From positions 124,001 through 188,000 of the forward strand of contig NZ_RBCI01000004.1 in NCBI RefSeq assembly GCF_003628535.1: DNA of 64,000 bases, written 5' to 3'. Below are positions 1 to 64,000 of the stretch, one piece after another; position 1 is the stretch's first letter, and each line of letters starts with the position of its first letter. This stretch comes from Flavisolibacter nicotianae (GTDB lineage Bacteria > Bacteroidota > Bacteroidia > Chitinophagales > Chitinophagaceae). The notes beneath the pieces are model-generated. The model worked only from the letters and a program-made list of their open reading frames with translations. It ran no database searches and had not been told where the DNA came from. The position numbers and the translations under genes are program-made.

Positions 1-447
1 ACCTCGCCGAAACCTTCGCAAATCGAGACGATGATCGGCAATGACCCGGTAATTGAAAACGCGGCCGAGTACCTGAAACACCCGTATGCCAATATCAAAG
101 CCAATGCATACGACATGGTGTTGAACGGAAACGAGATCGGCGGCGGTTCAATCCGGATCTTCCAGCGGGAATTGCAGGAGAAAATGTTTGCCGCCCTTGG
201 TATGACCCAGGAGGAAGCGCAACACAAATTCGGCTTCCTGCTTGGAGCTTTTGAATACGGTGCCCCGCCGCACGGAGGCATCGCGTTTGGCTTTGACCGA
301 CTCTGCGCCATCCTTGGCGGCAGCGAAAGCATCCGTGATTTTATTGCCTTTCCAAAGAATAACAGCGGCAGGGATGTTATGCTCGACGCCCCAGCCGGCA
401 TCGATCAGAAACAGTTGGATGAACTGAACATCAAATTGGCGCTATAA
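1..447 (+). CDS. aspS: Aspartyl-tRNA synthetase, C-terminal part (5' truncated by window edge)
   Basis: Aspartyl-tRNA synthetase charges tRNA-Asp with aspartate in the cytoplasm. The reading frame is open from base 1, so only the last 148 codons are visible and the gene begins outside the window. The visible part carries the class II motif 3 region: GGGSIRI followed by [11 protein letters not shown], where the Arg contacts ATP, and then the FPK and GRD segments typical of the end of bacterial AspRS. The C-terminus lies at the usual place for the family. A stem-loop with a T run follows about 95 bases downstream. The family assignment is secure; nothing can be said about the N-terminal anticodon-binding or GAD domains from this window. 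Confidence 0.95.
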
Positions 448-541
448 GCGGGTATAGCGATATTTTGATCGGCAGATGGTGACGACAAAAAATATCTCAA
501 TACTGCAATATCCCAATATCTCTTTTCCACTTGAGACGGAA

Positions 542-568
542 AACCTGTTCCCTGCGAACAGGTTTTTT
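542..568 (+). terminator. Rho-independent terminator after aspS
   Basis: A perfect 9-bp stem (AACCTGTTC / GAACAGGTT) with a 5-base loop is followed by a T run. It lies between aspS and the downstream lipoprotein gene and points in the same direction as aspS. Confidence 0.8.
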
Positions 569-688
569 GCTGTTACAAACCGACTCTTCCATCGGCAGGG
601 TTAACAACATACGCACAATAAGTTTTCGGTATATTCGTCTTTAGCAAAATACCCGGGCACCTTTCGGATGCTTTTCTTATCGAATACG

Positions 689-1543
689 ATGAAACAGTTT
701 TATACGTTATTTTTTCTGTTGGTCGTCTTTGTTTCCTGCCAAAAAGAAACAACAGGCAATACGGTAGAAACAGGGGAGAAGGTCCTGCAAAATGTGTCCT
801 ACGGAAATGACGGGCAGCAGCGGATGGACATTTATCTACCCGCCAACCATAACACGACCAGTACAAGGGCGCTGGTATTGATCCATGGCGGCGCCTGGAC
901 AAGCGGCGACAAAACCGATTTCAATGAGTTCATCAGCATCCTGAAACAACGCCTGCCTGATTACGCAGTTTTCAATATCAATTACCGCCTCGCGGCATTT
1001 CCAGCAACCAATCTTTTTCCCACACAGGAAAACGATGTGAAGGCGGCATTTGACTTTATCCTTTCAAAGGTTTCAGACTACGGTTTTAATCAAACAAAGA
1101 TCGTGGTGCTAGGTGCTTCGGCCGGTAGCCACCTGGCCCTTTTGCAGGGCTACAAAAATGCCACACCGCGATTGAAAGCAATCGTAGACATGTTTGGGCC
1201 GTCAGACCTGACAGCATTCTACAACAGCCTGACCGAGCCAATCGTCAAATCGACCATGCAGGACCTGCTCGGTGGAACACCCACAACTAACGCTTCATTG
1301 TACCAAAGTTCTAGTCCCATTAATTACGTAACGGCACAAAGTCCGCCGACCCTCGTCTTCCACGGCGGGCAGGACCCCTTGGTGCCACTTTCGCAAAGCA
1401 GTTCGCTGAAAGCGAAACTCGATGCGCTAAAAGTGCCTGCGCAACTGGTCGTTTACCCGGCGGAAGGACATGGATGGGAGGGTGTAAGCCTTACGGACAC
1501 TTACGAAAAAATTGACGCATTTCTACGGCAGTACAATCCATAA
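689..1543 (+). CDS. Alpha/beta hydrolase (esterase/lipase-like) lipoprotein
   Basis: This is a probable carboxylesterase of the alpha/beta hydrolase fold, exported as a lipoprotein. The start at 689 gives a compact lipoprotein signal (MKQFYTLFFLLVVFVSC) with Cys at the lipobox; an in-frame ATG 21 bases upstream would add a poor leader. The HGGAW oxyanion-hole motif comes early, GASAG is the nucleophile elbow (GxSxG), and HGGQDPLV and GHGW near the C-terminus supply the acid and the histidine of the triad. This is the BD-FAE / hormone-sensitive-lipase-like subgroup common in Bacteroidota. Length (284 aa) is normal. The natural substrate cannot be read from the sequence. It stands alone between two terminator-bounded units. 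Confidence 0.85.
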   Translation: MKQFYTLFFLLVVFVSCQKETTGNTVETGEKVLQNVSYGNDGQQRMDIYLPANHNTTSTRALVLIHGGAWTSGDKTDFNEFISILKQRLPDYAVFNINYRLAAFPATNLFPTQENDVKAAFDFILSKVSDYGFNQTKIVVLGASAGSHLALLQGYKNATPRLKAIVDMFGPSDLTAFYNSLTEPIVKSTMQDLLGGTPTTNASLYQSSSPINYVTAQSPPTLVFHGGQDPLVPLSQSSSLKAKLDALKVPAQLVVYPAEGHGWEGVSLTDTYEKIDAFLRQYNP

Positions 1544-1592
1544 AAATTTAATTACCTTTCTTTATATTTAATCTTTACCAAAACCAATTCTT

Positions 1593-2417
1593 ATGCGTTT
1601 TTTTGAACGTCTCTCCAACGGCTGGAAAATTTCCTTGCGCTCTTTTAAGGTCTTGAACGAAAACAAGCAATTACTTGCATTCCCTGTTTTGTCGGCCATC
1701 TCGCTTATCCTGGTAATGGGTGTTTTTTATACCGGCGTTCTGGCCATGGTGGGCTGGGACCTGGACAACCTGAATACCGATGGTTTGACAGGTTACCTGC
1801 TACTTTTTTGCTTTTATTTGATTAATTATTTCGTAGTGGTGTTTTTCAACATGGCGCTCATTCACTGTACACGGTTGTATTTCCAGGGCGAAGAAGTTAC
1901 CATTGAAAAGGGTCTGAAATTCAGCCTGAGTCGCATTGGCGTGATATTCTCCTGGGCCGTATTTGCCGCTACCGTCGGAACCATCCTCAAAGCTATCCAG
2001 GAAAATGCAGGCATCATTGGCAAGATCATCACGGGCATCATCGGGATCGTTTGGAATATCGCTGTCTTTTTTGTTGTTCCGATCATCGCATATGAGGGAT
2101 TGGGACCAATTGCAGCCTTCAAGCGCTCTTCACAACTTGTCAAGCAAAAATGGGGCGAAAGCCTTGCCGGTACCTTCAGCCTTGGGTTGGTTCAATTTGT
2201 CGGCATCCTGCTGGTGGCTCTTCCCCTTTTCTTTCTAGGGTTGGCGATCCACTTCATTGCCGGCGTTGTGCTGGCTGTGCTGGGAGCATTTATCGTGATC
2301 GCTATTATCAGCGCTACGGAGACCATTTTCATTAGCATGGTTTACCACAATATCAACGGTGATCCTGTCAAATACCTGAACGAACAAATGGTCAATGACC
2401 TTTTCGTAAAAAAATAA
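1593..2417 (+). CDS. Polytopic membrane protein, DUF6159-like
   Basis: A 274-residue integral membrane protein with several long hydrophobic segments: residues about 25-55, 65-85, 110-130, 140-165, 195-225 and 225-250. The N-terminus (MRFFERLSNGWKIS) and the KENKQLLAFPVLS-type segment resemble proteins annotated as DUF6159 membrane proteins in Bacteroidota and archaea. No catalytic motif is visible and the function is unknown. It sits 49 bases after the esterase gene in the same orientation and is closed by a strong terminator, so the two could share a transcript. It could also be described as a glycerophosphoryl diester phosphodiesterase membrane-domain-like protein; the family call is from memory of similar N-termini. 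Confidence 0.7.
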   Translation: MRFFERLSNGWKISLRSFKVLNENKQLLAFPVLSAISLILVMGVFYTGVLAMVGWDLDNLNTDGLTGYLLLFCFYLINYFVVVFFNMALIHCTRLYFQGEEVTIEKGLKFSLSRIGVIFSWAVFAATVGTILKAIQENAGIIGKIITGIIGIVWNIAVFFVVPIIAYEGLGPIAAFKRSSQLVKQKWGESLAGTFSLGLVQFVGILLVALPLFFLGLAIHFIAGVVLAVLGAFIVIAIISATETIFISMVYHNINGDPVKYLNEQMVNDLFVKK

Positions 2418-2442
2418 TTGTTTGTAGTGATCATTTCTGCTT

Positions 2443-2468
2443 GGCCTTCCAGTTGGAAGGCCTTTTTT
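2443..2468 (+). terminator. Rho-independent terminator
   Basis: An 8-bp stem (GGCCTTCC / GGAAGGCC) with a 4-base loop is followed by six Ts, 25 bases after the membrane protein gene. Confidence 0.85.
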
Positions 2469-2703
2469 ATTGCAAAACGATTTTGCCCCTTTACGGCAAG
2501 CCGGATGTATGCCTACATGTACCCACAGTCTCTTTAAAAGAAGAGCTGAATTGAGACAGTCACCCTGGTTTAAAAATCCACAAATGCGTTTGACTTGTCG
2601 GATTCATTTATTATTTTAAACCAGCCAATGTCCCCATCAAAACCACTTCTGTATTTCGTGATAACTTTTCATTGTGCCATTACTCCACCTAAAACGCAAA
2701 CAA

Positions 2704-3513
2704 ATGAAAAGTCGAAGCACACCAATCATTCTGCCATTTTTCCTTCTAACCTCCCTGTATGCTGCCGGCCAGGCAGTTCAGGTAAAGCAGCCGGCCGGGC
2801 TGAACATGCGGGGCTCTTACACCATGCAAAAACAAACCCTGGATTCGGGAAAGGGGCTTAGCACATTAAATGTGCAGCAGGATAAGATTTACACGGATAA
2901 ATACATCATGTATGCCCATCGCCGGTCCGAAACCGACTCGCTGGCGGAGTTTGGAATCGGTACCTATAAAATCGAAAACGGACAGGTAATTGAAAATATG
3001 TTTTATGGATCGTCCGGCCCGGTCAACGGCACCTATCAACTGGCCATCACCAAACGGCCCGATGGTTATTCGCAGGTCATTGATTTCCCGGGAAGCGACC
3101 CTGCCAAACATTACATCCTGACAGAAGATTATAAAAATGCAAGCAAGGCCATGAAGACGCCGCTGGACGGCGCCTGGAAGCAGGTCAGAAACGTCACCAT
3201 TTCACCAGATGGAAAAACCATGGCTGATGACCATCCTACGCAATATAAAATCTATGAGTCAGGGCATTATATGTGGGCCAATACGTCGAAAGACAGCAGT
3301 GGCAAACTGCTTTCGTTTTATGGCTATGGGACATTTGACATGCCCCGGCCGGATGAAGTCACGGAATTGACAAGCAGTTCGACGTTCACATCGGCACTGG
3401 TAGGCCAACCTGTTACGGTCAAAATAAAATTCCTGGGAAAGGATAGCTATGAACAAACCATTACCTGGCCGGACGGCAGCAAACTGGTAGAAACTTATGA
3501 GCGGATGAAATAA
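2704..3513 (+). CDS. Secreted protein with two lipocalin-like repeats
   Basis: I do not recognise a named family with certainty. The start at 2704 gives a clear Sec signal peptide (MKSRSTPIILPFFLLTSLYAAGQA); an ATG 30 bases upstream would spoil it. The mature part seems to hold two related beta-rich units. Each opens with a G-x-W/Y...K segment (GSYTMQKQTL, GAWKQVRNVT), passes through a KIY...Y-M-x-A core (KIYTDKYIMYAH, KIYESGHYMWAN), then FGIGTYKIENGQ / YGYGTFDMPRPD, and ends in a strand-rich tail. This layout is like the DUF4488/lipocalin-like proteins of Bacteroidota. The product is probably periplasmic or surface-associated, with unknown ligand. It is monocistronic and ends at a bidirectional terminator shared with the convergent dehydrogenase gene. 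Confidence 0.75.
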   Translation: MKSRSTPIILPFFLLTSLYAAGQAVQVKQPAGLNMRGSYTMQKQTLDSGKGLSTLNVQQDKIYTDKYIMYAHRRSETDSLAEFGIGTYKIENGQVIENMFYGSSGPVNGTYQLAITKRPDGYSQVIDFPGSDPAKHYILTEDYKNASKAMKTPLDGAWKQVRNVTISPDGKTMADDHPTQYKIYESGHYMWANTSKDSSGKLLSFYGYGTFDMPRPDEVTELTSSSTFTSALVGQPVTVKIKFLGKDSYEQTITWPDGSKLVETYERMK

Positions 3514-3525
3514 TCTCCGGCAACG

Positions 3526-3562
3526 AAAAAGTGCCCATCGCGAAGGAATGGGCACTTTTTTT
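3526..3562. terminator. Bidirectional terminator between convergent genes
   Basis: A 13-bp stem (AAAAAGTGCCCAT / ATGGGCACTTTTT) with a 9-base loop has A and T runs on either side, so it can end transcripts from both the secreted-protein gene and the convergent aldehyde dehydrogenase gene. Confidence 0.88.
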
Positions 3563-3578
3563 AAAAAAGCCTGATTTG

Positions 3579-5108
3579 TTATAAGTCAAATTTGATGCCT
3601 TGGGCCAGCGGTAATTTCGTGCTGTAGTTGATGGTGTTTGTCTGCCGCCGCATATAAATACGCCAGGCATCCGAACCGCTTTCCCGGCCGCCACCTGTTT
3701 CTTTTTCCCCACCGAAAGCGCCGCCGATTTCGGCACCCGACGTGCCAATGTTGACGTTGGCAATCCCGCAATCGCTGCCGGCAGATGAAAGAAATGTTTC
3801 GGCTTCCCGGAGATTCAGGGTCATGATCGACGATGACAAACCTTGCGGCACACCGTTCTGAATGGCAATGGCCTCCTCCAGCATTTTGTATTTCATCAGG
3901 TAAAGAATGGGCGCAAACGTTTCGTGGCAAACGATCTCGTAGTGGGGCTGCACTTCGGCTATGCAGGGTTTTACGTAACAGCCGCTTTCATAACCCTTGC
4001 CCTCCAAAACGCCGCCTTCCACCACAAACTGACCGCCTTCGGACTTGCATTTTTCGATGGCCGCAGAGTACATTGCCACGGCACCCTTGTCGATGAGCGG
4101 CCCTACGTGATTGGCTTCATCGAGCGGATCACCAATGCGCAATTGTTTGTATGCATTTACCAGCTTGTCGCGAAAGGCATCGTACACATCCTCGTGAATG
4201 ATCAGTCGGCGGGTAGAGGTACAACGCTGCCCGGCTGTCCCTACTGCCCCGAATACACAACCGACAAGGGCCATTTCGAGGTCGGCGTCTTTGGAAATGA
4301 TAATGGCATTGTTGCCACCCAGTTCCAGAAGCGACCGCCCAAGCCGTGCACCAACAGCCGCCCCAACGGCTTTGCCCATCCGGGTAGAACCGGTAGCCGA
4401 CACCAGCGGTACCCGGGTGTCGGCAGCGAGACGTTCCCCGATTTCCCGTTCACCGATCACCAGGCCGCAAACGCCTTCGGGTACACCATTCGCTGCAAAC
4501 ACGTCTGCAATGATGTTTTGGCAGGCAATGGCACAAAGTGGTGTTTTCTCCGATGGCTTCCACACGCAAACATCGCCGCAAACCCAGGCCAGGGCCGTGT
4601 TCCAGCTCCACACAGCTACCGGGAAATTGAATGCTGAAATAATTCCAACGATTCCCAGTGGGTGCCACTGCTCGTACATGCGGTGACCGGGACGTTCACT
4701 GTGCATCGTTAGCCCGTGTAACTGGCGGGACAAACCAACTGCAAAATCACAGATATCGATCATTTCCTGCACCTCACCGAGACCTTCCTGCAGGCTTTTG
4801 CCCATTTCGTACGAAACCAGTTTTCCAAGTGGCTCCTTGTATTTGCGAAGGGCCTCGGCAAACTGCCGCACGACGTCACCCCGTTTTGGCGACGGCCACA
4901 GGCGCCATTCCAGGAAGGCTTCAGAGGCTTTTTTGATGACTTGATCATACGCCGCTTCGTCAGTGCCTACCACCTCTGCGATTTTTTTCCCGTCGACAGG
5001 AGAAAAGGATGCAATCACCTTTCCCTTGCTGCCGATCCATTTTTGGCCGGTCGCAGTGCCGCCGTTGCTTTGCCTGATTCCGAGTTGGTCTAAAATATCC
5101 TGCATCAT
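3579..5108 (-). CDS. ALDH7-type aldehyde dehydrogenase (alpha-aminoadipic semialdehyde dehydrogenase-like)
   Basis: An NAD(P)-dependent aldehyde dehydrogenase of the ALDH7A1/AmaB type. That family oxidises alpha-aminoadipic semialdehyde (piperideine-6-carboxylate) to aminoadipate in lysine catabolism. The protein has FNFPVAVW, the cofactor motif SATGSTRMG, the general base Glu in LLELGGNN and the catalytic Cys in GTAGQRCTSTRR. Its C-terminal signature (GGAFGGEKETGGGRESGSDA) is almost diagnostic for ALDH7. I chose the start at 5108 (tandem ATG, MMQDILDQLG) because the upstream codons do not look like family sequence; 5105 is equally possible. Length is then about 509 aa, as in the family. No other lysine-catabolic gene is nearby, so the physiological substrate is inferred from family only. 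Confidence 0.9.
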   Translation of the reverse strand: MMQDILDQLGIRQSNGGTATGQKWIGSKGKVIASFSPVDGKKIAEVVGTDEAAYDQVIKKASEAFLEWRLWPSPKRGDVVRQFAEALRKYKEPLGKLVSYEMGKSLQEGLGEVQEMIDICDFAVGLSRQLHGLTMHSERPGHRMYEQWHPLGIVGIISAFNFPVAVWSWNTALAWVCGDVCVWKPSEKTPLCAIACQNIIADVFAANGVPEGVCGLVIGEREIGERLAADTRVPLVSATGSTRMGKAVGAAVGARLGRSLLELGGNNAIIISKDADLEMALVGCVFGAVGTAGQRCTSTRRLIIHEDVYDAFRDKLVNAYKQLRIGDPLDEANHVGPLIDKGAVAMYSAAIEKCKSEGGQFVVEGGVLEGKGYESGCYVKPCIAEVQPHYEIVCHETFAPILYLMKYKMLEEAIAIQNGVPQGLSSSIMTLNLREAETFLSSAGSDCGIANVNIGTSGAEIGGAFGGEKETGGGRESGSDAWRIYMRRQTNTINYSTKLPLAQGIKFDL

Positions 5109-5220
5109 TAACTGATTAAAATTTGTAAAGTATAAAAGAGTATCCTCCGCCCTATGTTTCATTTACTTTCTCAAGGACAGGCAACATTGAACAGTGCCAA
5201 CTTCCCTCAGCTTCATTGTT

Positions 5221-7149
5221 CTATTTGGTTAAAGATATTTTGATTCCGGCCATCAGCCACCGGCCGGGCATTTGCGCACCCAACAGGTCGGTGTACGACC
5301 GGTCGGTGAGGTTGTCCACTTCGACAAAGGCGCTGACATTCTTTTTCCACAGAAAGGCTTCGCCTTTCGCATTGACGACAAAATAATCCCTGGAAACCCT
5401 GGCAATTACTGGCGACGGATCCTTTTGCGATTGTCTTTGTTTATAAAGCCCGCTGACCGAAAGAGAGAATAGCCGGTGCGTGTACTGTACATTCAAATTA
5501 CCCAGGTACCTGGCATGCGAGGAAAGGTAAAGCGAAGGTGTACCGGTCTTCGTGTCACTTTGCAGCCAGGTAAAGCCAAGCGTTGCCCACACGCCGCTGT
5601 TTGCAGATAGCGTCTTGCTGAACTGAACATCGGTTTCCACACCTGTCGTTGTGACATCCGCAATATTTTCCGCCAACAGGTAGGTGCCTGTGGGAGAAAG
5701 ATTCACTTTTCGCGGCATCAGGAGATAAGGTGTGCTGACGTAATCAATCAGGTCTTTGTGTAAGCGCTGGAAGAACGTGGCTGACAGTTTCAGGCTGTTA
5801 CTGAAAAGATAGTCGGCCCCGGCCTCGTAGGTAAATGAACGTTCCTGTCCTAAATCCGGGTTGCCAATTCGTCCGCTGGCCACAAAAGCTTTGTTGTAAT
5901 TGTTGAAACGTTCCGTAAAATCGGCATCGCGTATGGTTTTGCCGGCGCTGCCGCGAATTTGTAGGGCATCGACGCGGTAGGAGAGATTCACCTGTGGTAC
6001 AAATTCCCACCCGCTCCGTTCGTTCCATTCCATCCTTGCAGCCGGTGTGATGAAAAGGTTTTCATTGAGTCGCTGGTTCCAGACAAGGAAGGCGGCGGCC
6101 TGGCCGAGGCTGTGGTTGCCTCGGTCGTTGGAGGAGATATTCTTGTTGATGTACTGCAAACCGGTGGAGAGCACGGTTTGACCCGAAAGACGAATTTCAT
6201 CACTTACCAGTGCCTGCCACAGGTTGCTCTTGCTCTGGTTGGTGGCGCTGCGTGGATTAAAAGCAAAACTGTCGGTCAAATTCTTGTAGCCTGCCTGGAA
6301 GCGCAGGGTATTTTTATCGGTGTTGCGGGAAAGCTGCAGTTGGTTCCAGATGGTCTGCACGGTTTCCTGGGCCGTGTCGGAAGCAAAATTGGTATAAAAG
6401 TTTTGCGCTGCGAACCTGCGTTTATCAAAGGAGGAGCGGAGGGCCAGGCTCCATCGCTCATTGAAACGATGACTGACCGATGCCGAAACTGTATTCGCAT
6501 GCACAAAGCCACGGATACCCCGTTGGGGTTGCCCGTCCGTGTTGTTCGACAAGATACCGGCTCCGAAAGACGTTTTTCCGTTTGAAGCATAGAAACCCGC
6601 ATTGGCACCCAGCAGCGCATATTCGCCGGCGGTCAGTTGAGCGGCAGCCTCTACCGTTTTAACGGCCGGTTTCGTTGCAAAAGTTTTTGTGATGATATTA
6701 ACCACGCCACCCACTGCTTCCGAGCCGTATAAGGCGGAAGAAGCCCCTTTCAAAACTTCAATGCGATCAATCTCGCCGGGAGCAATGGGAATATAAGAAG
6801 TGAAGTGGCCGGTATTGGGATCGTTGACCCGCACACCATCAATGATGACCAGCACTTGCTGAAACGTACCGCCACGCAAAACGATATCGCTTTGGGCACC
6901 CATGGGTCCGCGGGCCTGCACTTCTACGCCAGGAACATATCGCAATAATTCGTCGACGGAATGAACGGGAAGCGCCGCAAATTTTTCACCCTTAATGACA
7001 ACCAGGTTCCGCCCGGTTTGGGACGCTTTGATGGGATTCATCGACGCTGTGACAGTCACGGGGTCGAGGTCAGTTTGCTGGGCAAATCCAGGTTTCGCAC
7101 CGAACGCAAGCAGTACGGTTCCGGCAATAATTCTGTTTCTCATAGCCAT
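5221..7149 (-). CDS. TonB-dependent outer-membrane receptor, BtuB-like
   Basis: A ligand-gated outer-membrane transporter driven by TonB. The start at 7149 (MAMRNRI; 7143 is the alternative) gives a signal peptide ending GFAQQ. A TonB-box-like segment (DPVTVTAS) follows, then the plug domain (VDELLRYVPGVEVQARG, DIVLRGGTFQQVLVIIDGVRVNDP, IEVLKGASSALYGSEAVGGVVNIIT) and a long beta-barrel ending in an aromatic/charged strand (WLMAGIKISLTK). Size (642 aa) and plug sequence match the vitamin B12 receptor class, but I could not find a cobalamin riboswitch upstream, so the cargo is open. A TAnnTTTG element at 7162-7169 lies just upstream on the minus strand. The gene lies 112 bases upstream of the ALDH start and 162 bases after panB, all in the same direction. 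Confidence 0.92.
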   Translation of the reverse strand: MAMRNRIIAGTVLLAFGAKPGFAQQTDLDPVTVTASMNPIKASQTGRNLVVIKGEKFAALPVHSVDELLRYVPGVEVQARGPMGAQSDIVLRGGTFQQVLVIIDGVRVNDPNTGHFTSYIPIAPGEIDRIEVLKGASSALYGSEAVGGVVNIITKTFATKPAVKTVEAAAQLTAGEYALLGANAGFYASNGKTSFGAGILSNNTDGQPQRGIRGFVHANTVSASVSHRFNERWSLALRSSFDKRRFAAQNFYTNFASDTAQETVQTIWNQLQLSRNTDKNTLRFQAGYKNLTDSFAFNPRSATNQSKSNLWQALVSDEIRLSGQTVLSTGLQYINKNISSNDRGNHSLGQAAAFLVWNQRLNENLFITPAARMEWNERSGWEFVPQVNLSYRVDALQIRGSAGKTIRDADFTERFNNYNKAFVASGRIGNPDLGQERSFTYEAGADYLFSNSLKLSATFFQRLHKDLIDYVSTPYLLMPRKVNLSPTGTYLLAENIADVTTTGVETDVQFSKTLSANSGVWATLGFTWLQSDTKTGTPSLYLSSHARYLGNLNVQYTHRLFSLSVSGLYKQRQSQKDPSPVIARVSRDYFVVNAKGEAFLWKKNVSAFVEVDNLTDRSYTDLLGAQMPGRWLMAGIKISLTK

Positions 7150-7161
7150 AAAAATTGGTGG

Positions 7162-7169
7162 CAAAAATA
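7162..7169 (-). promoter_or_regulatory. Bacteroidota-type -7 promoter element (TATTTTTG) of the TonB receptor gene
   Basis: On the minus strand the sequence TATTTTTG matches the TAnnTTTG consensus of the Bacteroidota primary sigma factor, about 12 bases before the receptor start. A weak TTG-containing -33 region (minus-strand CTTGTTC) lies about 18-20 bases further up. The match is to consensus only. Confidence 0.5.
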
Positions 7170-7311
7170 GGTGAGGGTGCCATTGAACAAGTCCGGAGCC
7201 TGCGTAATGGAGCAGACAACCGGGTGTAAACAATTGGCAATAAACCTTCAACAAGCAACAACAAAAATTTCACTGCACATGGATATCTGTACATTTCCAG
7301 CAACGCAACGC

Positions 7312-8130
7312 CTAATATGATTCGGACTCATTAGGAAAATCGTTGCTCCGAACATCGGCAATGTACTGCTGTACGGCAGCCGTTATCTGCGGATGCAGGT
7401 TCAGGTACTGACGCAAAAAACGGGGCTTGAATTCGGTATTGATGCCCAGCATGTCGTGCATCACCAATACCTGGCCGTCGCAATGGGGTCCGGCACCAAT
7501 GCCGATGGTTGGGATCGAAAGAGAAACCGAGACATCCTTTGCTAGTGCTGCCGGAATTTTTTCCAGCACGAGGGCAAAGCACCCGGCCTCCTCCAGCTTT
7601 TTAGCATCGGAGCGCAACTTGGCCGCCTCTGCTTCTTCTTTGGCCCGGACACTGTAGGTACCGAATTTATAAATGGATTGGGGCGTCAAGCCGAGGTGGC
7701 CAATCACCGGAATTCCGGCGCTAATGATTCTCCTTATGGACTCGACCACTTCTTCCCCGCCTTCCAGCTTGATGGCATGTGCACCGGTTTCTTTCATGAT
7801 CCGGATGGCGGACGCGAGGGCAATGTCACCGTTGGACTGGTAGGAGCCAAACGGCAAATCCACAACTACGAGGCTTCGTTTTGCACCGCGGATAACCGAA
7901 GAAGCGTGGTAAATCATTTGGTCGAGTGTAATGGGCAGGGTGGTTTCATGTCCCGCCATGACGTTCGACGCGGAGTCGCCAACGAGAATGACATCGATGC
8001 CGGCCGCATCAAACAGGGAAGCGAAGGAAAAATCATAGGCCGTCAGCATGGAGATTTTGGTTCCCGATGCTTTCATTCGCTGAAGCGTATGGGTCGTAAT
8101 GCGTTTGACTTCCGGTGCGTTAGCGCTCAT
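7312..8130 (-). CDS. panB: 3-methyl-2-oxobutanoate hydroxymethyltransferase
   Basis: PanB transfers a hydroxymethyl group from 5,10-methylene-tetrahydrofolate to alpha-ketoisovalerate to give ketopantoate, the first committed step of pantothenate/CoA synthesis, in the cytoplasm. The protein shows the family blocks in order: [31 protein letters not shown] (with the metal-binding Asp), [44 protein letters not shown] (catalytic Glu) and [23 protein letters not shown]. At 272 aa it is the normal length. panC and panD are not in the window. The downstream TonB receptor has its own promoter-like element, so cotranscription is uncertain. Confidence 0.97.
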
Positions 8131-8331
8131 GCAAAATTTTTGGCGAAGATAAGCCGGCGGTTAAAGATCTTGGATTGTTGCGTAGAAAACAGTAACAGGC
8201 GACTGTCGGCCGAACATAACCCACCACTGCCATTCTACATTTTAACCGAAACGAAAACCAATCCTTCGATGGAAGGATAAGGTAGCTGCAAGCGGAAATT
8301 AAAGGGAAGTTGTTGTGCAGACAACCCGGTA

Positions 8332-8823
8332 TCAGCCGGTTCGTTTCTTTACGAAGCTCACCCTGCCGGTTCGCTCGAAATAGATCTCTTCCACTTCCTC
8401 CAGCGAGTTGATATGCAGGCTTAACCGCAATTGCTCAAGAATGTCATGCTCAGTTATATTGGTGCGCCTCATGTTCTTACGGTTGAACTGGCCATTGCCG
8501 TAAAGAATAAAACTTTTTCCCTTAACCACGCGGCCGATCCATTTATACCAAAAAGAAAGGTTGGAAAGTATATTGTGAATGACCATGATGGTTACACCGC
8601 CGGCAACTGCCGAAAGAAATGGCGTTGCACCAACAATGCCGCGGGCCAGTACCGCACCCAAAAGAATTGTCAGAATGTTATCAAACACGTCGCCTTTGCC
8701 GAAGGAACGCATGCCCGAAAGGCGGATCATGATGATCATCAGGATGAACATGACGGCCGCCCGGGCAACGGTTTCGCCCAGGCTGATTTCTTCTTTGATC
8801 CCCCAGATTTGAGTCAGGTCCAT
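8332..8823 (-). CDS. YetF-domain (DUF421) membrane protein
   Basis: A 163-residue member of the YetF/DUF421 family: a short block of transmembrane helices (residues about 18-38 and 45-85) followed by a cytoplasmic YetF domain. The signature segments are RLSGMRSFGKGDVFDNILTI, then GAVLARGIVGATPF, then the C-terminal KGKSFILYGNGQFNRKNMRRTNITEHDI block. Its biochemical role is not established. I place the start at 8823 (MDLTQIWG), because the reading frame continues a further 102 codons upstream in sequence that does not look like the family and overlaps a better candidate gene on the other strand. It is divergent from the small-protein/NUDIX/glycosylase operon, with about 93 bases between the starts. 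Confidence 0.85.
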   Translation of the reverse strand: MDLTQIWGIKEEISLGETVARAAVMFILMIIMIRLSGMRSFGKGDVFDNILTILLGAVLARGIVGATPFLSAVAGGVTIMVIHNILSNLSFWYKWIGRVVKGKSFILYGNGQFNRKNMRRTNITEHDILEQLRLSLHINSLEEVEEIYFERTGRVSFVKKRTG

Positions 8824-8916
8824 AAATCGTTTTCTGCAGCAGGGCATAAAAAGAGTGCCATTCTCAGCCATGGGCCGTGGCATAAAATTGTCAGTGATTT
8901 GGGCAAATACGTTAAA

Positions 8917-9120
8917 ATGGAAAACGACAAAACAAAGAAGGTGAACAATCCCAGCCAGATGGCAGGGCCGCACCGCGACCGGCAGGGCGTAGACAAAGCA
9001 CCCGGTGAAGAAGAAAATGAAGGACGAGTTGAAAATGTGGTGGCCGACACGCAAAGAGCCAAAGGCAAAGTGGACGGCGATCCTTCGCAGGCCAGCGACC
9101 AACCGATTAACGAGCCTTAA
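8917..9120 (+). CDS. Small, hydrophilic, probably disordered protein
   Basis: A 67-codon reading frame (MENDKTKKVNNPSQMAG... to ...SDQPINEP) with no hydrophobic core and very rich in Asp, Glu, Lys, Asn, Gln, Gly and Pro, so probably intrinsically disordered. I do not recognise a family. Support for it being real: it ends only two bases before the NUDIX start codon, and the NUDIX and glycosylase genes overlap in the same direction, so it would be the first gene of a tight three-gene unit. It begins after a divergent gap to yetF. Against it: the frame is open further upstream and no strong Shine-Dalgarno sequence is seen. Function unknown. Confidence 0.55.
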   Translation: MENDKTKKVNNPSQMAGPHRDRQGVDKAPGEEENEGRVENVVADTQRAKGKVDGDPSQASDQPINEP

Positions 9121-9122
9121 AA

Positions 9123-9587
9123 ATGACAACGCGAAAGAGTGCAGGGCTGCTGGTGTACCGAAAGAAGAACAAGGCGGTGGAAGTTTTCCTGGTACACCCG
9201 GGTGGTCCGTTTTGGAAAGGAAAGGAAACTGGTGCCTGGAGCATTCCGAAGGGAGAATTCAACGACAGTGAAGAGCCGTTGCAGGCTGCCCGTCGTGAAT
9301 TTAGGGAAGAAACGGGGCAGGAAGTGACTGGGCAATTTGTTGAACTGAAAACCGTGCAGCAGAAAAGCGGCAAGCTGGTATATGCCTGGGCGGTAGAGGG
9401 AGAAGTCGATCACGAAAACATCGTGTCCAATACATTCCGGCTGGAATATCCCTCTAAATCGGGAAAATGGATTTCGATTCCCGAAGTGGACAAAGCGGCT
9501 TGGTTCAGCATTGCCGACGCCAAGGAAAAGATTAACCCAGCACAGGTCGCACTTCTAGATGACCTGCTCCAAAAGATAAACTCATGA
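9123..9587 (+). CDS. NUDIX hydrolase
   Basis: A cytoplasmic NUDIX pyrophosphohydrolase, cleaving nucleoside diphosphate-linked compounds. The Nudix box is complete: GEFNDSEEPLQAARREFREE, continuing TGQE, with the REFREE metal-binding Glu residues. The N-terminal SAGLLVYRKKN...VFLVHPGGPFW strand pair and the WSIPKG segment resemble the subgroup with an N-terminal HPGGP motif, often annotated as NTP pyrophosphohydrolase or diadenosine polyphosphate hydrolase. Length 154 aa. The stop overlaps the next start by ATGA, which indicates translational coupling to the DNA glycosylase gene. This pairing suggests nucleotide or DNA damage housekeeping, but substrate specificity cannot be read from sequence. 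Confidence 0.93.
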   Translation: MTTRKSAGLLVYRKKNKAVEVFLVHPGGPFWKGKETGAWSIPKGEFNDSEEPLQAARREFREETGQEVTGQFVELKTVQQKSGKLVYAWAVEGEVDHENIVSNTFRLEYPSKSGKWISIPEVDKAAWFSIADAKEKINPAQVALLDDLLQKINS

Positions 9588-10246
9588 AAAAGCCCTTTGC
9601 TCTGGCAGATATGCTGCGCCGGATTGAAAAAGCCATTCAACCCTTTCCCAAAGCAGCGATGTTTGAGCTCTACCAAAGGGGCTACACCTCCCTGTTTGAA
9701 CAGTTGATCTCCTGCATCATTTCTATTCGTACGCTGGACGAAACCACAATACCGCTTTCGGAAAAGCTATTTGCCAGGGCCCGCACACCGGAAGCCTTAG
9801 CGGAAATGTCTCCCGGCGAACTGGAAAAGATTCTTACCGGTTCGCAATTTCCCGGGCAAAAGGTCCATACCATGCTGGGTATTGCAAACGTTGCGATCGA
9901 GCAATATGGGGGAGAGCTGCCGGCAGATTACACGGTACTCACAGGACTAAAAGGCGTGGGGCCGAAATGTGCAAAGCTTGCCCTTGGCGTGGCAACGGGA
10001 GCGGCGGGCATCAGCGTTGACGTGCACGTGCACCGGGTCGTCAACCGCTGGGGGTTGGTAGAAACCCGGACCCCCGAAGCTACAATGGAGGCCCTCGAGG
10101 CGATTGTACCGGAAAAAAAGTGGATCGATGTGAACCGCCTTCTCATGCCGTTTGGAAAGCATATCTGCGTTTTACACGCCCCATTTTGCTCCACTTGTCC
10201 CGTGCTTGCCTACTGCCGGCAAGTGGGTGTGCAAAAACATCGCTAA
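9584..10246 (+). CDS. Endonuclease III-like DNA glycosylase/AP lyase (HhH, 4Fe-4S)
   Basis: A base-excision repair enzyme of the Nth family, removing oxidised pyrimidines and nicking AP sites. The helix-hairpin-helix is LKGVGPKCAKLALG, whose Lys after GP sits at the place of the catalytic Lys of Nth. The catalytic Asp is in SVDVHVHRVVNRWG. The C-terminus carries the iron-sulfur motif C-x6-C-x2-C-x5-C (CVLHAPFCSTCPVLAYC). Length 220 aa is normal. The start overlaps the NUDIX stop (ATGA). There is no obvious terminator after it, and the next gene begins 77 bases later. It may be one of several Nth paralogues in the genome, so I do not give the symbol nth. Confidence 0.93.
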   Translation: MKKPFALADMLRRIEKAIQPFPKAAMFELYQRGYTSLFEQLISCIISIRTLDETTIPLSEKLFARARTPEALAEMSPGELEKILTGSQFPGQKVHTMLGIANVAIEQYGGELPADYTVLTGLKGVGPKCAKLALGVATGAAGISVDVHVHRVVNRWGLVETRTPEATMEALEAIVPEKKWIDVNRLLMPFGKHICVLHAPFCSTCPVLAYCRQVGVQKHR

Positions 10247-10322
10247 ATCATACCATTCCGGCTAAAAAAAATTCGGTTTCTCCGCTTTTCACGGCATTTT
10301 TGCGGCTTAACCAATGCACAGT

Positions 10323-11219
10323 ATGAAAAACTATTTTCTGTTGTTCGCAGCGCTTTACCTGACTGCCTGTACCAATTCAAATACGACAGGTATCGCGACG
10401 AAAAAAACAGCGTCCGCTCCGGGTAAAGACAGCACGGCTGTCGATACCACCTCTTACGCCAACCAAAAACCGGCCGATGCTGCCACCATCATGGCCCGGC
10501 CACAGGTGCCGATCCTCTGCTACCACCACATTCGCGAACTGCAAATGCCCGCCCGTGCCAGTAGCGGTTACGAAGTGACACCGGCATCGTTTAAAGCCCA
10601 GATGAAAATCCTTGCAGACAGTGGCTATCATTCTGTTCTGCCCGACCAGCTCTATAATTACCTGGTTTATGGCGCACCGCTTCCTCCCAAACCGTTCATG
10701 ATCACGTTTGACGACACCGACGAAGAGCAGTTTTCCATTGCCAAGCCGGAAATGGACAAATACAACTTCAAGGCGGTTTATTTCATCATGACCATTTCCA
10801 TCAACCGACCGCGGTACATGACCAAAGAGCAGATCCGCCAGCTATCGGATGAAGGTCACGTGATTGCCAGCCACACCTGGCGCCACGACCGCGTAGACAA
10901 ATACCTGACGACCCCCCATATCGACCGCGACTCGAAAAAGACGATCGACAACGACTGGGATTTGCAATTGGTGGATACCCGGAAAAAACTGGAGGAGATC
11001 AGCGGGAAAGAGATCCATTATTTCGCTTATCCATTCGGCATCTGGTCCAAGGCCGGCATTCCCGAAATTCGTAAGCGTGGATTTAAACTGGCCTTCCAGC
11101 TTTCAACCAAGAGAGATCCCGAAGAGCCGCTTTACACCGTTCGCCGGATGATCGTTTCGCCAACCTGGTCGGCAGAAGGAATGCTTCGCGTGATGAAAAG
11201 CACATTCGGGAAGGAATAA
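10323..11219 (+). CDS. Polysaccharide deacetylase (NodB domain) lipoprotein
   Basis: A carbohydrate esterase family 4 protein that deacetylates an extracytoplasmic glycan. The start at 10323 gives MKNYFLLFAALYLTAC, a lipoprotein signal with Cys lipobox, better than the ATG nine bases upstream. A low-complexity Ser/Thr/Ala tether follows (about residues 17-55). The NodB domain begins at VPILCYHHI; MITFDDTDEEQF carries the DD pair of motif 1 and SHTWRHDR is motif 2 (HxxxH metal ligands). AYPFGIWS is a motif 3 variant, and the C-terminal segment follows normally. Substrate could be peptidoglycan, poly-GlcNAc or another surface sugar; neighbours give no hint. It is monocistronic as far as can be seen. 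Confidence 0.9.
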   Translation: MKNYFLLFAALYLTACTNSNTTGIATKKTASAPGKDSTAVDTTSYANQKPADAATIMARPQVPILCYHHIRELQMPARASSGYEVTPASFKAQMKILADSGYHSVLPDQLYNYLVYGAPLPPKPFMITFDDTDEEQFSIAKPEMDKYNFKAVYFIMTISINRPRYMTKEQIRQLSDEGHVIASHTWRHDRVDKYLTTPHIDRDSKKTIDNDWDLQLVDTRKKLEEISGKEIHYFAYPFGIWSKAGIPEIRKRGFKLAFQLSTKRDPEEPLYTVRRMIVSPTWSAEGMLRVMKSTFGKE

Positions 11220-11346
11220 CCGGTATGCTGTTGGCGTTTTTCCCCAACTTGCCGGTATAACTCGTGATTTGGGTCAGGATTGCGCATTTTTCACCAATCG
11301 GAATACATCTGGAACAATGTTTGGACCTCTTTAAAAAAATGAGGTT

Positions 11347-11499
11347 ATGTTTCCTGTGTGGTTTTTCGTCCTTTTGATCCTTTTGATTTGTTACCTTCTT
11401 TACGTTACCAGAACGACAGAAGAGGATATTTTGGTGATGAGCAAGACTCAATTGAAGCGTTTGGAATACTGGATGAAAAGGCAAGAGTTAAAAGATTAA
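11347..11499 (+). CDS. Small single-pass membrane protein (50 aa)
   Basis: A 50-codon frame: MFPVWFFVLLILLICYLLYV forms one strongly hydrophobic helix at the extreme N-terminus, then a charged tail (TRTTEEDILVMSKTQLKRLE...) that is probably cytoplasmic and helical. A GAGG element lies five bases before the ATG, a good Shine-Dalgarno sequence for this window. It fills a stretch that otherwise has no gene and is convergent with another small membrane protein at 11619-11816. I do not recognise a family. The helix-plus-amphipathic-tail design is typical of small membrane modulators, but that is inference only. Confidence 0.55.
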   Translation: MFPVWFFVLLILLICYLLYVTRTTEEDILVMSKTQLKRLEYWMKRQELKD

Positions 11500-11618
11500 T
11501 TAAAAGAAGAAAAAAGTTGCTTGTTCAGCAGCGGAAACCAGGGAATATCCCGGTTGGTTTCCATCTGGACAAGCCTGCAGAACGCAGCACTTTTTTCTTC
11601 TTTTCTTTTTTACTATGC

Positions 11619-11816
11619 TTAGTCCCTCCGGCCGCTGCGGGTCAGTGCAACCAGCAGCAGAATAAATACGGCAGCACCAACCACCCACACCCAGGGTGAG
11701 GCATACCAGTTATCTCCTTTGGAATTAATATTCACATCAATTTTTTTGGCGTCTTCCTGGGCCAGAAGGACTGTTGAGTACAATCCGGATAAGAATAAAA
11801 GAATGCTTTTTTTCAT
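11619..11816 (-). CDS. Small membrane protein with signal peptide and C-terminal TM helix
   Basis: A 65-residue protein: signal peptide MKKSILLFLSGLYSTVLLAQ, a short extracytoplasmic segment (EDAKKIDVNINSKGDNWYAS), then one transmembrane helix (PWVWVVGAAVFILLLVALT) and a basic end (RSGRRD). Proteins of this exact design are widespread in Chitinophagaceae and other Bacteroidota as uncharacterised small membrane proteins; the DNWYASPW motif is the recognisable part. Function unknown. It lies 48 bases upstream of the PLP homeostasis gene's end, on the same strand but downstream of it, so it could be the second gene of that transcript. Confidence 0.8.
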   Translation of the reverse strand: MKKSILLFLSGLYSTVLLAQEDAKKIDVNINSKGDNWYASPWVWVVGAAVFILLLVALTRSGRRD

Positions 11817-11863
11817 ACTACGATTTTCACAACCTGTTTAAAAAATAATGCCAGCTCAGCTAT

Positions 11864-12532
11864 TCATCGGCTGCCAAATAAAAGACTTCCAATTCGCACC
11901 ATCGTGCTGCCTTCCTCCAGTGCAATGTGGTAATCGCCACTCATTCCCATGGAGAGAATCCGGAAATCAGTATGGGCAACACCGGTTTGGTGACACCGGT
12001 CAAAAATGCGTTTCAGGTTTTTAAATTCCTGGCGCACCAGTGCTGTATCGTCGGAAAAAGAAGCCATGCCCATCAAACCGCTAATTTGGATATTGGCCAT
12101 CTGTTGAAGCGCCGGTTCGTTGGAGAGAACTTGTTCCAGTTCCCGTTCGTCAAATCCAAACTTTGTTTCTTCCCGGGCAATGTGAACCTGCAGTAAAACG
12201 GGGATCGTACGATTGAACTTTTGCCCCTGTTTGTTCACCTCTTTCAACAACTTCAAACTGTCGATGCCATGTACCAGGTGAACGAAAGGAGCGATGTATT
12301 TGACTTTATTCGTTTGCAGATGACCGATAAAATGCCAGCGGATGTCCTGCGGCAAACGGGCTTGCTTCTCGACCAGTTCCTGCACGTAATTCTCGCCAAA
12401 ATCCCGGTGGCCAAGCCCGTACAATTCCTGTATCGCTTCGACCGGCTTTGTTTTGCTCACCGCAACCAGTTGCGCATTCCTCTTCCCGACCTCTTCACAA
12501 ATCCGCGTGTAATTTTCCGTGCTGATGTACAT
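11864..12532 (-). CDS. YggS/PLPBP family pyridoxal phosphate homeostasis protein
   Basis: A cytoplasmic PLP-binding TIM-barrel protein of the YggS/PROSC family, which buffers free pyridoxal phosphate; no catalytic activity is known for the family. Visible motifs: LVAVSKTKP with the PLP-binding Lys, FGENYVQE, WHFIGHLQTNKVKYI, GLMGMASFSDD, LSMGMSGDYHIALEEGSTMVRIGSLLFG. I start at 12532 (MYISTENYTR), since the 16 upstream codons are non-conserved in character. Length 222 aa is normal. A TATTTTTG element (TAnnTTTG) sits at 12554-12561 on the same strand. In many bacteria yggS is next to proC; that is not so here. Confidence 0.95.
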   Translation of the reverse strand: MYISTENYTRICEEVGKRNAQLVAVSKTKPVEAIQELYGLGHRDFGENYVQELVEKQARLPQDIRWHFIGHLQTNKVKYIAPFVHLVHGIDSLKLLKEVNKQGQKFNRTIPVLLQVHIAREETKFGFDERELEQVLSNEPALQQMANIQISGLMGMASFSDDTALVRQEFKNLKRIFDRCHQTGVAHTDFRILSMGMSGDYHIALEEGSTMVRIGSLLFGSR

Positions 12533-12553
12533 TGCAAACAAATGTAAATGTTG

Positions 12554-12561
12554 CAAAAATA
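12554..12561 (-). promoter_or_regulatory. Bacteroidota-type -7 element (TATTTTTG) of the PLPBP gene
   Basis: The minus-strand octamer TATTTTTG matches TAnnTTTG and lies 21 bases ahead of the PLPBP start. No convincing -33 element is visible, so this rests on one element and its position. Confidence 0.45.
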
Positions 12562-12596
12562 GTTGTAACAAGCTTTTCAATCTTTCCTGCTTTTGT

Positions 12597-13262
12597 ATGA
12601 AATTCTATGGGTTGATTTTATTCGTGCTCCTTAGTTCCGTTTCCTGCCGTACGTTGTCCTATTATTCCTCGCCCAACAGCCTGCGGAACATTGACGGCAC
12701 ACTTTATCTGCGCAACGGAAAATCGATTACCGGCAAATTGATTGTTCAAACCGACAACGTGTTGGGCAGCCCGGTTAAGCTATTCATGAATGGCGACGAA
12801 AAGCCGATGCAATTCTCCCTGTCCTCTGTTCGGGCATTCACCATCGGTGCCGAAACATATGAATTGAAAGAAATAAAAGACGGACTTCCGCTTGGCCGCC
12901 AGTTATTTTTCATGCGCAGGATGACGCCGGAAGATGGTCGCATCCGGTTGTATGAGCATATGCAGAAACACACGGTTAACAAAACCTCGGTACGCTACGA
13001 ACCGGAATATTATGTGCAACTGCCCGGCGAGGAAAACGACCTCGTTCATGCGAGCACAGGAAGCAAATTCGTTCCCGGCTTTGATCAGAAAGCAAGCCTG
13101 CTGGTTAGCGATTGTGACGAACTGGCCCGCAAGATCAGGGAGAAAAAAGAAGGCTATTATTATCACCAGGTTTCACTTGTCAAGGAAAAGCGACTGGAGG
13201 TGCTGATGAAGATTGTAACCGAGTACAATCAGTGCGAGAAGCGAACAGGGAATGGTGAGTAG
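12597..13262 (+). CDS. Uncharacterised lipoprotein
   Basis: I do not recognise a family. The start at 12597 gives MKFYGLILFVLLSSVSC, a lipoprotein signal with a Cys lipobox; upstream in-frame ATGs would place a Cys-rich, non-signal leader in front. The 221-residue precursor has an N-terminal beta-rich part (GTLYLRNGKSITGKLIVQTD... LSSVRAFTIGAETYELKEI) that looks like a short SH3/Sm-like strand pattern, then GRQLFFMRRMTPEDGRIRLYEHMQ, and a helical C-terminus (CDELARKIREKKEGYYYHQ...). Proteins with this plan (an element stating how a setting is displayed, then a DELARKI-type tail) occur in Bacteroidota without function. It is divergent from the PLPBP gene. Confidence 0.75.
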   Translation: MKFYGLILFVLLSSVSCRTLSYYSSPNSLRNIDGTLYLRNGKSITGKLIVQTDNVLGSPVKLFMNGDEKPMQFSLSSVRAFTIGAETYELKEIKDGLPLGRQLFFMRRMTPEDGRIRLYEHMQKHTVNKTSVRYEPEYYVQLPGEENDLVHASTGSKFVPGFDQKASLLVSDCDELARKIREKKEGYYYHQVSLVKEKRLEVLMKIVTEYNQCEKRTGNGE

Positions 13263-13311
13263 CCGTGTGAAAAACACGCACTCCTCACCATCTGAAAAAC
13301 TGACTTGTAAT

Positions 13312-14469
13312 TTATTTGTTCAAAATAGACCGGCTGATCACAATGCGCTGCACTTCACTTGTTCCCTCGTAGATCTGTGTGATCTTGGCATCACGCATCA
13401 GGCGTTCCACATGGTACTCTTTCACATAACCGTAGCCACCGTGTATCTGCACGGCTTCCACGGTCGTCCACATAGCGGTTTCCGAAGCAAAGACCTTTGC
13501 CATTGAGGCACTCTCCGTATAGTCCTTATCCTGGTCTTTTTCAAATGCAGCTTTCAGGCAGAGGAGGCGGGCTGCTTCGATACGGGTTGCCATATCAGCA
13601 AGTTTGAACGCGATGGCCTGGTGATTCGAAATTTCGGTACCGAAGGCTTTTCTTTCTTTGGAGTACCGCAGCGAAAGCTCGTAGGCTCCGCTGGCAATGC
13701 CAAGCGCCTGCGAGGCGATGCCGATGCGGCCGCCGGAAAGCGTTTTCATGGCAAACCGGAAACCAAAACCCGGTTCACCGATCATATTCTCTTTGGGCAC
13801 TTTTACATCGTTGAAGAGAATGCTGTGCGTGTCGGAGGCACGGATACCAAGTTTATTTTCTTTCCCACCCACCACAACGCCGGGCCAGGATTTCTCTACG
13901 ATAAAGACGGAAATCCCTTTGTGACCCTTGGCAGGATCGGTTTGTGCAATCACGAGGTAAACCGAAGCCGTGCCACCATTGGTGATCCAGTTCTTGGTGC
14001 CGTTCAGCAGGTAATGGTCGCCCATGTCTTCAGCGGTTGTCCGTTGTGAAGTGGCATCGCTGCCGGCTTCGGGCTCGCTCAGCAAAAACGCACCGATGTA
14101 CAGTGTGCCGTCCTTCCTGCCCTGCGCCAGCGGCACCAGGTATTTTCTTTTTTGTTCTTCCGTTCCATAGGCCTCCAGGCCAAAACAAACGAGGCTGTTG
14201 TTCACGCTCATGCACACGCTGACGCTTGCATCCACTTTACTGATTTCTTCCATCGCCAGAACATAACTCGCTGTATCCAGGCCGGCACCGCCATACTCGG
14301 GGCTGACCATCATGCCCAGGAATCCAAGGTCTGCCAGCTTTTCGACCTGTTCGCGGGGAAATTGCATTTTCTCGTCACGTTCGATGACGCCTGGCAGGCA
14401 CTCGTTCAGGGCAAAATCCCGTGCTGCCTGTTGAATCATTTGGTGTTCTTCGGTCAATTGAAAGTCCAT
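13312..14469 (-). CDS. Acyl-CoA dehydrogenase (short/branched-chain type)
   Basis: An FAD-dependent enzyme introducing a trans-2 double bond into acyl-CoA. The N-terminal helical domain opens MDFQLTEEHQMIQQAARDFA; the middle domain has YIGAFLLSEPEAGSDA and NGTKNWITNG; the C-terminal domain has QALGIASGAYE, AVQIHGGYGYVKEYHVER and YEGTSEVQRIVISR, in which the Glu of YEGTSE is the catalytic base of short-chain and butyryl-type enzymes. 385 aa is normal length. A TACATTTG promoter element is at 14491-14498. No beta-oxidation partner or ETF gene is next to it. It is likely used in fatty acid or branched-chain amino acid breakdown, but chain length cannot be stated. Confidence 0.95.
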   Translation of the reverse strand: MDFQLTEEHQMIQQAARDFALNECLPGVIERDEKMQFPREQVEKLADLGFLGMMVSPEYGGAGLDTASYVLAMEEISKVDASVSVCMSVNNSLVCFGLEAYGTEEQKRKYLVPLAQGRKDGTLYIGAFLLSEPEAGSDATSQRTTAEDMGDHYLLNGTKNWITNGGTASVYLVIAQTDPAKGHKGISVFIVEKSWPGVVVGGKENKLGIRASDTHSILFNDVKVPKENMIGEPGFGFRFAMKTLSGGRIGIASQALGIASGAYELSLRYSKERKAFGTEISNHQAIAFKLADMATRIEAARLLCLKAAFEKDQDKDYTESASMAKVFASETAMWTTVEAVQIHGGYGYVKEYHVERLMRDAKITQIYEGTSEVQRIVISRSILNK

Positions 14470-14490
14470 TGCAAGCTAAAATTTGTGTGG

Positions 14491-14498
14491 CAAATGTA
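14491..14498 (-). promoter_or_regulatory. Bacteroidota-type -7 element (TACATTTG) of the acyl-CoA dehydrogenase gene
   Basis: The minus-strand octamer TACATTTG matches TAnnTTTG, 21 bases ahead of the start codon. The position matches the elements seen for other genes of this window. No clear -33 box. Confidence 0.45.
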
Positions 14499-14580
14499 GG
14501 GGAGGAAGGGGAACCGAAAAACAGGTAAGGGTGGAACGGCAACTTTCGGAAAAATGCATACAGAAGACCGCTTGATCTTA

Positions 14581-14615
14581 ATTGAAAAACCTCCCAGAAA
14601 GGGAGGTTTTTCAAT
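14581..14615 (-). terminator. Strong terminator after pyk
   Basis: A perfect 15-bp stem (ATTGAAAAACCTCCC / GGGAGGTTTTTCAAT) with a 5-base loop. It lies 28 bases past the pyk stop on the minus strand and ahead of the acyl-CoA dehydrogenase gene, so its main role is to end pyk transcription. The symmetric A and T runs would also work on the plus strand. Confidence 0.88.
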
Positions 14616-14643
14616 TTTATATGTGGCGAAAGACATTCCGGCC

Positions 14644-16134
14644 TTATTCAACCTTGGTAACCTTGATCACGTTTGTGGGAAGGTGCAGCGCCACCGGCGT
14701 GCTACCTGTATTGACAACCACATGACCGGGTTTCAAAAAGCCGCGTTCTTTCAGGATGTTGATCTGGTCGAAAATGATATCGTCCAAACCTTCTTCTTCG
14801 TCGTAGAAAAAAGCCCGCACGCCCCAGCTTAGGCTCAACTGGTTCACCAATGATTTTTCCTTGGTGAAAATATATAGTGGCGCTTTCGGACGGTAGCTGC
14901 TCAGGATAAATCCTGTGTAACCGCTTTGGGTCATCCCGATCAGCGCATCGGCCTGCACATCGTCGGCCAGCTTACAGGCATTGTAACAAATGGCGTCACT
15001 CAAAAGGGAAGGCGAGTGCGGTTGCGGCGTCAACACTTCTTCCAGGTTGTAACGGTATTCGGTGCGTTCTACTTCCATGATGATCTTGCGCATCGTTTCC
15101 ACGACCAGCTTGGGGTTTTGTCCCGTCGCTGTTTCACCACTCAGCATCACGGCGTCGGTGCCTTCCAGAACGGCATTGGCAACGTCGGTGATTTCGCTCC
15201 GGTTGGGTTTGTTGCGATCGATCATGCTTTCCATCATCTGTGTTGCCACGATCACCGGCTTGGCACGGTGAAGACATTTGCGGATGATGTTACGCTGGAT
15301 CAGCGGAATTTGTTCAACCGGCAGTTCCACGCCCAAATCGCCACGAGCAATCATGATTCCATCACTTTCCACGATGATGTCGCGGATATTGGTCAATGCC
15401 TCGGGCTTTTCGATTTTGGCAATGATCTTTGTTTTACTTTCTTTTTCTTTCAGCTTCTGCCGCAGGATGACGAGATCATTTACATTTCTGACAAAGGACA
15501 GTGCCACCCAGTCGAGCTGCTGGTCAATGATAAACTCAAGATCGGCGTAGTCTTTTTCTGTCAGGGCCGGGAGGGAAATTTTTGTATCCGGCAGGTTGAT
15601 TCCTTTTTTAGACGTGATCTTACCGCCCAAATACACTTCTACCTGGACGTCGTTATTCGGCAGTACCTGTTTAACGATCACTTCAATTTTTCCGTCATCG
15701 ATCATGATTTTGTTGCCGATGCGGACATCTTCGTGCAGGTTGGGGTAGGATACATAAATACGCTCCATCGTTCCCACCAGCTTTTCGTTGGTGAAGGTCA
15801 GGATGTCGCCTCTTTTAACATCGAGGCCGCCTTCCTGGATCTCACCTACGCGAAGTTTGGGTCCCTGCAGGTCGCCGAGGATGGCAATGTTATACGGTTC
15901 GGTGTTGTTGATCTGGCGGATGTGTTCGATGATTCGCTTTTTGTCTTCGTGTGCGCCGTGCGAAAAATTCAGACGAAAAACGTTGACACCACATTTCACC
16001 AGTTCCAGTAATTGGTCGTAGGTGTCGCAGGCCGGACCTACCGTAGCAACGATTTTGGTGCGATGGTGTGTGTGTTCAATTCCTGCAGATTTGTCCATCT
16101 GCTTGTGCAAATACTTATCAATACTGTTGCTCAT
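14644..16134 (-). CDS. pyk: Pyruvate kinase
   Basis: Pyruvate kinase converts phosphoenolpyruvate and ADP to pyruvate and ATP, the last step of glycolysis. Motifs: KIVATVGPAC, VFRLNFSHGAHEDK, GDLQGPKLRVG, the metal/PEP site KIEKPEALTNIRDI followed by DGIMIARGDLGVELP, and VATQMMESMI then DVANAVLEGTDAVMLSGETA. The C-terminal allosteric domain is present. I start at 16134 (MSNSIDKYLH), giving 496 aa; the longer frame adds 28 unlikely residues. It follows pfkA on the same strand with a 167-base gap, so the two irreversible glycolytic steps sit together, perhaps in one transcript, and end at a strong terminator. Confidence 0.97.
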   Translation of the reverse strand: MSNSIDKYLHKQMDKSAGIEHTHHRTKIVATVGPACDTYDQLLELVKCGVNVFRLNFSHGAHEDKKRIIEHIRQINNTEPYNIAILGDLQGPKLRVGEIQEGGLDVKRGDILTFTNEKLVGTMERIYVSYPNLHEDVRIGNKIMIDDGKIEVIVKQVLPNNDVQVEVYLGGKITSKKGINLPDTKISLPALTEKDYADLEFIIDQQLDWVALSFVRNVNDLVILRQKLKEKESKTKIIAKIEKPEALTNIRDIIVESDGIMIARGDLGVELPVEQIPLIQRNIIRKCLHRAKPVIVATQMMESMIDRNKPNRSEITDVANAVLEGTDAVMLSGETATGQNPKLVVETMRKIIMEVERTEYRYNLEEVLTPQPHSPSLLSDAICYNACKLADDVQADALIGMTQSGYTGFILSSYRPKAPLYIFTKEKSLVNQLSLSWGVRAFFYDEEEGLDDIIFDQINILKERGFLKPGHVVVNTGSTPVALHLPTNVIKVTKVE

Positions 16135-16301
16135 AGTTTTCCCTGTCACCCCGAAGGATAGGCGGTTTTTAGTTATTGAAATTCGGTTTGCCGGTGTCCG
16201 TTGACGTTCGATTTGCATTCATCGGCGCCGGAAGTCAATGTGCGAAAGAACTGCTGAAAGGTAGAAAGTTTCTGCCGTTTGTATGTTTCCCATCAAAAAA
16301 A

Positions 16302-17285
16302 TCAGCTTGCCAGGATCTTCACGATCTTCATCCATTCCGGACTGATCTTTCCTTTCTTTTTGTGCACCTGCTCCAGCGGAATATAGTTCATCCGGTTGTT
16401 GGTAATGCCCACAAACACATTGTGCCGGCCGTGAATGAGGCTTTCCACTGCATGGTAACCCATCCGGCTCGCAATCAGCCTGTCAAGACAGGTTGGTGCA
16501 CCGCCGCGCTGAATATGTCCGAGGATGGCAACCCTTGTTTCGATATTGGGCAGCCTTTCCTTGATCACTTTGGCCACTTCGTTGGCACCGCCAAATTCAT
16601 CACCTTCCGCCACCACGATCAGGTTCACCAGTTTTTTTCGGCGCTCTTTTTCCTGCAGCGACTGAACAACGGCTTCGATATCAGTTTTTTGTTCCGGGAT
16701 TAAAATATTTTCGGCACCACAGGCGATGCCGCTGTGCAGGGCAATATAGCCGGCGTCGCGACCCATCACCTCGATGATGAAAAGACGGTCATGCGCATCG
16801 GCCGTATCGCGGATCTTGTCGATTGCTTCCACGGCTGTATTGACGGCCGTATCGAAACCAATGGTAAAATCGGTGCCGGCAATGTCTTTATCAATGGTAC
16901 CGGCCAGGCCGATACAGGGAATGTCGTATTCCGCGCTAAACTCCACGGCACCACGGAACGAGCCGTCGCCACCGATAATGACCAAGCCGTCGATGCCGCG
17001 GCCTTTCAAAACTTGGTAGGCCCGGTCTCTTCCTTCAGGCGTTCTGAATTCTTTGCAACGGGCCGTTTTCAGAATAGTACCGCCACGCTGGATAATGTTG
17101 GCAACCGAGCGGTTTTCCATGCGGAAGATATCGTCTTCGAGCAAACCCTGGTAGCCGCGCATGATCCCGAAGACTTCCAATCCATGATAATTTCCTGTAC
17201 GAACAACGGCACGAATGGCGGCGTTCATGCCCGGTGAATCACCACCGGAAGTTAGCACGCCAATCTTGCTTACTTTTTTTTCCAT
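16302..17285 (-). CDS. pfkA: ATP-dependent 6-phosphofructokinase
   Basis: PfkA phosphorylates fructose 6-phosphate at C1, the committed step of glycolysis. The N-terminus MEKKVSKIGVLTSGGDSPGMNAAIRAVVR is typical, and IIGGDGSFRGA has Gly after GGD, the mark of ATP rather than pyrophosphate use. The catalytic segment reads GTIDKDIAGTDFTIGFDTA, with Lys where many homologues have Asn between the two Asp residues; both catalytic Asp are kept. VMGRDAGYIALHSGIA, VAEGDEFGG and ILGHIQRGGAPTCLDR follow. 327 aa is normal. A TATTTTTG element lies at 17315-17322. The long upstream region (about 600 bases) is described separately. pyk follows in the same direction. Confidence 0.96.
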   Translation of the reverse strand: MEKKVSKIGVLTSGGDSPGMNAAIRAVVRTGNYHGLEVFGIMRGYQGLLEDDIFRMENRSVANIIQRGGTILKTARCKEFRTPEGRDRAYQVLKGRGIDGLVIIGGDGSFRGAVEFSAEYDIPCIGLAGTIDKDIAGTDFTIGFDTAVNTAVEAIDKIRDTADAHDRLFIIEVMGRDAGYIALHSGIACGAENILIPEQKTDIEAVVQSLQEKERRKKLVNLIVVAEGDEFGGANEVAKVIKERLPNIETRVAILGHIQRGGAPTCLDRLIASRMGYHAVESLIHGRHNVFVGITNNRMNYIPLEQVHKKKGKISPEWMKIVKILAS

Positions 17286-17314
17286 TTGTCTTTGTTGGTT
17301 ATTCTAAGAAAGAC

Positions 17315-17322
17315 CAAAAATA
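17315..17322 (-). promoter_or_regulatory. Bacteroidota-type -7 element (TATTTTTG) of pfkA
   Basis: The minus-strand octamer TATTTTTG matches TAnnTTTG and lies 29 bases ahead of the pfkA start. No clear -33 TTTG is seen at the expected distance. Confidence 0.45.
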
Positions 17323-17879
17323 AGGGTTTGAGCCTTAGTGTATAATGTACATGACGGAAACGTATCGTGAACCGTTGACGAACACTTTCAGCGTCGCGAA
17401 GGTAATGCCGGGAAAAAGAATTCCGAAGGGAAGTTTTCAAAATTAAAATCCCTCCGTTTTTGCGAACAGAAGGATTTTTTGCAAAACAGGAATGGAGTGC
17501 AAGAAGGTGCGTAGGCAGGGTGATGTTTTTCGCAGGAACAGATTGAAAACGATGCTGGATAGAGACGGTTTTTCGACAGAAGCCTTAAAAGGCGAAGTTG
17601 ATTGATAAGGTATTTCACCGCTGGTTTTTCGTAGGATCTGGAAAAAAATTACTGGACGGTTGGATATTGGATCGGTGATGTTTCAAAGATATTGGATCGT
17701 TCTTCTATCAATCAACTTCTGCAACAAAAGTAGTCCGCATTGTTGCTGCTGACAATGGCGGTTTTGCCCGTTCTTTTTTCTATGGTAAATACGCAACGGA
17801 TGGGAACAGCGCTACAAACCACTTCGGCGTTTACGCATCAACCATTCGTAATTCTACGCAACAGGACTGCAGCCATGTA
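17323..17879. other. Long non-coding stretch upstream of pfkA
   Basis: About 560 bases without a convincing gene. A 76-codon minus-strand frame at 17388-17618 is Cys/Ser/Phe-rich and unlike any protein I know. A hairpin with imperfect 12-bp arms (AAAATCC...GGATTTT) lies at 17445-17478. Two near-copies of a GATATTGGATCG word lie at 17663-17674 and 17688-17699. It may hold a long pfkA leader, a small RNA, or decayed sequence; I see nothing decisive. Confidence 0.35.
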
Positions 17880-17914
17880 AGAAAAACAGGAGTTCCGTAA
17901 ATCGGAACTCCTGT
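17880..17914 (-). terminator. Terminator after the cystathionine beta-synthase gene
   Basis: A perfect 12-bp stem (ACAGGAGTTCCG / CGGAACTCCTGT) with a 5-base loop, followed on the minus strand by TTTTTC. It lies about 60 bases past the stop of the minus-strand gene at 17976. Confidence 0.85.
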
Positions 17915-17975
17915 TGTATTGGCTTTTTGAATGACCGTTTTGGTAGCGGTTGCACAATCGGTTACCGAGAAGCTG

Positions 17976-19334
17976 CTATGCCAGCGCCTGGATAATGTCG
18001 TACTTGGTCACAATATGATAGTTGCCGCTATCGTCTTTTGCCAGCACGGCACCGTTTTCCTTGTTGATCAAGGTGCTCAGTTTTTCCACCGGTGTATCGA
18101 ATGCCACGATGGGAAAATTCTTTTCCATGATCCTATCGATTCGCTCTGTTTTGATATCGGGATTGGTAAAGACTTTTTGAAACAACCCGCCTTCGCTGAT
18201 CGAACCAATCATTTCGCCATCAGCCTTTACAACCGGTATGTGTTCAATATCGTATTTGCGCATCAGGTCAACAGCCTCAGACACCGATTGCGTCGACTCG
18301 ACGGTGATCAACCGCTGGCGACCCCGTGAATTAATGACATCCTTGAAACATTTGACATCAAAGAAACCCCGCTCTGCCATCCATTGATCGTTGTACACTT
18401 TGGCCACATACCGGCTTCCGTGGTCGCAAAGCAACACGACAACCACGTCGTCTTTTTTCAGTTTGTCTTTCAGTTGGAACAATCCCTGTAGCACACTGCC
18501 GGAGCTGTATCCGCAAAACAGGCCTTCTTCTTTGGCCAGTTTGCGGGCCATCACCGCACCATCCTTGTCTGTCACCTGTTCAAAATAGTCGATGACACTC
18601 ATGTCATAGTTCTTAGGTACGAAGTCTTCGCCAAAACCTTCCGAGATATAGGGCCGCACTTCGTTCATATCGATTTCGCCGGTACGGAAGTATTTTGTCA
18701 GCAAGGAGCCGACAACGTCAATCGCCCAGACCTGTATATCCTTGTTTTGTTCTTTCAGGTACTGCGCCGCCCCGGTAACTGTGCCGCCCGTTCCGGCCGT
18801 TGTCACAAAATGCGTTATGCGACCATCGGTCTGCTGCCAGAGTTCCGGACCCGTCGTTTCGTAGTGTGCCAGGCGGTTGGCCAAATTATCGTACTGGTTA
18901 AAGAAAAATGAATTGGGAATTTCGCGGCTAAGGCGGGCTGCAACAGAATAATAACTCCGCGGATCATCGGGCTCCACATTGGTTGGACAAACGATCACCT
19001 CCGCTCCAAGAGCCCGGAGGATGTCCACTTTTGATTGCGACTGTTTATCGGTAGTCGTAAAAATACAACGATAACCTTTCACCACTGCTGCCAGTGCCAG
19101 TCCCATTCCTGTATTACCGGATGTACATTCAATGATGGTACCGCCAGGTTTTAATTTGCCTTCCTGTTCGGCCACTTCTACCATCTTCAGTGCCATGCGG
19201 TCTTTGGTGGAGTTGCCGGGGTTGAAATATTCGACCTTTGCATAAACCTCGCACGGCAGATCTTTGACGATCTTGTTCAGCCGTATCAGCGGTGTGTTGC
19301 CGATTGTCTCGAGGATGTTGTTTTTTACGTCCAT
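17976..19334 (-). CDS. Cystathionine beta-synthase-like PLP enzyme with C-terminal CBS domain pair
   Basis: A fold-type II PLP enzyme that condenses serine (or O-acetylserine) with homocysteine or sulfide. Residues 1-320 are catalytic: NTPLIRLNKI, NPGNSTKDRMALKM with the PLP Lys, CTSGNTGMGLALAA, TTAGTGGTVTGAAQYLK (phosphate loop) and FCGYSSGSVLQG. Residues about 330-452 form two CBS motifs (RGRQRLITVESTQSVSEAVDLM...IPVVKADGEMIGSI and VAFDTPVEKLSTLI...YHIVTKYDIIQAL), as in eukaryotic-type CBS, where they regulate activity. I start at 19334 (MDVKNNILETIGNTP), because the 49 codons upstream are not family-like and overlap hutU. A TACTTTTG element is at 19355-19362. The enzyme suggests reverse trans-sulfuration, which is of interest given the damaged trans-sulfuration gene near 49.3 kb. 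Confidence 0.92.
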   Translation of the reverse strand: MDVKNNILETIGNTPLIRLNKIVKDLPCEVYAKVEYFNPGNSTKDRMALKMVEVAEQEGKLKPGGTIIECTSGNTGMGLALAAVVKGYRCIFTTTDKQSQSKVDILRALGAEVIVCPTNVEPDDPRSYYSVAARLSREIPNSFFFNQYDNLANRLAHYETTGPELWQQTDGRITHFVTTAGTGGTVTGAAQYLKEQNKDIQVWAIDVVGSLLTKYFRTGEIDMNEVRPYISEGFGEDFVPKNYDMSVIDYFEQVTDKDGAVMARKLAKEEGLFCGYSSGSVLQGLFQLKDKLKKDDVVVVLLCDHGSRYVAKVYNDQWMAERGFFDVKCFKDVINSRGRQRLITVESTQSVSEAVDLMRKYDIEHIPVVKADGEMIGSISEGGLFQKVFTNPDIKTERIDRIMEKNFPIVAFDTPVEKLSTLINKENGAVLAKDDSGNYHIVTKYDIIQALA

Positions 19335-19354
19335 TGCAAGCGTTCTTTTTGCGG

Positions 19355-19362
19355 CAAAAGTA
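19355..19362 (-). promoter_or_regulatory. Bacteroidota-type -7 element (TACTTTTG) of the CBS gene
   Basis: The minus-strand octamer TACTTTTG matches TAnnTTTG, 20 bases ahead of the start at 19334; this also supports that start. No good -33 box seen. Confidence 0.45.
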
Positions 19363-19472
19363 AGCGAGTTTGCCGTTAGCCTCCCGACGTTTAACAGCCC
19401 TGATTCGGGCAGGGGGCAAATTTGACCTGCATCATCGGTGAAACGGCTAAATTCGTTTCTCAATTGCCTGCT

Positions 19473-21170
19473 ATGCTCCACACCACATCTGCGGCCTACG
19501 ATGCCGTCAAGTATAAAACACCGACCGGCGCCACGCTGTCCTGCAAGGGCTGGATACAGGAAGCCGCCTTACGTATGCTGCTCAACAACATTGATCCTGC
19601 CGTTGCCGAAAAACCGGATGAACTGATTGTATATGGAGGACGTGGTAAAGCCGCCCGGAACTTCGACGCACTTGACAAAATACTGGCGGCATTGAAAATT
19701 CTCGAAAACGATGAATCACTGTTGATCCAGAGCGGGAAACCGGTGGCAATTTTTAAAACGCATCCCAATGCGCCGCGTATTCTCCTTTCCAATTCGCAAC
19801 TGGTGCCGCAATGGGCCAACTGGCAGCATTTTGACGAGCTCGAGAAAAAAGGCCTGATGATGTATGGCCAAATGACCGCGGGTAGCTGGATCTACATTGG
19901 GTCGCAGGGCATTGTGCAGGGCACGTATGAAACCTATGCTGCGGTAGCAGACAAACATTTTGGCGGCAGCCTGAAAGGAACGCTGAATGTCACGGCCGGA
20001 CTCGGGGGTATGGGCGGTGCACAACCGCTTGCCATTACGATGAACGGCGGCGTGGCGTTGATCGCCGAAGTGGAAGAATGGCGAATTGACAAACGGCTGC
20101 AAACAGCTTACCTCGACGAAAAGCAAACCGACATGGATGCGGCCATCGACAGGGCTTTGCTTGCCAAACAAAAAGGTGAAGCAGTATCCATTGGCGTTCG
20201 GTGCAATGCCGTTCACCTGCTGCAACGACTTGTCGACCGCAACATCGTTCCCGACACGCTGACCGACCAAACCTCGGCGCATGATCCCCTGACCGGTTAC
20301 TGGCCACACCAGATCTCGTATGAGCAAGCCATCGTCCTTCGCGAGGAATCAAAAGAAAAATACCTTGACTATGCGTTCGACTCCATGTATCGCCATGTGG
20401 AGCTCATGCTCGAATTGCAAAAACGCGGCGCAATAACCTTCGACTATGGCAACAATATAAGAGCCCGTGCACAGGAGAGGGGATTGAAACATGCATTTGA
20501 TTTTCCCGGCTTTGTACCGGCTTACATTCGTCCCCTATTTTGTGAAGGAAAGGGCCCATTCCGGTGGACGGCTCTCAGCGGCGACCCTGCCGACATTGCG
20601 GAGACTGATAAAACTGTTGCTGCGCTTTTCCCTGAAAATGCATCCCTGCACCGCTGGCTGAAACTGGCAAAAGAAAAAATTTCTTTCCAGGGACTGCCCG
20701 CACGCATTTGCTGGCTGGGCCAGGGCGAACGGGAAAAAGCCGGCCTTGCTTTTAACGAGTTGGTACGTACAGGACGGGTGAAGGCACCCATCGTGATTGG
20801 CCGCGATCACCTCGATACGGGTTCGGTCGCATCGCCTAACCGCGAAACCGAAGGCATGCTCGATGGAAGCGACGCCGTGGCCGACTGGCCGATCCTGAAC
20901 GCTCTGCTGAATACGGCCGGAGGTGCAAGCTGGGTTAGCCTTCATCACGGCGGCGGCGTGGGCATGGGTTATAGTATCCATGCAGGAATGGTGATCGTGG
21001 CTGACGGTACCGCCGAAGCGGCGAAAAGATTGAGCAGGGTGTTGCGCAATGACCCCGGCCTCGGTGTTGTCCGTCATGCGGATGCCGGATACGAAACTGC
21101 AAAGGAAACAGCGGCCAGGCATGACCTCGTTCTTGAAACGATAATCCAGGAGAGGACCAATCTTATCTAA
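19473..21170 (+). CDS. hutU: Urocanate hydratase
   Basis: Urocanase adds water to urocanate to form 4-imidazolone-5-propanoate, the second step of histidine degradation, using tightly bound NAD+. Signature blocks: [82 protein letters not shown] (NAD-binding), [47 protein letters not shown] and [20 protein letters not shown] prefer the start at 19473 ([10 protein letters not shown]) over 19422; it gives 565 aa, close to the usual length. hutI and hutG lie 3.7 kb further on in the same direction; hutH is not in the window. The gene is divergent from the CBS gene. Confidence 0.96.
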
Positions 21171-21393
21171 ACAGTCTTATATAAAATAGCGTGAGGTATG
21201 GCGAACGTGGAATCATTCACAAGTGGCTTTCTGTAGTTAGTGCACACATACCGCTCTTTTTCAGGAAGTTTTCTGTTTGCCTTGCAGGTAACCTTATTTC
21301 ATCTTATCATTGTCTGCAAATAAACTCCACAATTCATTAAACTATGAACGAGGCCGGTGGTCTATGGCCTATTCAAACCACTAAACCCACTCT

Positions 21394-22332
21394 ATGAAAA
21401 AGAACGTTCGTCTATTGTCTATCGCCACATTGGCGCTTCTAACCGCATTTTCTTCGTGTAAAAAAGAAACCCAGGCCAGCAGCGATGACCAGGCCAGCAC
21501 TGAAATGCAAACTCATTCCGATGACTACAATGATGTTTCGTCGAATGTGGATGAAGCCGACAACGAAGCGGTTGCTGCGATTGAAACATCGGCCTTTCTA
21601 AGCGGTAAAACAGCCGGTACAACGGGAATGGCCGGCGCCTGCGGTACCACCATTGTTGCCGATACCGTTTCTGTTCCGCGAACCGTTACCGTGACATTCA
21701 ATGGCAACAATTGCGCAGGAACATTTTACCGGACCGGTTCAATTAAAATTTCAATTCCGGAAGGACTTCGCTGGCGCAATGCGGGTGCCGCCATTTCCAT
21801 CAGTTTTCAAAGCCTGAAGCTGAAACGAATCAGCGACAACAAAACGATCACCATCAACGGTACACAAACCGTCACGAATGTGAGCGGCGGATTGCTGATC
21901 AACCTGCCCACCCTGCAAAGTATCGTACACACGATCACCAGCGACAACATGTCCATCTCCTTTGACGACAATACACAACGCACCTGGCATATTGCACGCA
22001 AGCGAACCTTTACCTTTAATAATGGTGTTGTTTTACGGATCAGCGGAACCGGTACAGTGGGAAGCGCTACCAACCTGGCCGAATGGGGCACCAACCGCCT
22101 CGGTCACACTTTTACCACTGCCATCCAGGAGCCGGTTACCTTCCGGCAGGATTGCAACGGCAGGCTGACCTCCGGGCAAATTAAACACGAAGGGTTTGGA
22201 ACCTCCACCGTCACCTTCGGCCTCAATGCGAATGGGGAGCCGACCTCTTGCCCTGCGAGTGGAAGTTTTTACCTAAAGCTGGTTTGGACCGGTGCATCCG
22301 GCACGCCACGCACGGTGATCAAACCTTACTAA
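21394..22332 (+). CDS. Uncharacterised lipoprotein
   Basis: A 312-residue protein that I do not recognise by name. The N-terminus MKKNVRLLSIATLALLTAFSSC is a clear lipoprotein signal, followed by KKETQ and an acidic, Ser/Asp-rich tether (about residues 26-75). The rest is rich in Thr, Ser, Gly and Val, alternating in a way that suggests a beta-sandwich, with paired Cys residues (GACGT, NNCAG, RQDCNG, TSCPAS) that could form disulfides. Lipoproteins of this composition are common in Chitinophagaceae. It is separated from hutU by 223 bases and closed by its own terminator, so it does not look like part of the hut pathway even though it lies within the cluster. Confidence 0.75.
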   Translation: MKKNVRLLSIATLALLTAFSSCKKETQASSDDQASTEMQTHSDDYNDVSSNVDEADNEAVAAIETSAFLSGKTAGTTGMAGACGTTIVADTVSVPRTVTVTFNGNNCAGTFYRTGSIKISIPEGLRWRNAGAAISISFQSLKLKRISDNKTITINGTQTVTNVSGGLLINLPTLQSIVHTITSDNMSISFDDNTQRTWHIARKRTFTFNNGVVLRISGTGTVGSATNLAEWGTNRLGHTFTTAIQEPVTFRQDCNGRLTSGQIKHEGFGTSTVTFGLNANGEPTSCPASGSFYLKLVWTGASGTPRTVIKPY

Positions 22333-22350
22333 GATTATATTTCAATTAGA

Positions 22351-22379
22351 AAACCGCAGGCAAATCCTGCGGTTTTTTT
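22351..22379 (+). terminator. Rho-independent terminator
   Basis: A perfect 10-bp stem (AAACCGCAGG / CCTGCGGTTT) with a 5-base loop and T run, 18 bases after the lipoprotein stop. Confidence 0.9.
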
Positions 22380-22572
22380 ATGAAAAATTGAAAAACGGGC
22401 GCCGATGCGGTAACAAAATTCATTTCAGTCACCTTTTACGAGCCTGTTTCGGTCAATGACCTGCAAAACGCTTCTTTATTGCTTTTTGAAAACAAGTTCC
22501 TCACCGACCGCCAGAGGAAAACCGTCCACGCTGGTCTAATTTTTGGACAAAAAAGGCAAACGATTTCCATTC

Positions 22573-24801
22573 ATGAGCAGACTACTGGTCATATCGAACC
22601 GTTTGCCGTTTTCCATTGACAATACGGGAGATGAAGCCGTTGTGCGTCAAAGCTCCGGCGGCCTGGTCTCGGCCATCAAAAGTTATTTTGAAAAGGCCGA
22701 TGTTCAGGATGAAGGGTTTTCAGAAAAACTCTGGATCGGATGCATGGATGGTACCGAAGAAGAATGGAATACGGTTGTGCAGCGAAGTCAAATGCCCCAT
22801 GAATTTACCGTGGAACCGCTTTTTCCCGACAAAAAGGTTTATGATGATTATTACAATGGCTTTTCCAATTCAACGATCTGGCCGCTTTTCCATTATTTCC
22901 CTTCCCTTGTCCAGTTCCGGAAAGAACATTTTGATTCCTACCGCAGCATCAATCAGCTATTCGCTGAACGGATCATTGAAATATACCGTCCCGGCGATGT
23001 CATTTGGGTGCACGATTACCAGTTAATGCTGCTGCCGCAGCTTTTACGGGAGAAACTCCCCGATGCAAGCATTGGCTTTTTCCTGCACATTCCGTTTCCG
23101 TCGTATGAATTGTTTCGCCTGATTCCCACCAAATGGAAACGGGCAATTTTGAACGGTCTTTTGGGTGCCGACCTTGTGGGTTTCCACACGCATGATTATG
23201 TGCAGCATTTCATCCAGTCGTGCAAAATGATCTTGCGGGTGGAAAACCAGTTCACGAATATTTTATACAAAGGCCAGTTGATCAAGTGTGAGCTTTTCCC
23301 CATCGGGATCGATTATGCCAAATTCCGTAATGCCATCACCGATGACCTGACCGTTGCCGTTGCAACCAAACTGGAAGACCGGTTTTACAACCAAAAAATC
23401 CTTTTTTCCGTTGACAGGCTTGACTATACCAAGGGTCTGGAATACCGCCTCGACGGCTACGAGGAATTTTTGAATAAATATCCCTTCTGGAGGGAAAAGG
23501 TAGTTTTTATCCTCAATGTCGTTCCATCCAGGGATTTGATCCCGGCTTATATCGAACGGAAAAAAATGATCGAGGAAAAGGTCAGCACCATCAACGGCAA
23601 ATTATCAAGCCTCCATTGGCAGCCAGTGATTTACCGGTACAACCATTTGCAGTTTGATGAACTTTGCGCACTTTACCAGGTAGCCGATGCAGCGCTCATT
23701 ACGCCGCTTCGCGACGGCATGAACCTCGTCGCCAAAGAGTATGTGGCCAGTTGCATCGATAAAGGCGTGTTGATTTTAAGTGAACTGACCGGTGCGGCCA
23801 ACGAACTGAGTGAAGCCTTGCTTGTCAACCCGACCGACACCGAAGAAGTGGCCGATGCCATCGACACGGCCCTGACCATGCACCTGATCGAGCAGCGATC
23901 CCGTCTTTCAAACATGCAGCGCCGGATTGCAGAATATGATGTACAAAAATGGATCAATGATTTTTTAACCAACCTGCAGGATATCAAGGCCCAGCAGGCA
24001 GCCATGAAAGCACACGTGATAAAAGAAGAAAACATCCGCAAAATCCACGAAGATTTCTTACAGGCAAAAAAGCGTTGTATCCTGCTGGACTACGACGGAA
24101 CACTTTCGCCGATACAAAAACTGCCGGCGATGGCAACGCCTACGAACGACCTGCTGAATATGCTTCATGACCTGACAGACGACAGCCGGAACGAAGTGGT
24201 TGTGATCAGCGGAAGGGATGCGGAAACATTGGAGAAATGGCTGGGACACCTGCCGGTAATTCTTGTAGCGGAGCACGGTGCTGCCGTGCGGCTGAAAGGC
24301 GAAGACTGGAAAGAGCAGGCCACCATGTCGGCGGAATGGAAGGAGAGGATCCGACCCCTGATGGATTTATTTGTCAAGCGCTGCGCAGGCTCGTTTATCG
24401 AAGAGAAGAAAAGCACACTGGCCTGGCATTACCGGAACACCCATGCGGAACTTGGATTTAGCCGGTCGAGGGAGCTGCGTAACAGCCTGCTGCAGTTGAC
24501 AGCCAATACACCGCTCCAGATCATTGACGGAAACAAGGTGCTGGAGGTTCGCATGATCGGCGTGGACAAAGGCGCTACCGCAATGAATATTTACAAATTG
24601 CTTCAGCCCGATTTTATCCTTTGCATCGGCGACGACACAACCGATGAAGACATGTTCCGTGCACTGAACGATAAAGGATATACCATCAAGGTGGGGAAAA
24701 GCAATACGGCCGCCGAATTTACCATTCTTTCGCAATCGGATGTCTTTCCCTTCCTGCGGAAAATTGCAGAGAATTCTGCTACAGGCGTTACAGCCCGGTA
24801 A
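22573..24801 (+). CDS. Bifunctional trehalose-6-phosphate synthase/phosphatase (OtsA-OtsB fusion)
   Basis: One polypeptide of 742 aa carrying both steps of trehalose synthesis from UDP-glucose and glucose 6-phosphate. Residues 1 to about 465 are a GT20 synthase: LLVISNRLPFSI, VWVHDYQLMLLPQLLRE, HIPFPSYELFR, VDRLDYTKGLEYRL and PLRDGMNLVAKEYVA. Residues about 500-742 are a HAD-type phosphatase: LLDYDGTLSPI with the nucleophile Asp, VISGRDAETLEKWL, and the metal-binding end IGDDTTDEDMFRAL. Fused enzymes of this kind are common in Bacteroidota. I start at 22573 (MSRLLVISNR), the usual beginning of the domain. Trehalose is an osmo- and desiccation protectant. The gene lies between hutU and hutI without an evident functional link. 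Confidence 0.95.
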   Translation: MSRLLVISNRLPFSIDNTGDEAVVRQSSGGLVSAIKSYFEKADVQDEGFSEKLWIGCMDGTEEEWNTVVQRSQMPHEFTVEPLFPDKKVYDDYYNGFSNSTIWPLFHYFPSLVQFRKEHFDSYRSINQLFAERIIEIYRPGDVIWVHDYQLMLLPQLLREKLPDASIGFFLHIPFPSYELFRLIPTKWKRAILNGLLGADLVGFHTHDYVQHFIQSCKMILRVENQFTNILYKGQLIKCELFPIGIDYAKFRNAITDDLTVAVATKLEDRFYNQKILFSVDRLDYTKGLEYRLDGYEEFLNKYPFWREKVVFILNVVPSRDLIPAYIERKKMIEEKVSTINGKLSSLHWQPVIYRYNHLQFDELCALYQVADAALITPLRDGMNLVAKEYVASCIDKGVLILSELTGAANELSEALLVNPTDTEEVADAIDTALTMHLIEQRSRLSNMQRRIAEYDVQKWINDFLTNLQDIKAQQAAMKAHVIKEENIRKIHEDFLQAKKRCILLDYDGTLSPIQKLPAMATPTNDLLNMLHDLTDDSRNEVVVISGRDAETLEKWLGHLPVILVAEHGAAVRLKGEDWKEQATMSAEWKERIRPLMDLFVKRCAGSFIEEKKSTLAWHYRNTHAELGFSRSRELRNSLLQLTANTPLQIIDGNKVLEVRMIGVDKGATAMNIYKLLQPDFILCIGDDTTDEDMFRALNDKGYTIKVGKSNTAAEFTILSQSDVFPFLRKIAENSATGVTAR

Positions 24802-24901
24802 CGAAATACAGGCAGGCAGTTCGTGTAGCCAGCGAATGGAATTTGCGAAATGTTGTTAGTTTCGCCAGCGCTGCAAATTTCATTACCGCGGTTTCTCTAC
24901 C

Positions 24902-26143
24902 ATGGCTATTCTATTCACCAACATTAAACAACTTGTCGGCGTACGTGATTCCTGGCAACCGCTGCGTGGAAACCAGTTGGCGTATTTGCCGGTCATTGAC
25001 AATGCCTACCTCGTTGTTGAAGGCGACTGCATCGCCGGTTACGGGCAAATGAATGAAATACCCCATGCCATAAACGATTTTCAGGAACACTATAATTGCG
25101 AAGGTCAACTGGTTCTGCCTTGCTGGTGCGACAGTCATACCCACCTTGTGTTTGCCGGTAGCCGGGAACAGGAGTTTGTGGACAAGATTAAAGGGATGAG
25201 TTACGCCGATATTGCCGCGAAAGGCGGCGGAATCCTGAATTCGGCTAAAAAGCTGGCCGACACCTCCGAGGACGATCTGTTTACGGCCGCTTTTGCCCGT
25301 TTAAAAGAAGTCATTGCCCTTGGCACAGGCGCCATTGAAATTAAAAGCGGTTACGGCCTGACGGTAGAGGGCGAACTGAAGATGCTGCGTGTGCTCAAGC
25401 GCTTGAAAGAAAAAGCAAACATTCCGGTCAAAGCAACTTTTTTAGGCGCCCATGCCATTCCGGCATCATACAGGGAAAACCGGGACGAATACATCCGCTT
25501 GCTCATCGAGGAAATGCTTCCGGCGATAGCGGCCGAAAAACTGGCGGACTATATCGACGTATTTTGCGAGGACGGATTTTTTTCGCCGGCCGAAATGGAA
25601 AAGATCTGCCGTGCAGGCAAAGCCTACGGTTTAAAGCCCAAATTGCACGTCAACCAGTTGAACAGTATTGGCGGTATCGAGGCCGGCCTGCGAAGCAGCG
25701 CACTGTCATTGGATCATCTCGAAACCCTGACGGAAGAAGAAATCCAACTGCTGTCTGCCTCGCCGGAAACCGTTTGCACGCTCTTGCCGTCGGCCGCGTT
25801 CTTTTTGCGCATGAACTACCAGCCGGCCCGCAAATTAATCGACGCCGGTTGCACGGTGGCCCTAGCCAGCGACTACAATCCCGGATCATCGCCTTCGGGT
25901 AACATGAATTTTGTCGTTTCGTTGAGCTGCACGCAAATGCGCATGCTGCCGGAAGAAGCCATCAACGCGGCGACACTCAACGGGGCCTATGCCATGGAAC
26001 TCGGAGACCGGGTCGGGAGCATTTCCGTTGGCAAAAAAGCAAACCTGATCCTTACAAAACCGGTGCCCTCGCTTGCCTACCTTCCTTACGCTTTCGGCAG
26101 CAACCTGGTTGACAAAGTACTGGTGAATGGGGAATGGACTTAG
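24902..26143 (+). CDS. hutI: Imidazolonepropionase
   Basis: HutI hydrolyses 4-imidazolone-5-propanoate to N-formimidoyl-glutamate, the third step of histidine degradation. It is a metal-dependent amidohydrolase: DSHTHLVFAGSREQEF supplies the HxH ligands, KSGYGL and FLGAHAIP the next, LHVNQLNSIGG the middle His, SLDHLET another, and LASDYNPGSSPSGNMNFV the terminal Asp. Length 413 aa matches the family. The start at 24902 (MAILFTNIKQL) has a near-consensus promoter-like TTAGTTTCG about 38 bases before it. hutG follows after 96 bases in the same direction, so the two are probably cotranscribed. Confidence 0.96.
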   Translation: MAILFTNIKQLVGVRDSWQPLRGNQLAYLPVIDNAYLVVEGDCIAGYGQMNEIPHAINDFQEHYNCEGQLVLPCWCDSHTHLVFAGSREQEFVDKIKGMSYADIAAKGGGILNSAKKLADTSEDDLFTAAFARLKEVIALGTGAIEIKSGYGLTVEGELKMLRVLKRLKEKANIPVKATFLGAHAIPASYRENRDEYIRLLIEEMLPAIAAEKLADYIDVFCEDGFFSPAEMEKICRAGKAYGLKPKLHVNQLNSIGGIEAGLRSSALSLDHLETLTEEEIQLLSASPETVCTLLPSAAFFLRMNYQPARKLIDAGCTVALASDYNPGSSPSGNMNFVVSLSCTQMRMLPEEAINAATLNGAYAMELGDRVGSISVGKKANLILTKPVPSLAYLPYAFGSNLVDKVLVNGEWT

Positions 26144-26239
26144 GGCACAAAAAGGTTGTGCAATTCGTCTATACAACGGAAAAAATGCAGTAATTCGCGT
26201 ACCGGATTCGTGTGGTCCGTGGCTAAATTACCTAGAAGG

Positions 26240-27295
26240 ATGACTCTTACCCATTTCAAACGGTATACGAAAAGTGATGTTCTTTCACGTACCCAGGTCC
26301 GTCGTTTTGAAACGAAAATAGGAGAGCAGGTAACCGTTTTGCAGGAAGGCGATATTGTGCAGGCAGTGAAGAACCTCCAGGCGCAATACGTTGTGCTGGG
26401 CATACCCGAAGACATTGGGGTACAGGCCAATCACGGCGAGGCAGGCACCAGTACGGCATGGGCATCATTTCTGCAGGCCTTTCTCAACTGCCAGAGCAAT
26501 GATTTTTTACGCGGTGAAGACATTGCCGTCATCGGGCATTTCGATTTCTCCGAGGTCCAACAGCTCATTGACCAGAATGCATCCAATACCGATGAAAAAA
26601 TTGAAGCCTATCGCCACGCCGTTACCGCGATCGACGAAGAGGTGGAAAGCCTGGTGAAATTGCTGGTTGCGGAAGAAAAAACACCCATTGTTATTGGCGG
26701 GGGCCACAACAACGCATACCCTTTACTCAAAGGCGCTGCCAAAGGGCTGCATGCTGCCCAAATCATTCCTCTTCCGCAGATCAATGCGATCAACCTGGAT
26801 GCCCATACAGATTACCGGCCTTCCGAGGGACGGCACAGCGGCAACGGTTTTCGCTACGCAGAAGAAGACGGTTTTTTGCAGAAATACTGTGCGATCGGTA
26901 TTCATGAAAACTACCTGCCGCAGAATGTTTGGATTGACATTGTCAACAATCCTTTTCTGGATGTGATTACCTATGAAGACATTTTCATTCATGAGAAGCG
27001 AAACTTTCGGCAGGCCGTCACGCATGCGATCGAATTCACCAGCGATACCTATTGCGGGGTCGAACTCGATCTCGATTCCATTCAAAACGTATTAAGCAGT
27101 GCAAAGACCCCGGCCGGGCTGCAGTCATTGCATGCAAGGCAGTACATAAACCTGTGTGCGGCCCATACAAAGGCAGCCTATCTCCATATTTGTGAAGGAG
27201 CGACCCGCCTGGCGGATGGTTCGGCAGACGATATCACGGGAAAGCTGATCAGCTATCTCGTAACCGATTTCGTAAAAATGCACGGTGTGGACTAG
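26240..27295 (+). CDS. hutG: Formimidoylglutamase (ureohydrolase/arginase family)
   Basis: A binuclear manganese hydrolase of the arginase family that, next to hutI, most likely splits formimidoyl-glutamate to glutamate and formamide. Metal-binding motifs: VIGGGHNNAYP (His), NLDAHTDYRPSEGRHSGNGF (DxHxD) and GVELDLDSIQN (DxD). I start at 26240, where AGAAGG directly precedes ATG (MTLTHFKRYT); an upstream ATG would add 28 implausible residues. Length 351 aa is within range for the larger Bacteroidota homologues. Agmatinase or arginase activity cannot be excluded from sequence alone, but the hut context argues for formimidoylglutamase. A bidirectional terminator lies about 95 bases downstream. 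Confidence 0.88.
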   Translation: MTLTHFKRYTKSDVLSRTQVRRFETKIGEQVTVLQEGDIVQAVKNLQAQYVVLGIPEDIGVQANHGEAGTSTAWASFLQAFLNCQSNDFLRGEDIAVIGHFDFSEVQQLIDQNASNTDEKIEAYRHAVTAIDEEVESLVKLLVAEEKTPIVIGGGHNNAYPLLKGAAKGLHAAQIIPLPQINAINLDAHTDYRPSEGRHSGNGFRYAEEDGFLQKYCAIGIHENYLPQNVWIDIVNNPFLDVITYEDIFIHEKRNFRQAVTHAIEFTSDTYCGVELDLDSIQNVLSSAKTPAGLQSLHARQYINLCAAHTKAAYLHICEGATRLADGSADDITGKLISYLVTDFVKMHGVD

Positions 27296-27390
27296 GGATG
27301 AATGGTCAATGGTGAATAGTGAATACAGAACCGGCTTACTCACCATTTTTACTTGGATCAGTGAGATGCTTCACAACAATCTGCAATAAC

Positions 27391-27416
27391 AAAAAAGCGC
27401 CTTGCGGCGCTTTTTT
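27391..27416. terminator. Bidirectional terminator between hutG and the SH3 protein gene
   Basis: An 11-bp stem (AAAAAAGCGCC / GGCGCTTTTTT) with a 4-base loop between convergent genes; A and T runs on both sides. Confidence 0.9.
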
Positions 27417-27419
27417 CGA

Positions 27420-27842
27420 CTAGGTCAATGGCGAAAGATATTGGGCATACGAATACCCTTCTTCGCCGTCTTTCGTTTTGATCTGCCACCACTGGTCGTC
27501 AGATTTGCTCACCAGTGTCACGATCTCGCCATGAGCGGCCTTGCCAACAATCGGCTGGTCGGTGCCCGGTCCTTTACGGATATTAAGGTTGGAACTGGCT
27601 GTGGTTACTTTTGCCTGCTGGCCGGCCTGCATGTTGGCTACGGTCACGTTCATCACCAGGTCATTTGCCCTGAAATCGGGATCGATTTTTTCGTAGATCG
27701 CCCACATTTCGTTTTTGGCGGCACCATTCGGTGCCACACCATCCACATACAATACGTTGTTTTGTTCGCGAACCTGCAGGTTGCTAACACTTGACGACTT
27801 TGCAGCGTTAATCAGTTCTGCATATTTATCCTGGAGTGCCAT
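27420..27842 (-). CDS. BON-like plus SH3-domain protein
   Basis: A 140-residue protein with no signal peptide. Residues 1-70 (MALQDKYAELINAAK...VREQNNVLYVDGVAPNGAAKNEMWAIYEKIDP) resemble a BON-type alpha/beta domain. Residues about 78-140 are a bacterial SH3 domain (SSNLNIRKGPGTDQPIVGKAAHGEIVTLVSK...WWQIKTKDGEEGYSYAQYLSPL). Such SH3 domains bind peptidoglycan peptides or other ligands, yet export is not evident here. The start lies five bases after the stop of the BON lipoprotein gene, so the two form an operon. The pairing of a BON lipoprotein with a BON-SH3 protein points to envelope maintenance, by inference. Both ends of the frame are well defined. Confidence 0.82.
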   Translation of the reverse strand: MALQDKYAELINAAKSSSVSNLQVREQNNVLYVDGVAPNGAAKNEMWAIYEKIDPDFRANDLVMNVTVANMQAGQQAKVTTASSNLNIRKGPGTDQPIVGKAAHGEIVTLVSKSDDQWWQIKTKDGEEGYSYAQYLSPLT

Positions 27843-27847
27843 AACGA

Positions 27848-28177
27848 TTATTTATAGTTTAAGTTATTGACCACCTGTTTGGGACGCAGGGCGTCGAGCG
27901 ACTGCTTCAGGTTCATGTAGCGGTCTTTTTCAATTGACCCTGTCAGCGTAATGACGCCATCGTTGACCGTTGCCGTTACGCCAGGGTAATCTTTTGTTGC
28001 GTCAGCCACGCCTTTGCGGAGTTGCTCATCACCCGAAATTTCGACGGGGGCGGTGGGTGCCGTTGTCGTCGTAGTGGTTGTGGTGGTGTCGGTAGCGTTG
28101 CTGTCTTTTTTCCCTTTGCAGGAATAGCCGCCGGCAAGCAGGAGGGCTGTTCCGAAAATCCAAAGAAAATTTTTCAT
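27848..28177 (-). CDS. BON-domain lipoprotein
   Basis: A 109-residue lipoprotein precursor: MKNFLWIFGTALLLAGGYSC is the signal with Cys lipobox, followed by KGKKDSNA, a run of nine Thr, and a BON domain (GDEQLRKGVADATKDYPGVTATVNDGVITLTGSIEKDRYMNLKQSLDAL...VVNNLNYK). BON domains bind phospholipid and occur in osmotic-shock proteins such as OsmY, and in outer-membrane systems. The start at 28177 is chosen for the signal peptide; the frame opens 18 codons earlier. The Thr run is encoded by a run of mixed ACN codons and may vary in length between strains. It leads a two-gene unit with the SH3 protein. Confidence 0.87.
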   Translation of the reverse strand: MKNFLWIFGTALLLAGGYSCKGKKDSNATDTTTTTTTTTAPTAPVEISGDEQLRKGVADATKDYPGVTATVNDGVITLTGSIEKDRYMNLKQSLDALRPKQVVNNLNYK

Positions 28178-28260
28178 GTTGCAGAATTGGGTTTGAAAAA
28201 TTGATAACCCGGTAAGGCATACAACTCTCATACCACCATCATGCTCCTGGCAATCACCGG

Positions 28261-30234
28261 TCAGGACCCCAGCAACTGCTCGTCCAGGGAGATCATCTTT
28301 TCAAAAACAACCTCGTATTCTTTCGAAGCTTGCGCCAGCTTTGCTACCACATCTTTGTACAAGGCTTCGGTCTTCTTAAACTCTTCGCCGTTGGAATAGG
28401 TTTCGGGATGGGACAATTTTGCTTCCAGCTCTGCCTTTTTCGCATTGAGTTCTTCCACCTCTTTTTCAAGCTTTTGAAACAGCCGCTGCTGTTTTTGGAC
28501 TTCTTTCTGCAAGCCCGATTTGTCGGATTTTGAAACCGGTTTAGCCGGATTGTTCGCCGGTATATCTTTTTCTTTTTTCGGCACCTCCTGGCTGCGCACT
28601 GCCACTTGCGGACTGCCAGCTTCTTTCTCCCTTGCCGCCATCCGCTCGTTCCACTCGACCCACTCGGTATAATTGCCCTTGAATTCTTTGATTTCCTTGT
28701 CTTTGATCTCCCAGATCTTGTTGGCAATCTTCGAAATAAAGTAACGGTCGTGGCTGACCAGGATGATCGTGCCTTCGTACCGGTTGAGCGCATCGATCAG
28801 CAGCTCGGTGGAGTGCAGGTCGAGGTGGTTGGTCGGTTCATCGAGCAGGAGGAAGTTGGCTTTGCTGACAATGGTTTTGGCCAGGGCCACCCGTGCTTTC
28901 TCACCACCGCTCAATACTTTGATTTTTTTGTCGACATCATCGCCGCTGAACAGAAAGCAGCCCAGGAGTGTGCGGAGTTCAAGATCCGTTTTCTGTGCCC
29001 TTGCCGTATGCATTTCTTCCACCAGCGTATTATTCAGGTCGAGTGATTCCAACTGGTGCTGCGCATAAAATGCTTCGTCGATGTTGTGTCCCCATTTCCG
29101 TTCGCCTTCAACCGGCTCCGTACCGGCAATGATGCGAAGCAGCGTGGATTTTCCTTTTCCGTTGGCACCAATGAGGGCGATCTTGTCGCCCCGCTCAATT
29201 TCGGCCGAGGCGTTTTCGAGAATGTCAATATTTTTAAAATGCTTCGACACCCCTTTCAGTTCCACAAGCACTTTACCGGGTATTTTGTCCACGCTAAAAT
29301 TGATGCGGATGTCTGGCCGTTCCAGCGCCACGTCTTCGATGCGATCGAGCTTATCGAGTTTCTTCATGATGCTTTGCGCCATGGCCGCCTTGCTGGCTTT
29401 TGCCCTGAAGCGTTCGACCAGCCGTTCGTTTTGCCGGATGTAATCCTGCTGGTTTTCGTAGGCCCTTTGCTGGATGGCAATGCGCTCAATCTTTTCTTTC
29501 TCGTAAAACTCGTAGTTGCCATTGTAGATGTGCAGTTCCCGCTGGTAAAGCTCAACGATCTTTTTCACCATCCGGTTCAGGAAAAACCGGTCGTGGCTCA
29601 CCATAACCACGGCACCCTTGTAGTGCGTCAGGTATTTTTCCAGCCATTCGATGGACGGAAGGTCAAGGTGGTTGGTCGGCTCATCGAGCAAAAGCAGGTC
29701 GGGTGCCTGTAAGATCATCTTGGCCAGGAGCACCCGCATGCGCCATCCCCCGCTGAATTCGCGATAGGGGCGGCTAAGGTCGGCGTTCGAAAAGCCGAGT
29801 CCCTGCAACACTTCTTCTGTTTTGTGCTCGATTTCGTAGCCACCTGCCTCCTCAAACTCGTGAAGCTTGTGACTGTATTCAAGCAGCAACTCCTCCGACG
29901 TATCGGTTTCCAGTTTTTTGGTCAGTTCGTCCAGTTCTTCCTGAACTTTTTTTGCCCTGTCAAATGCATGCAGGGCGACCTGAAGAATCGATTCGTTGGT
30001 GTCAAAGCTCAGGAGATCCTGGTGCAAATAACCAATCGAGGTATTGCGGCTGCGCTCCACAGTGCCCCGGGAGGGCAGGTATTCACCCACCAGCAATTTG
30101 AGCAGGGTTGATTTTCCCGTGCCGTTATAGCCTACAAGGCCAATCCGTTCAGCAGGGTGTATATGCCATGTAGCATCTTCCACAATGGTTCGGGCACCAA
30201 ATTCAAACGTCACATTTTGTAAACCGGCGAGCAT
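28261..30234 (-). CDS. ABC-F family ATP-binding protein (Uup/EttA-like)
   Basis: A soluble twin-ATPase without membrane domains, of the ABC-F type that acts on the ribosome. First ATPase: VGYNGTGKSTLLKLL (Walker A), EFSGGWRMRVLLAKM (signature), LLLLDEPTNHLD (Walker B), VSHDRFFLN (H-loop). A charged helical linker follows (about residues 240-300). Second ATPase: IGANGKGKSTLLRII, VLSGGEKARVALAK, LLLDEPTNHLD, VSHDRYFIS. The C-terminus (about 570-657) is a Lys/Glu coiled coil (KEVQKQQRLFQKLEKEVEEL), as in Uup and YheS. Length 657 aa. Role in translation or antibiotic protection cannot be told apart by sequence. Monocistronic. Confidence 0.95.
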   Translation of the reverse strand: MLAGLQNVTFEFGARTIVEDATWHIHPAERIGLVGYNGTGKSTLLKLLVGEYLPSRGTVERSRNTSIGYLHQDLLSFDTNESILQVALHAFDRAKKVQEELDELTKKLETDTSEELLLEYSHKLHEFEEAGGYEIEHKTEEVLQGLGFSNADLSRPYREFSGGWRMRVLLAKMILQAPDLLLLDEPTNHLDLPSIEWLEKYLTHYKGAVVMVSHDRFFLNRMVKKIVELYQRELHIYNGNYEFYEKEKIERIAIQQRAYENQQDYIRQNERLVERFRAKASKAAMAQSIMKKLDKLDRIEDVALERPDIRINFSVDKIPGKVLVELKGVSKHFKNIDILENASAEIERGDKIALIGANGKGKSTLLRIIAGTEPVEGERKWGHNIDEAFYAQHQLESLDLNNTLVEEMHTARAQKTDLELRTLLGCFLFSGDDVDKKIKVLSGGEKARVALAKTIVSKANFLLLDEPTNHLDLHSTELLIDALNRYEGTIILVSHDRYFISKIANKIWEIKDKEIKEFKGNYTEWVEWNERMAAREKEAGSPQVAVRSQEVPKKEKDIPANNPAKPVSKSDKSGLQKEVQKQQRLFQKLEKEVEELNAKKAELEAKLSHPETYSNGEEFKKTEALYKDVVAKLAQASKEYEVVFEKMISLDEQLLGS

Positions 30235-30406
30235 GTCGTAATACGGGTTTGTTTTATAGTTTATTCATTTCCGGGAAGGCGTTCGCGATGCAAAGGGAAA
30301 CTGCAACGAATTGCAGGCTCCTGACCATCCACCTTCCTCGAAGCCTGCAAAGGTGTCGAAGTTTTTTCGAAATCAATGTCCGCCAACGTTCAATTCTGTG
30401 AAAAGC

Positions 30407-30439
30407 TTTCCAAAATCGATCGATCCCGAAGTAGCTTTG
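30407..30439 (+). promoter_or_regulatory. Bacteroidota-type promoter (TTTC - 21 bases - TAGCTTTG)
   Basis: The -7 octamer TAGCTTTG at 30432-30439 matches TAnnTTTG. A TTTC at 30407-30410 lies exactly 21 bases before it, in the place of the -33 TTTG. The start codon of the DUF3347 gene is 14 bases downstream of the octamer. Confidence 0.55.
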
Positions 30440-30453
30440 GCAAAAATTCTTTC

Positions 30454-31071
30454 ATGCGTCCGATTTTCATTTTTCTTCTCCTGGCCGGCGTATTGATCCT
30501 TGCCTGGGTATTTCTTGCCCGTCCCGGGAAAAAGCAGGAATCTGCCAAACAGGAAGCCATCACCGTCAGTAAACACAGTGCCGGGTTCAACAATTCCATC
30601 GCACCGGTGTTAACTGGTTACAACAAGCTGGCTGAAAACTTTGTTAACTGGGACTCGGCTGCATCGGCCGCTACGGCGAAGCAACTGTTTGATGATTTCG
30701 GGAAGGTGAACATCGAAGAATTAAAAAAAGACTCTTCGGGCATTTACGAGACAGCCGTTGCATTTATGGATAACGCCAGGGGCGACGCACAAACGATCGC
30801 AGGTGAAAAAGGAATCCGGCTACAACGCGAAGCGTTTAATTCATTAACCGATAATTTTTACCAGTTTCTGAACACGGTGAAATACGACGGCGCAAAATTA
30901 TTCTTACAGGAATGTCCAATGGCTTTCGACGATACAAAACCCGGGCTTTGGCTAAGCGAAAAAGAAGCGATTCGCAATCCTTATATGGGTTTGCATCATC
31001 CCACCTATGGCAAAGCCATGCTGTCGTGCGGCGAAACAAAAATCAAATTGAACAATACTTCCAGGGAATGA
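30454..31071 (+). CDS. DUF3347 domain protein with N-terminal membrane anchor
   Basis: A 205-residue protein: residues 1-22 (MRPIFIFLLLAGVLILAWVFLA) are an uncleaved anchor or signal, then a helical DUF3347 domain. The domain is recognisable by APVLTGYNKLAENFVNWDSAASAATAKQL and above all by the C-terminal Cys/Met/His-rich end QECPMAFDDTKPGLWLSEKE, then NPYMG..., MLSCGE. In Bacteroidota this domain occurs with copper/silver efflux genes and its Cys and Met residues suggest metal binding; that is family knowledge, not shown here. The stop overlaps the start of the TonB receptor gene (ATGA), so the two are translationally coupled. The start at 30454 is chosen over 30376 because it gives the membrane segment at the N-terminus and follows a promoter. 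Confidence 0.82.
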   Translation: MRPIFIFLLLAGVLILAWVFLARPGKKQESAKQEAITVSKHSAGFNNSIAPVLTGYNKLAENFVNWDSAASAATAKQLFDDFGKVNIEELKKDSSGIYETAVAFMDNARGDAQTIAGEKGIRLQREAFNSLTDNFYQFLNTVKYDGAKLFLQECPMAFDDTKPGLWLSEKEAIRNPYMGLHHPTYGKAMLSCGETKIKLNNTSRE

Positions 31072-33416
31072 ATCGGATCTGGGCCGGCGTGATTTTGATC
31101 CTGGCAGGACTGGCATCGAACGCACAAACCAAATTTACCCTTAACGGATACGTAAAGGACAGCCTGAGCGGCGAATCGGTGATTGGCGCCACCGTCGCCC
31201 TGAACGGCAGGACGGTCCTGAGCAACCAATATGGATTTTACTCCCTCACAGTGGACTCGGGAATGGTGGAACTCTCGGTTTCCCATGCGGCTTATGCCAC
31301 CTATTCCCAGCAGATGCAGCTTTTCGCCAACCGGCAACAAAACATTTATCTTCTCCCGCGGTCGGCAGCGTTGAATGAAGTGGTGGTTTACAGCCGCCGG
31401 CGCGATGTGAATGTACGCAACGCCCAGATGGGAAAAATTGACCTTTCGATCAACCAGATCCGCAATGTACCGGCCCTTTTGGGAGAGGTGGATATTTTAA
31501 AGGCCATTCAGCTACTGCCAGGCGTACGCAATGCGGGAGAAGGCAATGCCGGCTTTTATGTACGGGGCGGCGGACCCGATCAAAACCTGATCATGCTCGA
31601 CGATGCCGTGGTGTACAACACCGGCCACCTGTTTGGCTTTTTTTCCGTTTTTAACGCAGACGCTATCAAGAATACCTCTCTGATTAAAGGTGGCATGCCG
31701 GCACAGTATGGTGGCCGTCTTTCATCGGTGCTGGACGTGCAGATGAAAGACGGGAACAGCAACCAATTTACCGCGGAGGGTGGCATCGGGTTGATTGCGT
31801 CCCGATTTTCGGTACAGGGCCCGCTGAAGCGTGACAAAGCGTCCTTTATGCTGTCGGCCCGGCGAACCTATGTAGACGCCTTGGCAAAACCCTTTGTGAA
31901 GAAAGAAAGCAATTTTTACGGGTCGGGCTATTATTTCTATGACCTCAATGCAAAGCTCAACTACCGGTTTTCCGAAAAGGACCGTCTTTTTTTAAGCGGG
32001 TATTTCGGCCGCGACGTTTTTTCCTTTCAAAATGCCAAGCTCCAGTTCAAGGCCAGCATTCCCTGGGGAAATTCAACAGGGACGCTCCGGTGGAACCATG
32101 TCTTCAACCGGAAATTGTTTGCCAACACCACCGTGGTGTACAACGACTACAAATTTTTATTCGATGCGGCGCAGAACAATTTCGAGATCCGCCTGGCTTC
32201 GGGCATCCGCGACGGATCGGCCAAAATCGACTTTGATTATTACCCGTCGGGGGCGCACAAGGTCAAATTCGGCGGTCTGTTAACCTACCACAAGTTCATT
32301 CCGAACGTTACCTCGGGACGCCAGGACAGCGTTATTTTTCAACCCAGCAACACCGGCGAAAAAAGAGCACTGGAAACAGCCCTCTATCTCCAGGATGACT
32401 GGGACCTGGGCGAGAAACTGAAATTGAATTACGGCCTCCGTTGGAGCAGTTTTACGCAGGTGGGGCCTTACACGAAATATGTGCTGGACGACAACCAGAA
32501 TAAGTTGGACAGTACCGTTTACGGCGGCCTGCAGCCGGTGAAAACATATGGCGGTTTGGAACCCCGCCTGACGGTGCGTTACAGCATCGACAAAACCACA
32601 TCCATCAAAGCATCGGTAACCCGTAACCTGCAGTACATTCACCTCGTTAGTAATGCAGGCACCACGCTGCCAACGGATTTATGGGTGCCCAGCACCTTTC
32701 GTGTGCAACCGCAGAAAAGCTGGCTGTATGCGGCCGGCCTGTTTAAAAATTTTGGCGATAACGAATACGAGACCTCTGTCGAAGGTTATTACAAGTCCAT
32801 GCAAAACCAAATTGAATACCGAGAAGGGTACACACCGTCCCTTCGCGACCCGGAGGAGGAATTTGTGTTTGGCAAGGGCTGGAGTTACGGGACCGAGTTT
32901 TTTATAAACAAGACACACGGCCGGGTGACCGGCTGGATCGGCTACACGCTTTCCTGGACATGGCGGCGGTTTCCGCAGTTGAACGAGGGGGTGAAATTTC
33001 CCGCCAAATACGATCGCCGCCACGATCTGTCGTTCGTTGCCAGTTATGAAAAAAGCCACAAGTGGAAATTCGGTGCCGTGTTTGTTTATGCCACCGGCAA
33101 TGCAACCTCGCTGCCACAACGGTTTTACATCATCAACGGCACACTGACGCAGGAATACAGCAACATCAACCAGTACCGGCTGGCGCCTTACCACCGGCTC
33201 GATCTTTCCGCAACGCTGACACCGGAGCCGAAGCCTGGCAAAAAGCTGCATAGCTATTGGGTGTTCAGCATCTACAACGTTTATAGTCGGGCCAATCCCT
33301 ATTTCATTTATTTCAGCCAGGAAGGCAGTCCCTACAACGGCACTTTAAAAGTGCAGGCTAAACAGGTTTCCCTTTTCCCGATCTTACCTTCGGTTACCTG
33401 GAACTTTCGATTTTAA
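31068..33416 (+). CDS. TonB-dependent receptor with N-terminal carboxypeptidase-like domain
   Basis: An outer-membrane receptor of 782 aa. The start at 31068 (MNRIWAGVILILAGLASNAQ) gives a signal peptide and overlaps the DUF3347 stop by four bases. Residues about 22-105 form a CarboxypepD_reg-like domain (FTLNGYVKDSLSGESVIGATVALNG...YGFYSLTVDSG). The plug follows (LGEVDILKAIQLLPGVRNAGEGNAGFYVRGGGPDQNLIMLDDAVVYN..., IKGGMPAQYGGRLSSVLDVQMKDG), then the barrel, ending VTWNFRF with terminal Phe, as for BAM substrates. The cargo is unknown; coupling to a putative metal-binding DUF3347 protein suggests a metal or metal chelate, by inference. The M28 peptidase gene starts 51 bases later and may be cotranscribed. 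Confidence 0.93.
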   Translation: MNRIWAGVILILAGLASNAQTKFTLNGYVKDSLSGESVIGATVALNGRTVLSNQYGFYSLTVDSGMVELSVSHAAYATYSQQMQLFANRQQNIYLLPRSAALNEVVVYSRRRDVNVRNAQMGKIDLSINQIRNVPALLGEVDILKAIQLLPGVRNAGEGNAGFYVRGGGPDQNLIMLDDAVVYNTGHLFGFFSVFNADAIKNTSLIKGGMPAQYGGRLSSVLDVQMKDGNSNQFTAEGGIGLIASRFSVQGPLKRDKASFMLSARRTYVDALAKPFVKKESNFYGSGYYFYDLNAKLNYRFSEKDRLFLSGYFGRDVFSFQNAKLQFKASIPWGNSTGTLRWNHVFNRKLFANTTVVYNDYKFLFDAAQNNFEIRLASGIRDGSAKIDFDYYPSGAHKVKFGGLLTYHKFIPNVTSGRQDSVIFQPSNTGEKRALETALYLQDDWDLGEKLKLNYGLRWSSFTQVGPYTKYVLDDNQNKLDSTVYGGLQPVKTYGGLEPRLTVRYSIDKTTSIKASVTRNLQYIHLVSNAGTTLPTDLWVPSTFRVQPQKSWLYAAGLFKNFGDNEYETSVEGYYKSMQNQIEYREGYTPSLRDPEEEFVFGKGWSYGTEFFINKTHGRVTGWIGYTLSWTWRRFPQLNEGVKFPAKYDRRHDLSFVASYEKSHKWKFGAVFVYATGNATSLPQRFYIINGTLTQEYSNINQYRLAPYHRLDLSATLTPEPKPGKKLHSYWVFSIYNVYSRANPYFIYFSQEGSPYNGTLKVQAKQVSLFPILPSVTWNFRF

Positions 33417-33467
33417 GGTTGATTAACTTTAAATCGCTTTATATCTGCAAAACCAAAAAATAAATAC

Positions 33468-35039
33468 ATGAGAAAATTTTCGCTGCTTGCGTTGGCCAAC
33501 CTTTTTTTCTGTGCTGCCTTTGCGCAAAAAGAAGGAGACGAAGCGTTCATTAACAAGCTTAAAGAGGAAGGCTTTCAGCATTCCCAGGTGATGGATCACG
33601 CTTTTTATCTGACCGATGTGAATGGGCCACGCCTGACAGCCTCGCCGGGTTTTATGCGGGCCGCAACCTGGGCCAAGCAAAAACTGGAAAGCTGGGGACT
33701 GCAGAATGTGCAGATCGAATCGTGGGGAGAATTTGGCAAAAGCTGGCAGCAGGAGCGTTGCTATGTGGCCATGACCAAACCATATTATGTTCCGCTCATG
33801 GCGCAGTCTGTTGCATGGGCAGGCAGCACGCCGGGAAACAAAATCACGACAGCGGATATTGTTCTCGTCAAAGCCAAGGATTCAGTGGAATTGATGCAGT
33901 ATGCCGGCAAGCTGAAAGGCAAGGTGGTGATGATGTGGCGGCCCGACACGTTGAAAATGGGCTTTAAAGCAGATGCCAATCGCTTCTCCGATGAAGAGTT
34001 GGAAAAAATGGCAAAAGCAGAACCGGCACAGCCTCGCCAGGGACCCCGCCAGGGAAACCCGTCGATGCTGCAGGCCTTCCGCGACAGGATGATCATGACC
34101 CGTGTATTCAATAACCTGGCCATCCAGGAAAAACCGGCGCTTATTATCAGTATGGGCCGCGGGACAGAAGGAACCATCTTTGTGCAGGGCGGAAGCAACT
34201 ATAAAAAAGAGTCCCCCCTGGGACCTGCCAATGTCACGCTGTCGAGCGATGACTACCTGCGCCTGCAGCGGCTCGTGAATGCCGGCATCCCGGTGGAACT
34301 CGAAATGGATGTGCGGACAAAGTTTTCTGACAAGGACCCGAACGGTTACAACGTGATCGCAGAAATTCCCGGTACAGATCCGAAACTGAAAGATGAAGTG
34401 GTGATGCTGGGTGCCCACCTCGACTCTTGGCAGGGTGCAACTGGCGCAACCGACAATGCAGCTGGTAGTGCTGTTATGATGGAGGCTATGCGCTTGTTGA
34501 AACAGTCCAACTTCAAGCCGCGGCGTACCATCCGCATTGCGCTGTGGGGTGGGGAAGAGCAGGGCCTGTTCGGTTCACGCAATTATGTAAAAACGCATGT
34601 TGGCGATCCTGCAACCATGCAATTGCAACCGGCACAGGAAAAAATATCTGCCTATTACAACGTCGACAACGGCACGGGCAAGATCCGCGGTGTTTACCTG
34701 CAGGGCAACGAAGCCGTGCGCCCCATTTTTGCAAAATGGCTGGAACCATTTAAAGAGCTTGGCGCTTCAACACTGACCATTTCTAACACCGGCGGTACAG
34801 ACCACCTTTCGTTTGATGCCGTTGGCGTACCAGGTTTCCAGTTTATCCAGGATGAAATCGAATACGACACCCGTACGCACCATAGCAACATGGATACATA
34901 CGATCACCTGCTGCCCGAAGACCTGAAGCAGGCTTCCACCATCGTTGCCGCTTTTGTTTACAACACATCGCAGCGTGATGAAAAACTGCCGCGAAAAGAA
35001 TTGCCAAAGCCGCGGGGTGAGGGAAGGGCTGCATTCTGA
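33468..35039 (+). CDS. Secreted M28-family zinc aminopeptidase
   Basis: An exported metallopeptidase of 523 aa. Signal peptide MRKFSLLALANLFFCAAFAQ. Residues about 120-290 correspond to a protease-associated-like insert region, with a Pro/Gln/Arg-rich stretch (AQPRQGPRQGNP). The M28 catalytic part then carries the five metal ligands in order: AHLDSW (His), TGATDNAAGSA (Asp), WGGEEQGLFGSRNY (catalytic and ligand Glu), YYNVDNGTG (Asp) and TRTHHSNMDTYD (His). The C-terminus ends with a basic tail. It probably trims peptides in the periplasm or outside. A 17-bp perfect terminator stem follows about 110 bases downstream. Confidence 0.93.
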   Translation: MRKFSLLALANLFFCAAFAQKEGDEAFINKLKEEGFQHSQVMDHAFYLTDVNGPRLTASPGFMRAATWAKQKLESWGLQNVQIESWGEFGKSWQQERCYVAMTKPYYVPLMAQSVAWAGSTPGNKITTADIVLVKAKDSVELMQYAGKLKGKVVMMWRPDTLKMGFKADANRFSDEELEKMAKAEPAQPRQGPRQGNPSMLQAFRDRMIMTRVFNNLAIQEKPALIISMGRGTEGTIFVQGGSNYKKESPLGPANVTLSSDDYLRLQRLVNAGIPVELEMDVRTKFSDKDPNGYNVIAEIPGTDPKLKDEVVMLGAHLDSWQGATGATDNAAGSAVMMEAMRLLKQSNFKPRRTIRIALWGGEEQGLFGSRNYVKTHVGDPATMQLQPAQEKISAYYNVDNGTGKIRGVYLQGNEAVRPIFAKWLEPFKELGASTLTISNTGGTDHLSFDAVGVPGFQFIQDEIEYDTRTHHSNMDTYDHLLPEDLKQASTIVAAFVYNTSQRDEKLPRKELPKPRGEGRAAF

Positions 35040-35147
35040 TAGCCTTCGCCTGTTAATGGGATATTGGGATAATTGGATATTGAAATATTCTCGGCCTTTA
35101 ATTCCACACTATTACAAAATCTGGCTACCAAGCCAAAACGGGTATAA

Positions 35148-35185
35148 AACGAAAAAAGGAAGCATCAGTGCTTCCTTTTTTCGTT
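35148..35185. terminator. Bidirectional terminator
   Basis: A perfect 17-bp stem (AACGAAAAAAGGAAGCA / TGCTTCCTTTTTTCGTT) with a 4-base loop between convergent genes (M28 peptidase, CotH-like protein). Confidence 0.92.
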
Positions 35186-35199
35186 GTTGTTTCTTCGAA

Positions 35200-36246
35200 T
35201 CAGTGGTGATCGACCGCCTGTTCAAACACATATTTCACTTTGCGGCTGTCGTTGACGTCTTTGTAAAAATCATCAATAAAATCAACCATTTGCTGGCGGA
35301 CTTTTTTGTCCAGCATTTCGAATCCCATGATCCGGGCCGTAAAAAAATCTTTCTTGTCTTTGAAGAGTTGCAGGATCGGCTGCACTTCCTCTTTGGCCCT
35401 TGCAAAACCACGGTAGTACCGGTCTGTCACCCGCTCGATCCCGAATTCCGGCTGGGGGATGGCATAAGGCGCATTCACCAAACCGCAATAGTCAAAATCG
35501 TAAGGGATAACATAGGGGAGGGAAAGTGAATCTGTCAACATTTGCACAAACCGGATGTTGTGCCGGTTGGGCAGCGACCAGTCCGTATTGCCAATCATGT
35601 ATTGAAAGATCGACACAAGAGTCATCTGGTTTTTTTCGGTTGCCCCGCCATTGCGCACCGTCTTGCTGTATTCCTTGCAGCCGTTCCGTTTGGCCACATC
35701 ATCGACGTCCTCAATTAAAAAGCCGAACTGGCTGTAGTCTTTCACCTTGCCCTGTACATCTTTATACGTCATTTTGGCCAGCCGCACATTAAAGCTCATG
35801 TCGGTGAGCATATTGTACAATTTGTAAACGAGGTATTCTTTCAGCAGCAACTCTTCATCGAACTTGGAAGAAGAGCAACCACAAACCAGTTTCAGTTTTT
35901 TGAGATAACTCAGTTTCGGCGCCTTTGCATTTTTGAAATCAAGCATAATGGACGGCATGATGCATTGCTCCCGCCGGAATTCGCCCCTTGCCGCCAGTTG
36001 AATTTCTTCGGTAACCGGCGCCTGCTGCGGAAGCTTCAGTGTTACGGTGGCCGGCTGGTAGACTTTCTTTTCTTTTTTGGATTTGATCCGTTTAAAATCG
36101 CTGACCAGTGTGATCTCTACCGGCTCGTCGGAGGTAAAAAAAAGGACCCGTTGCTTGGGCGATTTGATGGCTTTGGCGCTGGTGTCTTGTGCCCAGGAAT
36201 GGCAGGCAAACAAAGCGAAGGTTAACGTAACCAGGATTTTTTTCAT
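35200..36246 (-). CDS. Secreted CotH-like (atypical kinase fold) protein
   Basis: A 348-residue exported protein with signal MKKILVTLTFALFACHSWAQ. I see a CotH-like plan: AARGEFRREQC...PSIMLDFKN, then LKKLKLVCGCSSSKFDEELLLKEYLVYKLYNMLTD, FNVRLAKMTYKD, FGFLIEDVDDVAKRNG (acidic E-D cluster), IGNTDWSLPNRHNIRF, and VIPYDFDYCGLVNAPYA (DFD in the place of the metal-binding Asp). The C-terminus is helical (DKKVRQQMVDFIDDFYKDV). CotH proteins phosphorylate proteins in the spore coat; related folds occur widely without known substrate. Assignment is by motif order, not by close identity. The start at 36246 is fixed by the signal peptide. A second secreted gene lies upstream on the same strand, 138 bases away. 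Confidence 0.65.
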   Translation of the reverse strand: MKKILVTLTFALFACHSWAQDTSAKAIKSPKQRVLFFTSDEPVEITLVSDFKRIKSKKEKKVYQPATVTLKLPQQAPVTEEIQLAARGEFRREQCIMPSIMLDFKNAKAPKLSYLKKLKLVCGCSSSKFDEELLLKEYLVYKLYNMLTDMSFNVRLAKMTYKDVQGKVKDYSQFGFLIEDVDDVAKRNGCKEYSKTVRNGGATEKNQMTLVSIFQYMIGNTDWSLPNRHNIRFVQMLTDSLSLPYVIPYDFDYCGLVNAPYAIPQPEFGIERVTDRYYRGFARAKEEVQPILQLFKDKKDFFTARIMGFEMLDKKVRQQMVDFIDDFYKDVNDSRKVKYVFEQAVDHH

Positions 36247-36384
36247 GACAGGAAGTTTGGCGGCAGCAGCCGTATTTTGGTTCAAATTAAACAATCCCAC
36301 TATTTGAGCCAAAGCTTTTTACAGCAGTGGTAACGAATTGCCGGCAATAGTAGGAAATTCCCGCTTATCGGCCACAGCAGGCAT

Positions 36385-37482
36385 TTACGGGCTGTACCGG
36401 AAACGGACCATGGCGTTCTTTTGTTCGGTTGACGTTATGCTGACCTGGTAGCGCTTGTCGCCATCCTGGATAATCATCAGCGACGTGTTGGGCGGGATCC
36501 GTCCGAGGTTTTCGGCCACCATGGTAAGCGTATGTTCCGGGTTGCTTTCGTCGATTTTCAGCGTATAGGTGATCGCTTTGTTCGAAAGACGTTTGTTGGC
36601 AAGCACCATCGCCCCGTCGAGGTAAATGCTGACCGTATCGTCGTCAATTTCGCCGTTGTCGTAAAGACTGATCACCACCTCTTTGTTGGAGACGGAAATC
36701 GTCCGGGTCAATTCATTTTTCCGGTCGCGGATGGTGGTCGGCGTGGAAGGAATTTTTGGTTGAACCGGTTTCGTCGTAACCGATACGTCCGGCTTGTTGA
36801 CTTCCGGTTGAATGACGGCTGGCTTTTCCACCGGCGTTTTTACGACATCGTCTTTTTTGGGTGCTGGCTTTTTCACCGTCGCTGTTTTTGGCTTCGGCGT
36901 TGCTGCAGCCGGTGTTTTCGAAACCGGTTTCCGCGTCAACAATTTCGCCGTGTCTTTCGGAGGTGCTTCCACAGCAGGTTTTTTATTGCGCAGGAATGGT
37001 TCTACATAAAAATCCGACGTCGGCACTTTCCGAAGGTGAACGGTGCCACCGCCGCAATCACCACCCCGTTTGACACCCACACCTGCTTCCGTTTTTTCGT
37101 ACATACTGGTGTAAACGCCATCCAGGAATTCTTCATTGCCGGATTTGGTATAAACCATCCTGCATTTCATGATACAAGCGATCGATCCGCCGGCCATGCG
37201 CAGCTCCACGGTTTTGATTTCCTGAACCAGCGCCGCGTTGGTTGCCCTTGTAAAATTGCCGCTAAACGTGGCTTTACCATAAAACCGGGTGTCGAGATAC
37301 GAGTAGGTTACGCCGGAAAGACTTTTCTTCTTTGATTGGTCCAACTGCACCTCGTATTTGTACTGGTCACCGCTTTCGGTGATGAAATATCCCCGCCAGA
37401 TACCGGTAAGGTCCTGCGCTATAAGAGGAGAGCCGCCCAAAACAAGCAAAGCGGCGATAAGAAACCGTCCAATTTTCCTCAT
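36385..37482 (-). CDS. Secreted protein with Pro/Lys/Ala-rich linker
   Basis: Not recognised as a named family. Signal peptide MRKIGRFLIAALLVLGGSPLIAQ. Residues about 24-165 form a globular N-terminal domain (LTGIWRGYFITESGDQYKYEVQL...GVTYSYLDTRFYGKATFSG), which resembles lipocalin-like or DUF-type ligand-binding folds. Residues about 170-255 are a low-complexity linker rich in Lys, Pro, Thr, Ala and Val. Residues about 260-365 form a beta-rich domain (VVISLYDNGEIDDDTVSIYLDG...YTLKIDESNPEHTLTMVAEN...) that is recurrent in Bacteroidota surface proteins. It is divergent from thrS, with 76 bases between the starts. Confidence 0.78.
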   Translation of the reverse strand: MRKIGRFLIAALLVLGGSPLIAQDLTGIWRGYFITESGDQYKYEVQLDQSKKKSLSGVTYSYLDTRFYGKATFSGNFTRATNAALVQEIKTVELRMAGGSIACIMKCRMVYTKSGNEEFLDGVYTSMYEKTEAGVGVKRGGDCGGGTVHLRKVPTSDFYVEPFLRNKKPAVEAPPKDTAKLLTRKPVSKTPAAATPKPKTATVKKPAPKKDDVVKTPVEKPAVIQPEVNKPDVSVTTKPVQPKIPSTPTTIRDRKNELTRTISVSNKEVVISLYDNGEIDDDTVSIYLDGAMVLANKRLSNKAITYTLKIDESNPEHTLTMVAENLGRIPPNTSLMIIQDGDKRYQVSITSTEQKNAMVRFRYSP

Positions 37483-37541
37483 ACAATGTGAAATTAGGAA
37501 TTCAGTGATTTGCCGACGTGTTGCACTCCGATTGAAATTGT

Positions 37542-37549
37542 TAATTTTG
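37542..37549 (+). promoter_or_regulatory. Bacteroidota-type -7 element (TAATTTTG) of thrS
   Basis: The octamer TAATTTTG matches TAnnTTTG and lies 9 bases ahead of the chosen thrS start, implying a very short leader. A TTG is found 18 bases further up; a full -33 TTTG is not at the ideal spacing. Confidence 0.4.
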
Positions 37550-37558
37550 CCGCTCTTT

Positions 37559-39502
37559 ATGAGTGATCAAATAAAAATAACCTTGCCTGATGGTGCGGTG
37601 CGGGAATACCCGAAAGGGACAACTGCACTCGATGTTGCCAAATCGATTTCCGAGGGTTTAGCCCGGAAAGTCTTAGCCGCTGATGTCAATGGACAGGTGT
37701 GGGATGCCACCCGTCCGATCCATGACGATGTAGCACTGAAATTGTTAACCTGGGACGACACGAGCGGAAAAAGCACGTTCTGGCATTCGTCTGCCCACCT
37801 GATGGCGGAAGCAATCGAAAGCTTGTTTCCGGGTGTCAAATTCTGGGTTGGGCCGCCGGTGGACAATGGATTTTATTACGACGTGGACCTGGGCGACCGT
37901 TCCATCTCCGAAGACGACCTGCGCAAGCTGGAAGTAAAGATGGCGGAGCTGGCAAAGAAAAACAGTGCCTATATCCGGAAAGCCATTCCGAAGGCGGAAG
38001 CCGTTCAATACTTCACCGAAAAAGGCGATGAGTATAAACTTGACCTGTTACAGGGTCTCGAAGATGGCGAGATCACCTTTTACACGCAGGGCGAATTTAC
38101 GGACCTCTGTCGCGGGCCGCATCTTCCCAATACCGGTTTTATCAAAGCCATTAAGCTCACCAACATTGCCGGTGCCTATTGGAAAGGCGACGAAAAAAAT
38201 AAACAGCTCACCCGCATTTACGGTGTGACATTCCCTTCTGCCAAGCAGCTGGACGAATACCTGCAAATGCTGGAAGAGGCGAAAAAACGCGACCATCGCA
38301 AGCTGGGTAAAGAACTTGGCATCTTCACTATGGACGATGATGTGGGTCCGGGTCTTCCGTTGTGGATGCCTAATGGTACTGTTATCATTGAAGAACTGGA
38401 AAAGCTGGCAAAAGAAACCGAGCAGGATGCCGGTTATAAGCGGGTAGTAACACCGCATATTGCTAAGGAAAGCATGTACCTCACCAGTGGTCACCTGCCG
38501 TACTACCAGGACAGCATGTACCCGCCGATGGAACTGGAAGGCGTGAAGTATTACCTGAAATCCATGAATTGTCCGCACCACCACAAGATCTTTGCGGCGG
38601 AGCAACACAGTTACAAAGACCTTCCGCTTCGGCTGGCCGAATACGGCACCTGCTACCGTTACGAGCAAAGTGGTGAATTGTTTGGTCTCATGCGGGTGCG
38701 CTGCCTCCACATGAACGATGCACATATTTACTGCACCCGCGAGCAGTTTGCACAGGAGTTCAAGGCGGTGAACGACATGTACCTGAAATATTTTAAGATT
38801 TTCGGTATAGAAAAATACGTGATGCGCCTGTCGCTTCACGACCCGGCCAAGCTGGGACAGAAATACATTAACGAACCGGAACTTTGGCTGGAAACAGAAG
38901 CCATGGTTCGCAATGTGATGACCGAAGCGGGAATCCCGTTTGTGGAAGTGCCGGATGAAGGCGCCTTTTACGGCCCGAAGATCGACGTCCAGATCTGGAG
39001 TACGATCGGACGCGAGTTTACGCTGGCAACCAACCAGGTTGATTTTGCACAGGGCCGACGTTTCAAGCTTTCGTTCACCAACCAGGCCAACGAAGCCGAA
39101 ACGCCCCTGATTATCCACCGGGCACCGTTGGGCACACACGAACGCTTTATCGGCTTTTTGCTGGAACACTATGCCGGTAAGTTCCCTGCATGGCTGTCAC
39201 CGGTGCAGGTCAAGATCCTTCCTATTTCCGACAAGTTCATGGATTACGCAAAAGATGTTTTGCTGAAATTAAAAAAATGGGATATTCGTGCAGAGATCGA
39301 CGACCGGAATGAAAAGATCGGTAAAAAGATTCGCGATACCGAGTTGATGAAAGTGCCGTATATGCTGGTCGTAGGAGAGAAGGAAGCCAGTGAAGGCAAA
39401 ATTTCCATCCGCCGCCAGGGCAAAGGTGACCTGGGCGCAAAAAATGTGGACGAATTTTTGCAGGAACTGGTAGCCGAAGTCAAAGACAGAAGGGCAGATT
39501 AA
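37559..39502 (+). CDS. thrS: Threonyl-tRNA synthetase
   Basis: ThrRS charges tRNA-Thr. Domains in order: N-terminal TGS (KITLPDGAVREYPKGTTALDVAKSIS, residues 5-65), the editing domain (FWHSSAHLMAEAIESLFPGVKFWVGPP, with the zinc-like HxxxH motif; and DLCRGPHLP), and the class II catalytic core (motif 2 region SMNCPHHHKIF, LRLAEYGTCYRYEQSGELFGLMRVR; motif 3 APLGTHERFIGFLLEHYAG). The anticodon-binding domain ends the protein (VKILPISDKFMDYA...). Length 647 aa is normal. The start at 37559 (MSDQIKITLP) is the natural one. infC follows 205 bases downstream; rpmI and rplT are not behind it. Confidence 0.97.
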   Translation: MSDQIKITLPDGAVREYPKGTTALDVAKSISEGLARKVLAADVNGQVWDATRPIHDDVALKLLTWDDTSGKSTFWHSSAHLMAEAIESLFPGVKFWVGPPVDNGFYYDVDLGDRSISEDDLRKLEVKMAELAKKNSAYIRKAIPKAEAVQYFTEKGDEYKLDLLQGLEDGEITFYTQGEFTDLCRGPHLPNTGFIKAIKLTNIAGAYWKGDEKNKQLTRIYGVTFPSAKQLDEYLQMLEEAKKRDHRKLGKELGIFTMDDDVGPGLPLWMPNGTVIIEELEKLAKETEQDAGYKRVVTPHIAKESMYLTSGHLPYYQDSMYPPMELEGVKYYLKSMNCPHHHKIFAAEQHSYKDLPLRLAEYGTCYRYEQSGELFGLMRVRCLHMNDAHIYCTREQFAQEFKAVNDMYLKYFKIFGIEKYVMRLSLHDPAKLGQKYINEPELWLETEAMVRNVMTEAGIPFVEVPDEGAFYGPKIDVQIWSTIGREFTLATNQVDFAQGRRFKLSFTNQANEAETPLIIHRAPLGTHERFIGFLLEHYAGKFPAWLSPVQVKILPISDKFMDYAKDVLLKLKKWDIRAEIDDRNEKIGKKIRDTELMKVPYMLVVGEKEASEGKISIRRQGKGDLGAKNVDEFLQELVAEVKDRRAD

Positions 39503-39602
39503 TAGTGTCAGTCGAAATCCCGGCGTGTTAAAAAGCTGAAAGGCAGAGCAAGCGCCAGGGAGCACAACGGAAGCCAAAAGCAGCAATGCAGTTCATAACA
39601 GA

Positions 39603-39685
39603 AAGCAAAGAGAACAGAGTGTAAGTTGATAAAACCAGGTGAATGATTGATTAAGCACCGGTTGTTTTCCCTCTTCTCTTTGCTT
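39603..39685 (+). other. Long-range inverted repeat in the infC leader
   Basis: A perfect 12-bp repeat, AAGCAAAGAGAA at 39603-39614 and TTCTCTTTGCTT at 39674-39685, encloses 59 bases and ends 22 bases before the infC start. It could fold the leader so as to control infC translation, or be chance in an AT-rich purine run. The stretch between thrS and infC holds no gene. Confidence 0.35.
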
Positions 39686-39707
39686 ATTCATAACCTAAAA
39701 AACGTAA

Positions 39708-40313
39708 ATGGCATTACCAAACAGGGGCGGATTTAAGCCCGGTGGATTTAGGGGACGGTTTATTCCCCGCAAAGAAGCAGAACACAGAATTAATGAACAC
39801 ATCAGGGTGCCGCAGGTACGTTTGGTGGGTGACAATGTAACAGTTGGTGTTTATCCAACGGATGAAGCCAGGAAGATGGCCCGCGAGCAGGAGCTCGACC
39901 TGGTTGAAATTTCTCCGCAAGCCGATCCCCCGGTTTGCCGTATTATCGATTACAACAAGTTCCTTTACGACAAGAAGAAGAAGGAAAAGGAAATGAAGGC
40001 CAAGGCGAAGACGACCGAGATGAAGGAAATTCGCTTTACGCCCAATACTGATGACCATGATTTTGATTTCAAATCAAAGCATGCGGAAAGCTTTTTAAAA
40101 GAAGGCAACAAAGTAAAAGCCTACGTGCAGTTCAAGGGCCGCGCCATCCAGTTTAAGGACCGGGGTGAACTGTTGCTACTCAAGTTTGCCGACCGGCTGA
40201 AAGATTTTGGTCAATTGGAAAGCATGCCCAAGCTGGAAGGCAAGCGCATGCTAGCGATCATTTCGCCCAAGACCGGCAAAAAGCCCAAAGGAGAAGCAAA
40301 AGCACAGGCTTAA
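39708..40313 (+). CDS. infC: Translation initiation factor IF-3
   Basis: IF-3 keeps ribosomal subunits apart and checks the start codon. After a Gly/Arg/Pro-rich N-terminus ([18 protein letters not shown]), which is common in Bacteroidota, comes the N-domain ([30 protein letters not shown]...[22 protein letters not shown]), the Lys-rich linker ([22 protein letters not shown]), and the C-domain ([43 protein letters not shown]) with a basic tail. Start is ATG, not the rare codon used in enterobacteria. The gene ends at a terminator and is not followed by rpmI/rplT, the usual partners. Confidence 0.96.
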
Positions 40314-40387
40314 ACACCGAACAATAAACAATCGGCAATTTACAATAGGCAAAATCGCTTTGCTTGTTGCAGATTGCCCACTGAACT

Positions 40388-40414
40388 TCCTCCGTCTCCA
40401 GCGGAGGATTTTTT
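40388..40414 (+). terminator. Terminator after infC
   Basis: A 7-bp stem (TCCTCCG / CGGAGGA) with a 7-base loop and six Ts, just upstream of the YjbR-like start codon (40426). Confidence 0.75.
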
Positions 40415-40425
40415 ATTCGAAAGCC

Positions 40426-40770
40426 ATGAACACCGAAACGCTTCGCAACCTCTGCCTGCAGCTCCCGGCAGTCAAAGAAGAAATGAAATGGGAGGCTGAC
40501 CTCGTGTTTACCGTTGGCGGTAAAATGTTTTGCGTCACTTCGTTTGAAGAGCCGTTCAAAGCCTCGTTCAAAGTGCCGGACGACCTGTTTGAAGAGCTCT
40601 GCAACCGCGAAGGTTTTGTTCCGGCACCCTACCTCGCAAGGGCAAAATGGGTAATGGTTTCCAATGCAGCCGGACTTACCAAAACGGAATGGGAGAGCTC
40701 CATTCAAAAGAGCTACGAACTGGTCAAAGCGAAACTCACCCAAAAGCAAATCCGGGAGTTGGGTTTGTAA
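40426..40770 (+). CDS. MmcQ/YjbR family protein
   Basis: A 114-residue protein of the MmcQ/YjbR family, which has a DNA-binding-like fold of unknown role. Recognisable segments: LRNLCLQLPAVKEEMKWEADLVFTVGGKMFCV, SFKVPDDLFEELCNREGFVPAPYLARAKWVMV and the C-terminal helix YELVKAKLTQKQIRELG. The start at 40426 (MNTETLRNLC) matches the family; the longer frame begins inside the infC terminator. It sits between infC and lepA on the same strand, yet a terminator precedes it and a promoter-like element precedes lepA, so it may be expressed alone from readthrough or an unseen promoter. Confidence 0.88.
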   Translation: MNTETLRNLCLQLPAVKEEMKWEADLVFTVGGKMFCVTSFEEPFKASFKVPDDLFEELCNREGFVPAPYLARAKWVMVSNAAGLTKTEWESSIQKSYELVKAKLTQKQIRELGL

Positions 40771-40874
40771 AATCGGCCGGCGCTTTGGCTACCCGTTCTT
40801 CACTGGTCGATCGGGCTTGCCGCCCGTATTGTTAAACAAGCCCTTAACATACTGCAAATGCGGTGGCTTTCATG

Positions 40875-40882
40875 TACCTTTG
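40875..40882 (+). promoter_or_regulatory. Bacteroidota-type -7 element (TACCTTTG) of lepA
   Basis: The octamer TACCTTTG matches TAnnTTTG, 29 bases ahead of the lepA start codon. No clear -33 box. Confidence 0.45.
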
Positions 40883-40911
40883 CTCCCTTCAAAACACGTT
40901 GATACAGCAGC

Positions 40912-42699
40912 ATGAAGAATATCCGGAATTTTTGCATTATCGCACACATTGATCACGGGAAAAGTACCCTGGCCGACCGCCTGTTGCAAACCACCAACAC
41001 CATTTCCGAGCGGGAAATGATGGACCAGGTGCTCGACGACATGGACCTGGAACGGGAAAAAGGAATCACAATCAAGAGCCATGCGATCCAGATCAACTAC
41101 AAACACAAGAGCGAAAATTATACGCTGAACCTGATTGACACTCCTGGTCACGTAGATTTCAGCTACGAGGTGAGCCGTGCGCTGGCCGCCTGCGAAGGTG
41201 CGCTGCTGTTGGTGGATGCCACCCAGGGCATCCAGGCACAAACCATTTCCAATCTTTACCTGGCCATCGACAACGATTTGGAGATCATCCCGGTGATCAA
41301 CAAAATTGACATGGATGGGGCGATGATCGAAGAGGTAAAAGACCAGATTGTAGACCTGATTGGTTGTAAGCGGGAGGAAATCCTGCTGGCGAGCGGCCGC
41401 ACAGGCATCGGCATTGAAGGCATTCTGGAAGCCATCGTGGAAAGAATCCCTGCTCCCAAAGGCGATCCGGACGCACCCTTGCAGGCCCTGATCTTTGATT
41501 CGGTCTTCAACAGCTTCCGCGGTATCATTGTGTATTACCGGATCCTGAATGGCTCGATCAAAAAAGGACAAAAAGTAAAATTCGTTTCTACCAACCAGGA
41601 ATATGAAGCCGACGAAGTCGGTATTCTGAAACTGGGTTTGCAACCAAGCGCCGAAGTCAAAACCGGCGATGTTGGTTATATCATTACCGGGATCAAGAAT
41701 GCGAAGGAAGTGAAGGTGGGCGACACCATCACCGATGCGGTTAACCCGACGACGGAAATGATCAAGGGCTTCCAGGAAGTGAAGCCCATGGTTTTCGCCG
41801 GCATCTTCCCTGTCAATACCGATGAATTTGAGGAACTGCGTGATTGCATGGACAAGCTCCAGTTGAACGACGCCTCCCTGACCTTCGAGCTGGAAACATC
41901 ACAGGCTCTTGGCTTTGGTTTCCGTTGCGGCTTCCTGGGCCTGTTGCACATGGAGATTATCCAGGAGCGGCTGGAGCGGGAATTCAACCAGACGGTGATC
42001 ACCACGGTTCCAAACGTTAGCTTTATCGCTTACACGACAAAGGGTGAAAAAATTATTGTAAACAACCCGACCGAGATGCCAGACCCGGTGAAGACCGACC
42101 GGATTGAAGAGCCGTTTATTAAAGCGCAGATCATTACCAAACCCGACTACATCGGGAACATCATGACGCTTTGCCTGGGCAAGCGGGGCATTTTGCTGAA
42201 CCAGAGCTACCTGACGCAAACCCGTGTGGAGCTGATCTTCGAAATGCCGCTAACCGAAATCGTGTTTGACTTTTATGACAAACTGAAATCGCAAACCCGC
42301 GGATATGCCTCGTTCGATTACCAGCCGATTGGTTACCGTGAAGCCGATATCGTAAAAATGGACATTCGCCTGAACGATGAAAAAGTCGACGCCCTAAGTG
42401 CTTTGATCCACCGTGGAAGAGCACAGGATTTCGGTCGTAAGCTTTGCGAAAAACTGAAGGAGCTTTTACCGCGCCAGCAATTCCAGATCGCCATCCAGGC
42501 GGCGATTGGTGCCAAGATCATCGCCCGGGAAAACATTTCGGCCATGCGCAAAGACGTGACTGCAAAATGTTACGGTGGCGACATCAGCCGGAAACGGAAG
42601 CTTTTGGAAAAACAAAAAGAAGGAAAGAAGCGGATGCGCCAGATCGGAAATGTAGAAGTGCCGCAGGAAGCGTTTTTAGCGGTGCTGAAGCTGGATTAA
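40912..42699 (+). CDS. lepA: Elongation factor 4 (LepA) GTPase
   Basis: LepA is a ribosome-associated GTPase that affects ribosome assembly and back-translocation. The G domain shows [14 protein letters not shown] (G1), GITIKSHA (G2), [12 protein letters not shown] (G3), [10 protein letters not shown] (G4) and the [12 protein letters not shown] region (G5). Domain II, the EF-G-like domains III and V, and the LepA-specific C-terminal domain ([60 protein letters not shown]) follow, ending [24 protein letters not shown], which is characteristic. Length 595 aa is normal. It is monocistronic with a terminator about 55 bases after the stop. Confidence 0.98.
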
Positions 42700-42754
42700 A
42701 CGATACTGTCGCAAGAACAATAAACTTAATGGCCATGAAAGGCAACACGATACA

Positions 42755-42781
42755 AAAAAGCCGGTGATGAACCGGCTTTTT
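42755..42781. terminator. Bidirectional terminator between lepA and the convergent gene
   Basis: An 11-bp stem (AAAAAGCCGGT / ACCGGCTTTTT) with a 5-base loop, between two convergent genes. Confidence 0.9.
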
Positions 42782-42828
42782 CAATTACGACGCTTAAAGA
42801 CAATTAATTTTTTACACGGATTCAATGC

Positions 42829-43872
42829 TTAGGCATTTTTGACTGGCTTCTTCGGCAATGCCTTTGCCGGCGTTTTTGCTGGGACCTTCGCCGGTTTTTC
42901 TTCCGTTTTTTCGCCCATGTTTTTCCGGCTTCGGTCGGAGAGTTTTTGTTCGTCCGAGCTGCCCTGTGCGTCTTTTAACGCATCAGGCACAGGCGCCTCG
43001 CCATCCTGTAATTTAAACGTGAACACCTTGTCCACGTGCTGCCAGCGACCATTTACCCACTGGAAGCCTTCGTAATCGCCATCCGGCACAAAGGTCCAGG
43101 GCAGGTCCGGTTCGTTGGACTCCGAAATCAGGTGGTCCACCAGGATCATGTTTTCATCCTCGTTGTAGTTCATCGTAGTGGATGCTTCTTTTTTGTATTC
43201 GATGGCAAAGCGGAATTGCGGCTTGTGTTTGACGCTGTCTTTTTCAAACGTAAAATATTGTTGGGCGCCGAAAACCGGCTGATTTTGCGAATCGAAGGTC
43301 AGCACGTCAATCCATTTTTTATTGGTGCGGTAGCTGTTGCCGTCAAAGCCAAACAGCGTGTAGTAGTTTTTACCGTTGTAACTGTTTTGAATGATGTTGT
43401 AATATACCGCGCCGATCCAGGTGTTCCTGTTCCGCGTCGAATCCAGCGGATCGTCGGCAAATTCAGAATAATCTTTCAAAGGCGTCAGTTTCAGCGACCC
43501 GTCGGAAGTGCGGTATTGAATCGCACCCCGCTGGCGTGAATACGCATAACTGTCCTGGAAATCGAGTTGCCAGGTAAAAATGCGAAACGTGCTGTCGGGA
43601 GCATAAAGATGTGAAACGCCCTGGACGGAGTCAAACGGGAAGTAAAACGAATTTTTAACCTGCAGGCTGCGAATCAGCGTTTTGATAAAAAGGCTGTCTT
43701 TCCGCATCCGCTCTTCGGTGGCATCGGCCGTGAGAAAGGTTTTGGCCAGCACTTTCAGGGAATCTTCTTTTTGCCGGAGAATACGGGCATCGGCGGCAGC
43801 GATGGTTTGCTGCGCAAAAAGAGAATGGCAGAAAAGAAGAAGTACGATGAGTATATAGCCAGGTTTTTTCAC
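42829..43872 (-). CDS. Secreted protein of unknown function
   Basis: A 347-residue exported protein I do not recognise by name. Signal peptide MKKPGYILIVLLLFCHSLFAQ; then a helical segment (ADARILRQKEDSLKVLAKTFLTA...RMRKDSLFIKTLIRSLQVKNSFYFPFDS), a beta-rich domain with many Tyr/Trp/Phe (FTWQLDFQDSYAYSRQRGAIQYRT..., NYYTLFGFDGNSYRTNKKWIDVLTFD...QNQPVFGAQQYFTFEKD, EYKKEASTTMNYNEDENMILVDHLISESNEPDLPWTFVPDGDYEGFQW), and a Lys/Pro/Ala-rich tail. The core is familiar from uncharacterised Bacteroidota periplasmic proteins. It ends at a terminator shared with lepA and is divergent from the large gene at 44080. Confidence 0.8.
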   Translation of the reverse strand: MKKPGYILIVLLLFCHSLFAQQTIAAADARILRQKEDSLKVLAKTFLTADATEERMRKDSLFIKTLIRSLQVKNSFYFPFDSVQGVSHLYAPDSTFRIFTWQLDFQDSYAYSRQRGAIQYRTSDGSLKLTPLKDYSEFADDPLDSTRNRNTWIGAVYYNIIQNSYNGKNYYTLFGFDGNSYRTNKKWIDVLTFDSQNQPVFGAQQYFTFEKDSVKHKPQFRFAIEYKKEASTTMNYNEDENMILVDHLISESNEPDLPWTFVPDGDYEGFQWVNGRWQHVDKVFTFKLQDGEAPVPDALKDAQGSSDEQKLSDRSRKNMGEKTEEKPAKVPAKTPAKALPKKPVKNA

Positions 43873-44009
43873 GGTTGATCCTTTTGTCTACATGCTAAGA
43901 ACGGCCAAAAGGCCTAAAAATTTTCCTAAGAGGTTGTTTAAATAATGGTAAGACACCGGCAGGCTGTTAATTTCGCAACGGTGCCCTGTCCCACGACGGC
44001 CCATATAGT

Positions 44010-44078
44010 ATGAAAAAGCAATGTTTCCTCCCTTTCCTCGTTAAAAAGTGGCATATTTACACGCTATCCAAATCCTGA
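44010..44078 (+). other. Short upstream reading frame (22 codons) before the TTG-started gene
   Basis: ATG at 44010 opens a 22-codon frame (MKKQCFLPFLVKKWHIYTLS..) whose TGA at 44076-44078 ends one base before the TTG start of the large gene. It could be a leader peptide that couples translation, or chance. There is no sequence hint of function. Confidence 0.25.
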
Positions 44079-44079
44079 G

Positions 44080-47000
44080 TTGTTGACGCTTTACCGACTT
44101 ATACCCGTCTTGTGTCTTTTTCTTTTGTCCGTTTTGAACAGCGAAGCGCAAAAACCTGTCAACGGCCCGACGCGGTCGAACCTCCGGATCAAACGGATTT
44201 CTCTTACCGTCGATACATTAGCCCTGGATAGCCTGAGTATTGTTCCCGGCACATTTTCCGTTAACGTAGCCGATACAGGCGACTACCGGCTGGATTTTGT
44301 GAATGCCGTCCTTTACTGGAAACGCAAACCTGCCGTTGATAGCGCTTCTGTCATTTATCGCGTGTTTCCGCAACGGCTGAATGCGGTTGTGCAGAGACGG
44401 AGTTTCGACAGCATCTCCCGCAATTTCACGCTGCAACCGTTTGAATTCAACAAAGGCGAAGCAAGCGAATCGAAAGGGTTGTTTGATTTTGGCAATGTCC
44501 AGTACAACGGAAGCTTTGGCCGCCAGCTTTCGTTTGGTAACAACCAGGATGCCGTTGTGAACTCCAATTTCCAGTTGCAGTTAAATGGCATGCTGCGGGA
44601 CAGCATCGAAATTTCGGCGGCCCTGTCCGATAACAATCTTCCCATTCAGCCCGATGGGACAACCCAGCAGTTGAATGAATTTGACCAGGTCTTTTTGCAA
44701 TTCAAGAAACGGGGTTGGCAACTCAGCCTCGGCGATATCGATATTCGGCAAAATAGCTTGTACTTCCTCAATTTTTACAAACGGCTGCAGGGCATTTCAT
44801 TTCAGACCGTCAACCGCCTGTCGCCTTCAGTTCAGTCGACAACGCTGGTCAGCGGCTCCATCGCCAAGGGAAAGTTCAACCGCAACGTTTTCCAGGGACA
44901 GGAAGGCAACCAGGGGCCTTACCGGCTTGCAGGTGCGAACAACGAATTTTTCTTCATTGTGCTGGGCAATACCGAACGGGTTTTTTTGGATGGCGAACTG
45001 TTGCAAAGAGGCGAGGACCAGGACTACATTATCAACTACAACACGGCAGAAATCACGTTTATGCCGCGCCGCATGATCACGAAAGACAGCCGCATCCAGG
45101 TGGAGTTTGAGTATGCCGACCGGAATTTTCTGAATGCGAATCTTTTTGCTAACCAGGAATTGGCCATCAACGATAAATTGCGAATCCGTGTTGGTGCTTT
45201 TCAAAACAGCGATGCAAAAAATTCCACCATCAATCAATCGCTCGATGCACGGCAAAAGCAATTCCTGTTCGACCTGGGCGACAGCATTCAGCGGGCCTTG
45301 TATCCAACCGCCATACCCGATACGTTTGCGGCCGGCAAGATCCTTTACCAAAAACTGTACGATACGGCCGGCGGCGTCGTGGTCGACTCATTTTACCGCT
45401 ATTCTGTCAACCCCGACTCGGCCCGCTACTCGCTTTCCTTTACAGACCTGGGGCAGGGCGGCGGCAACTATGTGCCCGATTTTAATGGCGCCAACGGAAA
45501 GGTCTACCGGTATGTTGCGCCGCTAAACGGGATCAGGCAGGGCCGTTTTGAACCGGTCGCTATTTTGGTCACGCCGAAAAAGCAACAGGTGATCAGTATC
45601 GGCACCGATTTCCAGATCAATAAAAACAACCTGCTGAAAACAGAACTGGCCATCAGCAATTATAACGTGAACACGTTTTCCGCAAAAGACAAAGGCAATG
45701 ACCAGGGGATTGCGGCCAGGGTGCAATACAATAATACCATTGACCTCTCCACTGCGAAAAAACAGCAGTTGGTGTCTACATTCGATTATGAGCATGTGCA
45801 GGACGGCTTTAAGCCCGTCGAACGCTTGCGGGTGGTGGAGTTTTCGCGGGAGTGGGGCCTGCCTTTGCTGCTGTCGGCCGCAACGGAAGACATTTTGCGG
45901 TTATCGACTTCTCTGAAAAACACCGGCGGTGCCCTGACCTACCAGTTCATGAACTACCAGCGAAGCGATCGGTACAAAGGCTACCAGAACATGCTGCAGC
46001 ATTCGTACAATGCAAATGGCTGGGCCATCAACAACCAGGTGGCGCTGACCACATTTCGCACAAGTGCAAGCAACGGAAGTTTCTTTCGCCCGGTAATCGA
46101 CATGAGCCGGGTCTTTAAAAAGCTGTCTGCCCTGCGTCTTGGCTTTCGCTATGCCCTCGAAAAAAATGAAGTGCGGCAAACCAGCAAAGACACGCTTTCT
46201 CCCGTTAGTTTTTCGTTCGACACGTATACCGCTTACCTGCGTTCGGATGAATCAAAACGGAACAAATGGGGTTTGTCTTTTTTCACCCGCTCGGATAAGT
46301 ACCCAACAGCAACGGCACTTGTTCGAGGTGATCGTAGTTACAACACTTCCCTGCAAATCGAATTGTTGCAAAGCACAAAACACCAGTTGCTGTTCAACAC
46401 GACCTACCGCGTGCTGAAAGTTTACGACAAATCGGTTTCGAACCAGAACGACGACAAAACCATCCTCGGTCGCACCGAATACATCGTGAATGAATGGAAA
46501 GGCCTGCTGACAGGAAATGTTTTATACGAGCTGGGAACAGGGCAGGAACAGCGCCGCGATTTTGCCTACCTGGAGGTGCCGGCCGGCCAGGGCGAATACA
46601 CCTGGATCGACGCCAATAACGACAGCATCCAGCAGCTCAATGAATTTGAACTGGCCCGCTTCCAGGACCAGGCAAAATACATTCGCGTCTTTACACCAAC
46701 CAACCAGTTTACCAAGGCCAATTATACCACGTTCAACTACAGCATCAACCTTAACCCGAAAGCGGTTTTTAATGAGAAAGAAAAGCGAAAACTGGCGGCA
46801 TTTGTCTCGCGGCTGAGCCTTCAATCGTCATTACAGAAAAGCAAGAAATCAATCGCAAACGGCGATTTTGAATTTAACCCTTTCAAATATTCTATTCAGG
46901 ACACAGCCCTCCTGACCAATTCAACCGCGTTGCTGAATGCTATTTCATTCAACCGGTTTTCCAGCAAATGGGGCATCGATATCAGTAACCTTCGCAATAG

Positions 47001-47577
47001 CGGCAAAGCGCTTTTGACGTACGGTTATGAAACCCGGCAAACCATTGACTGGACAGGCAAATTGCGATGGAATATTTCGTCTTCACTGACATTCGACGTC
47101 AATGGGAAACGGGGAACAAATGCGCTCTATACTCCAAGTTTTGGCAACAGGAATTACGAACTGGCGGTCCAAACCGTGGAGCCACGCCTGGCCTGGATCC
47201 AGGGAACGATCTTTCGGGTACAGTCCTCCTACCGGCAGGAATCAAAAAAGAACAAACCGGCCTATGGCGGTGAAACTTCGCTTTCCAATGCCGTGATCCT
47301 GGACACGAAATACAATGTGCTCCAAAACAGCAGCATCAACGCAAAATTCACCTACAACAACATTCGTTACGACGTACCGGCCGCAACGAAAAAAAACCTC
47401 TCGGTTGAATACATTATGCTGGATGCGCTGCGTCCCGGTTCCAATTATCTCTGGTCACTGGATTTCACCAAGCGCCTGCTGAACAACGTTGAAATCAACC
47501 TGCAGTACGAAGGGCGGAAACCTGCAGAAACAAGGACAATCCATGTTGGCCGTGCTGCGATCAGAGCCTTGTTTTAA
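44080..47577 (+). CDS. Large probable outer-membrane protein (1165 aa), TTG start
   Basis: I do not know a named family. The frame has no ATG before the mature region: the in-frame stop at 44011-44013 and a TTG at 44080 (second TTG at 44083) bound the start. From TTG the product begins [24 protein letters not shown], a good signal peptide. The mature protein is beta-rich throughout. Residues about 180-330 include [20 protein letters not shown]..., [63 protein letters not shown] and [15 protein letters not shown], a pattern shared with large outer-membrane proteins of Bacteroidota and Gemmatimonadota. The rest is a long series of amphipathic strands. Possibly a very large barrel; export role unknown. 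Not long enough for SprA (about 2400 aa). Confidence 0.75.
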   Translation: [1165 protein letters not shown]

Positions 47578-47689
47578 GGAATACCATTTCCTGTAGGGAC
47601 AGCATTCTTTTTTGGCCAATTGCGTTCTGAACCCTGAAGAGTGCGACGCAACGGAAGCTTCATGGCTATTCTGTTGCTGGTGCCATAAA

Positions 47690-47800
47690 AAATATCCCGC
47701 TCCTATGGAGCTTCGTTCTCTTTTCTATGAACTTTTTCCATTAACAGGATGCCCCGCTGGGGCACAAGGGAAATGCCGTTGGCGGATACGCCAAACGGCA
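47690..47800. repeat. Cluster of short palindromes of interspersed-repeat type
   Basis: Three small palindromes follow one another in non-coding DNA: GCTCC-TAT-GGAGC (47699-47711), TGCCCC-GCT-GGGGCA (47750-47764) and TGCCGTTGGCG/CGCCAAACGGCA (47774-47800, one bulged base). The phrases around the first two (ATCCCGCTCCTATGGAGCTT and AGGATGCCCCGCTGGGGCA) have the look of the dispersed intergenic repeats found in many Bacteroidota genomes. No transposase is near. Confidence 0.45.
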
Positions 47801-47802
47801 GC

Positions 47803-47835
47803 AAAAAGCCTCCATCAAAAAATGATGAAGGCTTT
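47803..47835 (-). terminator. Terminator after homoserine dehydrogenase gene
   Basis: On the minus strand AAAGCC-TTCATCA-T5-TGATGGA-GGCTTTTT forms a stem with an internal mismatch followed by a T run, about 97 bases past the hom stop. Another gene is not in between. Confidence 0.6.
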
Positions 47836-47872
47836 GAAGTATCCTGTAAAGCAAGGGTCTGTGCGGTTGTAA

Positions 47873-47931
47873 ACCCCTCCCTGGAGGGTTTGGGGAGGCC
47901 ACCAATCCCTCTTCTGGAGGGCGGGGAGGCC
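47873..47931. repeat. Two tandem GGAGGG/GGGGAGGCC units
   Basis: Two similar units of about 28 bases: CCCTCCCTGGAGGGTTTGGGGA at 47874 onward to GGCC at 47900, and ATCCCTCTTCTGGAGGG at 47904 onward to GGGGAGGCC at 47931. Each has an inner palindrome (CCCTCC..GGAGGG type). The second abuts the end of the hom gene. This kind of unit is frequent between genes in Chitinophagaceae; here only the two copies are seen. Confidence 0.5.
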
Positions 47932-49197
47932 TTAACTCAAAGTAACCCCTGCTAGTTGCAAACTCACTTTTTTGATCGATTGCGCCACCCGGCTTTCTTT
48001 TTCGATCAGCGCTTCGGGCTGCAAAATCACCGAAACGGATCGATCGGCAAACCAGCTCGCCGAGCGAAGCTTATCGGCATGAATGACACCGCGGATATAT
48101 TGGCGTTCGGCAGTGCTGTGGTATTCGGTCACTTCTTCAAAATCCCATTTGTTCACGTCTGTCCAGGCCGAAAATGAGACAAACACATCCAGGTAAAAAT
48201 TGTGTGTCAGGGCATTTTTTTCGGGCCGTTTCAGTTTTTTGTATTCGTACTGGTAACGGTAGCTGAAGGCAGAAATATCCGAGATCACAGCCGAAGATGT
48301 AGGGTAGCGTCCAGCGCCTTTGCCGGAAAAGAATTGCTTGTCGGCCAGTTTGCTTTCGATTGTAACACCATTGTATTCGTTGGCCACATGGAACAACTGG
48401 CTGTCGGGCCGCACAAACTGCGGCAGCACAAAAGCGGCCACCTTTCCGTCGGCCAGTTTCCGCGCCTGTGCCACCAGCTTGATGCGCAGGCCTTTTTCGC
48501 TGGCATAAGCCGCATCTTTCGCATGCAGCCGGGTAATACCCTGCCGCAGAAAATGGCCAGGCTCTGTAACGATACCATAGGCATGCGCCAAAAGGATGGT
48601 GAGCTTGTTGGCGGCGTCGAAACCTTCCACATCCAGTGAGGGATTGCTCTCGGCAAAACCTTTTTGCTGCGCCTCCAATAAAGCTTCCGTATAGGTTAGG
48701 CCTTCATTCAGCCGCGTCAGGATATAATTGGTGGAACCATTAACAATCCCGGAAATGCTTTGCAACAGGTCGTTGTCGAAATATTCTTCCAGGTTGCGGA
48801 TGACCGGTATACTGCCGCAAACGGCTGCTTCGTACAGGAAGGAAACATTGTGTTCTTCCTGCAGGCGAATCAATTCGGGCAGGTGCTCGGCGATCAGCTT
48901 TTTGTTGGCACTGATGACCGATTTACCACGTGTGAAAGCGGTCGTCACAATTTTATACGCTTCCTCCGCATCGTCGATCAGTTCGACAATCAGGTTGATT
49001 TGCGGGTCGTTGAGAAGTTCCTCGTAATCGGTGGTGAACAGGTCGGCAGGGGCATCCCGTTTTTTCTCCGGGTGCTTGATACAGATTTTTTTGATTGTTG
49101 CATGAAGAGAAGGTGTTTGCCGAAGCACATGAAAAATACCTTCACCGACAACACCAAAGCCAAATAATCCGATTGTCAGGGGTTGATGTTCGCTCAT
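47932..49197 (-). CDS. hom: Homoserine dehydrogenase
   Basis: Hom reduces aspartate semialdehyde to homoserine, the branch point to threonine and methionine. The N-terminal NAD(P)-binding domain begins LTIGLFGFGVVGEGIFHVL (GxGxxG-type); the catalytic part shows VISANKKLIAEHL, FLYEAAVCGSIPVIRNL, ISGIVNGSTNYILTRL (conserved NGTTN-like segment), AEANPSLDVEGFDAANKLTILL-like sequence and LVAQARKLADGKV. An extra C-terminal domain (about residues 320-421) is present, but it lacks an obvious ACT motif. The start is 12 bases past the stop of a metB/metZ remnant, and both lie downstream of a SAM-I riboswitch, so hom expression should be shut off when S-adenosylmethionine is plentiful. Confidence 0.95.
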   Translation of the reverse strand: MSEHQPLTIGLFGFGVVGEGIFHVLRQTPSLHATIKKICIKHPEKKRDAPADLFTTDYEELLNDPQINLIVELIDDAEEAYKIVTTAFTRGKSVISANKKLIAEHLPELIRLQEEHNVSFLYEAAVCGSIPVIRNLEEYFDNDLLQSISGIVNGSTNYILTRLNEGLTYTEALLEAQQKGFAESNPSLDVEGFDAANKLTILLAHAYGIVTEPGHFLRQGITRLHAKDAAYASEKGLRIKLVAQARKLADGKVAAFVLPQFVRPDSQLFHVANEYNGVTIESKLADKQFFSGKGAGRYPTSSAVISDISAFSYRYQYEYKKLKRPEKNALTHNFYLDVFVSFSAWTDVNKWDFEEVTEYHSTAERQYIRGVIHADKLRSASWFADRSVSVILQPEALIEKESRVAQSIKKVSLQLAGVTLS

Positions 49198-49209
49198 TCG
49201 AATATTGTT

Positions 49210-49440
49210 TTATACTGTTTTCAATTTTGTTTGTTGAATAGCTGGAAACGAGACTTCCAAGGCATTCACCCGCCACTTTTCCGCTGGAATGGATTTCTGT
49301 GTCATAGCCAGGTGGCTTACAAGGCTATTCATGCCGGCAGTTTCCTGCACGAAAGTGGAGCCAAGGTAAATTGGTGCGGCAGCCGTACCTGTTTGCGGAT
49401 CGACCGGAATGCTTCGTAAAATTCTTATTGTACTGCTCAT
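49210..49440 (-). pseudogene. Internally deleted remnant of a PLP trans-sulfuration enzyme (metB/metZ type)
   Basis: A 76-codon frame. Residues 1-38 (MSSTIRILRSIPVDPQTGTA, then AAPIYLGSTFVQETAGMN) match the N-terminal end of the Cys/Met metabolism PLP enzymes (O-succinyl- or O-acetylhomoserine sulfhydrylase, cystathionine gamma-synthase), where TGA..PPIYQTSTF is the hallmark. Residues 39-59 (SLVSHLAMTQKSIPAEKWRV) match the C-terminal SL(V)xHPAxMTHxxIPxEER segment of the same enzymes, after which the frame runs out. About 300 residues, with the PLP Lys, are missing, and the join is in frame. It lies between the SAM-I riboswitch and hom, the expected place for a methionine biosynthesis gene. 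It cannot be an active enzyme; it may still be translated. Confidence 0.8.
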
Positions 49441-49520
49441 CTTGCTTTTCGTTTTCGCCTTCGGTGGTTGCTCATTACTGGAGGAAAACGTACCAAGAAA
49501 GGAGAGGGAGAGGTTTAACG

Positions 49521-49534
49521 GGAAAAGCTTTTCC
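49521..49534. repeat. 14-bp perfect palindrome GGAAAAGCTTTTCC in the leader
   Basis: A perfect palindrome between the riboswitch terminator and the metB/metZ remnant. It could be an operator or an mRNA hairpin; no partner is known. Confidence 0.35.
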
Positions 49535-49550
49535 GTTTCTGGCAGACAAT

Positions 49551-49582
49551 AAAAAAGCTCTCCCGATAAATCAGAAGAGCTT
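49551..49582 (-). terminator. Riboswitch expression platform: intrinsic terminator
   Basis: On the minus strand AAGCTCT...AGAGCTT forms a 7-bp stem, followed by a T run (A run at 49551-49556 on the plus strand). The loop holds CTGATTTATC (plus 49565-49574), which can pair with GATAAGTCAG at the 3' side of the aptamer's P1 helix (plus 49617-49626), including one G-U pair, forming an antiterminator when SAM is absent. Confidence 0.85.
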
Positions 49583-49620
49583 ACTATTTTTTTGTTTGTT
49601 GAAGTAAAGCTTTGATCTGA

Positions 49621-49733
49621 CTTATCTGTCACGCAAATCCGCGTGATGGAGTTGGCACCTTACCTCACTGTTTGCACAGCGGGCAGGTTGTCAAGGCGTC
49701 AAAGGGCCATTTCCCTCAGCCTTTCTTGATAAG
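49621..49733 (-). promoter_or_regulatory. SAM-I riboswitch aptamer (S box)
   Basis: The minus strand shows the S-box elements in order: CTTATC (P1 5' side), AAGAAAGGCTGAGGGA (AGAGnGGnnGAGGGA-type), TGGCCC, TTTGACGCCTTGACAACC (the GA..CC..GCAACC region, with GACAACC here), GGTAAGGTGCCAACTCC, a hairpin TCACGC...GCGTGA (P4), and GATAAG closing P1. It binds S-adenosylmethionine; bound aptamer leaves the downstream terminator free to form. It controls the metB/metZ remnant and hom. Confidence 0.95.
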
Positions 49734-49753
49734 TAATCTGTAAAGAACTGGCG

Positions 49754-49786
49754 CAAAGATAAAAGGGAAAGTGTTGGAACAACAAA
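49754..49786 (-). promoter_or_regulatory. Promoter of the SAM-riboswitch operon
   Basis: On the minus strand TTTG (plus 49783-49786) and TATCTTTG (plus 49754-49761) are separated by exactly 21 bases, a full match to the Bacteroidota -33 TTTG / -7 TAnnTTTG promoter. The aptamer begins about 20 bases downstream, so transcription would start a few bases before it. The best promoter in the window. Confidence 0.8.
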
Positions 49787-49928
49787 ATTTTATTTTCTGG
49801 CTTTTACCATTTTTCAGCAGAACCAATGGGCCGCGATCATTTCCAAACTTTGCATGGTCTTAACAAAATTGGCATTTTTCCCCGGCAAAAACCCCAACCG
49901 CCAGACCCCAAACTCCCAACCCATTTCT

Positions 49929-49936
49929 TATCTTTG
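49929..49936 (+). promoter_or_regulatory. Bacteroidota-type -7 element (TATCTTTG) of rpsA
   Basis: The octamer TATCTTTG matches TAnnTTTG, 32 bases ahead of the rpsA start. No TTTG is found 19-21 bases upstream of it. Confidence 0.45.
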
Positions 49937-49968
49937 CCGCCCCGGATTAAAAACCTCCCGGGATTTTT

Positions 49969-51948
49969 ATGGAAGAGAATCAAATTAATAACCCAAACGC
50001 TGAAGGTCAGGAGACCACTCCGGCGGCTGAACAGTCGGCCCCTGAGCAGTCTGCAGCGACACCAAATGCCCCTGCCGCAGAAAACGTTGCCAGCAACGTG
50101 AAAGTAGAAGAGCCGGTGAAAGAAACACCTGCCGCTCACGACGATTTCGACTGGAGCGTAGACAAACGCAACGTAGCTTCTTACAGCAACGAAGAAAAAG
50201 AAAAGTACGACAAGGTTTACGAGAACACGTTCGTACAACTGAACGACGGTGAAATGATCACCGGCACAGTGGTTGGTATCACCAAAACCGACGTGGTGCT
50301 GAACATCGGTTTCAAGTCTGACGGCCTGGTTCCCCTGAACGAATTCCGCGACATCCCCAACCTGAAGGTGGGCGACGACGTAGAAGTAATGGTAGTGGAA
50401 AAAGAAGACCGGGATGGCAACCTGCACCTGAGCCGCAAGCAAGCCCGCATTACCCGTGCCTGGGAGCGCATTGTGGAAGTGCACAAAACAGGCGAAGTGG
50501 TTACTGGTACCGTTACCAGCAAAACCAAAGGCGGCTTGATCGTGGATGTATTTGGCATGGAAACCTTCCTGCCGGGTTCTCAGATCGACGTGAAGCCTGT
50601 TACCGACTACGACCAGTTCGTAGGCAAGACAATGGAGTTCAAAGTGGTGAAGATCAACGAAGCCATCAAGAACGCCGTTGTATCGCACAAAGCACTTATT
50701 GAAAGCGATATCGAAGCACAACGTGCACAGATCATCGGTCAGCTCGAAAAAGGCCAGGTACTGGAAGGTACTGTCAAGAACATCACCGACTTCGGTGCGT
50801 TCATGGACCTCGGCGGCTTAGACGGTCTGCTGTACATCACCGATATTTCATGGGGCCGCATCAACCACCCTTCAGAGGTGCTGAAGCTGGACCAGAAAGT
50901 GAACGTGGTGGTTCTGGATTTCGACGACGAGAAAAAACGTATTTCTCTCGGTCTGAAACAACTGACCCCGCATCCCTGGGATGTGCTGCCTGAGAACATC
51001 AAGGAAGGAGAAGTGGTTACCGGCCGCGTAGTCAACATCGAAGACTACGGTGCGTTCCTCGAAATCCTGCCGGGTGTGGAAGGTCTGGTACACGTATCAG
51101 AAATCACCTGGGCCAACACACCGATCAATGCGAAAGAGTTCTTCAAGCTGGGCGACGAGCACACAGCGAAGATCGTTACCCTTGATAAAGATGCCCGCAA
51201 AATGAGCCTTTCTATCAAGCAACTGTCAGAAGATCCCTGGACTGACATCGAGAATAAATTCCCTGAAGGCAGCCGTCATACTGGTGTAGTGAAAAACATC
51301 ACTCCGTACGGCGTATTTGTGGAGCTGACTGCCGGTATCGGTGGTATGATCCACATCTCTGACCTGAGCTGGTTGAAGCGCTTCAATCACCCAAGCGAGT
51401 TTACCAAAGTTGGTGAGAACATCGACGTGGTGATCCTGGGCATTGATAAGGACAACCGCAAACTGCAACTCGGTCACAAGCAACTGGAAGAAGATCCCTG
51501 GAACACCCTGCAAGACACCTTCGCCGTTGGGTCTATCCACGAAGGAACGGTTATCCGCAGGGACGACAAAGGTGCCATCGTTCAATTGCCTTACGGACTG
51601 GAAGGCTTTGCGCCCAACCGCCACCTTGCCAAAGAAGACGGCAAGAGCGTCGGTGCTGATGAAACAGCCGAATTCATGGTGATCGAATTCGATCGCAATG
51701 AAAAGCGTATCGTTGTTTCGCATGCACGAATCTGGGAACAAGCAGCCAACGATGAACGTGATGCAGCCCGCAAGGAAGCCCGCGTTCAGTCCGAGCAAAC
51801 CAAGAAAGCAGTGAAAAACCTGCAGAACAAGGTTGAAAAACCAACCCTTGGCGACCTCGGTGCCCTGGCACAGATCAAAGAGCGTTTACAGCAGGAAGAA
51901 AAAGGCAAAGCTGCCGGTGGTGAAAACACCCCCGAAGCTGGTGCGTAA
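49969..51948 (+). CDS. rpsA: 30S ribosomal protein S1
   Basis: S1 binds mRNA on the 30S subunit and assists initiation. After an acidic, Ala/Pro/Glu-rich N-terminal extension (about 60 residues, NPNAEGQETTPAAEQSAPEQ...), typical for Bacteroidota, there are six S1/OB repeats of about 75-85 residues. Several are recognisable by the phrase G.V..I.DYGAF.......GL.H.SE.W (LEGTVKNITDFGAFMDLGG, VTGRVVNIEDYGAFLEILPG, HTGVVKNITPYGVFVELTAG, HEGTVIRRDDKGAIVQLPYG). The C-terminus is a Lys/Glu-rich tail (ERLQQEEKGKAAGGENTPEAGA). Length 659 aa is normal for the phylum. Monocistronic, with terminators downstream. Confidence 0.97.
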   Translation: MEENQINNPNAEGQETTPAAEQSAPEQSAATPNAPAAENVASNVKVEEPVKETPAAHDDFDWSVDKRNVASYSNEEKEKYDKVYENTFVQLNDGEMITGTVVGITKTDVVLNIGFKSDGLVPLNEFRDIPNLKVGDDVEVMVVEKEDRDGNLHLSRKQARITRAWERIVEVHKTGEVVTGTVTSKTKGGLIVDVFGMETFLPGSQIDVKPVTDYDQFVGKTMEFKVVKINEAIKNAVVSHKALIESDIEAQRAQIIGQLEKGQVLEGTVKNITDFGAFMDLGGLDGLLYITDISWGRINHPSEVLKLDQKVNVVVLDFDDEKKRISLGLKQLTPHPWDVLPENIKEGEVVTGRVVNIEDYGAFLEILPGVEGLVHVSEITWANTPINAKEFFKLGDEHTAKIVTLDKDARKMSLSIKQLSEDPWTDIENKFPEGSRHTGVVKNITPYGVFVELTAGIGGMIHISDLSWLKRFNHPSEFTKVGENIDVVILGIDKDNRKLQLGHKQLEEDPWNTLQDTFAVGSIHEGTVIRRDDKGAIVQLPYGLEGFAPNRHLAKEDGKSVGADETAEFMVIEFDRNEKRIVVSHARIWEQAANDERDAARKEARVQSEQTKKAVKNLQNKVEKPTLGDLGALAQIKERLQQEEKGKAAGGENTPEAGA

Positions 51949-51969
51949 TTCCGAAACATTCTTACATAC

Positions 51970-51997
51970 AAATCCCGCTCAAAAGACGGGATTTTTT
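51970..51997 (+). terminator. Terminator after rpsA
   Basis: A 7-bp stem (AATCCCG / CGGGATT) with a 9-base loop and a T run, 22 bases after the stop. Confidence 0.75.
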
Positions 51998-52051
51998 ATT
52001 GTCTTTGAACCAGGATGACTAGCATGCCTGCGATAAATGGGATAAAAGAGG

Positions 52052-52087
52052 AGGGCCGTTCAAACTTGAACGGCCCTTTCCTTTTTT
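52052..52087. terminator. Second terminator between rpsA and the convergent SIMPL gene
   Basis: A 12-bp stem (AGGGCCGTTCAA / TTGAACGGCCCT) with almost no loop, followed by a T-rich tract (TTCCTTTTTT). It may back up the rpsA terminator or serve the convergent gene. Confidence 0.7.
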
Positions 52088-52145
52088 GGAAGAACATATA
52101 ACCCCTCACATCCAATCCATCCACATAAATCCCAGTTCAAAGACA

Positions 52146-52865
52146 TTATTTCAGCGCAAAAACGACCGTTACGTCGTACTTGATCTTGATCTTTTTAAAA
52201 TCAGCCTGCTGCTGGTCCGGTGCACTTTCGGCCTGGTCCATGGCGGCATTCTTCATGGCCATTACCCGGCTGGCACCGGCATAGTAAGGCTGGTAAAATT
52301 CACTAGGTTCATTGATGGTTACGGCTTCGCCGATTTTTTCATTGATGGCATCCGTCAGGTAAGCCGCCTTTTCTTTTGCATTCCGGACCGCATCCATTTT
52401 CAGGCGCTTTTTCAACTCTTCCAGTTTGCTGTAGGATGTCCGTTGGATAAAAAAGTTCTGGGTGGCGTTGTCGTCCAGTTTATCAACCAGTTGGTCCACC
52501 TGTGCGCTGTTGCGAAGCTTTACCTGGTAGGTAATGGAAGAATACAGTTCTTCTTTTTTGTTCTTTTTCCGCCACCAGGGGTTACCGTTATAGCCGCTAT
52601 AATACGCAATTGTAACGGCGGAGTCGGGCAGGCCCATCGATCGAACGGCGGTTAAAAAGTCCTGGCGTATCTTTTCAATCCCGATTTTACCGCCACCTTT
52701 TTTGTCGTATTCTTTCAGGTCAACCTGTACATAAATTTCATCAGGTGCAATCTCGGTTTCGGCAGTGCCCGACACCGTGATGGTGCGAGGGTAAGGATTT
52801 CGTTCCTGTGCAAACGATGCAACTGTCAATATGGAACCGGCCAGCAGGAGAAAAACTTTTTTCAT
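52146..52865 (-). CDS. SIMPL (DUF541) domain protein, periplasmic
   Basis: A 239-residue exported protein: signal peptide MKKVFLLLAGSILTVASFAQ, then a SIMPL domain. Recognisable segments: RTITVSGTAETEIAPDEIYVQVDLKEYDKKGGGKIGIEKIRQDFLTAV, SITYQVKLRNSAQVDQLVDKLDDNATQNFFIQRTSYSKLEELKKRLKMDAVRNAKEKAAYLTDAINEKIGEAVTINE, and KIKYDVTVVFALK at the end. SIMPL proteins (YggE-like) are periplasmic or surface proteins linked to stress tolerance, with no known enzyme activity. Start by signal peptide. It is divergent from the acyltransferase gene (117 bases between starts). Confidence 0.92.
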   Translation of the reverse strand: MKKVFLLLAGSILTVASFAQERNPYPRTITVSGTAETEIAPDEIYVQVDLKEYDKKGGGKIGIEKIRQDFLTAVRSMGLPDSAVTIAYYSGYNGNPWWRKKNKKEELYSSITYQVKLRNSAQVDQLVDKLDDNATQNFFIQRTSYSKLEELKKRLKMDAVRNAKEKAAYLTDAINEKIGEAVTINEPSEFYQPYYAGASRVMAMKNAAMDQAESAPDQQQADFKKIKIKYDVTVVFALK

Positions 52866-52982
52866 GGCATTTATTTTTTAGGTAGATGACGCAGGCAAAC
52901 ACTTTACACAAAGAAAGAGAAAACCGGCGACGGGCTTAACAATTTCTAAACATGTAACTTTAACCCTTTAATTTGCTTGCAC

Positions 52983-53756
52983 ATGACTTTTTGGAGAAAA
53001 ATTGCCGGAAATAATTGGGTCCGGAAACTCGTCTACATGCTTGTCGGCATCTTTTCGTATCCCGGTATCGCCATCGTCAACAAACTCAAGATCCGTGGCA
53101 CCGAACACATTGCCAATCTGCCAAAAAACAACGTTCTTTTTGTTAGCAATCACCAAACCTATTTTGCCGATGTCATTACCTTTCTGCACATTTTCTGTGC
53201 GGTAAAATGGCGAAGGCAAAACCGGTTGGGTATTCCGTTTTACCTGCTCAACCCGTTCACACGGGTCTATTACGTAGCAGCCGAAGAAACCATGAAAAGC
53301 AGCTTTATCAGTCGCCTGTTCACGCTTGCCGGCGCACTGACTGTCAAGCGCACCTGGAAAAAGGATGGAGTTGAAAGCCGGCGTGGACTGGACCCGAGCG
53401 ACACCCGGAAAATTGAACGGGCTCTCGACAGTGCATGGGTCATCACGTTTCCGCAAGGCACCACCAAACCATTTGCGCCTGGCAGGAAAGGCACAGCTCT
53501 CATCATCAAACATTGCAGGCCAACCGTGGTGCCGGTTGTGATCAGTGGCTTCTGGCGTGCGTTCAATAAAAAAGGACTGAAGTTCAAAAAGAAGGGCACC
53601 CTGCTTTCGGTTACATTCAAAGCCCCGTTGCAGATCAACTACGATGCGCCGGCTGAAGAAATACTGGCCCAAATCATGGATGCCATCGAACAAAGCAAAA
53701 AGTACATGCTGATGGGTGCACACCACTGGAAAACCGCAGAGGAAAAGGCGGCGTAG
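52983..53756 (+). CDS. 1-acyl-glycerol-3-phosphate acyltransferase-like protein (PlsC family)
   Basis: A membrane-associated acyltransferase of phospholipid synthesis. Motifs: SNHQTYFADVITFLH, the equivalent of NHxxxxD but with five residues between His and Asp; TLAGALTVKRTWKKDG; FPQGTTKPFAPGRKGTALI, the equivalent of the FPEGTRS glycerol-phosphate-binding motif; and VPVVISGFWRAFNKKG. The N-terminus carries a hydrophobic segment (LVYMLVGIFSYPGIAIVNKLKI). 257 aa from the ATG at 52983. The changed spacing and the Gln for Glu in FPQGT make this a divergent member; it may acylate another lipid, such as an ornithine- or glycine-lipid precursor. Promoter-like TTTAATTTG precedes it. Confidence 0.85.
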   Translation: MTFWRKIAGNNWVRKLVYMLVGIFSYPGIAIVNKLKIRGTEHIANLPKNNVLFVSNHQTYFADVITFLHIFCAVKWRRQNRLGIPFYLLNPFTRVYYVAAEETMKSSFISRLFTLAGALTVKRTWKKDGVESRRGLDPSDTRKIERALDSAWVITFPQGTTKPFAPGRKGTALIIKHCRPTVVPVVISGFWRAFNKKGLKFKKKGTLLSVTFKAPLQINYDAPAEEILAQIMDAIEQSKKYMLMGAHHWKTAEEKAA

Positions 53757-53765
53757 AGAGAAGAG

Positions 53766-53825
53766 GATATTGGGATATTAGATATTGGGATATTAGATAT
53801 TAGGATATTAGATATTAGGATATTG
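53766..53825. repeat. Tandem repeat, four copies of a 15-mer (GATATTRGGATATTA)
   Basis: Positions 53766-53825 are four exact-length copies of GATATTRGGATATTA (the last ends in G), directly after the acyltransferase stop. Related words occur at 507-520 (minus strand), 35060-35073 and near 17663-17699, all between genes. Non-coding; a dispersed AT-rich iteron family is the likely nature. Confidence 0.75.
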
Positions 53826-54016
53826 GATGATGAATAGACAGTGCATAGATTGGTGTGGAAGCAAAGGATATGTCCAAGGGAAAGGAAGCCGTGAAAAGAA
53901 TCCTGTTTGCCTTCAAGACAATGATTTTATTGCAACGCAAAATTGCCGGTTTGAACCAAACGATTTTGGTTTTGACGTTTCATCCTAGTCAACTCACGAA
54001 TCCCGGCAATCTTAGT

Positions 54017-54304
54017 TCAGACACCTTCCACCAAAATCATTTTCGTTGCCGCATTGCGCTGGCGGATTTCCTTTGCCGGTGTATACTCAGGCGAAGACCA
54101 CCATTCTCTCGCCAATTCTTTCGTCGGGAATTCCAGCACCACGATCCGTCCCGGCTCCCACGCACCCTCAAGCGTTTCCGTTTGTCCGCCGCGAACGATA
54201 AACTTTCCACTGTATTTGACCAGCGAAGGCCCGGTCAGTTTCTTGTACGCTTCGTATTCTCCCGGGTTGTGAATTTCCACTTCAACAATGATGTAGGCAG
54301 CCAT
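54017..54304 (-). CDS. DUF1330 domain protein
   Basis: A 95-residue protein of the DUF1330 family (ferredoxin-like dimeric alpha/beta fold). Recognisable segments: YIIVEVEIHNPGEYEAYKKLTGPSLVKYSGKFIVRGGQTETLEG, then PGRIVVLEFPTKELAREWWSSPEYTPAKEIRQRNAATKMILVEGV; the WY/WWxSPEY motif is diagnostic. No function established. It is the second gene after the acyl-CoA thioesterase: its start codon lies one base after that gene's stop (54306), so the two are an operon. Confidence 0.93.
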   Translation of the reverse strand: MAAYIIVEVEIHNPGEYEAYKKLTGPSLVKYSGKFIVRGGQTETLEGAWEPGRIVVLEFPTKELAREWWSSPEYTPAKEIRQRNAATKMILVEGV

Positions 54305-54305
54305 T

Positions 54306-54824
54306 TTATTTTTCTTTGATAAACAATGCTTTTAATTCAAGTGCTTCATCCGGATTCATCTTTCCGCCGAGAATCAACCGTAGCTGGCGGCGGCGGATGG
54401 CTCCTTCAAATAACCGCACTTCTTCTTCGGTTTCCGGAACCAGTCCCGGCACCTTGCGTGGATTGCGGTTGGGATCGAGGGCGACGAAGGTGTAGTACGC
54501 TTCGTTGCTTTTGTATTTGTATTGCTGTGTAAAATCTTCACCCCACACACGCAAATGCACTTCCATGGAGGTATTGAAAGCCCGGGACACTTTGGCTTCA
54601 ATGTGCACCGTGTTTCCCAGTTTGATTGGATTTTCAAACGAAATATTATCGACTGAAGCCGTCACCACCGGTGCGTTGCAATGGCGCTGCGCGGCGATGG
54701 CTGCGGCGATATCCATCCAGTACATCAAGCGACCACCCATCAGGTTCCCAAATACGTTGGTGTCGTTCGGCAATACAATCTCGGTCATCATGGTGTAACT
54801 GTCGGATGGCTTACGAGGATTCAT
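54306..54824 (-). CDS. Acyl-CoA thioesterase (hotdog fold, YciA-like)
   Basis: A cytoplasmic thioesterase that hydrolyses acyl-CoA. The hotdog fold shows the helix-strand core MTEIVLPNDTNVFGNLMGGRLMYWMDIAAAIAAQRHC (N/D at the hydrolytic site), VVTASVDNISFENPIKLGNTVHIEAKVSRAFNTSMEVHLRVWGED, and YYTFVALDPNRNPRKVPGLVPETEEE. I start at 54824 (MNPRKPSDSYTM), giving 172 aa; the upstream codons are not family-like. A TAGCTTTG promoter element lies at 54842-54849. It is divergent from proline dehydrogenase and leads an operon with the DUF1330 gene. Confidence 0.9.
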   Translation of the reverse strand: MNPRKPSDSYTMMTEIVLPNDTNVFGNLMGGRLMYWMDIAAAIAAQRHCNAPVVTASVDNISFENPIKLGNTVHIEAKVSRAFNTSMEVHLRVWGEDFTQQYKYKSNEAYYTFVALDPNRNPRKVPGLVPETEEEVRLFEGAIRRRQLRLILGGKMNPDEALELKALFIKEK

Positions 54825-54840
54825 AACAGCAAAAATTTGC

Positions 54841-54960
54841 GCAAAGCTAAGCGAAGAAGAAGGAAAGTGGGCATTTCGACTAGAGATGAATGGTCCATGG
54901 TGGCGATTCAAAGAGGTGACTTTCGCTCTTTTCTGCTTCCAACTCTTCACTTAGCTTTGC
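54841..54960. promoter_or_regulatory. Divergent promoter pair formed by an inverted repeat
   Basis: GCAAAGCTAAGCGAAG (54841-54856) and CTTCACTTAGCTTTGC (54945-54960) are inverted copies with one mismatch. Each contains the -7 octamer TAGCTTTG, on the minus strand (plus 54842-54849) for the thioesterase gene and on the plus strand (54952-54959) for the proline dehydrogenase gene. Around 20 bases upstream of each there is TTTC rather than TTTG. Confidence 0.6.
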
Positions 54961-54966
54961 CACTCG

Positions 54967-56196
54967 ATGAACAAGACCATATCTTTCGAAAACACTGCGA
55001 TTGCCTTTGCTCCCAAATCCGACAGCGAATTAAAACATGCCCATTTTCTTTTTTCCCTGATGGGTAAACCCTGGCTGGTAAAAGCCGGTGCAAAACTGGC
55101 CCCGTGGTCGCTCAATGCCGGACTGCCCGTAAAAGGCCTGATTCGCCAAACGATCTTCCGCCAGTTTGTTGGCGGTGAATCGCTGGAAGAAACCATTCCC
55201 GTTGCAAACAACCTGGGCAAATATGGCGTGCAGGTGATCCTGGACTACGGTGTAGAAGGCAAGGAAGGAGAGGAGGCCTACGACCACGCACGGGACGAAT
55301 TTATCCGTGTCATTCAATTTGCGGCAACGCAGCCCAATATTCCGTTTATGAGTGTGAAGGTGACAGGCTTCGCCCGTTTTGGTTTATTGGAGAAGCTGGA
55401 TGCACTGATGCACGAAGCGCCGGAAGACACCCTGATCAAAAAATACAACCGTGCACTGATGAAACTTTCGGCACCGGAAGTCAATGAATGGAACCGCGTG
55501 CAGGAACGTTTCCGGAAAATCGGTGAAGCTTCTGCAACAGCGGGAATCGGTTTTTTGGTGGATGCGGAAGAGACCTGGATACAGGATCCGGTAGATGCGC
55601 TGACGATGCTGATGATGGATGAATTCAACAAAGAAAAACTCGTTATTTACAATACCGCGCAACTCTATCGCCACGACAGGCTCACATTTTTAAAGCAGTG
55701 CTATGAAGCCGCACTGGAACGGAGTTTTCTGCTTGGGATCAAACTGGTACGGGGTGCCTACATGGAAAAAGAAAGAGCGAGGGCAGCGGAAAAAGGCTAT
55801 CCTTCGCCAATTCAACCGACGAAGGAAGCGACCGACAAAGACTTCAACGAAGCAGTCCGTTTTTGCATCGATCACCTGGAAAACATAGGTGTGATCGTGG
55901 CCTCGCACAACGAACGAAGCAACCTGCTGGCCACGCAGCTATTGGATGAGCGGGGCTACCCGCACAACCATCCGCATGTGCATTTCAGCCAGTTATATGG
56001 TATGAGCGACAACATCACCTTTAACCTGGCTGCATCCGGTTGCAGCGTTAGCAAATACCTTCCCTTCGGGCCGATCCGCGACGTAGTGCCTTACCTGATG
56101 CGCCGTGCACAGGAAAACACATCCGTCGGCGGACAAACCGGTCGTGAGCTGGTGCTGATAAAAAAAGAACTGAAACGCCGGAAAATGGAAAGATGA
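54967..56196 (+). CDS. Proline dehydrogenase
   Basis: A flavin-dependent, membrane-peripheral enzyme oxidising proline to pyrroline-5-carboxylate, monofunctional (409 aa). PRODH barrel motifs: IQFAATQPNIPFMSVKVTGFARF, IGFLVDAEETWIQDP, NTAQLYRHDRL, GIKLVRGAYMEKERARA (Arg and Tyr in the substrate pocket), IGVIVASHNERS, QLYGMSDNITFNL, and the C-terminal KYLPFGPIRDVVPYLMRRAQENTS with the two Arg that bind the carboxylate. The start at 54967 lies eight bases after its -7 element, so its transcript could be almost leaderless. tRNA-Val follows. Confidence 0.95.
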   Translation: MNKTISFENTAIAFAPKSDSELKHAHFLFSLMGKPWLVKAGAKLAPWSLNAGLPVKGLIRQTIFRQFVGGESLEETIPVANNLGKYGVQVILDYGVEGKEGEEAYDHARDEFIRVIQFAATQPNIPFMSVKVTGFARFGLLEKLDALMHEAPEDTLIKKYNRALMKLSAPEVNEWNRVQERFRKIGEASATAGIGFLVDAEETWIQDPVDALTMLMMDEFNKEKLVIYNTAQLYRHDRLTFLKQCYEAALERSFLLGIKLVRGAYMEKERARAAEKGYPSPIQPTKEATDKDFNEAVRFCIDHLENIGVIVASHNERSNLLATQLLDERGYPHNHPHVHFSQLYGMSDNITFNLAASGCSVSKYLPFGPIRDVVPYLMRRAQENTSVGGQTGRELVLIKKELKRRKMER

Positions 56197-56263
56197 AATC
56201 ATAAAATGTAAAACCGGATTCCCTATCTTGCAGCCCGGTTCTTCATCAATGAAATGCATTTGG

Positions 56264-56338
56264 GGGCTGTTAGCTCAGTTGGTTCAGAGCGCTACTTTGA
56301 CAGAGTAGAGGTCACTGGTTCGAGCCCAGTACAGCCCA
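56264..56338 (+). tRNA. tRNA-Val (anticodon GAC)
   Basis: A full cloverleaf: acceptor GGGCTGT/ACAGCCC, D-arm GCTC..GAGC, anticodon stem CTACT/AGTAG around the loop TTGACAG with anticodon GAC, and T-arm ACTGG-TTCGAGC-CCAGT. The discriminator base A is followed by CGA, so CCA is not encoded and must be added. A terminator follows. Confidence 0.96.
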
Positions 56339-56352
56339 CGACAAACCCAGGA

Positions 56353-56380
56353 GGCCGCCTTTTCAGGCGGTCTTTTTTTT
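56353..56380 (+). terminator. Terminator after tRNA-Val
   Basis: An 8-bp stem with one G-T pair (GGCCGCCT / AGGCGGTC), 4-base loop, and eight Ts. Confidence 0.85.
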
Positions 56381-56617
56381 GCCTTGCCTGCGCCCTTTAC
56401 CGGTTCTTTTTTCAATCACTCGCTATAAACGTGCATTCGGCAGGCCCGCATCAACAATTCAAACAAAAAAAACAACGGTTGGTCCCAAATGTCCGACAGT
56501 TGGTAAATCACCTCATTGCTTTTTCGTTTGCCGAAACGAAATTTTGTGGCCCAATCCAGTCCCGCCGTTTCCGTGCTTCCCCGGCCCTTTTATTTTCACC
56601 CAATAAATTCATTGCTT

Positions 56618-57550
56618 ATGCGAGAAAAGAAAATCATTTTGGTAACTGGTGCAACCGGTGCACAGGGTGGTGCCGTTGCCAGATCCCTTTTGCAACAAGG
56701 GCATTTCGATGTACGCATCTTTACACGTAATGCCGATTCGCCGGCCGCATCCAAACTGAAACGCCTCGGTGCGAAGGTGGCAGAAGGTGATATGCACGAT
56801 AAGCACAGTTTAGAGGCAGCAATGAGAGATTGTTACGGCGTTTTTGGCGTCACCGATTACTGGGAACACGGCTACCGGGAGTACACGCTGGGAATGAATC
56901 TCGTGGTAGCCGCGGCTGTCTGTGGCATCCGGCACCTCGTCCTGCACACGCAACCGGACTACAGGGCACTGAGCGGAGGCGAACTGGATGTACCGCAATG
57001 CGATATCAAGGCGGCTTTCCGTTCGTTCAGCGAGGACCTTCGCTTGCCTGCCACCTACCTGCAGGTTCCCTTTTATTACGAGAATTTTCTCAAACGCTTC
57101 CCGCTGCGACAAGACCAGTTTGGCACCTACCAATTCAGTTTTCCGCAAGGCCACACGAGGATGGCAATGGTCAGCGTTGAAGACCTGGGGCCTGTGGTAG
57201 CCACCGTTTTTACACAGCCCGGCCGCTTCCTCGGCCGAACCGTTACTGCCGTAGGAGCCGACAAAACATGCAACCACTATGCAACGGCAATGCAGCGGGT
57301 GTTGGAGCTTCCGGTTCATTACAATTACGTACCATGGGAGCTTTACCGAAGCCTGGAAATGGGTGGCTCCGACGAGTGGGCCAACCTGTTTGAAGCACAG
57401 CGCCGGTTTGTTCCGGACCGCGAAGAAGATCTGAACGAATCGTACCGGATTCACCCCGGTATGCAGCCTTTCGAGAAGTGGCTGCGGAAGTACCGGGATC
57501 AATTCATCGATGCGATGGAAGAGCAGCTGGTCGATACGGGGATTTATTAA
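56618..57550 (+). CDS. NmrA-like NAD(P)-binding protein (HSCARG type)
   Basis: An atypical short-chain dehydrogenase-like protein of 310 aa. The Rossmann motif is ILVTGATGAQGGAVARSLLQQG (GxxGxxG); RIFTRNADSPAASKLKRLGAKVAEGDMHDKHSLEAAMRDCYGVFGVTDYWEHG follows, as in NmrA/HSCARG proteins, which sense NADP(H) balance rather than act as enzymes. VEDLGPVVATVFTQPGRFLGRTVTAVG is another family block. The catalytic Tyr-x3-Lys of true dehydrogenases is missing. The start at 56618 is chosen for the Rossmann motif; the longer frame adds 34 non-family residues. A good terminator follows. Confidence 0.9.
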   Translation: MREKKIILVTGATGAQGGAVARSLLQQGHFDVRIFTRNADSPAASKLKRLGAKVAEGDMHDKHSLEAAMRDCYGVFGVTDYWEHGYREYTLGMNLVVAAAVCGIRHLVLHTQPDYRALSGGELDVPQCDIKAAFRSFSEDLRLPATYLQVPFYYENFLKRFPLRQDQFGTYQFSFPQGHTRMAMVSVEDLGPVVATVFTQPGRFLGRTVTAVGADKTCNHYATAMQRVLELPVHYNYVPWELYRSLEMGGSDEWANLFEAQRRFVPDREEDLNESYRIHPGMQPFEKWLRKYRDQFIDAMEEQLVDTGIY

Positions 57551-57573
57551 AACGGCCAAAAACCTGTCTTTCG

Positions 57574-57606
57574 TGCCGGAGCCATTGCCTCCGGCATTTC
57601 TATTTT
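57574..57606 (+). terminator. Terminator after the NmrA-like gene
   Basis: An 8-bp stem (TGCCGGAG / CTCCGGCA), 7-base loop, followed by TTTCTATTTT. It is 23 bases after the stop. Confidence 0.75.
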
Positions 57607-57712
57607 GCATTTCATCCCGCCAATGCCGCAATTCATCAATCTTGGCTTTTTCAACGGTAACTTTCGTAGTCAATTTTGTGTCAAAGAAGACAGACCAGCT
57701 AAACGCGACGCC

Positions 57713-58396
57713 ATGAACCGCTACAACCTTTTCCACAAAATCCACAAAGGCCTGAGGGCCCTTCTGTACGATACCAGCATGCTCTTGCAGCGAACCGATT
57801 TTACCCTTGCCGAAGAAGCGGAGGAGGCCATCTGTCGTGTACAGTTTGCCGTCTCTCTTTTCGATCAGTTTCAACAGTCGGAAGATAATTTTGTTCTTCC
57901 TGTCATGATGGATTACGAACCCGGGCTGGCCGACTCGTTTGAGCACGACCATGAAGAAAGCTACGGAATGGGCGAAAAGCTGCAGCGCCTGGCAGGTGAC
58001 TTTCAAGCCGCAACCCTGCCTTTTGAAAAAATTGCCATCAGCGGAACCCTTCTTGCCCTGTTTGAAGAGTTTACGCTTTTCAGCATTCTTCACATGACAA
58101 GGGAAGAGCAAATCGTCAACAAAGTTCTTTGGCGTTATTATACCGATGCGGAGCTGCAAAAAATTTCCTGGAAGATCATCAACGCCGCTGAGTCGCCCTT
58201 TATCATGCCTTACAACAAGTGGATGTTTCGTGGATTGAACAACAACGAAATTATTCGCTGGCTGAAAGAAGTGAAAGAAACGGCCAGAGAACGGGAATTC
58301 GAATCGCTGCTGAAAACCGCGGAAGCCGAACTGCATCCCCAACGTTGGAGCCTGTTGCAGGATGTCCTGCTCACCGGCCGGCTCCTGGCCAACTAA
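57713..58396 (+). CDS. Hemerythrin-like domain protein
   Basis: A 227-residue, all-helical cytoplasmic protein. The spacing of His and acidic residues suggests a hemerythrin-like diiron or metal-binding bundle: RYNLFHKIHKGLRALLYDTSM, VLPVMMDYEPGLADSFEHDHEESYGMGEKL, and LFEEFTLFSILHMTREEQIVNKVLWRYYTD (His-Glu-Glu). Such domains sense or bind O2, NO or iron. The last third is a different helical part (ISWKIINAAESPFIMPYNKWMFRGLNNNEIIRWLKEV). The start at 57713 (MNRYNLFHKI) is chosen because the preceding 36 codons are not family-like. No partner gene is next to it. Confidence 0.8.
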   Translation: MNRYNLFHKIHKGLRALLYDTSMLLQRTDFTLAEEAEEAICRVQFAVSLFDQFQQSEDNFVLPVMMDYEPGLADSFEHDHEESYGMGEKLQRLAGDFQAATLPFEKIAISGTLLALFEEFTLFSILHMTREEQIVNKVLWRYYTDAELQKISWKIINAAESPFIMPYNKWMFRGLNNNEIIRWLKEVKETAREREFESLLKTAEAELHPQRWSLLQDVLLTGRLLAN

Positions 58397-58577
58397 AACC
58401 CGATAATACGACGGTTCATTACCAGCGGCTGGCCTGCACCACCTGTTTTCCACATCTTCAAATATTTCTTTTCCGCTATACAATTCATACGGGGTTTTCA
58501 ACAATTCATCCCGCTCTTGCACAAAACAGCAAAGCTCCCTTCGCCTAAATGTGAAAAAGGGTTTAATTTGAAATAGA

Positions 58578-59633
58578 ATGAAGTTGCGGCTCCCTCAATA
58601 CAGCGGTAAAGACCACCTGGTTCTGGCAATCATTTTCCTGCCGCTAACCATGGGATTGAACGCCATTATATTCGGCGGACGTTATTTTACCCGCTGGGAT
58701 ATTTTTCTTCCAACGACCTTGCTGACCTCCCTCGTCTTTTCCGTGAACTACATCATCTGCTCAGCATTTTCCATCTGGCTGAAAAACCGTATGCCGGCCG
58801 AAAGGCAAACGAACCGGCGCCTACTTTACATGATCGCCCTTTTTGTTGCACTGAGCGGCGTTTTCCTGTTAACGGTTTTTCATGGCTACGAATTTTTCCC
58901 CTCATTCAGTTATACGTTCAACGAAAAGAGGTTTACTTGGGCCTACATGGGTATCGCCATCATCGACATTTTTATGGTCATCCTCATGGAAGGTATTTCC
59001 AACTATAATCACTGGCGGGAAAATTTGAAGGAAACTGAAAAGCTGAAAAAAACATTCAAGCAAAGCCAGTTGCTTGGCCTGAAAAGCCAGGTCAACCCGC
59101 ATTTTCTCTTCAACAGCCTGAATACGCTTTCGTCTCTTATCACTGAAGACGAAAAAGAAGCGGAGACCTTTCTCAACGAAATGACCAAAGTGTACCGCTA
59201 CCTGCTGCGAGGCGACGATGAGCAGTTGGTACCGCTGCAAACCGAATTGAAATTCATTGAAGCCTACAATCACCTCCTGGACCGTCGTTTCGGGCAGAGC
59301 CTGCAGGTGCAGTTGCACATCCGTGAAGAAGACAAAACGAAGTTGATCCCGCCGCTTAGCCTGCAGGTGCTGATTGAAAATGCGTTTACCCAGAATAGCA
59401 TGAGCAAAACCGATCCGCTGGTGATCCGCATTTCGACCAATGGCGATGATTTGGTGGTGCAAAACAGCCGGAAGCCCAAATCGATCAGCAATGCTATCGA
59501 TTTTGAAGCCGGCCTGGATAACCTGGTAACCAAGTACCGTTTACTGACGGCAGCGGAGGTGGTGATACGTGACGAAGAGTCGGAGCGAAGCATTTACCTT
59601 CCCCTCATTGAAAAAAAAGGAGTGGTGGCATGA
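58578..59633 (+). CDS. LytS-type sensor histidine kinase (first of two)
   Basis: A 351-residue membrane kinase of the His_kinase (LytS/YehU) type. About four transmembrane helices fill residues 15-140, followed by a helical linker. The phospho-acceptor motif is KSQVNPHFLFNSLNTLSSLI. The ATPase part has LQVLIENAFTQNSMSKTDPLVI (N box, Asn kept, but with TQN in place of the usual KHN) and a GLDNLVTKYRLL segment like the G box. The stop overlaps the start of the next kinase (ATGA). It probably senses an envelope cue and phosphorylates the downstream LytTR regulator, alone or with its neighbour. Confidence 0.92.
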   Translation: MKLRLPQYSGKDHLVLAIIFLPLTMGLNAIIFGGRYFTRWDIFLPTTLLTSLVFSVNYIICSAFSIWLKNRMPAERQTNRRLLYMIALFVALSGVFLLTVFHGYEFFPSFSYTFNEKRFTWAYMGIAIIDIFMVILMEGISNYNHWRENLKETEKLKKTFKQSQLLGLKSQVNPHFLFNSLNTLSSLITEDEKEAETFLNEMTKVYRYLLRGDDEQLVPLQTELKFIEAYNHLLDRRFGQSLQVQLHIREEDKTKLIPPLSLQVLIENAFTQNSMSKTDPLVIRISTNGDDLVVQNSRKPKSISNAIDFEAGLDNLVTKYRLLTAAEVVIRDEESERSIYLPLIEKKGVVA

Positions 59634-60715
59634 ACCCGGTATTAAAACCAACCCGGCTCCAGGTGTTCAGCTTTATTGCTTCCATGCCGGTGATCGATGT
59701 GGTACTGAATTATGTGCTTTACGAAGAACGCCTTTTCCATGATGGCAAGATCTGGCTCTTTTCTTTTCCGCTCATTTACCTAGTGGGAATTGGCAGTTGG
59801 CGATTGCAGGTGGGAATTCAAAACTGGATCCACTATAAATTCGAAGGGTTGAAGCAAACTCGGAAGCGCATTGTGCTCCTGGCTGCCTTGATCATCCCGG
59901 TTATGTCGGCTTCCGTCATTGCCATACTGCTGGCCTATGATTATTTTTCAATCCTCGGCTACCGCCTGAAGCCCGACGACATACAGTATATCCTCCTGGT
60001 TGGTTTTGGGGTCAACCTCATTTTTGTTACATTATACGAGGTGGATTATGTGATCGAGCGGGTAAAGGAAACTGTGGTGGAAAAAGAAAGCCTGCAACAG
60101 CAGGCCTTGCAAAACGAGTTTGACATGTTGAAAAACCAGGTCAACCCGCATTTCCTTTTTAACTGCTTCAATACGCTTTCTTCACTGATCTCCGAAAACA
60201 AGGAAAGAGCCGAAACGTTTTTAAATGAATTGAGCAAGGTGTACCGCTACCTGCTCCGCAACAACGAGGACGGCATGAGCACCGTGGAGAACGAGATCAA
60301 ATTTATCCGATCCTACTACGACTTGCTGAAGACAAGACACGGCGATGCCCTGCAACTGACCGTCGACATCGACAAACGGTATTTCCCTTATCTTTTGCCT
60401 TCGTTAACCCTGCAACTGCTGATTGAAAACGTCGTCAAGCACAACCAACTGTCCAAAACCCACCCGCTCGTGATCGAGATCTTTACAACGGCGGGCAACC
60501 AACTGGTTGTGAACAACAACCTGCAGCGACGAACGCTAAAAGTGCCAAGCAACAGGGTAGGGCTCGAAAACATCAAAGCGAAATACGAAATACTTAAACA
60601 GAAAGGCTTCCAGGTGATGGAAGACGGGAAGAATTTCACCGTGGTATTGCCGCTGATCTGGAACAACCTGAACGAAAAGGGAACAAAAATCCTGAAGGAA
60701 TTTAAAACTGCCTGA
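59630..60715 (+). CDS. LytS-type sensor histidine kinase (second of two)
   Basis: A 361-residue paralogue of the preceding kinase. Transmembrane helices are at about residues 12-33, 42-60, 80-105 and 118-142. The phospho-acceptor is KNQVNPHFLFNCFNTLSSLI, and the ATPase part has LQLLIENVVKHNQLSKTHPLVIEI (complete N box), VVNNNLQRRTL and VGLENIKAKYEIL (G box). This copy looks more canonical than the first. It is translationally coupled on both sides: four bases of overlap with kinase one, and its stop lies one base ahead of the regulator start. The two kinases share most of their linker and catalytic sequence, which suggests gene duplication and possibly heterodimers. Confidence 0.93.
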   Translation: MNPVLKPTRLQVFSFIASMPVIDVVLNYVLYEERLFHDGKIWLFSFPLIYLVGIGSWRLQVGIQNWIHYKFEGLKQTRKRIVLLAALIIPVMSASVIAILLAYDYFSILGYRLKPDDIQYILLVGFGVNLIFVTLYEVDYVIERVKETVVEKESLQQQALQNEFDMLKNQVNPHFLFNCFNTLSSLISENKERAETFLNELSKVYRYLLRNNEDGMSTVENEIKFIRSYYDLLKTRHGDALQLTVDIDKRYFPYLLPSLTLQLLIENVVKHNQLSKTHPLVIEIFTTAGNQLVVNNNLQRRTLKVPSNRVGLENIKAKYEILKQKGFQVMEDGKNFTVVLPLIWNNLNEKGTKILKEFKTA

Positions 60716-60716
60716 T

Positions 60717-61484
60717 ATGAACATTTTGATCGTCGAAGACGAAGAATTAGCCCAAAAGAAACTGCAAAAAACACTGGCCGCGGTTGATTCGTCCGCACAG
60801 GTTGTCGGTATTACCGACAGCATCCAAAGCACGGTTGAATGGCTGCGCACCAACAGCAACGCTGATCTCATCCTGATGGACATTGAACTGGCCGACGGGC
60901 AAAGCTTTGAGGTCTTCAACCAGATCGACGTAAAAGCGCCGGTGATCTTTACCACGTCTTACGACGAGTATGCCCTGAAAGCATTCAAAGTAAACAGCGT
61001 TGATTACCTGCTCAAGCCCGTACAAACCGAAGACCTGCAGGCCGCTCTCACCAAGTACAAAAAACTGTCGGAAGGAACCCGGAAAAGCGACCTGAATTTC
61101 GAGTCGCTGGTGGCGCAGATCAAACAACAATTGCAACCGAAAGAATACCGCAAGCGCTTCCTGGTAAAGCACGCCCAAAAACTGGTATCGGTAGAGGTGG
61201 AGGAGATTGCCTATTTCTACAGTGATGGACGCCTGAATTTTTTCAAAACCTTCGACAACAAAAAATTCGTCGTTGACTATACCATGGACGAACTCGAGGA
61301 AATGCTGGACCCCGCCGCTTTCTTCCGCGTTTCCCGCTCGTTCTTTGTCTCCGTCAATGCCATTGAAAAAATCGACGATTATTTCGGTAACCGCCTGATC
61401 CTCCAGCTCAACCCGGCTGTTGACAAAGAAGCGCTGGTGAGCCGCGAAAAAGTGAGCGATTTTAAAAAATGGATGGGGAAATAA
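60717..61484 (+). CDS. LytTR-family response regulator
   Basis: A 255-residue regulator with an N-terminal receiver and C-terminal LytTR DNA-binding domain. Receiver: ILIVEDEELAQKKL (acidic pair), LILMDIELADGQSFEVF (phospho-acceptor Asp), VIFTTSYDEYALKAFKVNSVDYLLKP (Thr and Lys). LytTR domain from about residue 145: RKRFLVKHAQKLVSVEVEEIAYFYSDGRLNFFKTFDNKKFVVDYTMDELEEML, then FFRVSRSFFVSVNAIEKIDDYFGNRLILQL. LytTR proteins bind direct repeats in promoters. It forms an operon with the two preceding kinases and is followed by a long inverted repeat. Confidence 0.96.
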   Translation: MNILIVEDEELAQKKLQKTLAAVDSSAQVVGITDSIQSTVEWLRTNSNADLILMDIELADGQSFEVFNQIDVKAPVIFTTSYDEYALKAFKVNSVDYLLKPVQTEDLQAALTKYKKLSEGTRKSDLNFESLVAQIKQQLQPKEYRKRFLVKHAQKLVSVEVEEIAYFYSDGRLNFFKTFDNKKFVVDYTMDELEEMLDPAAFFRVSRSFFVSVNAIEKIDDYFGNRLILQLNPAVDKEALVSREKVSDFKKWMGK

Positions 61485-61487
61485 GAG

Positions 61488-61570
61488 AAATCAAAAGGCA
61501 AAATTCAAAAGTCGGGATAGTGATACAGCCGAGGGTATTCTTTCTACATTTGATTTTTGCCTTTTGATTT
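61488..61570. terminator. Large imperfect inverted repeat between convergent genes
   Basis: AAATCAAAAGGCAAAATTCA (61488 onward, to 61509) and its inverted copy ending TTTTGATTT at 61570 are 22-base arms with a single mismatch, 39 bases apart. The repeat lies between the LytTR gene and the convergent sensor gene and probably works as a bidirectional terminator. The AAGGCAAAA-type wording also looks like the dispersed repeats of this phylum. Confidence 0.5.
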
Positions 61571-64000
61571 TTACAACGGCAATTGCAGCAGGAACACCGA
61601 GCGGCTTTTATGTACCTGCACATCAACTTTCGCTTTCAAGTCATTTAACCGCAATTCCAGGTCGCGACGCTGCAGGAGGTTATTCAACTTCTGCATATTG
61701 CAACAGTCGTTTTCAAATTCAATCGTTAGCAACAATTTGCCCCGTTCCGTGGTCAGGTGAACGATGCAGCTCCTCGTGCCGGCATCGACCAGGCTTCGCA
61801 ATCCTTCTTTGAACAACAGGAAGGCTTCGTGGCGGGTCTTCATGTTTAGCTGAAGCCTTTCCACTTTTCGGTCGATGAGCAATTCGATCACAACGCCATT
61901 GCGCTGCATGAGCGAATCGCAAAACTCCCGCATGCGCTGAATGGTCTTGTCCATCGCGTCGTTTTCCGGGTCAAGACTCCACAGCATATCGTCCAGCGCA
62001 ATGATCATGTTGTGGCTCTTGTTATGGATTTGCTCCAGGTAGTCTTTGGCCTTTTGCGGTTCCCGTTCCGATTTGAGCCGGGCAATTTCGCTGAGAATAT
62101 TAATGTTGTTTAGGGCGGTATTCACTTCCTGGTGCAGTCCGCCGGCGATATCGGTTCGCACTTTTTCCAGGGCTTGTTTTTTCATGGAGCGCTGGCGGTC
62201 GAGCCAGAAGAGAAGCAGGGCCACAGCCACTGCTAATAAGGTATAGAACCACCAGGTCTGGTAAAATGGTGCATTGATGTAAATGGGCAGCGCTGTCACG
62301 GGTGACGTTTCGCCTTCAGCCGTAATGGTGCGCAGCAGCAGTGTGTACCTGCCGGGAGGCAAGAACGGAAAGCTGGCGTTGTTGTCTTTTTCCGCTGTGC
62401 GCCATTCCTGGTCGAGTCCTTCCAGCTTGTATTGAATCAGGCCAGAAGCCGTGTAGGTCAACGAAGAGAAATCGACGATCAGCGAGTTTTCGGTAGCACC
62501 AAGCCGCAGCCTGTCCAGCTTCAGCACCGAATCAACCGGCAACTCCCGGCGTCCTACCTGCACACTGGTAAGAACCACTTTTTGCGGGTGAGTTGAGAAT
62601 TTTACTTCGGTCGGGTTGAAGTGGATAAACGAATTGTCTGTACCGAAAAGCATGCGTCCGTTTCTCATCCGGTAAGACGCCGCCATGATAAACCGGTCGT
62701 TGGCGATACCGTCTTCCCGGTTGAAAAAAACCATCGTATTCCGGGAAGGTAGGAAGCGGAAGATCCCGTTGTCGGTGCTGATCCACAGAAAGCCATCGCC
62801 GTCTTTCGCGAGGGACGCAATCGATCCTAAAACGGCACCGGGAAGTTGTTGCTGGCGGATCTGGTTGGTGTAGCGGTTAAATACATAAAGCCGTGTCGCC
62901 GTGCTGACATAAACCAGGCTGTCATCAAATGGTAAAACGCTGCTGAAACCCTCCACGATCTTTTCACTGTCGGCTTCGTTCCGGTTGTTCCATTGAAAGC
63001 GGACCTGTCCTGTTTCGGATTCAAACGCATAGACTCCTTTTTTTTCCGAGGTAACCCAAACATACCCTTTCGGATCTGTCACAACACGTGAGATATGCTC
63101 ATCGCCCAGTTGCGAAATTTTCACCAAAGAGTCGCGGCCGGTTTTGCGTGGCGCAATCCATTTGAACAAACCAAAGCGCTGCATGCCCAGCCAAAGATTG
63201 CCCTGTCTGTCTTCGGCAATCTGGCGCACCGTCTTGTTTTGCAAAATGGAAGGATTCCGATAGGTCATAACGCCTTTCGCCTGGTCGAGCTGGAAAATGC
63301 CCGGCTGGCAGGCCATCCAGATCGTATTGCTGTCGGATGACGCACACATGTTCCAGACAGAGGCCCAGCCATGCAAGGCATCGTCGCGAAAATTCAGCGG
63401 CACTTCCTTCCACTGTTTATTATACCGGAAAATGCCGTCGCCCCAACTGCCCGCCAGTACATCACCGTTGTTCAATTCCACGAACGACATGATGCTGCCC
63501 TGGCCCGGACCGCCGGTGTGTTTGTTCAGGTGAAACACATTGCGGAAATATTGCTGCGAGGGATTGCAGCGGTAAAGACCGTTGTTGCCCGTTGCGATCC
63601 AGACATTTTTTTCGCGGTCTTCATACAGCCCGGTAATACGGTCGTAAACAATCCCCAACCCGCTTTGGGAGTCGCTCCCGATCAGGTCAAATTTGTTATC
63701 GTTTTCATTGTATTGCGCAAAAACCACGGTACCGTAAACCCAGATCCGCCCGTCCTTCTGCTCCGCAAATCCATGCACTTCGTTGTAGGTTTTCAGCGTC
63801 GAAATAAATTCGAATAACCTGACTTTCCTGCCGGATTTCCCGGGCTCGAACAGAACGACGTGCGGAAAATAACCCTGGTCCCAGCTTTCGGCCCACAATC
63901 TTCCCTTGCTGTCGAACAGGAAATGACTCATGGACGGAAACCGTTGCAGGCTGTCGACGCCGGCTTCTTTTTCAACATTGTTGCCGGCATAACTGTTCCG
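61571..64000 (-). CDS. Two-component sensor with beta-propeller and Y_Y_Y domain (5' truncated by window edge)
   Basis: The frame is open to the window end, so the N-terminus lies outside. At least 809 residues are visible. The long N-terminal part holds repeats of the two-component propeller (GRIWVYGT, KNVWIATGNNGLYRC, GYVWVTSEKKGVYAF, GFLWISTDNGIFRF). A Y_Y_Y domain follows (LTYTASGLIQYKLEGLDQEWRTAE...FPFLPPGRYTLLLRTI), then one transmembrane helix (TWWFYTLLAVAVALLLFWL) and a HisKA_3-like helix pair with GGLHQEVNTALNNINILSE (His kept). The C-terminal ATPase part is present in outline, but N, D and G boxes are not canonical. No receiver or DNA-binding domain is joined, so it differs from the one-component hybrids of the phylum. 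Probably periplasmic sensing of a glycan or small molecule. Confidence 0.88.
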   Translation of the reverse strand, partial: RNSYAGNNVEKEAGVDSLQRFPSMSHFLFDSKGRLWAESWDQGYFPHVVLFEPGKSGRKVRLFEFISTLKTYNEVHGFAEQKDGRIWVYGTVVFAQYNENDNKFDLIGSDSQSGLGIVYDRITGLYEDREKNVWIATGNNGLYRCNPSQQYFRNVFHLNKHTGGPGQGSIMSFVELNNGDVLAGSWGDGIFRYNKQWKEVPLNFRDDALHGWASVWNMCASSDSNTIWMACQPGIFQLDQAKGVMTYRNPSILQNKTVRQIAEDRQGNLWLGMQRFGLFKWIAPRKTGRDSLVKISQLGDEHISRVVTDPKGYVWVTSEKKGVYAFESETGQVRFQWNNRNEADSEKIVEGFSSVLPFDDSLVYVSTATRLYVFNRYTNQIRQQQLPGAVLGSIASLAKDGDGFLWISTDNGIFRFLPSRNTMVFFNREDGIANDRFIMAASYRMRNGRMLFGTDNSFIHFNPTEVKFSTHPQKVVLTSVQVGRRELPVDSVLKLDRLRLGATENSLIVDFSSLTYTASGLIQYKLEGLDQEWRTAEKDNNASFPFLPPGRYTLLLRTITAEGETSPVTALPIYINAPFYQTWWFYTLLAVAVALLLFWLDRQRSMKKQALEKVRTDIAGGLHQEVNTALNNINILSEIARLKSEREPQKAKDYLEQIHNKSHNMIIALDDMLWSLDPENDAMDKTIQRMREFCDSLMQRNGVVIELLIDRKVERLQLNMKTRHEAFLLFKEGLRSLVDAGTRSCIVHLTTERGKLLLTIEFENDCCNMQKLNNLLQRRDLELRLNDLKAKVDVQVHKSRSVFLLQLPL

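Follow-up and report, generated by a model that had tools for sequence, protein, structure and literature searches.

Between a SAM-I riboswitch and hom in Flavisolibacter nicotianae: the probable decayed remnant of a SAM-regulated cystathionine gamma-synthase/lyase-type gene

What is a 76-codon open frame doing between a SAM-I riboswitch and hom, and why has it stayed open? This question is raised by a locus in a 64,000-nucleotide stretch of Flavisolibacter nicotianae DNA (C24:124001-188000 of a 6.09 Mb genome in 70 contigs), called the window below, where riboswitch, terminator-like stem, short frame and hom follow one another on the minus strand (Table 1). The frame runs from an ATG at 49440-49438 to a TAA at 49212-49210, and 12 bases (49209-49198) separate this stop codon from the hom ATG at 49197, exactly as the initial annotation had it when it described an intact frame ending 12 bases before hom. 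The aptamer scores 77.8 bits with the RF00162 covariance model (gathering score 44.4), and hom scores 320.2 bits with NF004976 (cut-off 205) and 174.5 bits with PF00742. With a probability of about 0.82, we read the frame as the decayed, enzymatically dead remainder of a SAM-regulated gene of cystathionine gamma-synthase/lyase type.

Table 1. Features of the riboswitch-hom locus, in window positions
Feature	Position	Strand	Remarks
SAM-I (S-box) riboswitch aptamer	49735-49619	-	RF00162, full model 1-108
Stem-loop then T run, probable intrinsic terminator of the riboswitch	49582-49555	-	12 pairs
76-codon open frame; probable relic of a metB-type, SAM-linked gene for a Cys/Met PLP enzyme	49440-49210	-	
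First relic segment (residues 1-37; aligns with 1-37 of the 388-residue protein)	49330..49440	-	290-codon loss after
Second relic segment (residues 38-57; aligns with ~328-348)	49270..49329	-	one codon missing
Third relic segment (residues 58-76; aligns with 370-388, the exact C-terminus)	49213..49269	-	21 codons missing before
hom, homoserine dehydrogenase, intact	49197-47932	-	421 aa; NF004976 and PF00742

A full-length counterpart in close relatives, which the initial annotation had anticipated, is indeed found. In the three nearest Flavisolibacter genomes compared (G014, G006 and G003, the first two being the nearest; values below follow this order), a whole 388-codon gene stands at the same place between the SAM-I riboswitch and a hom that is 87, 87 and 83% identical to that of the window. 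Residues 1-37 of the short frame align with residues 1-37 of these proteins at scores of 116, 126 and 114, the best of 1000 shuffles reaching 44, 42 and 44, and residues 38-57 align with residues ~328-348 at 57, 57 and 58 (best of 1000 shuffles 35, 43 and 39). The last 19 residues form the weaker part, equalled in a local match by 101, 2 and 3 of 1000 shuffles. Placed without gaps on the exact C-terminus they are equalled by 23, 0 and 0 of 20000 shuffles, and for each relative no other 19-residue window fits as well as this one, in DNA as well as in protein. Homology to the SAM-linked metB-type group of PF01053 is carried by these three segments, which match in order despite the absence of a PF01053 match in the Pfam scan of the frame. 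Together with the riboswitch match, this upholds the remnant of a metB-type PLP enzyme that had first been proposed here. Comparison of the 76 residues with family profiles, put forward at the same time, bore fruit in part: NCBIfam models matched the N-terminal part weakly (E 0.011 and 0.012) and Pfam gave nothing, so that neither collection yielded a significant family match. In a search of the genus genomes, the relic's N-terminal part matched the G014 gene (E 3.5e-7), and the C-terminal part was not among the matches listed.

The alignments point to three in-frame deletions, of 290, 1 and 21 codons, whose edges are uncertain by about one codon. This reading draws on the pairwise alignment with G006 and on the segment shuffle tests; pairwise alignments with G014 and G003 fragment the gaps further, partly into lengths not divisible by three, and a multiple alignment misplaced the relic's C-terminal part beside the relatives' N-terminal region. 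The roughly 300 missing residues noted initially are thus right as a sum (388-76 = 312), but fall into three gaps instead of one. The relic lacks a complete catalytic domain, the relatives' residues 38-327 being gone, a stretch within which we take the PLP-binding lysine to lie. As the assembly is a draft of 70 contigs, one might think of an assembly or PCR artefact that joined the ends of an intact gene. Such a join, however, sits badly with three separate gaps and relic-specific substitutions in all three parts, with the relic occurring just once in the genome, and with the finding that no full gene of the same group lies elsewhere in it, where the best match is a 56% paralogue. We hold an artefact to be extremely unlikely.

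As to the kind of enzyme, the full-length G014 protein comes nearest to cystathionine gamma-lyase/gamma-synthase models of NCBIfam (506 bits versus 594 for the best, 500.5 versus 513 for another) and falls below the curated cut-off in all of the best 25 of 42 rows. These nearest models suggest a cystathionine gamma-synthase/lyase-type gene.

Changes on the window's side were counted by codon position at sites where G014 and G006 agree. These counts replace an earlier one of 25 changed and 3 silent, which was biased because silent sites rarely agree among the relatives. In the relic, 15/67, 11/71 and 17/50 sites have changed at positions 1, 2 and 3, and in hom 32/388, 20/403 and 88/232. Positions 1 and 2 together have thus changed about three times as often in the relic (26/138) as in hom (52/791; Fisher p 1.6e-5). 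In the N-terminal part, 16/70 such sites have changed, versus 4/70 in the whole G003 gene (p 0.007), and these positions are not distinguishable from position 3 there (8/26, p 0.44). The C-terminal part displays no rise (10/66 in the relic, 9/66 in the whole G003 gene), and over the entire relic positions 1 and 2 remain slower than position 3 (26/138 versus 17/50, p 0.048). Relaxed constraint is therefore clear only for the N-terminal part and for the relic as compared with hom. Given the raised change at positions 1 and 2, the gene must have died well before the present, possibly, at a rough guess, around the middle of the branch. The recent deletion that was initially considered is contradicted by this rise and by the three gaps, and we reject a recent single event.

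A hom tree with 19 rows groups the window's genome with G014 and G006 (support 100/98), which makes loss of the gene on its own branch the simplest reading. The common ancestor with the nearest relatives would have carried the gene between the SAM-I riboswitch and hom; in the window's lineage the gene would then have lost the 290, 1 and 21 codons and drifted, with riboswitch, terminator and hom staying whole. Like a pseudogene or gene relic formed by internal deletion, the frame has lost its catalytic core and its coding positions change faster. Unlike such a relic, it has kept its reading frame across all three gaps, with the ancestral start and stop codons at its ends, which is evidence against free decay. 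The relic is real, stands in a known kind of operon and is ordinary in kind; the kept frame is a mild question.

Upstream, a terminator scan alone gives no evidence, its one stem comparing with an average of 1.4 in shuffled sequences. Yet the 5' arm of the terminator stem has an alternative partner in the 3' strand of P1, a pairing that would form an antiterminator; these two alternative leader structures have a z of -2.97 (2/200 shuffles fold equally well), and the terminator sequence is kept in G014, G006 and G003. Past the terminator, 26/61 comparable columns of the untranslated leader differ, in an alignment that is itself uncertain. The aptamer and its probable terminator have been retained, now leading to hom alone. 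By analogy with SAM-I riboswitches in general, and from the pairing seen, low SAM would favour antitermination and transcription through the relic into hom, and high SAM would bring about termination, with hom alone under the riboswitch. Two SAM-I riboswitches were found in this genome, with 150 of 570 candidates scored, one of them before the relic and hom. The second (L045:4473-9654, C24) precedes a run of genes that, judged by their protein sequences, are putatively of sulfate-assimilation type. Between the terminator and the relic, an upstream frame of about a dozen codons was noticed by eye (ATG 49475; 49475-49438, minus strand); its TGA overlaps the relic's ATG (ATGA), probably by chance.

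The dependence on another methionine route that the initial annotation had foreseen finds its genes in the genome. MetX (PRK00175, 350 versus a cut-off of 331) adjoins a MetZ-type gene on C69, as it does by position in G006, G014 and G003, and MetH lies on C2 (1213.5 bits, cut-off 1010.85). Four full PF01053 genes are present, named here after their nearest models: one exceeds the PRK07811 cystathionine gamma-synthase cut-off (535.7 versus 513), one is nearest to methionine gamma-lyase models, the MetZ-type gene is nearest to O-succinylhomoserine sulfhydrylase (515 versus a cut-off of 522), and one is nearest to a racemase model. Given MetX with its MetZ-type neighbour, the MetH gene and the four full PF01053 genes, methionine synthesis need not have suffered, and its loss is not supported. 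The loss of the gene was probably tolerated, since homocysteine could be made via MetX and the MetZ-type sulfhydrylase and methionine via MetH, and since a second cystathionine gamma-synthase/lyase-type gene is kept. In G014 and G006 there seems to be a further, longer metY-type gene, deduced from score and split matches (G014:C49:283446, G006:C1:54508), which was not seen in the family search of the window's genome.

A CBS-type gene at 17976-19334 on the minus strand (TIGR01137, 490.8 bits, cut-off 510.25) had led to the idea of reverse sulfur flow in connection with the loss. This link finds no support, as 17/18 genus genomes carry the CBS-type gene whether or not they have the SAM-linked one; the one lacking a match is G010, which is 62% complete. 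Reverse flow is possible chemistry, not tied to the disappearance of the SAM-linked gene, and is not supported as its cause.

Why, then, is the frame still open? Selection might have kept it for translation, with ribosomes holding the transcript open (no Rho-type polarity) or handing over to hom, so that being read would matter and the amino acids little. Three gaps that are all multiples of three have a chance of 1/27 if independent, and in simulations that began from the majority of the relatives' codons matching the relic, start and frame survived 20, 30 and 40 random changes in 0.45, 0.32 and 0.25 of the runs. Start, stop and the short spacing to hom are kept as well (12 bases here; 10, 9 and 7 in the relatives), and so is the slower change at positions 1 and 2 across a relic whose N-terminal amino acids are relaxed. 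The deletions, however, need less luck than this implies: 8-bp direct repeats, likely deletion edges, lie in the same frame in 22/30, 14/16 and 26/42 cases in the three relatives' genes, so in-frame loss is partly expected. One such repeat, GGCGTGAA, stands at both edges of the 290-codon gap in G014 and not in G006 or G003, which makes short repeats as the cause of that gap suggestive at most. At loci without the gene, hom follows the riboswitch directly (13/63 rows of the survey below) and there requires no leader frame. A hom start sequestered and opened by upstream translation was rejected, as folding around that start is no stronger than in shuffled sequences (z -0.05). Finally, it was by being open that the frame drew attention, which is a selection bias, and it is seen in one genome only. 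We estimate that without selection an open frame would be seen in one to a few per cent of cases, before allowing for this bias. Altogether, selection for translation is possible and the data hint at it weakly; that a defunct enzyme gene now serves as a translated spacer under riboswitch control, with the frame conserved and the peptide not, we consider unlikely. Were it true, the locus would be a testable example of selection that acts on the reading of a frame and not on its product.

That the 76-residue peptide itself works, as a small protein or leader peptide, is more doubtful still. The open frame with its ancestral start and stop would suit it; residues of the N-terminal part that the three relatives share have changed, however, for example in the YQTST stretch, the lack of a significant family match counts against it too, and the shortened form was seen in none of the other genomes among the 18 of the genus. 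We rate a functional peptide as very improbable.

Two described systems come close to the arrangement under the decayed-gene reading. For the ppe2 B12 switch, translation of an upstream ORF is reported to be essential for the downstream gene (PMC11260477); riboswitch, short open frame and downstream gene recur here, with the difference that our frame is a relic whose translation, and any need of hom for it, are hypothetical. The SAM-II riboswitch of metA is reported to act on translation at a distance (PMC9373788). It shares with our locus a SAM switch before a methionine gene and intervening sequence up to the working start codon, but belongs to another riboswitch class and phylum and is not reported to have a gene relic in between. 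The mRNAs of the phylum studied here are reported to go naturally without Shine-Dalgarno sequences (PMC6847099). A literature search returned no papers on a SAM riboswitch with homoserine dehydrogenase in Bacteroidetes or with cystathionine in Bacteroidota, and wider searches returned nothing on this case among the matches listed (in one, the best 8 of 953).

We placed the locus among others with a covariance model built from 12 riboswitches and run on 75 loci; L065 and L066 (repeats of L046 and L047), more distant loci and other short or repeated loci were set aside, and L173-L178 were unused. From 66 matches we removed L067 and L096 (repeats of L049 and L064), L099 (cut off) and L045 (this genome's second riboswitch); together with the window, this makes 63 rows. 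Directly behind the riboswitch comes a metB-type gene in 41 rows and hom in 13; the remaining rows begin with a longer metY-type gene (7), metX (1) or, in the window alone, the relic. These counts are not natural frequencies, given that loci were chosen by hom and some by close pattern matches. The window thus shares aptamer, gene order and strand with the SAM-I-led methionine operons of Chitinophagaceae and their kin, in which a metB-type gene precedes hom, but has the 76-codon relic in place of that first gene.

Within the genus, a gene 72-100% identical to that of G014 occurs in 7/18 genomes (G014, G006, G003, G013, G001, G015, G009); in 10/18, the window's included, the best match is a paralogue at 56-59%, and in G010 it is one at 41%. 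Several of the genomes lacking the gene are incomplete, 5/11 of them also lacking a close hom match (G002, G010, G011, G016, G017). The riboswitch stands directly before hom in G005, G008, G012 and G004 (in the last, hom is partly on the contig), and the genus genome search gave no close copy of the SAM-linked gene in G007. On the hom tree, its presence takes 7 changes, of which starred branches demand at least 4, and clusters no more strongly than shuffled labels do, a pattern of repeated loss or also of regain by transfer; this tree need not be the species tree, with G005 among the outgroups and G009 on a long branch. With the whole gene in relatives and riboswitch-hom in other lineages, the window appears to hold the intermediate stage of a SAM-regulated gene caught leaving its operon.

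Two further observations came from the survey. L114:4825-6968 belongs to a metagenome record that bears the title Chitinophaga pinensis; its metB-type gene and its hom both align as two separate pieces, as though their frames were broken, which may be sequencing error. In the Taibaiella-type loci L064 and L090, another hom lies less than 800 bases beyond the first, with 39% and 41% identity to the query.
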